Assembly: GCA_020436225.1 (NCBI GenBank)
Contig: JAGQYE010000103.1
Location: 1 to 37,977 of the forward strand
DNA: 37,977 bases
Direction: 5' to 3'
Source of the DNA: Bacteroidota bacterium
Lineage (GTDB): Bacteria > Bacteroidota > Bacteroidia > Chitinophagales > JADIYW01
Each line of letters opens with the position of its first letter. The first letter of the stretch is position 1. Shown piece after piece: positions 1-37,977 of the stretch. Made by a program: the position numbers and the translations under genes. Below the pieces are notes generated by a model, which was given only the letters and a program-made list of their open reading frames with translations, was not told the origin of the DNA and did not search any database.

Positions 1-87
1 GGGAATGACATTCCGAATCGAAAATACGCAGAGTCCACTATGTGAGACTCTGCTTGCAAAGATGATACCTTGTTGGTGGCAGTTTTT
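1..87. repeat. Repeat module B, copy 1 (cut by window start)
   Basis: These bases are identical to 255-341, an exact 87-bp direct repeat. The module contains the inverted repeat GCAGAGTC (28-35) / GACTCTGC (46-53) around a 10-base loop, then an unpaired tail ending in GGCAGTTTTT. The first six bases (GGGAAT) are the right half of an ATTCCC-N8-GGGAAT hairpin whose left half lies outside the window. No reading frame here looks like a gene. Confidence 0.9.
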
Positions 88-190
88 ATTGAATAGTTAG
101 GTTTATTTTTCGTCCAAGTCCAAACTCAATAAGTTTATAGAGGGTTGAAAGTTGTATGTCGCTGTGTCCGTTTTCAATCCTTGTTTTAAT
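86..190 (-). pseudogene. Remnant of an XRE-type helix-turn-helix gene (C-terminal end only)
   Basis: Read on the minus strand, this segment gives about 35 residues ending in a stop codon, including RIENGHSDIQLSTLYKLIEF and a hydrophobic tail. The pattern R-I-E-N-G...D-I-Q-L-S-T-L is typical of the second half of an XRE/Cro HTH domain, as in many HigA-like antitoxins. No N-terminal half is present: the frame runs straight into palindromic repeat DNA at 191, and a repeat copy also ends at 87, so the fragment fills exactly the gap between two repeat copies. I read it as a broken gene, not a working regulator. The family call rests on a short motif and is moderate only; a chance match is possible. 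Confidence 0.45.
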
Positions 191-266
191 TTCTTTCCCA
201 GCAGAGTCTCTCGTAGAGGACTCTGCGTCAGTTTTATGAGATTCCCGCTTCTGCGGGAATGACATT
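191..266. repeat. Repeat module A, copy 1
   Basis: A 76-bp module repeated at 341-417 with a single extra A. It has two hairpins: GCAGAGTC (201-208) / GACTCTGC (219-226), and ATTCCCGC-TTCT-GCGGGAAT (241-260). It is followed at once by module B (255-341), so the two modules share the GGGAAT end. The same module, inverted, occurs near 17464-17537 downstream of aroB. Confidence 0.9.
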
Positions 267-341
267 CCGAATCGAAAATACGCAGAGTCCACTATGTGAG
301 ACTCTGCTTGCAAAGATGATACCTTGTTGGTGGCAGTTTTT
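255..341. repeat. Repeat module B, copy 2
   Basis: Exact 87-bp copy of 1-87. The inverted repeat GCAGAGTC/GACTCTGC lies at 282-289/300-307 with loop CACTATGTGA. Module A uses the same 8-bp arms around a different loop (TCTCGTAGAG), so the arms are the constant part. Confidence 0.9.
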
Positions 342-417
342 TCTTTCCCAGCAGAGTCTCTCGTAGAGGACTCTGCGTCAGTTTTAATGAGATTCCCGCT
401 TCTGCGGGAATGACATT
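341..417. repeat. Repeat module A, copy 2
   Basis: A 77-bp copy of 191-266 with one extra A. The ATTCCCGCTTCTGCGGGAAT hairpin is at 392-411, 31 bases beyond the mqnE stop codon, so on the minus strand it may also mark or protect the 3' end of the mqnE message. That role is inference. Confidence 0.88.
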
Positions 418-442
418 TATTCCAAACTGCCAACTGTATAAT

Positions 443-1627
443 TTAATACATTCGTGCTTTTTCTTTTTCGTCTTCTTCAAAAACAACATAAGTATAATCT
501 TGCACCACATTATAAAGTGTATCGCGTTCTATTGGCGTTCTGCCAACGGCTTTTATCAGGTTGACTAATTCGCGTGTGCTCATTGCCGGTATTTGCTCTT
601 CACTTCCAGCCATCGAATAAATTTTGGTGGTATCATCTATCGTTCCATCTACATCATCCACACCAAAATTCAAACTGAGTTGAGTGGTATTTCTGCCTAT
701 CATTGCCCAATACGATTTGATGTGTTCAAAATTATCCAAATAAATTCGAGCGATAGCGTAGTTGCGTAAATCTTCGGTAATCGTTGCTTCGGGCAAATGT
801 TCCATTTCGTTGTGTTGGTTTCTAAATTTCAATGGAATAAAAGCATTAAAGCCGTGTGTTTTATCTTGTAGCTGGCGCAAGCGTTCCATGTGATCCACGC
901 GATGCGTAAAGTTTTCTATATGACCATACAACATCGTCGCATTGCTTGGAATGCCAAGTTGATGAGCTGTTTCGTGAATACTCAGCCATTCTTCTGCCGA
1001 GCATTTTCCACCGGCAATTTCATCTCTAATTTTGCTGTCAAAAATTTCGGCGCCTCCACCCGGCATGGAATCTAATCCGGCATTTTTCATTGCTTGCATA
1101 CCTTCTGCATAACTAACCTTTGCTTTCTTAAAAATATAATGATATTCTACCGGCGTCAACGCTTTGATATGCAATTCAGGTCGATGTTGCTTAATGGCTT
1201 TAAACAAATCTTGATAGAAATTAAAATCTTGTTTTGGAATAACGCCGCCTGTAATATGCACTTCCGTAACCGGCTGACCGTCGTATTGTTTTATCTTATT
1301 TAAGATATCATCAATGGACAATTCCCAGCCTTCTTCGCGATGTTTTATCAAACGAGAATAAGAACAAAATTTACAAGAATAAACACAAACATTGGTCGGT
1401 TCTACATGAAAGTTTCTATTGAAATAAGTCTTGTTGCCGTGTTTTTTATTTCTGATATAATTGGCTAACATGCCTACAAAACCTAACTCGCCTTTTTCAT
1501 AAAGTAGTACACCTTCATCAAAAGAAATACGTTCGTTGTTTAATACTTTTTCAGCAATAGATTTTAGTGCTGAGTCAATTTTTGTATTTTCTAATATGGT
1601 ATATATCGGTGATGGTGATGCAGTCAT
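443..1627 (-). CDS. mqnE: Aminofutalosine synthase (radical SAM), menaquinone synthesis
   Basis: A 394-aa radical SAM enzyme of the MqnE/CofH group. MqnE joins SAM and a chorismate-derived enolpyruvyl benzoate to give aminofutalosine in the futalosine route to menaquinone. The [4Fe-4S] cysteines are C81, C85 and C88 (CVYSCKFC, the CxxxCxxC form), preceded by FHVEPTNVC, and the GLDSMPGGGAEIFD segment is characteristic of MqnE-type rather than CofH or MqnC proteins. Length is normal for the family. It lies 61 bases downstream of hemH on the same strand, so co-transcription is possible. The start is the only good upstream ATG. The partner mqn genes are not in this window. The main alternative, MqnC, is less likely given the GLDSMPGGGAE segment. 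Confidence 0.9.
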   Translation of the reverse strand: MTASPSPIYTILENTKIDSALKSIAEKVLNNERISFDEGVLLYEKGELGFVGMLANYIRNKKHGNKTYFNRNFHVEPTNVCVYSCKFCSYSRLIKHREEGWELSIDDILNKIKQYDGQPVTEVHITGGVIPKQDFNFYQDLFKAIKQHRPELHIKALTPVEYHYIFKKAKVSYAEGMQAMKNAGLDSMPGGGAEIFDSKIRDEIAGGKCSAEEWLSIHETAHQLGIPSNATMLYGHIENFTHRVDHMERLRQLQDKTHGFNAFIPLKFRNQHNEMEHLPEATITEDLRNYAIARIYLDNFEHIKSYWAMIGRNTTQLSLNFGVDDVDGTIDDTTKIYSMAGSEEQIPAMSTRELVNLIKAVGRTPIERDTLYNVVQDYTYVVFEEDEKEKARMY

Positions 1628-1688
1628 ATTTTTCTAACAGTTTTACACTTTATAAGTTGTAAAGATAAGAAAGAAAATGAGCATAAAG

Positions 1689-2705
1689 TTATTGTTGCAC
1701 TAATGCACAAACGGCATCTACCCATTTATCTTCTGAGTTTAGGCTTTCTACCAAAGTTATGCTTTCGCCACCGAATTGTTGGAATAATTCAAGATATTCC
1801 ACGCGTATCTCGTATAAGGTTTCTAAACAATCGGCGACAAATGCCGGCGAAAACACCAATAATTTTTTCTTTCCGGCTTTGGCTAATGCCGGAATTACAT
1901 CTACAGTGTAAGGCTCTAACCACACTTCTTTTCCCAAACGAGATTGGAAAGTGGTGGTGTATTTTTCTTTTGGAAGATTTAATTTTTCAGTTATCAATTG
2001 GGTTGTAGCATAGCATTGAGCACGATAGCAATGTTGATTAGATGCTTGGATTTTTTCTGTACATTTTTCTTTTTCGCAATCGTGGTTTTGTTCGCTGTTT
2101 ACTCGTGTTAAATGTCTTGCCGGCAAACCGTGATACGAAAAAAGAATATGATCGTATTCTTCGAAATTATATTGCTTGGCTCGTTCTACCATAGCATCAA
2201 TGAACAAAGGAAAATCGTAAAACTGATGAATAAATTGAATAGAAGGAACGACATTCCAAGTGGAAATGGTTTCCATAACATGTTGCGCCACCGAGCCGTT
2301 GCACGCCGAAGAATATTGCGGAAACAACGGTAAAACTACAATCTTATCTACTTGCTGATTTTGTAATTTTTGCAAGGCACTTGCTGCCGATGGATGTTGA
2401 TAGCGCATGGCATATTCCACGATGTATTGCTCGCCTAATTGTGCTTGTACTTTTTGAGCTAAATCTTGTAGATGGAACAACAAAGGAGAACCGCGTTCTT
2501 TGTCCCAAATTTCTCGATATGTTTTAGCTGAATTTTTATAGCGTGCCGGGACAATAATGCCTCGCACTAATAAATTTCTTTTAAAAGTATTGTAGTCAAT
2601 GACACGTTCATCCATCAGAAATTCTATCAAGTATTTATAAACATCTTTATTTCCCGGAGATTCCGGAGTACCTAAATTTGCCAATAAAATGCCTGTTTTC
2701 TTCAT
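1689..2705 (-). CDS. hemH: Ferrochelatase
   Basis: A 338-aa protein, full length for bacterial ferrochelatase, which inserts ferrous iron into protoporphyrin IX in the last step of the classical heme pathway. Visible family marks are LLANLGTPESP at the N-terminus, the active-site segment FSYHGLPARH with catalytic His192, and VADCLETLYEI with conserved Glu295. A cysteine-rich patch (about residues 210-231: C210, C215, C226, C231) lies between the two. It is the first gene of a possible hemH-mqnE pair; both serve respiration. Confidence 0.96.
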   Translation of the reverse strand: MKKTGILLANLGTPESPGNKDVYKYLIEFLMDERVIDYNTFKRNLLVRGIIVPARYKNSAKTYREIWDKERGSPLLFHLQDLAQKVQAQLGEQYIVEYAMRYQHPSAASALQKLQNQQVDKIVVLPLFPQYSSACNGSVAQHVMETISTWNVVPSIQFIHQFYDFPLFIDAMVERAKQYNFEEYDHILFSYHGLPARHLTRVNSEQNHDCEKEKCTEKIQASNQHCYRAQCYATTQLITEKLNLPKEKYTTTFQSRLGKEVWLEPYTVDVIPALAKAGKKKLLVFSPAFVADCLETLYEIRVEYLELFQQFGGESITLVESLNSEDKWVDAVCALVQQ

Positions 2706-2937
2706 GACCGATTACATCAAAAACTGCACAAAAATAAGCTAAAATTACAGCACTTTAAAAGCTGACAAAGAATGTAACAAAGATTTATTCTGTAAGTCAG
2801 ATATTTATTAGAAAAAATTAAATCGGGCCGGCAAATTGCGCAGACCCGATTCTTAAAAACACGCATCAAACCCCAATAAAAACGATGGTGTTTTTATATT
2901 GTTGAATAAAAATAAATAGACATCATTCAATCATTTT
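2706..2937. other. Intergenic region, porP end to hemH start
   Basis: A 232-bp AT-rich gap upstream of hemH and downstream of the PorP/SprF-like gene. It holds the terminator hairpin at 2821-2851. No supported small gene was seen. A hemH promoter is expected here, but no convincing Bacteroidota box pair stood out. Confidence 0.5.
2811..2851 (-). terminator. Rho-independent terminator of the PKD/PorP operon
   Basis: On the minus strand a perfect 7-bp stem, AATCGGG (2845-2851) with CCCGATT (2821-2827), is followed by the T-rich tract TAATTTTTTC. It lies 86 bases after the PorP-like stop codon, as expected for the end of that operon. Confidence 0.7.
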
Positions 2938-3966
2938 TTAGAATGACATTGTTGGGCAAAATATTGGTTTAACCGGTTGTTTATGTTCTTTAAACATCAA
3001 TCCGGAATAGGAAATAGAAATTTCGCCTGTTCCGTTAAATTTACTGGCTTTGGTTAATTTAGAAACGTTGATATCGTAGTTTACTGTTATGTTCAATCCT
3101 TTATATTCCATCTTAATTGCCGGAATGATGGCATCCATATATCTATACCACAAACCAAAATTGATGGCGAAGTTTTCTTTATTATTTTTTTGCATGCCAT
3201 ATCTGGCAAAAGAGCCAAACATAATTTCGTAATTGGGTCCTTGTTTTTGATAAATTGCAGAAGGCAACAACGACCATGTTCCTTTTAAAACAACTTCACC
3301 GCCTACCATTGCAGCAAATCTTCTATACAATCTGTTTTCTTGGTCGTGATAGAATGATACATTTGGTCTTATCAAATTAAATGCGGAAAAACTAACATAC
3401 AAATTAGTGTGTGCTTTAGGTGCATAGGAATATAAACCGCCCACTGCTAAATTGTAATCTATTTGTTTTGGATTGATGCCATTTTCTAAAGGATCGATGG
3501 AGCCATCAAAACCATCATAGCCATTAAATTGATTGCCAAAAGTTGCTCTACTCATATCAAATTTGCGAAGCGACATGCCATTTTGAATGCCGAAGCCTAA
3601 GATATGTCTATAATTCCTATCTAACACTTGCAAATATGAAACATTCAAATTAAACGAAGTGGTATTAAAATGTACTTCTCCGGCTCTATCGTGCAAAATG
3701 TCTAATCCAACGCCGATTATTGAACTTGGTTTTTTATTTTTCAGTAGCGATAATTGTGCTGTTGCACCAACAGTTTGGTAAGCGCTGGCAACGCTACTCC
3801 ATTGGTTTTTATAAGAAGCTGCTACCATATAATCGTTATTGATGAAGCCTGTAAAAGCAGGATTTATATTCGAAGGAATAGAATAAAATTGAGATGAATT
3901 GACATCTTGAGATCTTGACTGATAGGCTAATAGCAACAGCAAAATGCCTAAAATAATATTTTTCAT
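2938..3966 (-). CDS. PorP/SprF family type IX secretion membrane protein
   Basis: A 342-aa outer-membrane beta-barrel protein of the PorP/SprF family. It has a signal peptide (MKNIILGILLLLLAYQSRSQ) and the typical opening that follows it, SQFYSIPSNINPAFTGF. Amphipathic strands follow (GVGLDILHDRAGEVHF, DRNYRHILGFGIQNG) and a late ALKMEYKGL-like region (IKMEYKGLNITVNYDIN). Members of this family are encoded beside large type B CTD substrates and help their export or surface anchoring in T9SS organisms. Here it lies 52 bases downstream of exactly such a substrate, on the same strand. I infer it is the dedicated partner of that protein rather than the core PorP; paralogues are common, so no symbol is given. 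Confidence 0.9.
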   Translation of the reverse strand: MKNIILGILLLLLAYQSRSQDVNSSQFYSIPSNINPAFTGFINNDYMVAASYKNQWSSVASAYQTVGATAQLSLLKNKKPSSIIGVGLDILHDRAGEVHFNTTSFNLNVSYLQVLDRNYRHILGFGIQNGMSLRKFDMSRATFGNQFNGYDGFDGSIDPLENGINPKQIDYNLAVGGLYSYAPKAHTNLYVSFSAFNLIRPNVSFYHDQENRLYRRFAAMVGGEVVLKGTWSLLPSAIYQKQGPNYEIMFGSFARYGMQKNNKENFAINFGLWYRYMDAIIPAIKMEYKGLNITVNYDINVSKLTKASKFNGTGEISISYSGLMFKEHKQPVKPIFCPTMSF

Positions 3967-4018
3967 AAATTGGGAATTAGGGTTATAAAATTTATGTTTC
4001 TGTTTTGGGTTTTATTTT

Positions 4019-7000
4019 TTATCTCAATAAAGTAATATCTCCTTTTTTGATAGTTCGTTGTCCGTCTATACAAATTACATCCATATAATACACAAACACG
4101 CCCGGATTTAATTTCTCTCCTTTAAATGTCCCGTCCCATGCAATATTGCTCGGGTCGGTAGATTCATATACCATTTGTCCCCAGCGATTAAAAATTCGAA
4201 GTAATTTTACAGAAGCCACGCCCGGTCCGAACACTTGGAACACATCATTTTGACCATCTCCATTTGGAGAGAAAGAATTTGGAACATACACCATTTTGCC
4301 TGCACAATCTTCAATCACTTGAATTTTTAAAACATCACTTGCTTTGCAACCAAACTCGTTTATAGCAGTTACTTTATAGGTTGTGTCTATTTCCGGCGAT
4401 GCCATTGGTGTTGGACAATCCGTACAAGACAATTTATAATCCGGACTCCAACTATAGGTTACTTGATTTGGAGAAGTAGCATCTAATTGAACCGATTGTC
4501 CGTTGATGATGATATGATCTTTTCCGGCTTGTACACTTGGAAGTGCTTTTACATTGACTACAACCGGAAGTTTTTGTGCTTGACATTTTCCATTTTCTAC
4601 AATAGCATAATAAGTTGTATTTGTTGTCGGGTAAACCAAAGGATTCAAATCTGAAGTGCTTGAAATAGTTGGCGACGACATCCATCGAATGCGTGTTTCA
4701 TTGAGAGAAGTATTTTCAGCATTTACATGTAATTGCACGGTATCTCCAATACACAAGATGGTATCAGGATATGCGTTGGCATTTACAGTTGTACGCACGG
4801 CAATATTTACAGAATCCATAACCGGACATTGCGGATAATTATACGCTTTGATATAATAAGTGGTTGTTTCGGTTGGTTTCGCCAATACACTATTGCCCAC
4901 TGCAGTATTCAATGTATTGCTTGGCGACCATTCTATTTTCAAAGGATTTCCATTTACGTTTAATGGAATTTCTTCTCCTTTACAAATCACTTTATCGCTA
5001 ATATGTTCGATTGTCGGCATCGAATAAACGGCCACATTAACGCTATCTTTTATGACGCAACCGAAAGTATTTTCTGCATAAAAATTTACTTTATAAACGC
5101 CAATACCAATTGGTTTGAATACATTTCCATTTCCTCTCGTTACTACATTATTTTCGTCTGTGAATGTCCAATAATGTTCTGTTACCGGAGAATTTGGAGA
5201 TGAATACAATGAATCATTTATTTTTATAGAACCTGTTCCATCACACAACACTGTTTTATCGACATTAAAATAAGATTCCATTCTGGCTACGTTAATTTTC
5301 TTGGTGGATATAATATTCACAGTGCAACCGTAATCATCTTTCAAGACTAAAGTTGGCGTAAACTCGCCTTCTCTTCTATAAATGTAATCCATTTCTTTAG
5401 CAAGCGTTCTGTCTAATTTAGTATCTCCATTTCCGAAGTCCCAAATAGATGTTGTTGTATTTTTGAAATCAGCGATAAATTTCACACCAAACGGTGCGCA
5501 ACCTCCATCCGGCATAAAAGAGAAACTGCCACTTGGTCCAGAAACTATGATATAATTTTCTTTAGAAATAGTATCCACGCAATTATTAGTATCAGTTACA
5601 ACTAATTTCACGTCAAAAGAATCGGAAGTCGTGTAAACGCCTTGTGGTGTTGGGTTGTTATCATTACTTGTGTTGCCGTTTCCAAAATCCCAATAGATGC
5701 TCTTCAATGGTGTGTTTGGTGGTGCTAACAATTGAAAATCAGTGATTAGATTCGGGCAAGTTTTGAATGTTTGATTAGCGGTAAAGTCAACATTCATTTT
5801 TTTAATTTGAATGAAATTTGGTTTTGTCATCACATCAACACAACCAAAGCCATCTGTTACTGTTAATGAAACTGTATAATTTCCACCGGCATGATAAATA
5901 TGTGTAGGTATAGAATCTGTAGAGGTTGTGCCATCTCCGAAATCCCATAAATATGTTGTTGCTGTAGGCGTTGATTTATTAATAAATTTAATTTCTGTTC
6001 CTTTACATACATCATTTCCTGTAACATCGAAATCTGCTTCTACTTTCGATACTTCCACATTTTTTGTAATATTTCCTTTGCAACCAAAAGCAGATTCTAC
6101 AGAAAGTTTTACAGGAAAAGAACCTAAAGCATTGTACGTATGCGCTACATCTTTTGTTGATGCGGTTGTGCCATCATTAAATTCCCAATTCCATTTTACT
6201 ATAGAATCATATTTACTGTAACTTGAATCTTTAAGCATCATATTTGCCGGCACGCAACCACTTGTTTTATCAAAGTTAAAATTAGCATGAGCATCTAAAA
6301 CGGTAATTGTATCTTTTATTATTGATTCCATAATACAACCGTTTTTATATCGAACAAACATTTTTACTTCAAATTTTCCTTCTTTATAATAAACGGCGTC
6401 ATAGCTATCACCAAATACTAATCCATTTCCTAAATCCCATAAATAATCGGTTATGTTCGTATCTTTTACTGCAGTAAACGTTACGTGTAATGGTTTACAT
6501 CCGATTTCTTTAGAAGCACTAAAACGAAATGAGTCGATATTGGTAAAGTGAATAACTTTCACGAGTGAATCGACACAACCTGTAGAGTCATTTTCCACTA
6601 CTAATGTTGCAGTTGCACTTATTGTATTTGCTGGATATGTATGTGTGAGGTAATCATCCATTGTGGTCAATACTGTACCATCGCCAAAATCCCAAATTGC
6701 TTTCGTATAACCTTTGGATTTATTATAAAATTTTATGGTCGTACTATTACATTCTGTTGTAAAATTAAAACTCGCTTTCGGATATGCTACGAATATATCT
6801 TTTACATCAATAGTATCCTTACAGTGATTATTTATGGCAATTAATTGTACTGTATAATAATCAGGTTGTGATGGCTCTTGATAGACATGTGTTGTATTTC
6901 TACCTTCGCCTGTGCCGTCTCCAAAATTCCAAATAAATTCTGTTGTTGGTACACCTCCGGTTGCTGTAAACGTAACAGTTTCTTTTCCTACACACACTTT

Positions 7001-8647
7001 TTCTAAATCGAAATCGCCGCTGAATGGATATCGTGGACCAACGTGAATAGGTCCAACATTTCCGACAATAGAATTACAAGGCGCATCATAAGTAACCACT
7101 ACTTGCACATTATAATCGCCGGCATTGGTATAAGTATGAGTCGGGTTTTCTTGGTTAGATGTTGTGCCATCACCAAAATTCCAAGTGATGCTTGTTGGTG
7201 TCCAATTATGCGTAAGGTTCGCATTAAAATTTACGGTTAATGCTTCGCATCCTTCCATTTTATCGGCAACCGGATTTACTTTATCCGGTCCAATCCACAA
7301 ATAGTCATTCATCACCAATTTATCTTTACAACCATTAGCAGAAGTTGCTTCTAAAGAAACAGAATAAAATCCGTCTCTTGGTAATGCAAAAGATGGTTGT
7401 GCATCAGTAGAAGCAACAAAAAAGCCTGACGGACCTGAAATATTCCATTTATATTCTGTCGCATTCGTGCTGGAATTAGTGAAATGAACAGTATATGGTT
7501 CGCATGACTTTAATTTATCTGCAACAAATGCTGCAGTTGGAGAAGTATTAACTACAATATTTTGACTAAAATTATCGCTACAGCCTTCGCTATTTGTTGC
7601 AGACAACGTAACTGTGTAGGTTCCGGCTGTGCTATATGAAATAGTTGGATTTGAACTTGTGCCTGTTGTTCCATCTCCAAAATTCCAATTGCAAAAAATT
7701 GGATTGTAATTGGAAGTCGTGCTTATATTGACATTTTTATCTGTACAAGCCGAAGTCGGCATATTTACATTTACATTAAAGTCTTCAATTTTAACGGCAT
7801 TTGGAATAGTTTTAGAAGTCGAACAATTATTCTCATCTTCCACCGTCAACGTAACATTGTAACTTCCGGGCGCATTGTATTGCGTGGTTGGATTAGCAAC
7901 AGCTGCCGTATTTCCATTTCCAAAATTCCAAGCATACGTAACAGGCGTTGACGCTGTAATAGTACTTTGGAAATTCGCATTAAACGGCACAAGGCAAGTT
8001 TGTGATTTATTGACAGAAAAATCTACTGTTGGCGGTGTCGCTTTCTTTATAAAATCCTTTATTGTTTTGGTATTCTTACAACCATTGGCATCTGTAACAA
8101 TTAGTGAAACTGTCAAGTTGCCGTTAAACGTATAAGTATGTAAAGGATTTTGAGTCGTTTCTGTTCTTCCATCGCCCATATCCCAAACCCATGAATTAAT
8201 TGGCGCATCTCCTTGACTCGATAAATCTTGGAATTGCACATTAAACGGAACGCAACCTGTACGTGGTGTTGCATTAAAATTTGAAGTTGGATCTTTAAAA
8301 ACTGTTACCGTTTTAGAAATTGTTGAAGTTTGATTGCCTTTAAAAATGGTCAATTTTATAGTGTATGTACCCGGCTGATTGAAAATTGCACTTGGATTAC
8401 AATTGTCAGAAGTATTGCCATTAATACCTAAATTCCAAAAACAACTATCTTGAAATCCTGTAGAAGTATTGGTAAAGTTAACGTACAAAGGCGCACAACC
8501 TTTATCTATACTCATCGAAAAGTTGGCAGACAATTGAGCATATCCTATTTGAGAAATTAAAGTTATTATCCCAAAAAGAGATAGACTTAATAAACTTTGA
8601 TTAAAAGACTTAAGTAATCTTCGCCAATAGCGAAATAAATGTAACAT
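4019..8647 (-). CDS. Large PKD-repeat surface protein with type B T9SS C-terminal domain
   Basis: A 1,542-aa secreted protein. A basic, hydrophobic N-terminal stretch (about residues 8-37, ending IGYAQ) is the signal peptide. About fourteen PKD-like repeats follow, marked by variants of W-x-F-G-D-G-T (for example ITWNFGDGTTS, YLWDFGDGTTS, AIWDFGDGTVL); a few have lost the core, such as EYKWNISGPSG. Several Ig/PKD-like modules with cysteine and TTTYY motifs come next. The last 95 residues (about 1448-1542), with YVPNSFSPNGDGQND, IFNRWGQMVYES and WDGTFKG, form the gliding-motility-associated CTD used as a type B T9SS signal. It is therefore probably exported and held at the surface or released, with adhesion as the likely role; the ligand is unknown. 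The start sits just upstream of the signal peptide. It is first in an operon with the PorP/SprF-like gene. Confidence 0.93.
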   Translation of the reverse strand: MLHLFRYWRRLLKSFNQSLLSLSLFGIITLISQIGYAQLSANFSMSIDKGCAPLYVNFTNTSTGFQDSCFWNLGINGNTSDNCNPSAIFNQPGTYTIKLTIFKGNQTSTISKTVTVFKDPTSNFNATPRTGCVPFNVQFQDLSSQGDAPINSWVWDMGDGRTETTQNPLHTYTFNGNLTVSLIVTDANGCKNTKTIKDFIKKATPPTVDFSVNKSQTCLVPFNANFQSTITASTPVTYAWNFGNGNTAAVANPTTQYNAPGSYNVTLTVEDENNCSTSKTIPNAVKIEDFNVNVNMPTSACTDKNVNISTTSNYNPIFCNWNFGDGTTGTSSNPTISYSTAGTYTVTLSATNSEGCSDNFSQNIVVNTSPTAAFVADKLKSCEPYTVHFTNSSTNATEYKWNISGPSGFFVASTDAQPSFALPRDGFYSVSLEATSANGCKDKLVMNDYLWIGPDKVNPVADKMEGCEALTVNFNANLTHNWTPTSITWNFGDGTTSNQENPTHTYTNAGDYNVQVVVTYDAPCNSIVGNVGPIHVGPRYPFSGDFDLEKVCVGKETVTFTATGGVPTTEFIWNFGDGTGEGRNTTHVYQEPSQPDYYTVQLIAINNHCKDTIDVKDIFVAYPKASFNFTTECNSTTIKFYNKSKGYTKAIWDFGDGTVLTTMDDYLTHTYPANTISATATLVVENDSTGCVDSLVKVIHFTNIDSFRFSASKEIGCKPLHVTFTAVKDTNITDYLWDLGNGLVFGDSYDAVYYKEGKFEVKMFVRYKNGCIMESIIKDTITVLDAHANFNFDKTSGCVPANMMLKDSSYSKYDSIVKWNWEFNDGTTASTKDVAHTYNALGSFPVKLSVESAFGCKGNITKNVEVSKVEADFDVTGNDVCKGTEIKFINKSTPTATTYLWDFGDGTTSTDSIPTHIYHAGGNYTVSLTVTDGFGCVDVMTKPNFIQIKKMNVDFTANQTFKTCPNLITDFQLLAPPNTPLKSIYWDFGNGNTSNDNNPTPQGVYTTSDSFDVKLVVTDTNNCVDTISKENYIIVSGPSGSFSFMPDGGCAPFGVKFIADFKNTTTSIWDFGNGDTKLDRTLAKEMDYIYRREGEFTPTLVLKDDYGCTVNIISTKKINVARMESYFNVDKTVLCDGTGSIKINDSLYSSPNSPVTEHYWTFTDENNVVTRGNGNVFKPIGIGVYKVNFYAENTFGCVIKDSVNVAVYSMPTIEHISDKVICKGEEIPLNVNGNPLKIEWSPSNTLNTAVGNSVLAKPTETTTYYIKAYNYPQCPVMDSVNIAVRTTVNANAYPDTILCIGDTVQLHVNAENTSLNETRIRWMSSPTISSTSDLNPLVYPTTNTTYYAIVENGKCQAQKLPVVVNVKALPSVQAGKDHIIINGQSVQLDATSPNQVTYSWSPDYKLSCTDCPTPMASPEIDTTYKVTAINEFGCKASDVLKIQVIEDCAGKMVYVPNSFSPNGDGQNDVFQVFGPGVASVKLLRIFNRWGQMVYESTDPSNIAWDGTFKGEKLNPGVFVYYMDVICIDGQRTIKKGDITLLR

Positions 8648-8672
8648 TGGGTTTGGGGTTTTAATGTTAATA

Positions 8673-8703
8673 CAAGATTAAGTATAAATTCTATAAATGT
8701 CAA
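8673..8703 (-). promoter_or_regulatory. Bacteroidota-type promoter of the PKD/PorP operon
   Basis: On the minus strand TTG (8701-8703) is followed after 20 bases by TAATCTTG (8673-8680), one base from the TAnnTTTG -7 consensus. The spacing fits the phylum's primary sigma factor. The start codon follows 26 bases further on. Confidence 0.6.
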
Positions 8704-8819
8704 GCCTGAAATAAAAAAAAATGAGAAATTTTATTTTTTTGTTGATTAAAAACAAGATTTTTTGGGTTTTATATGTTTGATGGTGAGCTTTATTCTTTAA
8801 TATTTATGATATTTGAAAT

Positions 8820-9503
8820 ATGAAAGGTATCGTACTTTTATCAGCCGTACCGATGCGCAAAGAAGCATCAGACAGATCGGAAATAGTGAATCAAATTTTG
8901 TATGGAGAAACATTTGAGATTCTTCAACAAGAAGAAAAATGGAGTAAAATAAAATTACATCACGACAACTACGAAGGTTGGATTGATAATAAACAATGGA
9001 AACCAACAAAACAAAAATCTATATACAAGCATTTTGTTCATACTTTATTTCTAAAAAAATCGAACATAATTTTTCCTTTAGGTGCGTTAGTGGATTTCCC
9101 ATTATCAGAAAATAAAAAATCGCTTTTACAAACTGCACGCTTGTTTTTAAATACACCTTATTTGTGGGGCGGCAGAACATTTTCCGGCATTGATTGCTCC
9201 GGTTTTATGCAAGTAATTTTCAGAACGCAACATATTGCCTTAAAACGCGATGCTTATCAACAACAGCAACAAGGAAAACGGATTTTATTTCAACATTGCG
9301 CTACCAATGACTTAGCATTTTTTCATAATAAAGAAGGAAAAGTGATGCATGTCGGATTGATTATAAGAGAAAAAAATAAAGTGCAAATCATTCATGCTTC
9401 CGGTTTTGTGCGCATTGATGACTTAGATGAAACAGGCATATATAATAAGGAAACAAAAACTTACACACATCAACTTCATTCCATAAAAAGAATAATAAAA
9501 TAA
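8820..9503 (+). CDS. NlpC/P60 family cell-wall peptidase with SH3-like domain
   Basis: A 227-aa protein of the C40 (NlpC/P60) family, which cuts peptide links in peptidoglycan. Residues 1-60 form a bacterial SH3-like domain (LSAVPMRKEAS, EGWIDNKQW). The catalytic domain covers about residues 95-215: TPYLWGGRTFSGIDCSGF holds nucleophile Cys126, and MHVGL (His177) and IIHASG (His192) supply the remaining catalytic positions. No signal peptide is visible at the annotated start, so it may act in the cytoplasm on recovered muropeptides or be exported by another route. Its stop codon overlaps the sirtuin start by one base (TAATG), implying translational coupling. The family is clear; the substrate is not. 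Confidence 0.92.
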   Translation: MKGIVLLSAVPMRKEASDRSEIVNQILYGETFEILQQEEKWSKIKLHHDNYEGWIDNKQWKPTKQKSIYKHFVHTLFLKKSNIIFPLGALVDFPLSENKKSLLQTARLFLNTPYLWGGRTFSGIDCSGFMQVIFRTQHIALKRDAYQQQQQGKRILFQHCATNDLAFFHNKEGKVMHVGLIIREKNKVQIIHASGFVRIDDLDETGIYNKETKTYTHQLHSIKRIIK

Positions 9504-10195
9504 TGGAAAAGAAAAGAATTGTAGTGCTTAGTGGTGCCGGCATTAGTGCGGAAAGTGGCATTCAAACATTTCGCGACAGTAACGGACTTTGGGAAAATCA
9601 TAGAATTGAAGATGTTGCTACCTTTGATGCTTGGCAACGCAATAAACAACTTGTTTTAGATTTTTACAACAAACGTAGAAAACAAGCGTTGGAATGCAAA
9701 CCAAATATTGCGCATGAGTATTTGGTAAAATTAGAAGAAAAATTTCACGTCGATATTATCACGCAAAACGTAGATGATTTGCACGAACGCGCCGGCTCAA
9801 GAAATGTAGTGCATCTGCATGGCGAATTATTTAAAGTGCGAAGCACCTTGGATGAACATTTAATTTACGACTGGAAAAAAGATTTACAGCTCGGCGATGT
9901 TTGCGAAAAAGGCGCGCAACTTCGTCCACATATTGTGTGGTTCGGCGAAGAAGTTCCGATGATGGAAACGGCAGGAAAATTGGCAAGCAAAGCCGATATT
10001 TTAATCGTTGTCGGAACGTCGTTAGTTGTATATCCGGCGGCCGGTTTGGTACATTACACCGATTTTACTGTTCCAAAATTTGTTATCGATCCATCAACGC
10101 CAAGAATTTCTAATTCATCAAATGTCGAGTATATTTCAGAGAAAGCAAGTGTTGGTGTTAAGATGTTAGTGGAACGATTACTGCAAAAAAATTAA
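9503..10195 (+). CDS. SIR2-family NAD-dependent deacylase (class III, without zinc cysteines)
   Basis: A 230-aa sirtuin that removes acyl groups from lysine using NAD+. GAGISAESGI (11-20), TFRD (22-25), TQNVDDLH (87-94) and catalytic His106 in HLHGE are all present, followed by LRPHIVWFGE and the late GTSLVVYPA loop. Tyr55 and Arg58 (FYNKRR) match the YxxR pair that in SIRT5 and E. coli CobB recognises succinyl or malonyl lysine, so desuccinylase activity is plausible. The four cysteines that normally hold structural zinc are absent; only Cys134 lies in that region (GDVCEKGAQLRP). I recall the same arrangement in other Bacteroidota sirtuins, so it is probably a family variant and not damage. 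It begins on the last base of the NlpC/P60 stop codon. Confidence 0.92.
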   Translation: MEKKRIVVLSGAGISAESGIQTFRDSNGLWENHRIEDVATFDAWQRNKQLVLDFYNKRRKQALECKPNIAHEYLVKLEEKFHVDIITQNVDDLHERAGSRNVVHLHGELFKVRSTLDEHLIYDWKKDLQLGDVCEKGAQLRPHIVWFGEEVPMMETAGKLASKADILIVVGTSLVVYPAAGLVHYTDFTVPKFVIDPSTPRISNSSNVEYISEKASVGVKMLVERLLQKN

Positions 10196-10198
10196 ATT

Positions 10199-10576
10199 TT
10201 ACTTCTTCAATTTAAACGTCACATTTGCATTTCCTGTATTGCCGTTTTTATCTAAACCTAAAACATTCAACAACACCGAAGTATCAGCAGCAACATCAAT
10301 AAAAATATTTTTGTTGATAGAAAAGAATGTACTATCGGTTAATCCTTCTTCTTTAAAATAAATCACACGCGTAAAGGCATTCGACAGTATTATTTTATAG
10401 CTCTGCAAGTTGACATCTTCTATCGTTACATCTAATTTAATGGAATCGGCTACATAAAAAGAATCTGTACTCAACGGCGAAGTGATAGTAATTTCAGGTG
10501 GTTTCGTTTCGTTTTTCTTACAAGCAACCAAAATCAACAAAAAGAGAAAAATATATAAGCTCGAACGCATAGTCAA
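10199..10576 (-). CDS. Small predicted lipoprotein, unknown function
   Basis: A 125-aa protein with a short signal sequence and lipobox LVAC, so the mature protein would start at Cys19 and be anchored in a membrane. The mature part (PPEITITSP, VADSIKLDVTIEDVNLQSYKI, LDKNGNTGNANVTF) reads as a single Ig-like beta-sandwich such as is common in small Bacteroidota lipoproteins. An alternative start is Met3. It is convergent with the sirtuin gene (3-base gap). No specific function can be assigned. Confidence 0.75.
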   Translation of the reverse strand: MTMRSSLYIFLFLLILVACKKNETKPPEITITSPLSTDSFYVADSIKLDVTIEDVNLQSYKIILSNAFTRVIYFKEEGLTDSTFFSINKNIFIDVAADTSVLLNVLGLDKNGNTGNANVTFKLKK

Positions 10577-10595
10577 ATGTATTAAAAAAAGATGG

Positions 10596-10627
10596 TTCGT
10601 TAGTTGACAAAAAAATACGTATCTTTG
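10596..10627 (+). promoter_or_regulatory. Probable promoter of the cytidine deaminase gene
   Basis: TATCTTTG at 10620-10627 is a perfect match to the Bacteroidota -7 box TAnnTTTG, 29 bases before the start codon. At the normal distance upstream there is only TTCG (10596-10599); a TTG at 10604 is closer than usual. The -7 call is stronger than the -33 call. Confidence 0.5.
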
Positions 10628-10656
10628 TTGCCCGTTTTTTCAAAAAAAGATTTGTA

Positions 10657-11142
10657 ATGAAAGAAAATTTAAAATTTGAGATTTCTTATACAGCTTATCC
10701 AGATAGCAGCGAACTTCCGGAACTATACCAACAGTTGATAGCGAAAGCCAAACAAGCAACAAATGATAGTTATGCGCCATATTCCAATTTTAAAGTTGGC
10801 GCAGCAGTGTTGTTAAATAATGGCGAAATTATTCTTGGAAGCAATCAAGAAAACGCATCGTATCCTTTAGGTTTATGTGCAGAACGAACAGCATTAAGTG
10901 CTGCTGCATCCTTAGCATCCAATGAAAAAATAAAAGCGATAGCGATAACGGCGAAGTCAGCAAAAAATCCGGTATTGCAACCTGCCGCACCTTGTGGTAT
11001 ATGCAGACAAGTAATTTTTGAAGCTGAAAACAAGCATCATCAAAATATAGAAATTATTTTGACCGGCGAGCAAGGCATCGTGTATGTGTTTAAATCCATT
11101 AAAGATTTATTGCCCTTGCATTTTGATGCTAATTTCTTGTAA
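10657..11142 (+). CDS. cdd: Cytidine deaminase
   Basis: A 161-aa pyrimidine-salvage enzyme that deaminates cytidine and deoxycytidine to uridine and deoxyuridine. The signature is complete: SYAPYSNFKVGAA near the N-terminus, Cys74-Ala75-Glu76 (LCAERTAL) with Glu76 as proton shuttle, and Cys113/Cys116 (APCGICRQ) completing the zinc site. Length is that of the small homotetrameric type, with a short N-terminal extension. The gene stands alone on the plus strand between minus-strand genes, with its own promoter-like -7 box. Confidence 0.96.
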   Translation: MKENLKFEISYTAYPDSSELPELYQQLIAKAKQATNDSYAPYSNFKVGAAVLLNNGEIILGSNQENASYPLGLCAERTALSAAASLASNEKIKAIAITAKSAKNPVLQPAAPCGICRQVIFEAENKHHQNIEIILTGEQGIVYVFKSIKDLLPLHFDANFL

Positions 11143-11154
11143 TTTTTTTTGATT

Positions 11155-11787
11155 CTAAAACTTAAACGCTAAACCAATTTTAGCATAAGAGCCTTCGCAA
11201 TATCCGGCTTCTAAATTGGCACCGATGTGTTCAACAAAATAATAGGTCATACCAATACCTGAACCCACAATCGCACCACCTTTGAATTTATCATATCCTA
11301 CAACTTTAGAGCCTTTACTTTTTAAACGAAAGCCACCGCCAATTGCCAATGGAATATAAACATCAAACACATCCGGATCTAATTTTGTATTGCCCTTTTC
11401 TGATATTAATTGATACAAATGAAAAACGCCGCGCATACCAATTCCAAAATGTCTGTATTTAAAATTGAACAACACACTCGAAGAATCTGCTTTACTGAAT
11501 TGTTTACCGGAAAACGTAAACCAACCACCAATACTAAAATAAGGACTCGCAGCATAATCCATATTTAATGTAACGCCAGGAATAAATCCAAATTTTTCAA
11601 ACTTAACTTTTGATGAATTATATTCTTTCATCGGATAGGTTGGAATAAAACTATGATGTCCTAAGTTCGTGGTTAGGTTGGCATGAAAATCGCCTTTATC
11701 AACTGCCCATGAATTATTGTATTGGCTAATAACCAACATCAACAATATACATTTAATAATTCTCTGCATATCTTTTAATTTAATCAA
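11155..11787 (-). CDS. Predicted outer-membrane beta-barrel protein, unknown function
   Basis: A 210-aa protein with a likely signal peptide that starts better at Met7 (position 11769; MQRIIKCILLMLVISQYNNS) than at the first ATG. The mature part alternates hydrophobic and polar residues with repeated glycine-aromatic pairs (YFSIGGWFTFSGKQF, YRHFGIGMRGVFHLY, GGAIVGSGIGMTYYF) and ends LGLAF-like (KIGLAFKF), the usual close of an outer-membrane barrel. About eight strands are suggested by eye. It follows the VWA membrane protein gene by 12 bases, so the two are probably co-transcribed. No family was recognised. Confidence 0.7.
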   Translation of the reverse strand: MIKLKDMQRIIKCILLMLVISQYNNSWAVDKGDFHANLTTNLGHHSFIPTYPMKEYNSSKVKFEKFGFIPGVTLNMDYAASPYFSIGGWFTFSGKQFSKADSSSVLFNFKYRHFGIGMRGVFHLYQLISEKGNTKLDPDVFDVYIPLAIGGGFRLKSKGSKVVGYDKFKGGAIVGSGIGMTYYFVEHIGANLEAGYCEGSYAKIGLAFKF

Positions 11788-11799
11788 CGTACAAAAATA

Positions 11800-13902
11800 T
11801 CAAATATTTCCTTTGAATTTACGTATAAACCATTCACTTATCAACAGTAACAAAATTATAAAGCACCACCATTTTAAATCAATAAGCGGACGCGTGGAAA
11901 ATGTGTCGTACAATATCGATGTAACTTTATTATTCTCATTTATTTCTTGAGCTATATTTTGCATATCTTTTGGATAAAATAATTTGCCTCCACTTTGATT
12001 CGCTAAAATAGAAAGTAATGAATGATTGGCTTGCGTGTTTAATGTTTCAAGCAATACATCTCGAACAGTAAAATTACAAGAAGCTGAATATGCTTTACCT
12101 TTATAATTCACTTTTGCTGTTGCAGTATAATTTCCAACCGGAAGTATGCCGGCATTTAAAGAATAAGCGTTTATCGTTTTATCAAACGTAAATTGATAAT
12201 CTTTTCCATCTTCACTTCGAACACTGCAAGTAGCATCGGCATCGTTGATTAACTCATAGCTTTCATTATACAATTCAGCATCGAGTTGAATGGCATCGTT
12301 AGCATTAAATAATTTCTTTGCAGTATGTACTCTAAATCTTCTTTTATCAGATTTTACCGTTAAAAATTGAATACTTTTTTCGATAATTTCATCTGTTGCC
12401 GAGAAATGTTTGTATTGTGCAAACTCATTGATGCGCCAACGCCAAATACCTTCGCCACAAATAAAGCCCATTTTTTTTCCGTTGATTTCATTAAATGCCA
12501 TTAACGGATTTTCAGTTGGTATGCTTCCGATTTGTTGCCTGAACAAAACATCTGTATTATTTGAAATTGCATATCTTCCGAACGGTGCTAACAATGGCGG
12601 CAAAGCTTCTATGGTTTTTAAAGTCGATTCAGTCAACGTAAATTTGGAAAAACTCGACAAATAAATAGGAAAAACATCGTTGCCACTTTGTGCTGTTCCT
12701 GAAATTTGTAATGTTTGTTGTAATGAATTAAACATACCTAAATTGGTATTGGCAGAAAGCACAAACAAAATTGGTTTTTCAGATGAAATAATTTTTTGTA
12801 ATAAAGAAAGTTGAGTTGCACTTCCTGCAGATGGCAATCCATGTAAAATAATTAAATCTGCATCCTTATAATTTCCGTTATACTTTTTTATATCAGCAAC
12901 ATCAATTTGATAATTTTTATTTTGCTCTATCGCATTTCGCAATGCTTTAATGTCAGGATGTGGCGCATCATATAAAAGCAAGATTTTTTGTCGTCCATCT
13001 ATAACTTCTACATAAGCAACATCAACATTATTTTCGGTAATTAATTCACCATTTACTTTTTTCAATTGAATTTTATACGATAAAATGCCCGGTTTATCGG
13101 CATTGGCAACTGCATCTGTTTGGAAGAAAAATCTATCTTCGTTAATATCAATAACTTTATTTAAAATAGAATTTCCATTTGGTGCAACGATACTTAAAAC
13201 AGTTGATTGTCCTTTTAAATGATTGGCTTCAATTTGCACATTGATAGAAAATTGATCGCCTAAATACACCAATTCGGGATAGTGTACACTTTTAATTACA
13301 GCATCTTTTTTGATGCTTGTATCGCCGAGCGCAATCGTATAAAACGGAACTCGCAACGCATTTTTGTTATACAACGGCGAATTTCCCTGATTAAAAATGC
13401 CATCAGATGCCAGCACAATTGCGCCAATGTTTTGCGAGCTATGACGCACAAAAACTTCATCTATTGCATTCGATATATCGGTTTGTTTTTCGGTATAAGT
13501 TGGTGTTGTTAATGGAGCTAAAGTTTTGCCAAAGGCATAACTAACCACATCGTATTTTTCTTTCAACTTTTCTTGTAATGCTTGAAGTTGTTGCGCATAT
13601 TTTTCTTTCGGGAAATTTCCAAATGATGTATTTAAAGAAGATGAATTATCTTGCAATAAAACAATTATCGGTTTTTCTTCTATCGTATTTTTTGATTTGA
13701 GTAGAAATGATAACAACAAAAATGCGATTAAAAAAGTAGAAAGAAAGCGTAAAGTTGCCATGCCATATTTCCACCATTTGCTTTCATTTTCTTCAAAGAT
13801 AAATTTTTGTTTTCCGTACAAGATATAAGCAAAAACTGCAGCTATTGCTATGCAAAACAATAGAAACCACCAAGGATAAGCCGATATAAATGCCGTGTTC
13901 AA
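11800..13902 (-). CDS. VWA-domain membrane protein, unknown function
   Basis: A 700-aa protein of a widespread Bacteroidota type. Two transmembrane helices (about 11-29 and 49-68) precede a von Willebrand A-like domain with a complete metal site: D85-N-S-S-S89 (DxSxS), Thr141 and Asp167 (LASDGIF). A long periplasmic part follows, including a segment (about residues 310-390) that resembles a class I glutamine-amidotransferase-like fold (LLLYDAPHPDIKALRNAIEQ, DLIILHGLPSAGSATQ). A last helix (about 676-694, WWCFIILLLLISEWFIRKF) ends the protein. Related proteins occur near Bat/MoxR operons, but none of those partners is here. The substrate and role are unknown. Confidence 0.8.
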   Translation of the reverse strand: MNTAFISAYPWWFLLFCIAIAAVFAYILYGKQKFIFEENESKWWKYGMATLRFLSTFLIAFLLLSFLLKSKNTIEEKPIIVLLQDNSSSLNTSFGNFPKEKYAQQLQALQEKLKEKYDVVSYAFGKTLAPLTTPTYTEKQTDISNAIDEVFVRHSSQNIGAIVLASDGIFNQGNSPLYNKNALRVPFYTIALGDTSIKKDAVIKSVHYPELVYLGDQFSINVQIEANHLKGQSTVLSIVAPNGNSILNKVIDINEDRFFFQTDAVANADKPGILSYKIQLKKVNGELITENNVDVAYVEVIDGRQKILLLYDAPHPDIKALRNAIEQNKNYQIDVADIKKYNGNYKDADLIILHGLPSAGSATQLSLLQKIISSEKPILFVLSANTNLGMFNSLQQTLQISGTAQSGNDVFPIYLSSFSKFTLTESTLKTIEALPPLLAPFGRYAISNNTDVLFRQQIGSIPTENPLMAFNEINGKKMGFICGEGIWRWRINEFAQYKHFSATDEIIEKSIQFLTVKSDKRRFRVHTAKKLFNANDAIQLDAELYNESYELINDADATCSVRSEDGKDYQFTFDKTINAYSLNAGILPVGNYTATAKVNYKGKAYSASCNFTVRDVLLETLNTQANHSLLSILANQSGGKLFYPKDMQNIAQEINENNKVTSILYDTFSTRPLIDLKWWCFIILLLLISEWFIRKFKGNI

Positions 13903-13964
13903 AATGCGTTACAAGTATGCTAATTTTTGTCGAATATAACAAATGGTAATTGTTATAAAAATTC

Positions 13965-14001
13965 AAGAAAAATTAAAAAAGGCAACTCAAAAAAGTTGCC
14001 T
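13965..14001 (-). terminator. Rho-independent terminator downstream of sucD
   Basis: The stem AGGCAACT (13980-13987) / AGTTGCCT (13994-14001) with a 6-base loop is followed on the minus strand by TTTTTTAATTTTTC. It starts 23 bases after the sucD stop codon and should end the mlaE-mlaF-sucD stretch. Confidence 0.85.
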
Positions 14002-14023
14002 CATATATGAAGTAAGTGTTGAA

Positions 14024-14896
14024 TTATTTTCCTAAAACATCAGCTAAAGTTTTGCCAATGAATGCTGGAGAATCGACAACATGAATTCCACATTCTGCCA
14101 TAATTTTCATTTTGGCTGCTGCAGTATCTTCTGCGCCACCTACAATCGCGCCGGCATGTCCCATACGTCTGCCTTTCGGAGCGGTTTGCCCTGCAATAAA
14201 ACCAATAACCGGTTTTTTCTTATTGTCTTTAATCCAACGTGCGGCATCTGCTTCCATACTACCGCCAATCTCGCCTATCATAACGATTGCGTCGGTTTCG
14301 TCATCGTTCATAAATAGTTCAACCGCTTCTTTGGTAGAAGTTCCAATAATTGGATCGCCGCCAATGCCAATGGCTGTAGAAATTCCGAATCCGGCTTTCA
14401 CTACTTGGTCGGCAGCTTCGTAAGTCAATGTTCCTGATTTAGACACAATGCCAATTCTTCCTTTCTTGAAAACAAATCCCGGCATAATACCAATTTTTGC
14501 TTCGTCTGCTGTAATTATTCCAGGGCAATTCGGACCTATCATTCTTGCTCCTTTTGCTGTTACATACTGTTTTGCATGAATCATATCTTGCACCGGAATG
14601 CCTTCAGTAATGGTAACAATAACTTTAATACCGGCATCGGCTGCTTCCATAATGGCATCAGCAGCAAAAGCAGGCGGAACGAAAATAATGGAAATGTTTG
14701 CGCCTGTTGCTTTCACGGCATTTTCTACAGTATTAAAAACCGGCTTATCTAAATGTTGCATACCTTCTTTTCCTGGCGTAACACCACCAACAACATTGGT
14801 TCCGTATTCTATCATTTGTGATGCGTGAAATGTTCCTTCTTTTCCTGTAAATCCTTGTACAATTACTTTGGATGCTTTATTAACTAAAATGCTCAT
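14024..14896 (-). CDS. sucD: Succinyl-CoA ligase, alpha subunit
   Basis: A 290-aa subunit of the TCA-cycle enzyme that converts succinyl-CoA, phosphate and NDP to succinate, CoA and NTP. The CoA-binding Rossmann part opens the protein ([18 protein letters not shown]), GPNCPGI and [11 protein letters not shown] lie in the middle, and the phosphorylated active-site histidine is His247 in [12 protein letters not shown]. Length is normal. The beta subunit gene sucC is not in this window, so the two subunits are encoded apart. Nine GTTATTC-like heptamers lie between this start codon and the upstream ABC transporter gene. Confidence 0.97.
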
Positions 14897-14903
14897 TTTT
14901 TAT

Positions 14904-14966
14904 GTTATTTGTTATTCGTTATTCGTTATTCGTTATTCGTTAATTGTTATTGGTTATTAGTTATTC
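14904..14966. repeat. Nine-unit heptamer tandem array before sucD
   Basis: Nine in-phase 7-mers fill exactly 63 bases: GTTATTT, four GTTATTC, GTTAATT, GTTATTG, GTTATTA, GTTATTC. GTTA is constant. The array ends 7 bases from the sucD start codon, so it lies in the leader or promoter of sucD and upstream of no other gene. Confidence 0.93.
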
Positions 14967-14970
14967 CTCT

Positions 14971-15744
14971 TCACTTATTCTTTAATTTATTAAATCGTGC
15001 ATCACGTGCTTCTTTCAAGAATTCGGATGCAAAGATAAAATCAATCAATTCTTTATTATCTGACTCAAACAAGGTAAGCCTATCTCCTTCCCAATGTTTA
15101 TTGCCTTCGTGCAAGAAAATAATCTTATCGCCGTTGGCAATTACACTGTTCATATCGTGTGTGTTGGTGATGGTAGTGATTTTATATTCTTGCGTGATTT
15201 CCATAATCAACTCATCAACAACTATAGAAGTTTGTGGGTCTAATCCGGAATTAGGCTCATCGCAAAATAAATATTTCGGATTCATCACAATAGCTCGTGC
15301 TATGCCTGTACGTTTTTGCATGCCACCGGAAAGTTGAGATGGAAACTTTTGATTGGTGTTAGTTAAATTCACACGTTTTAAAACTTCGTTTACTCTGTCT
15401 CTTTTTTCCGACATCGACATTTTTGTGAACATATCTAACGGGAAACGAACATTTTGTTCGACTGTCAATGAATCAAATAAAGCGCCGCCTTGAAACAACA
15501 TGCCTAACTCTCTGCGAATTTCATTTTTTTGGTCGATGTTCATCGCCACATAATCTTTATCATCAAAATAAACATGACCGGAAGTTGGCGTTAATAAACC
15601 AACAATACATTTCAATAAAACTGTTTTTCCTGAACCACTTTTACCTATGATAAGGTTGTTTTTTCCACTTTCAAAAACAGCAGAAATTCCTTTCAACACT
15701 TCTTGTGAGCCAAATTGTTTTTTTACGTCTTTTACTTCTATCAT
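14971..15744 (-). CDS. ABC transporter ATP-binding protein, MlaF-like
   Basis: A 257-aa ATPase of the Mla/Mce-type lipid transporters, which move phospholipids between the membranes of Gram-negative cells. Walker A is GKSGSGKT (34-41), the Q-loop is MLFQGGALFDSLTV, the signature is LSGGMQKR (138-145) and Walker B is YLFCDEPNSGLD (158-169). The QGGALFDSLTV segment is the version seen in MlaF relatives. It lies 21 bases after the MlaE-like permease gene, the normal order. The expected MlaD/MCE gene is missing downstream, where sucD follows instead; a periplasmic partner would have to be encoded elsewhere. Confidence 0.9.
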   Translation of the reverse strand: MIEVKDVKKQFGSQEVLKGISAVFESGKNNLIIGKSGSGKTVLLKCIVGLLTPTSGHVYFDDKDYVAMNIDQKNEIRRELGMLFQGGALFDSLTVEQNVRFPLDMFTKMSMSEKRDRVNEVLKRVNLTNTNQKFPSQLSGGMQKRTGIARAIVMNPKYLFCDEPNSGLDPQTSIVVDELIMEITQEYKITTITNTHDMNSVIANGDKIIFLHEGNKHWEGDRLTLFESDNKELIDFIFASEFLKEARDARFNKLKNK

Positions 15745-15765
15745 CTTGAAAGAAATTCTAAATTA

Positions 15766-16530
15766 TTATCGCAATAACAACCAAGTTAAAACTAAATCTG
15801 CAAACAACACCATCACACAACTCAACACTACGGCGCGTGTACTTGCTTTTCCAATTTCGATAGCGCTTCCGTGTGCATAAAATCCTTGATAGCAAGAAAC
15901 GGAAGTCAACACAAATCCAAACACTACAGATTTTGCCATCATCACAAAAATATTGTATCCAACGAAATTCATCAACACACCTTGCATATAATCAACAGAA
16001 GAAACATATCCGGAAAAGGAACCGGCAACTAGACCGCCCCAAATGCCTGTTACTGCCGAAATTACCACCAATAAAGGAATCATAGTAATGGCAGCTGCTA
16101 ATTTTGGTCCGATTAAATATGAAATCGTGTTGACGCCCATAATTTCTAAGGCATCTATTTGTTCGGTTAAGCGCATCGTACCTAATTCTGATGCTAAATT
16201 GGAGCCGATTTTTCCGCCTAAAATTAAACAAGAAACAGTTGGTGCTAACTCTAATATCATCGATTCTTTCACAACATATCCGACATAATACATCGGCACC
16301 ATAGATTGCGATAAGTTGTAGGCAAATTGTACAGCCGAAACGGCTCCGATAAAAAAGGAAATCAACAAGATAATTACCACAGAACCTACGCCGATATTGT
16401 TCATTTGCACTAAGGTTTCTTTCCAATACATAGATGCTCTCTCGGGTTTGGCAATCGAGCGTTTTATCATTAAAATATACCTACCGATATGAAAAAGAGG
16501 ACCACCGGAAGCGTGTACATATTCTGCCAT
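15766..16530 (-). CDS. MlaE-family lipid transporter permease
   Basis: A 254-aa permease of the MlaE/YrbE family, the membrane part of the Mla-type phospholipid transporter. About five hydrophobic helices are visible. The conserved core ELAPTVSCLILGGKIGSNLASELGTM carries the family's glycine-rich segment, followed by TEQIDALEIMGVNTISYLIGP, the most diagnostic part of the family. It is the first gene of mlaE-mlaF and probably starts from the promoter upstream at 16548-16579. Gram-negative context and the ATPase next door support outer-membrane lipid balance; direction of transport is unknown. Confidence 0.92.
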   Translation of the reverse strand: MAEYVHASGGPLFHIGRYILMIKRSIAKPERASMYWKETLVQMNNIGVGSVVIILLISFFIGAVSAVQFAYNLSQSMVPMYYVGYVVKESMILELAPTVSCLILGGKIGSNLASELGTMRLTEQIDALEIMGVNTISYLIGPKLAAAITMIPLLVVISAVTGIWGGLVAGSFSGYVSSVDYMQGVLMNFVGYNIFVMMAKSVVFGFVLTSVSCYQGFYAHGSAIEIGKASTRAVVLSCVMVLFADLVLTWLLLR

Positions 16531-16547
16531 AATTAACTTTAGAAACG

Positions 16548-16579
16548 TAAAAATAGATTATTTTTAGAGATTAGCCAAA
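16548..16579 (-). promoter_or_regulatory. Possible promoter of mlaE-mlaF
   Basis: On the minus strand TTTG (16576-16579) precedes TATTTTTA (16548-16555) by 20 bases. This is one base from the TAnnTTTG consensus and correctly spaced. It starts 17 bases before the mlaE start codon. Confidence 0.4.
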
Positions 16580-16618
16580 AGTGAATGGCGAAAAGCGAAA
16601 AATTAATACTTTTACATT

Positions 16619-17302
16619 ATGAACGTTGTTGTTACAGGCGCCAGTCGCGGAATTGGCAAAGCTATCGTTGCCCAATTTATCAAAGAAAATCATCGTGTTA
16701 TTGTTTGCTCTCGAAATGCCGAAAAATTAGGTGAGTTGCAAAAAGAATTTCCTGAATTAATTACGTTTGTTTGTGATGTTGCCAACAAGCTGCAAGTTTT
16801 TGCTTTTGCTGATTTTGTATTGCAAACTTTTACTCAAATTGATGTATTGATAAATAATGCCGGAATTTTTTACCCGGGAAAAATTACGGAAGAAGCAGAT
16901 GATGTTTTAGAAAAAACATTACAAACGAATTTATTGAGTGCTTATTATCTGACCAAAAAACTTGCACCAAAAATGATAGCACAACAATCGGGATTTATTT
17001 TTAATATGTGTTCAGTTGCCAGCATAAAGGCTTATGAAAATGGTGGCAGTTATTCTATTTCAAAATTTGGGTTGTTGGGATTTTCTAAAACCTTGCGTGA
17101 AGAATTGAAACCGCATAATATCAAAGTTACGGCTATTTTGCCGGGCGCTACTTTAACGGATTCTTGGAGTGGAACTGATTTGCCAACTGAGCGTTTTAGT
17201 AAACCTGAAGATATTGCTGAGCTCGTGTATAGTGTTACTCAATTATCTGCTTTATCGGTTGTTGAAGAGATTATTATTCGTCCGCAATTAGGTGATATTT
17301 AA
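16619..17302 (+). CDS. Short-chain dehydrogenase/reductase (SDR)
   Basis: A 227-aa classical SDR. The dinucleotide-binding motif TGASRGIG is at 6-13, NNAG at 79-82, the catalytic Ser at about 132-135 (CSVAS) and the YSISK pair Tyr145/Lys149. Arg in the TGASRGIG motif (and in CSR after the second strand) suggests NADP(H). The substrate is unknown. It stands alone, divergent from mlaE and convergent with aroB, with 345 bp of repeats after it. Confidence 0.92.
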   Translation: MNVVVTGASRGIGKAIVAQFIKENHRVIVCSRNAEKLGELQKEFPELITFVCDVANKLQVFAFADFVLQTFTQIDVLINNAGIFYPGKITEEADDVLEKTLQTNLLSAYYLTKKLAPKMIAQQSGFIFNMCSVASIKAYENGGSYSISKFGLLGFSKTLREELKPHNIKVTAILPGATLTDSWSGTDLPTERFSKPEDIAELVYSVTQLSALSVVEEIIIRPQLGDI

Positions 17303-17310
17303 TGGATAAT

Positions 17311-17405
17311 TTATGCTCATTTGTTTTCATTTTATTTTTAACAACAAAAACCATTAGTATTTATTAACAGTTTGAATACTATACTTATGCTCATTTATTT
17401 TCATT
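17311..17405. repeat. Pair of 21-bp direct repeats
   Basis: TTATGCTCATTTGTTTTCATT (17311-17331) and TTATGCTCATTTATTTTCATT (17385-17405) differ at one base and lie 74 bases apart. The 12-mer TTATGCTCATTT also occurs on the minus strand at 1675-1686, between hemH and mqnE. Confidence 0.8.
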
Positions 17406-17463
17406 CTGATTTGAATTGTATTTAACCGCAAAGGTCGCTAAGGTTTTTCGCAAAGAAAGCAAA

Positions 17464-17537
17464 GTCATTCCCGCAAAAGCTGGAATCTCATTAAAACTGA
17501 CGCAGAGTCCTCTACGAGAGACTCTGCTGGGAAAGAA
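17464..17537. repeat. Repeat module A, inverted copy
   Basis: Reverse-complement copy of the modules at 191-266 and 341-417: hairpin ATTCCCGC-AAAA-GCTGGAAT (17467-17486, one mismatch in the stem) and GCAGAGTC (17502-17509) / GACTCTGC (17520-17527), ending in GGGAAAGAA. A 20-base tail segment is then duplicated in tandem. Confidence 0.9.
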
Positions 17538-17557
17538 GAGACTCTGCTGGGAAAGAA
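17518..17557. repeat. 20-bp tandem duplication in the repeat tail
   Basis: GAGACTCTGCTGGGAAAGAA occurs twice in a row (17518-17537 and 17538-17557), extending one end of the module A copy. It is followed by a second copy of AAAGAAAGCAAAGTCATTCC (17556 on; first at 17452). Confidence 0.95.
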
Positions 17558-17570
17558 AGAAAGCAAAGTC

Positions 17571-17633
17571 ATTCCCACGAAAGTGGGAATCTCATTCAAC
17601 TTAAATTTTTGAGATTTCCTTTTGCAAGGAAAT
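17571..17633. repeat. Two further ATTCCC-type hairpins beside aroB
   Basis: ATTCCCAC-GAAA-GTGGGAAT (17571-17590) and ATTTCCTT-TTGC-AAGGAAAT (17614-17633) each form a perfect 8-bp stem with a 4-base loop, flanked by GTC/CTC or GAG/GAC as in the other copies. They lie in opposite orientations. The second is 14 bases beyond the aroB stop codon. Confidence 0.88.
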
Positions 17634-17647
17634 GACAGTTTAGTATA

Positions 17648-18700
17648 TCATAAAGCATTATAGTATGCAATGCTTTCTATAATTTCTTGTTGGTTGATAG
17701 GAATATCGTATTCGCAATGTCCGATGGATGAAAGCAATGATGCCATTATAGTCGTGCCTTCATTTTTTTTGTCGATGCGCATAGTAGCCAACAATGCTTC
17801 GTGCTTGAAATTGGATATATCGTGTTTTGGAAAGTGCTTTAAAAGTACTGTCGTAATTTCATTCAATGCCGATTCGGATAAACCGCATTTTTTTTCTGAA
17901 AGAAAAGCTTCACAAATCATACCAATGGCAATTGCTTCGCCATGTAGTAAACTATCTTTTTCGTTTTCTAATGAATAAGCTTCAATGGCATGTCCGATAG
18001 TGTGTCCAAAATTCAAAATTTTGCGCAAGCCATTTTCAAAAGGGTCAGCTTCTACCACTGCTTTTTTTATTTGTAACGAATGAAAAACTATGTCATTCAT
18101 ATCCACAGAAAAAATATCTATCGAAGCAATTTTTTCCCATTGTTGTTTATCGCGAATTAATGCGTGTTTAAAAATCTCAGCCCAACCATTAATAAATTGT
18201 CGTTGCGGTAAAGTTTTAAAAAATGGAGCAGCGATAAAAACAGCTTTCGGGTTTTTAAATAAGCCAATTAAATTTTTTCCGTATTTAAAATCGATGCCTA
18301 ATTTTCCACCGATGGAAGAATCGACTTGAGATAATAAAGTTGTTGGTATATTAATAAAATCGATGCCGCGTTTGTAACAACTTGCCGCAAAGCCGCCCAT
18401 GTCGCCGATTACACCGCCGCCAAGATTGATACACAAAGCTTTTCTATCTACATTAAACGTTAGCATTTGTTGCCATATCTGTTCGCAGGTTGAAAGATTT
18501 TTATTTTCTTCGCCGCTTTTCGTTTCAATTATATTTTGGGTAGTAATAATCTTTTGGACTAAAGGCAAGCAATTTTCTTTCGTGTTTTCATCTACAATTA
18601 CGACAACATCGCTGTATTTTTTTTCTGCTAAAAATTTTTGTAGTGCGCTAAAACTATCGTCAATATAAATAGAATAATCTGAAAGAGAAATGATGTTCAT
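17648..18700 (-). CDS. aroB: 3-dehydroquinate synthase
   Basis: A 350-aa enzyme of the shikimate pathway that turns DAHP into 3-dehydroquinate, using NAD+ and a metal. NAD-binding GGGVIGD is at 94-100, followed by RGIDFINIPTTLLSQVDSS, and the metal ligands are Glu175 (NGWAEIFKHA), His237 or His233 in NFGHTIGHAIEA, and His253 (LLHGEAIAIG). Length is normal. It is downstream of the SAM-hydrolase/ABM pair on the same strand, with a 35-base gap, so one transcript is possible. Palindromic hairpins directly after the stop codon may shape its 3' end. Confidence 0.97.
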   Translation of the reverse strand: MNIISLSDYSIYIDDSFSALQKFLAEKKYSDVVVIVDENTKENCLPLVQKIITTQNIIETKSGEENKNLSTCEQIWQQMLTFNVDRKALCINLGGGVIGDMGGFAASCYKRGIDFINIPTTLLSQVDSSIGGKLGIDFKYGKNLIGLFKNPKAVFIAAPFFKTLPQRQFINGWAEIFKHALIRDKQQWEKIASIDIFSVDMNDIVFHSLQIKKAVVEADPFENGLRKILNFGHTIGHAIEAYSLENEKDSLLHGEAIAIGMICEAFLSEKKCGLSESALNEITTVLLKHFPKHDISNFKHEALLATMRIDKKNEGTTIMASLLSSIGHCEYDIPINQQEIIESIAYYNAL

Positions 18701-18735
18701 GCATTGAAAAAATTAATAGGCAAACAATTTTTAAT

Positions 18736-19032
18736 TTAAGGTAAATCTAGAATTTTATCAAAACTCCAAACTTCTGTTTTAGCCGCAAACCATGGTTTTA
18801 CGGTTTTCCAAAAAACGGAAAAGAAATCGGAATATCTGTAATTATCTAAATCTTGTTCGCTGTCCCACAAACTATACGTGAAGAAAATATTGGAATGATG
18901 AATATCTTGCCAAACTTGAAGTGTATGACATCCTTTTTGTGAACGAATAATATCGCACACTGTAGAAAAATATTTTTTAAATGTTTCTACTTCATTTTCT
19001 TGCATGGTTAACTTTACTATTCTTACTATCAT
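18736..19032 (-). CDS. ABM-fold monooxygenase-like protein
   Basis: A 98-aa protein of the antibiotic biosynthesis monooxygenase (ABM)/dimeric alpha-beta barrel type: MIVRIVKLTMQENEVETFKK as first strand and helix, then CHTLQVWQDIHHSNIFFTYSLW and the helix DLDNYRYSDFFSVFWKTVKPW. Such proteins range from quinol monooxygenases to heme-handling or non-enzymatic dimers, so no reaction is assigned. Its start overlaps the end of the SAM-hydrolase-family gene by four bases (ATGA), so the two are translated together. Confidence 0.8.
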   Translation of the reverse strand: MIVRIVKLTMQENEVETFKKYFSTVCDIIRSQKGCHTLQVWQDIHHSNIFFTYSLWDSEQDLDNYRYSDFFSVFWKTVKPWFAAKTEVWSFDKILDLP

Positions 19033-19796
19033 TCCAATAAAATTTGAACGGCATCGCCAACGGCTAAACCAAGTAAATCGGCAGCATGACCGCAGTTAAT
19101 ACATAATTCTAAATAATCGATGCCATTAAAACGCGCTAAACTATATGACGTTGGCACATCTGAATAATCTTTTACAATTCTGTCAATATAATCGTCTTTT
19201 CTATAGTTGATGCGTAATTGTTTATTTTCACTAAAACGCAAAACATCTTCTTTTTTTATATTGGTAATGGCGTTTCCGAAATTATCAATATGAATCACAT
19301 TTCCAACAATTTTATTTCCTTGGATGATAGGTTTCATCGCTTCTTTAACCACATAATCAGATGTGGCTTTGCCAATAGCACCAATATTGTGATTAAACGT
19401 TATTTCTTTTACAACGCGGCAATAAAATTCTTCTAAAGTATTAAGTTTAGCTTGTTTGGTATCAACTTCCACAATCAAATCGGGCTTATCATCAAACACC
19501 ATTGTTAGGATGCCATTATCCGGCGCAATAAAGTAGTGGTTTTGATATTTTGCAGCTAATAATTTCTGCGCACCTAATCCTTTTTCAAAAACACGAGCAA
19601 TGTGAATTGTACCGTTCGGGAAATTTTTATAGACATTTTTTAAGAAAAAAGCAGCTGTAACGATATCGTAAGGTGCAATGGAATGTGAGATATCCACAAT
19701 CTTTGAAGATGGGCTGGATGCGTATAAATTACCTTTAAATAAGCCTACATAGTAGTCTTTTGTTCCAAAGTCTGTTAATAACGTAATTACCGCCAT
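19029..19796 (-). CDS. SAM hydroxide adenosyltransferase family protein (DUF62)
   Basis: A 255-aa member of the S-adenosyl-L-methionine hydrolase/SalL/fluorinase superfamily, which splits SAM into adenosine and methionine. The N-terminal LTDFGTKDYYVGLFKG (Asp9) and the FIAPDNGIL and HIDNFGNAITNI segments are typical. In characterised DUF62 enzymes the stretch after the third strand is usually a DPGVG motif holding a catalytic Asp; here it reads ARVFEKGLG, so that Asp is not evident. Activity is therefore uncertain, although related Bacteroidota proteins that I recall show similar changes. It overlaps the ABM gene by four bases and is divergent from phoH. Confidence 0.85.
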   Translation of the reverse strand: MAVITLLTDFGTKDYYVGLFKGNLYASSPSSKIVDISHSIAPYDIVTAAFFLKNVYKNFPNGTIHIARVFEKGLGAQKLLAAKYQNHYFIAPDNGILTMVFDDKPDLIVEVDTKQAKLNTLEEFYCRVVKEITFNHNIGAIGKATSDYVVKEAMKPIIQGNKIVGNVIHIDNFGNAITNIKKEDVLRFSENKQLRINYRKDDYIDRIVKDYSDVPTSYSLARFNGIDYLELCINCGHAADLLGLAVGDAVQILLE

Positions 19797-19891
19797 TTAA
19801 AATTTTATATTATTTTCAAATTGATGATATTTCAACAACAAACAAAACAAAAAGAATATCGTTGTATTTTAAAACAAAAATAAGAAAATAA

Positions 19892-20869
19892 TTGAGCGAA
19901 CTAACAATTAAATTAGAAACTGTTGATCCGGTAGAATTTTTCGGATTTAACAACAACAAGTTGAAGATTCTTAAAAAGGAATTCAACCGATTAAACATCA
20001 ATGCAAGAGGCAACAAAATTATCGTTGCCGGTTCACAAGATGATTTAGAAATTTTTAAAGAGAAAGTGCATCAGTTAGTAGATTATTTAGAACGCTACGG
20101 AAAAATTTCTGACCAACATCTTGAAGAAATATTGAATGGTAAAAATCCTTATGAAACTAATTTTCCTTCATTTCAAGACAATGTGTTAGTATATGGAACG
20201 AATGGTATGTTAGTGCGTGCACGAACCGAAAACCAGCAAAAAATGGTGGCAATGTCGGAAGATAATGACATCTTGTTTGCGATGGGTCCGGCCGGAACAG
20301 GAAAAACTTATACAGCAGTTGCTTTAGCTGTGCGTGCATTAAAAAATAAATCGGTGAAGAAAATCATATTAACTCGGCCGGCAGTTGAAGCCGGCGAAAG
20401 TTTAGGATTTTTGCCTGGCGATTTAAAAGAAAAAATCGATCCGTATTTACGTCCGTTATATGATGCATTAGATGATATGATTCCTGCCGATAAGCTAGCC
20501 TATTATATGCAAAATCGTGTTATAGAAGTGGCTCCATTGGCATATATGCGCGGACGAACATTAGATAATGCTTTTATGATCTTAGATGAAGCGCAAAACG
20601 CGACAGCCTTACAATTAAAAATGTTTCTTACTCGTATAGGACCTTCTGCACAATGCATTATTACGGGCGATATGACACAAATAGATTTGCCAAAAAATCA
20701 ACAATCCGGATTAAGGAAAACAATGCAGATTTTGGAAGGCATCAAAGGCATAGGTATGATTCATCTTTCAGCTGATGATGTTATCCGACATCGTTTGGTC
20801 AAAGAAATTATTAAAGCGTTCGATAAAGACTCGGAACGCGAGCAACACTTTAAAGAAAATAAAAATTAG
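19892..20869 (+). CDS. PhoH-family ATPase
   Basis: A 325-aa PhoH/PhoL-type protein, an RNA-linked P-loop ATPase of the cytoplasm, often near ybeY in other bacteria. Residues 1-85 form the N-terminal region (KH-like in the family); the ATPase core has Walker A GPAGTGKT (132-139), TRPAVEAGESLGFLPGDL, and Walker B ILDEAQNA (230-237). The start is TTG: TAATTG puts an in-frame stop directly before it, and the first residues (SELTIKLETVDPVEFFG) match the usual start of Bacteroidota homologues. It has no plus-strand partner upstream. Confidence 0.93.
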   Translation: MSELTIKLETVDPVEFFGFNNNKLKILKKEFNRLNINARGNKIIVAGSQDDLEIFKEKVHQLVDYLERYGKISDQHLEEILNGKNPYETNFPSFQDNVLVYGTNGMLVRARTENQQKMVAMSEDNDILFAMGPAGTGKTYTAVALAVRALKNKSVKKIILTRPAVEAGESLGFLPGDLKEKIDPYLRPLYDALDDMIPADKLAYYMQNRVIEVAPLAYMRGRTLDNAFMILDEAQNATALQLKMFLTRIGPSAQCIITGDMTQIDLPKNQQSGLRKTMQILEGIKGIGMIHLSADDVIRHRLVKEIIKAFDKDSEREQHFKENKN

Positions 20870-21027
20870 AGATACTTCTAGTTTGTGCTTCTTTTTTTGG
20901 ATTCAATGATCCTTACAAACTCTATTTTTATAAATTGATTTATTTTTGATATAAATCAACAAATTAACATTAATTAAAGTAGAGATTAATTATTTTTTTA
21001 AAAATTTGTAAGACAAAAAAGAATAAA
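20870..21027. other. Intergenic region, phoH to YHYH gene
   Basis: A 158-bp, very AT-rich gap. No gene, hairpin terminator with a strong stem, or repeat is visible; it probably holds the promoter of the YHYH-MORN-Sco operon, but no clear box pair was found. Confidence 0.4.
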
Positions 21028-21774
21028 ATGAAACTATTAAAAGGAATTCTAATTTTATTTTGCGCTAATTTCTTTATGGTTAGTTGCGATAAAGACAGCG
21101 ACAACTCGAAGTCTTCTGAAGTTCCCGCTGTATATAAAAAAATATATGGCGCAACTAGCATAACTTCTGATGGTTCTTATATCTACATAAAGACCAATGG
21201 AACACCGGATCATAAGAGTGTTTATTATCCAACAAGCAATAGTCTTTATGAAAATTTTTCAGGTACAACCTTTGGTGGCAATACATTTAATAAAAATCCA
21301 AATACTATTTCAACTAAGAATTATACTTTTAAAATTCCTTTAAACCCTAAAGAAGCTACTACGCATGAAGCAACTCCTTTGGGACCGATTGGTGTTTCCT
21401 TAAATGGAGTTCCATTTTTTAATCAGTATGCTGGACCCAATCAACCTTTAACCAACGAAGTTGTTTCTTTCGATCAATGGTGGGGTCACCCGGCTCAATC
21501 CGGCGATTATCACTACCATGTAGAGCCACTTTATTTAACTACAGTTAAAGCAACCGACTCTTCACTTTTAGGATTTTTGTTAGATGGATTTCCTGTTTAT
21601 GGTCCAAAAGAAAATGGTGCTACTATTCAAAATTCCGACTTAGATGATTATCACGGTCATTTTGGTGTTACAGCAGATTTTCCTAATGGAATTTATCACT
21701 ATCACATAACCGCAACAGACCCATATATAAATGGCAATGGATTTTACGGCACTGCAGGAACAGTTACGCAGTAG
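21028..21774 (+). CDS. YHYH-domain lipoprotein
   Basis: A 248-aa predicted lipoprotein with signal MKLLKGILILFCANFFMVSC (lipobox before Cys20). The YHYH domain fills the rest: YHYH at 161-164 (GDYHYHVEP) and again at 223-226 (IYHYHIT), plus DDYHGHFG (207-213) and LLDGFPVYGPKENG. The family has no firm role; its dense histidines suggest metal binding, which is inference. The gene overlaps the next by 44 bases, and a Sco-type copper protein follows, which fits a metal-related operon. Length and motifs look intact. Confidence 0.9.
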   Translation: MKLLKGILILFCANFFMVSCDKDSDNSKSSEVPAVYKKIYGATSITSDGSYIYIKTNGTPDHKSVYYPTSNSLYENFSGTTFGGNTFNKNPNTISTKNYTFKIPLNPKEATTHEATPLGPIGVSLNGVPFFNQYAGPNQPLTNEVVSFDQWWGHPAQSGDYHYHVEPLYLTTVKATDSSLLGFLLDGFPVYGPKENGATIQNSDLDDYHGHFGVTADFPNGIYHYHITATDPYINGNGFYGTAGTVTQ

Positions 21775-22333
21775 CTTTTTCCTTTTTTGTTTAGCATGCA
21801 TTTCATGTCAATCTTCCATGACAGACGAATCATCTTTACAACTTTTTAATGCTGACAATATTAACATACAAAACAAGAATGGTATTATCTATTTAAATGA
21901 ACAACCATTTTCCGGTAAAGTTTTTCAACTATCTCCTTTAACAAAAGATACTGTCGAATTGATTGGATATCTAAATGGAAAAGAACATGGAGAATGGAGA
22001 CATTATTATCCGAACAAACAAATAGAAGAAATTCGTTATTATGATAATGGTGATAAAATAAAAACCTTGACACGTTGGTGGGAAAATGGGCAAAAGCAAT
22101 TTTTTTGTACTTTCAAAGATGGTGAATATGATGGTGCTTTAACCGAATGGAATCGAGATGGACAAGTAGTTAGGGCTATGCATTACAAAAATGGCTATGA
22201 AGAAGGTAACCAAAAAGCATACTACAACAACGGAAAAGTTAGAAGTAATTACGTGATTATAAATGGCAAACGTAGAGGATTATTAGGAACTAAAAATTGT
22301 GTAAATGTATCCGACAGTATTTTTAAAAAATAA
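21731..22333 (+). CDS. MORN-repeat-like lipoprotein (YwqK-type)
   Basis: A 200-aa protein overlapping the YHYH gene by 44 bases in another frame. A lipobox-like CISCQSS at about residues 22-28 follows a hydrophobic segment (SSFFLFCLACISC). The N-terminus before it is odd for a signal peptide (MAMDFTALQEQLR); the true start may be Met3 or a non-ATG codon nearer residue 12. The rest consists of repeats of the MORN-like type: GEWRHYYPNKQIEEIRYYDN, DGALTEWNRDGQVV, EGNQKAYYNNGKVR. Such proteins are often annotated as YwqK-family. Function is unknown. It overlaps the Sco-like gene by 29 bases. Confidence 0.75.
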   Translation: MAMDFTALQEQLRSSFFLFCLACISCQSSMTDESSLQLFNADNINIQNKNGIIYLNEQPFSGKVFQLSPLTKDTVELIGYLNGKEHGEWRHYYPNKQIEEIRYYDNGDKIKTLTRWWENGQKQFFCTFKDGEYDGALTEWNRDGQVVRAMHYKNGYEEGNQKAYYNNGKVRSNYVIINGKRRGLLGTKNCVNVSDSIFKK

Positions 22334-22973
22334 GCTGATTTATGCTTGCCTAATGCTTGTTCTTTTATCTTGTAATAGAAAAGAAGAAACAAGTTTACCA
22401 TATTACAACACGCCTGATTTTACTCCTATTTTCATTACTAACGTCAAAGAAATCTCAAAAAAAATCCCACATAAAATCGGACATTTTTCGTGTACAGACC
22501 AAAATGGAAAAATAATTACTGATGCTACAATTGAAGGAAAAATTCACATAGCTAATTTCTTCTTTACGTCGTGTAATAGTATTTGTCCTTCGATGACAAA
22601 TCATCTAAAGAAAGCAAGTGCCATTTTTAAAAATGATAGTTCTATTATTTTTCTTTCGTATTCAGTTACACCTTGGATTGATAGTATTCCAAAGTTGAAA
22701 GCATATGAAGAAAACAATGAAATCAGCAATAAGAATTGGCATTTCTTGACCGGAAATAAAGCAGCTATTTATCAATTAGCACGAACTTCTTATTTTGCTG
22801 AAGAAGATTTAGGATTTTCGAAAGACAGCACCGATTTTTTGCATACAGAGCATATTTTACTCGTTGATAAAACAAAACGAATTAGAGGTATTTACAACGG
22901 CACACTTCAATTAGATATTGAACAACTTATTGCAGACATTCAACAATTAAAGAAAGAAGAACAAAATCAATAA
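22305..22973 (+). CDS. SCO1/SenC-family copper/redox lipoprotein
   Basis: A 222-aa thioredoxin-fold protein of the Sco family. A signal ending LLSC makes it a lipoprotein (mature Cys23). The copper-site motif is Cys90-N-S-I-Cys94-P (FFFTSCNSICPS), and the distal histidine is probably His183 in FLHTEHILLVD. Sco proteins deliver copper to the CuA site of cytochrome oxidase or act as thiol-disulfide factors. The first ATG at 22305 is used here, although signal hydrophobicity would also allow a start further in. It overlaps the MORN-like gene by 29 bases and is the last gene of the YHYH operon. Confidence 0.9.
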   Translation: MYPTVFLKNKLIYACLMLVLLSCNRKEETSLPYYNTPDFTPIFITNVKEISKKIPHKIGHFSCTDQNGKIITDATIEGKIHIANFFFTSCNSICPSMTNHLKKASAIFKNDSSIIFLSYSVTPWIDSIPKLKAYEENNEISNKNWHFLTGNKAAIYQLARTSYFAEEDLGFSKDSTDFLHTEHILLVDKTKRIRGIYNGTLQLDIEQLIADIQQLKKEEQNQ

Positions 22974-22991
22974 TTGTTTGAAAATAACAAA

Positions 22992-23459
22992 CTATTCAAT
23001 CCCACTTCTGATTTTATCTAAGATATGATTAAACTGCTTTAGTTCTTCTTCCGTTACATTAGAGTAATAGGCTGGCGGCATATCTCCTTCTAAAGCGATA
23101 TCAATTTTGCTTAATAATTCTAATCCTTTTTCGGTGATGCGAATATCAACTTGTCTCCTATTGTGTTCATTGAGTTCGCGCGTTACTAATTGTTTCATTC
23201 GCAATTTTTCTACTAAGCGAGTTGCATTCGACATTTTATCAATCATCCTTTCCGTTATCTGTGTCAGCATAACTGCATTAGGATATTGACCTCTAAGAAT
23301 TCTTAAAACATTATATTGTTGAAGTGATAAATCAAATTGTTTAAAAAATCGGCTTTTAATATTTTCCAACCAACCGGAAGTAAACAAAAAATTGACATCT
23401 GTTTTTATGAAAATGTTCTGAAATTTTTTTTGTTTAATTTCGTCTTCTATCGTCTTCAT
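22992..23459 (-). CDS. MarR-family transcriptional regulator
   Basis: A 155-aa winged-helix regulator. The DNA-binding part is visible in LSLQQYNVLRILRGQYP, LTQITERMIDKMSNATRLVEKLR and the wing LVTRELNEHNRRQVDIRITEKG; helices at both ends would form the dimer. MarR proteins usually repress neighbouring genes until a phenolic or other small molecule, or oxidant, is bound. Its target is not apparent. It lies 11 bases downstream of the DUF3467 gene on the same strand and converges on the Sco gene. Confidence 0.92.
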   Translation of the reverse strand: MKTIEDEIKQKKFQNIFIKTDVNFLFTSGWLENIKSRFFKQFDLSLQQYNVLRILRGQYPNAVMLTQITERMIDKMSNATRLVEKLRMKQLVTRELNEHNRRQVDIRITEKGLELLSKIDIALEGDMPPAYYSNVTEEELKQFNHILDKIRSGIE

Positions 23460-23470
23460 TCCGGCAACAA

Positions 23471-23779
23471 TTAAGCTTGTGTAGTTGGTGTACCAAAATT
23501 TAAAGGAATAGCTACTTGATCGAACTCTTTAATTTCGCCGTGCATTTGCTCAAATTTTTTGACGTTTTCTGCTAATGCATGCATTAAACGTTTGGCGTGT
23601 TGAGGCGTTAAAATAATTCTCGATTTTACTTTTGCTTTTGGAATTCCAGGTGCCAAACGAACAAAGTCCACTACAAATTCTTGGTTGGAATGTGTAATGA
23701 TAGCCAAGTTAGCATATTCGCCTTCAGCTATATCTTCCGGAAGTTCTATATTGATTTGATTCTGATTATTGTTTTCCAT
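23471..23779 (-). CDS. DUF3467 family protein
   Basis: A 102-aa small protein of DUF3467, recognised from INIELPEDIAEGEYANLAII, FVVDFVRLAPGIPKAKVKSR and ILTPQHAKRLMHALAENVKK. The family is small, conserved in Bacteroidota and other bacteria, and lacks a known role. It lies downstream of rpoC, as I recall from many Bacteroidota, but the terminator between them argues for a separate message here. It probably shares a transcript with the MarR gene 11 bases after it. Confidence 0.9.
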   Translation of the reverse strand: MENNNQNQINIELPEDIAEGEYANLAIITHSNQEFVVDFVRLAPGIPKAKVKSRIILTPQHAKRLMHALAENVKKFEQMHGEIKEFDQVAIPLNFGTPTTQA

Positions 23780-23923
23780 GTATGAATAATTAAAATGAAA
23801 AAAATTAGGAGTACAAATATAAGAAAATTAGTACACTTACATTAATAAGAAAAATTGCCAAAATACTATTGCTGATTCAATCTTATTGCCAATAAAAATG
23901 TTATTTCTATAAATCGTAAACAA

Positions 23924-23956
23924 AAAAAATGCTGTCTAAAATAGACAGCATTTTTT
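23924..23956 (-). terminator. Strong terminator after rpoC
   Basis: A perfect 15-bp stem, AAAAAATGCTGTCTA (23924-23938) / TAGACAGCATTTTTT (23942-23956), with a 3-base loop and runs of A/T on both sides. It works for either strand; the rpoC stop is 18 bases upstream on the minus strand. Confidence 0.93.
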
Positions 23957-23974
23957 ACTTATGTTTGAAAAATT

Positions 23975-26900
23975 TTATTCTTCATCAACTTCCATCATCG
24001 CCTTCTTAGCCAACATTTGTTGGTGTTCTGCTTTAGAACTCACTAAGATTTCTTCAAACTCACGCACACCGGTACCTGCCGGAATTCTATGACCAACAAT
24101 TACATTTTCTTTCAAGCCTCTCATATAGTCGATAGAACCATTGATAGCAGCTTGATTTAATACTTTTGTTGTTTCTTGGAAAGAAGCAGCAGAAATCCAA
24201 CTTTGTGTACCTAAAGACGCACGAGTAATACCTTGCAACATCGGGCTTGAAGTAGCCGGAATAGCATCTCTATAATCCAATACTTTGCGGTCGTTGCGTT
24301 TTAAGAATGAATTTTCTTCACGAACTTGACGCATGGTTACAATTTGTCCGGCAACATAGTTTTCAGAATCACCGGCATCTGTAATCACTTTCTTATCGAA
24401 TATATTGTCGTTTTCTTCAATGAATTCAAATTTATTTACAGTTTCACCTTCTAAGAATTTTGTATCGCCGGCATCGCTGATTAATAAGTTGCTCATCATT
24501 TGTTTAACGATAACTTCGATGTGTTTGTCGTTAATTTTTACTGCTTGAAGACGATATACTTCTTGGATTTCATTTACTAAATATGCTTGTAATGCAGAGG
24601 GTCCTTTTATTTTCAAGATATCACTTGGCGTAATTGCACCATCAGAAAGTGGCATACCTGCTTTCACAAAATCTCCTTCTTGTACTAAAATATGTTTAGT
24701 TAACGGCACCAAATATTTACGTTGAACGCCATCTTTTGAAGTGATAGTAATTTCTCTATTTCCACGTTTAATTTTACCGAATGATGCTTGACCGTCAATT
24801 TCAGAAACCTTAGCCGGATTCGAAGGATTACGTGCTTCAAACAATTCCTGCACACGTGGCAAACCACCCGTGATATCGCTCAATTTACTTAAGATACGAG
24901 GAATTTTTACGAGGATGGAACCGGAAACAACACTACTTTTATCATCAACAGAAATATGTGAACCAACCGGAATTGAATAAGAATAAATTTCTTTTCCTTT
25001 TTCATCTAAAATCAAAATTGCCGGTGTCTTTTTCTTATCTCGAGATTCGATCGTTACTTTTTCGCGGTGACCGGTTTGTTCTTCCAATTCTTCTCTATAG
25101 GTAATACCTTCGATGATATTATCATACTTAATAGTTCCTTTGTACTCAGAGATGATAACATTGTTAAATGGATCCCAAGAGCAAATCACATCATCTTTCT
25201 TAATTTTTTGTCCATTTTTCACTTCTAATGCTGCGCTATATGGAATATTATAAGTGATTAAAACTCTATTCGTATTTTCATCGATGATATTTATTTCACC
25301 TGTACGACCAATTACCACTGATTTCACATCGCCATCTTCTGTTTCTTGTTTTACCACTTTAATGCTATCGAACTCTAATTTTCCATCAAATTTTGCTTTG
25401 ATGTTAGATTCTGTTGCAATACTGCCACCAACACCACCACTGTGGAAAGTACGAAGTGTCAACTGTGTTCCCGGCTCACCGATTGATTGAGCAGCAATGA
25501 TACCCACTGCATCACCATATTGTGCAGGTCTGTTATTGGTTAAGTTTCTACCGTAACATTTAGCACAAACACCGCGTTTTAATTCGCAAGTCAATACTGA
25601 ACGAATTTCAACACTATCTAAACCGGAAGCATCAATTTTCTTAGCTTGAGCTTCGAGAATCATTTCTCCTTCTTTTACGATTACCTCATTTGTATGTGGA
25701 TCGATAATATCCAACAACGCTACACGACCAACTACTCTATCGGATAATGGCTCGATAATATCTTCGTTTTGTTTTAAAGCAGCAACTTTAAGACCACGCA
25801 ATGTTCCGCAATCTTCTGCATTAATTACAACATCTTGCGCCACATCCACTAAACGACGTGTTAAGTAACCGGCATCTGCCGTTTTTAACGCTGTATCTGC
25901 CAAACCTTTACGAGCACCGTGCGTGGAAATGAAATACTCCAATACGTTCAAACCATCTTTGAAGTTAGATAAGATTGGATTCTCAATCAACTCAGCTCCT
26001 GTTGAACCTGATTTACGAGGTTTTGCCATCAATCCACGAATACCTCCTAACTGTTTAATTTGTTGTTTAGAACCACGCGCACCTGAATCTAACATCATAT
26101 ACACTGAGTTAAATCCTTGTTTGTGAGATGAAATTTCTTTCATCAACGTTTCTGTAATTCTTGTATCTACACGAGTCCAAGTATCAACTATTTGGTTATA
26201 ACGTTCAGTATTGGTAATTAAACCTAAGTTATAATGTTGTTTGATAGTATCTACTTCTTCAGAAGCAGCATCTAAGTAAGTTTGTCTTTCTTTTGGTATA
26301 ATTAAATCGTCGATATTGAACGACAAACCACCTTTAAATGCATGACGATAGCCTAATTCTTTGATATCATCTAAGAATTTTACAGTTGTAGGAATATTGG
26401 TAAGTACCAACACATCTCCAATAATATTCTTTAAATTTTTCTTAGATAAAAGCACATTCACATAGCCACATTCTTCCGGAACTAATTCATTAAACAACAA
26501 TAAACCAACTGTGGTTTCGATTAATTTATATTTGAATTCGTTTCCTTCACGTACGCGCACTCTACATTTTACGTTAGCATGCAAATCGGCTTGCCCTTCA
26601 TTTAATGCAATAATGGCTTCTTCTGCTGAATAGAATACTTTGCCTTCGCCTTTAACGATTTCTTCTTTTGTTGATTTTTTTCCTTTCGACAAATAGTACA
26701 AACCTAAAACCATGTCTTGTGATGGAATGGTAATTGGTGTTCCATTTTGCGGATTTAAGATATTGTGAGAAGACAACATCAACAATTGGGCTTCCAAGAT
26801 AGCGGCATTGCTCAATGGAACATGCACTGCCATTTGGTCACCGTCAAAGTCGGCGTTGAAAGATGTACAAACTAATGGATGTAATTGAATGGCTTTTCCT

Positions 26901-28294
26901 TCTATTAATTTAGGTTGGAATGCCTGAATAGAAAGTCGGTGTAATGTTGGGGCACGGTTTAACAATACCGGATGTCCTTTCATTACGTTTTCTAAAATAT
27001 CCCAAATAACAGATTCTTTTTTGTCCACTAATTTCTTAGCAGATTTTACTGTTTTAACGATTCCTCGTTCTAATAATTTACGAATGATAAACGGTTTGAA
27101 TAACTCTGCAGCCATATCTTTTGGCAAACCGCATTCGTGTAATTTCATTTCCGGACCGACAACGATTACGGAACGACCTGAATAATCCACACGTTTTCCT
27201 AATAAGTTTTGACGGAAACGACCTTGCTTTCCTTTTAATGAATCGGAAAGTGATTTTAATGCACGACCGCCTTCTGCTTTAACGGCATTTGATTTACGAG
27301 AATTATCGAATAAAGAATCGACAGCTTCTTGTAACATACGTTTTTCGTTACGCAAGATTACTTCCGGCGCTTTGATATCGATTAATCTTTTCAAACGGTT
27401 ATTTCTGATGATAACGCGTCTGTATAAATCGTTTAAATCTGCCGATGCAAAACGACCGCCATCTAAAGGAACTAATGGTCTTAATTCAGGTGGAACTACA
27501 GGAAGAAATTGAACTACCATCCATTCCGGTCTGTTTTCTACGTGCGTATTAGCTTCTCTGAATGCTTCAACAACACTTAAGCGTTTTAATGCTTCGGATT
27601 TTCTTTGTTGAGAAGTTTCGTTAGCTGCTTTATGGCGCAATTCGCCTGATAATTTATCTAAGTCGATTCTTGCCAATAAATCTCTAACTGCTTCGCCACC
27701 CATTTTTGCGATGAATTTTTTAGGATCATCATCCGGCAATAATTGGTTTTCTTTTGGCAATGCATCTAAGATATCCAAGTATTCTTCTTCTGTCAATAAA
27801 TTTAAATAGCTGGTTGTTTTGTTTTCGCCATTTACATTTACGCCATCTTCGGTAATACCTGCTTGAATAACAACAAAACGTTCATAATACACGATTGACT
27901 CCACATTTTTGGAAGACAAACCAAGCATATAACCAATTTTGTTTGGCAATGATTTGAAATACCAGATATGCACCACCGGCACAACTAATTTGATGTGGCC
28001 AACTCTTTCTCTACGTACTTTTTTCTCAGTTACTTCAACATTACATCTATCGCAAGTAATGCCTTTGTAACGAATTCGCTTGTACTTACCGCAATAACAT
28101 TCATAGTCTTTTGTTGGTCCGAAAATACGTTCGCAGAACAAACCATCCATTTCCGGTTTGTATGTTCTGTAGTTAATTGTTTCCGGTTTTTTTACTTCTC
28201 CTTTAGAGCGCTGATTGATAGATTCCGGTGAAGCGAGTTTTAGGATAATTTTTTTAAACTCTTTGTTGATTTTGTTCTCCTTTTGTGAAGACAT
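23975..28294 (-). CDS. rpoC: RNA polymerase beta' subunit
   Basis: A protein of 1,439 aa from the chosen start (MSSQKENK); an in-frame ATG 27 bases upstream exists but homologues start near MSS. RpoC carries the catalytic centre: NADFDGD at 480-486 holds the three Mg-binding aspartates. The N-terminal zinc site is Cys66, Cys68, Cys81 and Cys84 (C-x-C-x12-C-x2-C), and the second zinc site includes CGTLRG and C-x6-C-x2-C ([11 protein letters not shown]). No large insertions or breaks are seen. Unlike the usual rpoBC arrangement, two genes and two terminators separate it from rpoB, so it probably has its own promoter in the 163-bp gap upstream (28322-28484), where I see no clear consensus box. 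Confidence 0.98.
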
Positions 28295-28484
28295 AAGTAT
28301 TTGATTTTTAATTAGATACAACGTAAAAAAGTGGATAATTCACATTTCTTACCCAAAATAGAACTGCGAATATACGATTTAGAAAGCAAAAAGGAATATT
28401 TTTCTATAATAAAATAGTATTAAAAATTGAAATTCTGATTAGACTTTTATGTTCGAATAATCAATAAAGAAGAAGAACTTCAGT

Positions 28485-28901
28485 TTATTTTTGTTGTATC
28501 TCCTGTAACATTTTAATAATTGTATCTAATTTTTCTTGTTCAATGGCATCTAATCTGCGTTGTAAATTTTCAATTTCCAACTTTGCATCTTTGTTGGTTT
28601 GATAATCTGCTTCTGCTTGTACTCTGTCGCGCTCGCCTTGCCGGTTTTGAGACATCATAATAATTGGAGCGGCATAAGCGGCTTGTGTGGAAAACAGTAA
28701 ATTGAGCAATATGAATGGATAGGCATCCCAATGTTTTATATAACCAATTACATTTAATGCCATCCAACAACCAACGAAAATAGTTTGTGCAATAATAAAT
28801 CTCCAAGAGCCCATTCCACTTGCTACGCTATCTGCTAATTTTTCGCCGAAAGAATAATTTTCGACATGCACATCATGCCAATTTTTGTTTGATGTTTTCA
28901 T
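28485..28901 (-). CDS. DUF1003 membrane protein
   Basis: A 138-aa protein of DUF1003, recognised from ADSVASGMGSWRFIIAQTIF, WDAYPFILLNLLFSTQAAYAA and PIIMMSQNRQGERDR. Two hydrophobic helices (about 33-55 and 63-82) suggest a membrane protein. A coiled-coil-like tail (EIENLQRRLDAIEQEKLDTI) ends it. The family has no defined role. It lies between rpoB and rpoC, an unusual place for it, and 213 bases after the secreted-protein gene. Confidence 0.9.
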   Translation of the reverse strand: MKTSNKNWHDVHVENYSFGEKLADSVASGMGSWRFIIAQTIFVGCWMALNVIGYIKHWDAYPFILLNLLFSTQAAYAAPIIMMSQNRQGERDRVQAEADYQTNKDAKLEIENLQRRLDAIEQEKLDTIIKMLQEIQQK

Positions 28902-29052
28902 AACTATGAATTTGTAATGATAAATGTAAGCTTATACGGACAAATAAAAAACTATCTAAAAAATTCCAAGAAGCGCATTTTTATATTTTCATTATAGATA
29001 ATGCTTTGTGTAGTTTGAAATAAAATAAATCGAACAAAAATCTGCCGCATCC

Positions 29053-29091
29053 AAAAAAAATGCTTTACACGAAAATTCGCATAAAGCATTT
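29053..29091 (-). terminator. Terminator after the secreted-protein gene
   Basis: The stem AAATGCTTTA (29058-29067) / TAAAGCATTT (29082-29091) with a 14-base loop is followed on the minus strand by a run of T. It lies 24 bases after the stop codon of the upstream gene. Confidence 0.8.
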
Positions 29092-29114
29092 ATAAATTTT
29101 AGAGAGATTAAATA

Positions 29115-29903
29115 TTATTCCACCGTAAAATATCCTGAATTTATGAACGTATCATAATTGTTGTAAATATCTACAACGTAGTTGCCTTTTTCTTTTACGC
29201 TTATGGGCAATTTAACCCAGTTCCAGTCTAAGCTTTCAATCGTAAAAGTTAATTCATCAACAAGTGTTTCATAATCTTTTCCATTATAAATTGAAACAGT
29301 AATCGATTTACATTTTAATGCGTCATCGTTGTATAAAAGTGCTACTAAATCAACTTTTCCATTCTTTAATTTAAAAGTATCACGTTCGCCTATTACTTCA
29401 GCATTTTTCACATCATCACCAAAAGTAATTGATGTATTTTCATAGTAATATGTATCTTTTGCATCATCATCAGAATCATCATCAGAATCTGTTTTATCTT
29501 TCATAAAACCAATATCTGTTGATGTAGTAGCTAAAATTTTATTCTTATTATCTCTCACAGAAATTTTATACTCACCGGCTTCTGTGAATAAATAATCATA
29601 CATTGCCCATTTTTTTGAACTTGCAGCATCGTTATCAAATGTTTTTGTATCATACGAAACAAAATCACCATTCTTATTTTTCTTCTGTACATCCAACGTT
29701 AACTTATCTTTTATCGTTTTATCTTGATTATAAACGATGTATATATATCCTCCATCTTTAGGAATATCCCAAGCTTTATATAAACCTGAGGTTTTACCTG
29801 TTTCTTTATTGTAAGATTCGCAAAGTTCTACTTTAGGCGTTTGTGCAATAGCATTAAAACCAAATACTAATGACAAGAGAAAAAATAAACTAATGTTTTT
29901 CAT
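29115..29903 (-). CDS. Secreted protein of unknown function
   Basis: A 262-aa protein with a clear signal peptide (MKNISLFFLLSLVFGFNAIA, mature start near QTPKVELCE). The mature part has three segments: an Ig-like or C2-like N-terminal part (YIYIVYNQDKTIKDKLTLDV, AGEYKISVRDNK), a very acidic linker DKTDSDDDSDDDAKDTYYY (about residues 136-154), and a second beta-rich part (VSIYNGKDYETLVDELTFTI, KGNYVVDIYNNYDTFINSGY). The acidic linker could bind calcium or keep domains apart, which is inference. No family was recognised. It lies in the unusual gap between rpoB and rpoC with its own promoter-like box and terminator, suggesting independent expression. Confidence 0.75.
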   Translation of the reverse strand: MKNISLFFLLSLVFGFNAIAQTPKVELCESYNKETGKTSGLYKAWDIPKDGGYIYIVYNQDKTIKDKLTLDVQKKNKNGDFVSYDTKTFDNDAASSKKWAMYDYLFTEAGEYKISVRDNKNKILATTSTDIGFMKDKTDSDDDSDDDAKDTYYYENTSITFGDDVKNAEVIGERDTFKLKNGKVDLVALLYNDDALKCKSITVSIYNGKDYETLVDELTFTIESLDWNWVKLPISVKEKGNYVVDIYNNYDTFINSGYFTVE

Positions 29904-29928
29904 GATTATTGTTTTTGTTGATTCATCT

Positions 29929-29936
29929 CAAATATA
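29929..29936 (-). promoter_or_regulatory. Possible -7 box for the secreted-protein gene
   Basis: On the minus strand TATATTTG is a perfect TAnnTTTG match, 25 bases from the start codon of the 29115-29903 gene. No matching TTG lies at the right distance upstream (only ATGG), so this is the better half of a promoter only. Confidence 0.35.
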
Positions 29937-29995
29937 ATACCAATTTTGAAATTTGTCCATTTTTCAATAAAAATAAATCGTACAATTATTAAACA

Positions 29996-30025
29996 AAAAT
30001 GCCATCCGAAATTGGATGGCATTTT
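29996..30025 (-). terminator. Terminator after rpoB
   Basis: A perfect 12-bp stem, AAAATGCCATCC (29996-30007) / GGATGGCATTTT (30014-30025), with a 6-base loop, 23 bases after the rpoB stop codon on the minus strand. It would end or greatly reduce transcription before the next gene, so rpoC is unlikely to be read mainly from the rpoB promoter. Confidence 0.85.
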
Positions 30026-30048
30026 CTTGTATTTACTTAAAACTTAGT

Positions 30049-33000
30049 TTATTCAAAATCTAAATCTAAGGCAAGTCCACGTAATTCGTGTAATAATACG
30101 TTAAATGATTCAGGAATTCCTGGTTCAGGTAAGTTATCGCCTTTAACGATGGCATTGTATGCATTGGCACGTCCTTGAATATCATCAGATTTAACTGTTA
30201 ATAATTCTTGTAAGATGTTAGATGCGCCATAAGCTTCCAATGCCCAAACTTCCATCTCACCTAAACGCTGACCACCAAATTGTGCTTTACCGCCCAATGG
30301 TTGTTGTGTGATAAGTGAGTAAGGTCCGATAGAACGAGCATGCATCTTATCATCAACCATGTGTGATAATTTGATGATATAGATAACTCCTACAGTTGTT
30401 TTTTGGTCGAAACGTTGTCCGGTTTCGCCATCATACAAATAAGTGCTACCTAAGCGCGGCAAGCCTGCTTCTTCGATATAGTGTTCAATTTCTTCAACAT
30501 TGGCACCATCAAAGATTGGTGTTGCAAACTTAACGCCTAATTCTTTTCCTGCCCAGCCTAAAACGGATTCGTAAATCTGACCGATATTCATACGAGAAGG
30601 TACACCTAATGGGTTTAATACTACATCTACCGGTGTTCCATCTTCTAAGAATGGCATATCTTCTTGACGAACTATTTTAGCTACGATACCTTTATTTCCG
30701 TGACGACCAGCCATTTTATCACCTACTCTCAACTTACGTTTTTGAGCAATGTAAACCTTAGCTAATTTCAATACACCTGAAGGCAATTCGTCACCTACAG
30801 TAATGGCATATTTATCGCGTAAGAAACGACCTTTTTCTTCGTTGAATCGGATGTTGAAGTTGTGAAGCAAACGTTTAATTAATTCGTTTGTTTCTTCTTC
30901 TTTCGTCCAACCGGAAGCATCTAAATTTTGATAATTTAAGTTGCCCAATAATTTTTCTGAGAATTTAGTTCCTTTAGGAACAGCTTCTTCTCCGTAAATA
31001 TCTTTTATTCCGGCTGTTGTTTTTCCACCGATCAATTGCATCAACTTAGCCACCAAAGTTCTCTTGATATCTTCTAAGTTTTGCAAGTGTACTTTTTCTG
31101 CTTTTTCCAATTCCGCTTTTTCTCTAATCTTAGAGTTTTTATCTTTTTTAGCTCTTTGGAATAGCTTAGTCGTAACTACGATACCTTCTGTTGATGGTGG
31201 TGCTTTATACGAAGCATCTTTTACATCGCCAGCTTTATCTCCGAAGATAGCACGCAATAATTTCTCTTCCGGCGTTGGATCGGTTTCCCCTTTTGGTGTA
31301 ATTTTTCCGATTAAGATATCGCCTTCTTTAATTTTTGCGCCAACGCGGATAATTCCATTTTCGTCTAAGTTGCGTGTTGCATCTTCGCTTACGTTTGGAA
31401 TATCGTTGGTTAATTCTTCTTCACCCAATTTAGTATCACGAACATCTAATTCGTATTCTTCAATATGAATAGATGTAAAGATATCTTCGCGAACTACTTT
31501 TTCGTTGATTACGATAGCATCTTCGAAGTTGAATCCTTTCCAAGGCATGAATGCAACCAACAAGTTTTTACCTAAGGCTAATTCGCCGTTTTGTGTAGCA
31601 TAACCTTCACATAAGATATCTCCTTTTTCTACTTTATCTCCTTTGCGAACAATTGGGCGCAAGTTGATACAAGTAGCTTGGTTAGTTCGTGCGTATTTAG
31701 TTAACTTATATACCTTAACATCATCTTCGAAGCTGACTAATTTTTCGTTTTCTGTTCTATCGAATCGGATGCGAATTTCGTTGGCATCAACAAACTCTAC
31801 AACACCTGAACGTTCTGCATTGATTAATACATTTGAATCGGAGGCTACTCTGGCTTCGATGCCTGTACCAACAATTGGAGATTCGCAACGCATTAACGGA
31901 ACAGCTTGACGTTGCATGTTAGAGCCCATCAATGCACGGTTAGCGTCATCGTTTTCTAAGAATGGAATTAAAGAAGCAGATACACCTACGATTTGATTTG
32001 GTGCCACATCCATATTTTGGATATCTTTAATTTGACCTTCTTCAGCATCTAAGATTGGAAAATCTCCTTGGAAACGACATTTCACTTTAGTTTCAACGAA
32101 AGCACCTTTATCGTCAATTTCAATATTTGATTGTGCGATTGTTCTTTCATCTTCTTCTTCAGCAGTTAAAAACTCAACCTTATTTTCTACTTTTCCGTTG
32201 TTTACTTTTCTGTATGGTGTTTCGATGAAGCCCATTTCATTCACTTTTGCATGTACGCAAAGGGTAGAAATCAAACCGATGTTTGGTCCTTCCGGCGTTT
32301 CAATTGTACACAAACGACCATAGTGAGAATAATGTACGTCACGCACCTCGAAACCTGCTCTTTCACGAGAAAGACCGCCAGGTCCTAAAGCAGAAATACG
32401 ACGCTTATGTGTAATCTCAGAAAGTGGATTGGTTTGGTCTAAGAATTGAGATAATTGAGATGTTCCAAAGAACGAGTTGATAACAGAAGAAAGTGTTCTT
32501 GCATTTATCAAATCGATTGGAGTAAATACCTCGTTATCTCGAACGTTCATACGTTCACGGATGGTACGAGCCATACGTGCTAAACCCACGCCGAATTGTG
32601 CAAATAATTGCTCGCCAACCGTACGGACACGTCTATTACTTAAATGGTCGATATCGTCGATTTCAGCTTTTTGGTTGATTAATCGAATCAAGTATTTAAT
32701 GATAGATACAATATCTTCTTTTGTTAAGACAATATTTTTTGAGTCGATATCTAAGCCTAATTTCTTGTTGATTTTATATCTTCCAACAAAACCTAAGTCG
32801 TAACGTTTATCAGAGAAGAATAACTTCTCGATAATACCGCGTGCTGTATCATCATCCGGTGGATCAGAGCCACGTAATTGACGATAGATATGTTTTAAAG
32901 CCTCGATTTCTGAGTTGGATGTATCTTTTTGTAAAGTATTAAAGATGATAGAATAATCTTGGTCTGTATCTTCTTTTTGCAGGATAATTGATTTAATGCC

Positions 33001-33882
33001 TGTTTCTAAGATAAGTTGGATATTATCTTCATCTAAGTATGTATCTCTTTCCAAGATAACTTCGTTACGTTCGATAGAAACTACCTCTCCGGTATCTTCA
33101 TCTACGAAGTCTTCCATCCAAGATTTTAGTACTCTCGCTGCTAAACGACGTCCTATATTTTTTTCTAACGATTTTTTATTAACGTCAACTTCATCAGCTA
33201 ATTCAAAAAGTTTAAGAATATCTTTATCTGAATCAAAACCGATAGCGCGTAATAAAGTAGTAACCGGGAATTTCTTTTTACGGTCGATGTATGCATACAT
33301 TACGTTGTTGATGTCTGTTGCAAATTCCATCCAAGCGCCTTTAAAAGGAATAATTCTTGCAGAGAAGATTTTAGTTCTGTTTGGATGGTAGCTCATACCG
33401 AAGAAAACGCCGGGTGAGCGATGCAATTGAGAAACGACAACACGCTCTGCACCATTAATTATAAAAGTACCTTTGTCTGTCATGTATGGGATATTTCCCA
33501 AGAAAACATCTTGCACGATAGTTTGGAAGTCAATATGTTCTTCGTCATTACAAGACAAGCGCAATTTTGCTTTCAAAGGTACGCTGTATGTCAAACCTCT
33601 CTCAATACATTCATCGATGGTATATCGAGGTGGATCAACATAATAATCCAAAAATTCCAACAAGAAAATATTTCTGGCATCTGTGATTGGAAAGTTTTCA
33701 GAAAACACTTTATACAAACCTTCTTTAGAACGTTTGTCCGGAGTCGTTTCGAGTTGTAAAAATTCTTGGAATGATTTTACTTGTATATCCAATAGATTTG
33801 GATAATCATAAGGATGGCTAATCTTACTGAAGTTAATTCTTTTACCTGTTAGTTTCGCCGTTTTTTCTGTTTTTTTTGACAT
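30049..33882 (-). CDS. rpoB: RNA polymerase beta subunit
   Basis: A 1,277-aa beta subunit with all main conserved blocks: [15 protein letters not shown], the rifampicin pocket (about 476-503) [22 protein letters not shown]..., [31 protein letters not shown] and, near the C-terminus, the [20 protein letters not shown] block. The residues matching E. coli D516, H526 and S531 (here D482, H492, S497) are the sensitive, wild-type ones. It follows rplL after 90 bases containing a hairpin and is followed by a terminator, so its level is probably set separately from both rplL and rpoC. Confidence 0.98.
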
Positions 33883-33913
33883 GTAATCTTATTAAAATTT
33901 ATAAAAAACAGTA

Positions 33914-33952
33914 AAAGTGTCTCGGCAATTGAAATTAATTGCCGGACACTTT
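33914..33952 (-). promoter_or_regulatory. rplL-rpoB intergenic hairpin (attenuator-like)
   Basis: A long stem with one bulged base: AAAGTGTC-T-CGGCAATT (33914-33930) against AATTGCCGGACACTTT (33937-33952), 6-base loop. On the minus strand it is followed by TTTTACTGTTTTTT. It lies just after the rplL stop codon and before rpoB, where E. coli has an attenuator and processing site. A partial terminator lowering rpoB output relative to L7/L12 is the simplest reading. Confidence 0.8.
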
Positions 33953-33972
33953 AGTATCTGATTATGAATGAA

Positions 33973-34350
33973 TTACTTCAATTCAACAGATGCTCCGCCT
34001 TCTTCCAATTTAGCCTTGATAGACTCAGCTTCTTCTTTAGAAGCACCTTCTTTAATTGGTTTTGGTGCACCGTCAACTAGTTCTTTTGCTTCTTTCAAGC
34101 CAAGACCTGTAATGTCTTTAACGATTTTAATTACACCTAATTTTTGAGCGCCTGCATCTTTAAGAATAACATCAAAAGATGATTTTTCTTCAGCAGCGGC
34201 AGCACCGCCACCACCAGGAGCAGCAGCAACTGCTACAGCAGCAGCAGCTGGTTCGATACCATACTCTGTTTTTAAGATTTCAGCAAGTTCGTTTACTTCT
34301 TTAACTGTTAAGTTTACTAATTGCTCTGCGAATGCTTTAATATCAGCCAT
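33973..34350 (-). CDS. rplL: Ribosomal protein L7/L12
   Basis: A 125-aa stalk protein of the large ribosomal subunit that recruits elongation factors. The N-terminal dimerisation helix ([20 protein letters not shown]), the alanine/glycine-rich hinge (about residues 33-56) and the globular C-terminal domain ([40 protein letters not shown]) are all present. Length is normal. It lies 28 bases after rplJ. The hairpin after it separates it from rpoB. Confidence 0.98.
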
Positions 34351-34378
34351 TGTTTAAAAATTTAAAATGTTTATTAAT

Positions 34379-34900
34379 TTAATTTCTTTCTTGTAATGTT
34401 TTAACGATTCCTGCGATTTTACCGCCGCCTGATTTAAGGGCTGAAATCACATTTTTAGCAGGTGATTGTAATAATCCAATGATATCGCCAATCAGTTCTT
34501 CTTTTGATTTAATATTTACTAAGGCTTCTAATTGATTTTCGCCTACATATAAATCAGAATCGATATAAGCTGCTTTTAGGATTGGTTTATCATTTCCACC
34601 AGCACGGAATTGTTTGATTACTTTAGCAGGTAGATTTCCGGTTTCTGTAAACATGATAGCTGTTGGTCCGTGTAAAACCGGTTCCAACTCATCTGAAAAC
34701 TTACCTCCGGCAACTAATGCTTTTTTGATTAATGTGTTTTTAGCAACCTGTAGTTTAATACCTTTCTCAAAACATGTTTTTCTAAGCTTATTTATTTTTT
34801 CTACAGTTAAGCCTGAAGCATCTGTAAAATAGAAAATATTAGCTTCTGAGAAACTTTTTGAAAGTGTATCTATCGTTGCTTGTTTGTCCGTTTTTGTCAT
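34379..34900 (-). CDS. rplJ: Ribosomal protein L10
   Basis: A 173-aa base of the ribosomal stalk that binds 23S rRNA at its N-terminus and L7/L12 dimers through its C-terminal helix. TDASGLTVEKINKLRKTCFE, KLQVAKNTLIKKAL, and GPTAIMFTETGNLPAKVIKQ are family segments. It lies 25 bases after rplA. In many bacteria L10 with L7/L12 represses its own message through a leader; the gap here is too short to hold such a leader on its own, so any control site would lie inside rplA. Confidence 0.97.
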   Translation of the reverse strand: MTKTDKQATIDTLSKSFSEANIFYFTDASGLTVEKINKLRKTCFEKGIKLQVAKNTLIKKALVAGGKFSDELEPVLHGPTAIMFTETGNLPAKVIKQFRAGGNDKPILKAAYIDSDLYVGENQLEALVNIKSKEELIGDIIGLLQSPAKNVISALKSGGGKIAGIVKTLQERN

Positions 34901-34925
34901 TGTTTTCCTTTTTTAAGGATTAATA

Positions 34926-35621
34926 TTAAATTCCCGGAATAGTTTTAGTATCTACTTCAATTGCAGGACTCATTGTAGAAGCCATAAAAATGCTTTTAAA
35001 ATAAATTCCTTTTGCAGAAGAAGGCTTCATTTTAGCAATAGTTGCAATCATCTCCTTCGCGTTGTCGTGGATTTGTTCAGGATTAAATGAAACACGACCT
35101 ACAGAAGTATGAATAATACCATTTTTGTCAATTTTAAAAGCTATTTTTCCTTTTTTCACTTCACGCACTGCGTCGGCAACATTCTCTGTAACGGTTCCTG
35201 ATTTAGGATTTGGCATTAAGTTACGAGGACCTAATATTTTACCCAATCTTCCTAATTTCGGCATTACGCTTGGAGCTGCAATAATTACATCGATATCTGT
35301 CCAACCGCCTGCAATTTTTTCCAAGTATTCATCTAAACCAACATAATCAGCGCCAGCTTCTGTTGCTGCTGCTTCTTTATCAGAAGGACAAAGTACTAAA
35401 ACTGTTTTTGATTTTCCGGTTCCGTGCGGTAAGCTTACGGTACCTCTTAATGCTTGGTCTGGTTTACGTGGGTCAACGCCTAAACGGATGTGAACATCTA
35501 CAGAAGCATCGAATTTAGTTGTGTTTACTTCTTTTACTAAAGAAGCGGCTTGTTCTAAGGAATAGAGTTTACCTTTTTCAACTTTTGGATTTACTGCTTT
35601 TCTTTTTTTTACAACTTTCAT
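34926..35621 (-). CDS. rplA: Ribosomal protein L1
   Basis: A 231-aa protein of the L1 stalk. The start chosen is the ATG giving [11 protein letters not shown], the usual start; an ATG 33 bases upstream would add a non-conserved extension. Family segments include [53 protein letters not shown] and [18 protein letters not shown]. It follows rplK after 63 bases and comes before rplJ. Confidence 0.97.
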
Positions 35622-35684
35622 TTTACTAAATTTGGTGAGATAATAGCGTTTCAATTTTACGAGTGAAACTCTCTCTGCTTATTT

Positions 35685-36128
35685 CTAAGCTTCAAATGGT
35701 GCATCACCCGTAACAGTGATTCCCAAACTTCTTGCAGTTCCTGCCACCATTTTCATTGCTGATGTAACTGTAAAGCAATTCAAATCCGGCATTTTGATTT
35801 CTGCAATTTCCTTCACTTGATCCCAAGTAACAGAACCTACTTTATTTCTATTAGGAATGTTAGATCCTTTTTTAGCTTTAGAATACTCCAACAATAATGC
35901 GGAAGCTGGTGGAGTTTTGATTACAAACGTGAAAGATTTATCTTTATATACCGTAATTACACACGGTAAAATTTTCCCTGGTTTATCTTGTGTTGCGGCA
36001 TTAAATTGTTTGCAAAACTCCATGATATTCACGCCTTTTGCACCTAATGCAGGTCCAATTGGAGGCGCTGGATTTGCTTGTCCGCCTTTAACTTGTAATT
36101 TGATAAACGTTTCTATTTCTTTTGCCAT
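35685..36128 (-). CDS. rplK: Ribosomal protein L11
   Basis: A 147-aa protein of the GTPase-associated centre. N-terminal domain: [20 protein letters not shown] followed by [19 protein letters not shown]-terminal rRNA-binding domain: [20 protein letters not shown] and [15 protein letters not shown]. It is separated from nusG by two bases, so tight coupling is likely. Confidence 0.98.
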
Positions 36129-36130
36129 TT

Positions 36131-36676
36131 CTATTGTTTTTCAACTTGCATAAAATTCAATTCAACTGGAGTTTTGCGTCCAAAAATTTTCACAACAACT
36201 CTCAGTTTCTTTTTGTCTTCCATAATTTCTTCAATCGTACCCGTGAAGTCATTGAATGGACCATCTGTAATTTTCACATCTTCTCCTACTAAGAATGGTT
36301 CGTTCACTGTTCCACCAACTTCTTCCATTTCATCTACTTTGCCTAAAATTCTATTGACTTCACTTTTCTTTAGTGGAATAGGATTATTTCTTTCAATGAA
36401 AGAAATTACATTCGTCATATTTTGAATATGGGCAACAACATCTCCATTTAATCTTTTTGGATCAGCTTCCATCATCAAGTAGCCTGGAAAGAAATTCTTT
36501 TCGTGAATTACTTTTTTCCCACCTTTTAGTTTATACACCTTTTCTGTTGGTACAATTACCTGAGTAATAATATCTGACCAATTAGAAAGTTTTACTTCTT
36601 TCTCGATTATCTCGCGAAGTTTTTTTTCCTTTCCACTGATTACTCTCAGTACGTACCATTTTTTATCTTCAGACAT
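36131..36676 (-). CDS. nusG: Transcription elongation/antitermination factor NusG
   Basis: A 181-aa protein with the NGN domain ([40 protein letters not shown]) and the C-terminal KOW domain ([33 protein letters not shown]). It binds RNA polymerase and links it to the ribosome or Rho. It is 16 bases after secE and two bases before rplK, the universal order. Confidence 0.98.
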
Positions 36677-36692
36677 CGGCGTAATAACTAAA

Positions 36693-36890
36693 CTATTTTG
36701 TCAAATTATAAATAATATCACTGAATATCAACTTAGATACCATATCCATTAAACCTACAGACAAGGCAATAATTATTGATGCAATTGCAACAATAACTGT
36801 ATTTTCTTGCAATTCCTTCCAAGTTGGCCAAGTTACTTTAGTACGTAACTCGTCGTAAGAAGTTTGAAGATATGTTTTGATATTATTCAT
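36693..36890 (-). CDS. secE: Preprotein translocase subunit SecE
   Basis: A 65-aa subunit of the SecYEG channel, of the short one-helix kind. The amphipathic segment SYDELRTKVTWPTWKELQEN with the conserved VTWP is followed by one transmembrane helix (about 31-52, TVIVAIASIIIALSVGLMDM). It follows tRNA-Trp by 15 bases, as often in this superoperon. Confidence 0.95.
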   Translation of the reverse strand: MNNIKTYLQTSYDELRTKVTWPTWKELQENTVIVAIASIIIALSVGLMDMVSKLIFSDIIYNLTK

Positions 36891-36905
36891 TTATATTTTT
36901 TTTTG

Positions 36906-36976
36906 CACGGGCGAAGAGATTCGAACTCCTATCAACGGTTTTGGAGACCGCTATTCTACCCTTGAACTACACCCGT
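36906..36976 (-). tRNA. trnW: tRNA-Trp (anticodon CCA)
   Basis: A 71-base cloverleaf on the minus strand: acceptor ACGGGTG/CGCCCGT with one G-T pair, D arm GTTC/GAAT, anticodon arm GCGGT-CTCCAAA-ACCGT with CCA in the loop, T arm AGGAG-TTCGAAT-CTCTT, discriminator G. CCA is not encoded. It lies between tuf and secE, the usual place of this tRNA. Confidence 0.96.
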
Positions 36977-36979
36977 TTA

Positions 36980-37018
36980 ATTAGTCATTAGTCACTAATA
37001 CAAGGACTAATGACTAAT
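36980..37018. repeat. Heptamer inverted repeat between tuf and tRNA-Trp
   Basis: A perfect 14-bp inverted repeat, ATTAGTCATTAGTC (36980-36993) / GACTAATGACTAAT (37005-37018), with an 11-base loop. Each arm is two copies of a 7-mer (TTAGTCA or GACTAAT). On the minus strand it lies 16 bases after the tuf stop codon and 4 bases before the tRNA, so it could form a hairpin at which the tuf-tRNA transcript is cut or terminated. Confidence 0.88.
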
Positions 37019-37033
37019 GACGGATTTAATTTA

Positions 37034-37977
37034 TTATTTCAAAATTTCAGTTACTTGACCAGCACCTACTGTTCTACCACCTTCACGGATAGCAAATTTC
37101 AAACCTTTCTCTAATGCTACCGGATAAATCAATTTAACTGTTAAAGTTACATTGTCACCAGGCATTACCATTTCTACTCCAGCCGGTAATTCAATCTCAC
37201 CAGTAACGTCTGTTGTTCTTAAATAGAATTGTGGACGATATTTATTGAAGAATGGTGTATGACGACCACCTTCGTCTTTAGACAAGATATACACTTCGCA
37301 TTTGAATTCTGTGTGAGGTGTTACTGAACCCGGTTTGCAGATAACCATACCACGTTTGATATCTGTTTTTTCGATACCACGTAATAAGATACCTACGTTT
37401 TCACCAGCTTCACCAATGTCTAAGATTTTACGGAACATCTCCACACCTGTACAAGTAGATGTCATAGATTTTTCTTGCAAACCAACGATTTCAACCGGCT
37501 CACCAGTTTTGATTACACCTCTTTCAATACGACCTGTTGCAACTGTACCACGACCTGTGATAGAGAATACGTCTTCAACCGGCATTAAGAATGGTTGGTC
37601 GATTGGACGTGGAGGTAATGGAATCCACTCATCAACAGCTTTCATCAACTCATCAATCTGAGCTACACTTTCTGCATCGCCTTGTAATGCTTTCAAAGCA
37701 GAACCTTTGATGATTGGAGTATTGTCGCCATCATAGCCTCTTTTAGATAATTCTTCACGGATATCCATTTCAACAAGCTCTAATAACTCTGGGTCATCTA
37801 CTAAATCAGCTTTGTTCATGAAAACCACCATACGAGGAACGCCTACTTGCGCAGCTAATAAGATATGCTCTTTTGTTTGAGGCATTGGACCATCAGTAGA
37901 TGCAACCACTAAGATAGCACCATCCATTTGAGCAGCACCTGTAATCATATTTTTGATGTAGTCAGCGTGACCCGGAC
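37034..37977 (-). CDS. tuf: Elongation factor Tu (5' end beyond the window)
   Basis: The C-terminal 314 or so residues of EF-Tu, which carries aminoacyl-tRNA to the ribosome. The reading frame continues to the window edge ([10 protein letters not shown], the G3 DxxG region, is the first readable part), so the apparent internal ATG at 37948 is not the start. NKAD (G4) is present, as are the domain 2 and 3 blocks [38 protein letters not shown] and [16 protein letters not shown]. About 80 N-terminal residues with the P-loop are outside the window. It begins the tuf-trnW-secE-nusG order. Confidence 0.98.

Follow-up and report, generated by a model that had tools for sequence, protein, structure and literature searches.

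Organization of the locus

The window (the whole stretch of 37,977 nucleotides that was analyzed) harbors three consecutive genes on one strand, whose products all start with a lipoprotein signal peptide. They are preceded by an intergenic region:

20870..21027, + strand: intergenic region from the phoH-like gene to the YHYH gene, 158 bp (from sequence)
21028..21774, + strand: YHYH lipoprotein gene, 248 aa (Pfam PF14240)
21731..22333, + strand: MORN_2-repeat lipoprotein gene (MORN), 200 aa (Pfam PF07661)
22305..22973, + strand: Sco lipoprotein gene, 222 aa (Pfam PF02630, SCO1-SenC)

The ORFs occupy three different frames and overlap by 44 and 29 bases; the ORF and Pfam checks agreed in all these points with a preliminary description of the DNA. 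Since no other ATG, GTG, or TTG is present between position 21737 and the MORN lipobox, the YHYH/MORN overlap comprises 38-44 bases; start sites in the cassettes were computed, and exact overlap lengths are approximate. Close packing is typical of the whole cassette family: YHYH and MORN overlap or lie at most 10 nt apart in 60 of 67 loci, and the same applies to MORN and Sco in 66 of 67. A strict pattern recognizes the lipobox in 70/84 YHYH, 66/83 MORN, and 70/81 Sco proteins, and by alignment the lipid-carrying Cys is found in 81/83 MORN (C26) and 81/81 Sco proteins (C23). The three genes are presumably transcribed as one operon and might be translated in a coupled manner, as the preliminary description proposed, and the 158-bp gap 5' of YHYH is the likely site of its promoter; no promoter motif was demonstrated in 20870..21027. 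A phoH-like gene lies upstream of the cassette on the same strand as YHYH, and a convergent MarR-family gene (22992-23459) is located downstream. Oxidase or copper genes, for which the preliminary description had proposed to look nearby, were not seen in the window.

Conservation of the cassette in Bacteroidota

An alignment of YHYH proteins was used to scan approximately 85,000 species genomes, a procedure in which the hits are steered by YHYH, and 79 loci were returned. As far as the record names show, all of them belong to Bacteroidota, among others to the Flavobacteriaceae, Weeksellaceae, Sphingobacteriaceae, Chitinophagaceae, Spirosomataceae, and Hymenobacteraceae. Every locus that is not cut by a contig end has the genes in the order YHYH-MORN-Sco and on the same strand. 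In a second sample, which covered the phylum evenly with 198 Bacteroidota genomes, the cassette-type MORN served as anchor instead of YHYH. Thirteen such genes were present in 11 of these genomes; all 13 adjoin a YHYH gene and 11 of the 13 adjoin a Sco gene. One exception (G232) possesses a cassette without adjoining Sco and a cassette-like Sco on another contig. In the other (G216:C47:4313-4855, locus L158) the cassette YHYH contains several stop codons next to an intact MORN, and an arylsulfotransferase-like gene is found where Sco would follow. A conserved, order-invariant YHYH-MORN-Sco cassette thus exists.

YHYH, MORN, and Sco families are all common in Bacteroidota and close relatives share synteny, so that chance neighborhood or a frozen synteny block without shared function has to be considered. 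The survey contradicts this reading, which we regard as extremely improbable: the same gene order recurs across the phylum in differing surroundings with unrelated flanks, the phylum sample yielded the adjacencies given above, and host families are mixed in the Sco tree, as expected for a cassette moving as a unit. Such movement is suggested by this mixing together with the patchy distribution (11/198 genomes). Pairwise protein distances are correlated (MORN-Sco 0.76, YHYH-MORN 0.55, YHYH-Sco 0.44; 0 of 2000 permutations reached each value), a figure to which shared ancestry contributes. Classical copper genes are rare at cassette loci.

The neighborhood of YHYH and Sco, on which the preliminary description had built, holds for one subfamily. 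Cassette-type YHYH genes nearly always adjoin MORN and Sco, so that the refuting condition set there, YHYH rarely near Sco elsewhere, did not come true for them. The phylum sample contains 38 YHYH genes, of which 13 are of this type, and the other subfamilies are mostly without a Sco neighbor. YHYH genes outside Bacteroidota, seen on plasmid records, occur without Sco in varied contexts, comprising PEBP proteins, an RND pump with a two-component system, and a cytochrome oxidase operon. A YHYH-Sco link as a general rule for the YHYH family was therefore rejected. On a plasmid of Pseudooceanicola algae (L148), YHYH has a MarR gene on one side and the cytochrome c oxidase operon on the other; the window cassette is likewise flanked by a MarR gene.

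The Sco protein and its clade

The Sco protein matches PF02630 with 77.6 bits (cut-off 22.8), is thioredoxin-like, and has 1on4 and 4hde as relatives in the PDB (E 5e-18). The copper site CxxxCP plus His, noted at the outset, is retained in every complete cassette Sco: C90 and C94 of the motif C90-x3-C94-P are present in 81/81 sequences and H180 in 79/81, the other two being incomplete. H180 aligns with a histidine of the Bacillus Sco (1on4), presumably the copper ligand of that protein. A tree was computed for 109 Scos, of which 79 come from cassettes and 30 were labelled other. Here the cassette sequences group in a single clade with a support of 100/100, apart from the other Scos and with host families mixed within the branch. 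The only row labelled non-cassette inside this clade (L134) proved to be a cassette.

The genome of the window encodes three Scos. One resides in a cytochrome oxidase operon elsewhere (C105), and no such operon is present in the window; the second is located two genes after the copper nitrite reductase gene nirK (TIGR02376, E 2e-106); the third belongs to the cassette. At the nirK locus (L156:2579-5461, G000:C78), three genes in a row encode a copper nitrite reductase that bears a cytochrome c domain at its C-terminus, an FGE-like protein, and Sco. Sco proteins pass copper to cuproenzymes, and antioxidant roles have been reported for them as well (PMC7558416). With copper enzymes beside the other two of the three Scos, YHYH is most simply regarded as the probable client of the third.

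The YHYH protein

YHYH matches PF14240 with 91 bits (cut-off 25), carries its lipobox Cys at position 20, and has a mature domain without Cys. The histidine clusters that had first drawn attention to the protein resolve into two triads, H154/H162/H164 and H211/H224/H226. All six histidines, as well as E166, D149, D186, and D206, are invariant in 70/70 cassette members and represent candidate ligands. A profile alignment of residues 100-178 with residues 176-248 (hhalign probability 96%, E 2e-9) shows the domain to be an internal duplication, with D..GH and YHYH in each half. A core of D149, H154, YHxH 161-164, D186, D206, and G210 is shared by the 70 cassette proteins and all 16 readable distant members. 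Distant YHYH proteins, including those of cyanophages, keep the first triad and often have R, A, or F in the second. The first triad is thus the likely core site, the second being special to the cassette type and some other types. A six-His dinuclear site for the whole family was rejected, as long bacterial and cyanophage YHYH proteins retain the first triad only. An export signal for surface exposure, consisting of acidic residues after the lipid Cys, was weakly enriched in YHYH and is not claimed.

The AlphaFold (AF2) model of YHYH has a pLDDT of 89.9 and a pTM of 0.83. Foldseek retrieved no match in the PDB (best E 1.6), and neither the single YHYH sequence nor a 78-row profile found a relative in sequence searches of the PDB; structural matches to the model are confined to viral YHYH proteins. 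The cyanophage proteins (L153:2989-4710, L154:1417-3189) are encoded beside baseplate genes, possess the first His triad only, and show by eye a C-terminal alpha/beta-hydrolase-like domain.

Cys after the signal region is absent in 68/70 cassette YHYH proteins, and hence the Sco cannot act as disulfide reductase of YHYH. If both proteins cooperate, metal would be their likely currency, given a YHYH devoid of Cys and a Sco from a family of copper chaperones (PMC7558416); this favors a copper relay.

The MORN protein

MORN matches PF07661 (MORN_2) with 45 bits (cut-off 29.6). Its AF2 model is nearly all beta and forms an extended sheet (pLDDT 88) followed by a flexible C-terminal tail (pLDDT 57-74), on which C190 is invariant in 83/83 sequences. 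In another reading, Sco, for which antioxidant roles have been reported (PMC7558416), would be a thiol protein that assists MORN with its single invariant Cys under oxidative stress, and YHYH would bind extracellular polymers or act on them as an enzyme. YHYH domains occur in phage baseplate-region proteins and, in cyanophages, fused to an alpha/beta-hydrolase-like domain, and several cassettes have sulfatase or arylsulfotransferase neighbors, DUF1501 proteins being neighbors too. Sulfatase-type neighbors are, however, limited to few loci, and the six invariant histidines, the metal-sensor module, and the DUF6702 proteins described below would be left unexplained, so that a role in polymer metabolism seems quite improbable to us.

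Upstream sensor modules and extended loci

In about one quarter of the loci, an ECF sigma factor, a small anti-sigma-like protein, and a Metal_resist sensor resembling NccX/CnrX are encoded directly upstream of the cassette. An ECF sigma gene and a gene for a helical protein with one transmembrane segment (TM) precede it on the same strand in 18 loci, usually with a small one-TM protein in between. Both are enriched upstream on the same strand relative to elsewhere in the same loci (ECF sigma: 20/267 genes versus 8/813, p 2e-7; sensor: 18/267 versus 2/813, p 9e-10). The arrangement ECF, sensor, YHYH, YHYH, MORN, Sco was also encountered in a distant family of the phylum sample (G132, L160). 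Sensor proteins match Metal_resist (PF13801) in 16/20 cases (best E 1e-11) and have NccX (4clv) as top PDB relative, followed by Spy and CnrX. H74 and H125 are present in 20/20 sensors and C133 in 19/20.

In some loci, genes for a further YHYH, a DUF6702 protein, and a TonB receptor are present in addition. A DUF6702 protein was demonstrated to bind Ni with pM and Co and Cu with nM affinity via its N-terminal His (2025, PMC12537917), and this residue is kept in all ten aligned DUF6702 sequences from cassette loci. In two loci (L085:9880-12867, L092:12950-15931), the gene directly after YHYH encodes a TonB-dependent receptor with DUF6702 as an N-terminal fusion, a candidate metal-capture receptor; in another (L079:7190-8518), a single ORF comprises a DUF6702-like domain and a cassette YHYH domain. 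Sensor, DUF6702, and TonB receptor are restricted to a minority of loci and are absent from the window's genome, where PF13801 gave no hit, DUF6702 gave none at E 1e-6, and the ECF-sensor module is missing at the window locus. Regulation of the cassette must consequently differ there.

These neighbors bear on the main rival to the copper relay, according to which the cassette serves envelope metal stress or scavenging. YHYH would then be a metal buffer or capture protein (for Ni, Co, Zn, Cu, or Fe) and not a client, and Sco a redox partner keeping the metal or the MORN Cys reduced, with TonB uptake in the extended loci. The kinship of the sensor with the Ni/Co/Cd sensors NccX and CnrX, the pM affinity of DUF6702 for Ni (PMC12537917), and the TonB receptors and DUF6702-TonB fusions adjoining YHYH fit this reading. 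Yet the complete cassette Scos all retain the entire copper site, for which a function in thiol redox alone would have no need, and the TonB and DUF6702 parts are found in a minority of loci. On balance, we consider metal buffering or capture unlikely, though less so than a role in polymer metabolism. As the best-known relatives of the sensor sense Ni/Co and DUF6702 prefers Ni, the assignment of copper as the metal rests mainly on Sco. The initial idea of a metal-handling lipoprotein set has in this way gained from the sensor/ECF, DUF6702, and TonB neighbors, the dedicated Sco clade, and the copper enzymes beside the other Scos, whereas a copper gene in the window did not turn up.

Proposed function and comparison with known systems

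The reading we favor, with about even confidence, is a copper relay in the cell envelope that runs from a dedicated Sco to YHYH and employs MORN as an adaptor or thiol partner. The lipoprotein Sco would act as a dedicated metallochaperone with YHYH as its client; the latter, secreted as a lipoprotein and rich in His, would receive copper from Sco and be either a copper protein or a copper-holding protein. MORN, whose beta-sheet is rigid and whose flexible tail bears the invariant Cys, might bridge Sco and YHYH or join the thiol/copper hand-over. In many lineages, an ECF sigma factor freed by a membrane-anchored NccX/CnrX-like metal sensor would control the operon; in the organism of the window, which lacks this module, control would be exerted by another route. 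The stronger version of this proposal is possible, if somewhat doubtful: YHYH would represent a novel copper protein class whose fold is absent from the PDB. Its two His triads would add up to six histidines, as many ligands as a dinuclear copper site has; the protein would obtain its metal from its own Sco via the MORN adaptor, and ECF sigma and metal sensor would switch it on in many lineages.

Several known systems resemble the cassette in part. With pairs of Sco/SenC and a cuproenzyme client (aa3/cbb3 oxidases, the CuA site of NosZ, or the nirK-linked Sco of the same genome) it shares the Sco fold, CxxxCP plus His, the lipid or membrane anchor, and a presumed client adjoining. It differs in that an oxidase or known copper enzyme is missing, the partner is YHYH, the Scos form a separate clade, and MORN always stands in between. 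The CnrYXH/NccYXH systems of Cupriavidus resemble the quarter of loci with an ECF sigma, a small one-TM protein, and an NccX/CnrX-like sensor upstream, but the cassette loci have YHYH-MORN-Sco downstream instead of an RND efflux pump, their sensor carries a conserved Cys, and the module is absent in the window. The DUF6702 metal sequesterases/anglerases, secreted and with a mature N-terminal His, adjoin or are fused with YHYH or the TonB receptor in extended loci; they are no part of the window cassette, and their description does not mention YHYH (PMC12537917). YHYH proteins (PF14240) of cyanophages, giant viruses, and other bacteria share the fold (by Foldseek) and the first His triad with the cassette type, but have no Sco or MORN partner, their second triad often reads R/A/F, and phage copies are fused to a hydrolase-like domain.

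No role has been assigned to YHYH proteins, which are distributed over bacteria, diatoms, cyanophages, and giant viruses. A literature search for YHYH yielded no functional paper, mentions of the protein assigning no tested function, and a description of the YHYH-MORN-Sco cassette was not found in the literature searched. The component families are already known, and the fixed set would belong with Sco chaperones that have a dedicated partner; there is a reasonable chance that YHYH represents a new metalloprotein fold. The partnership with a copper chaperone, the metal-sensor module, and a neighboring family with proven metal binding provide YHYH with a concrete and testable function. If it is a copper protein, the small number of known cuproprotein folds would grow by a new one, and Sco chaperones would gain a non-respiratory client.

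Away from the cassette, an ORF with a repeated peptide (TDAESSTRDSAGKE) spans positions 86-433 of the window, near the contig edge, and is probably a translated repeat element, not a gene.
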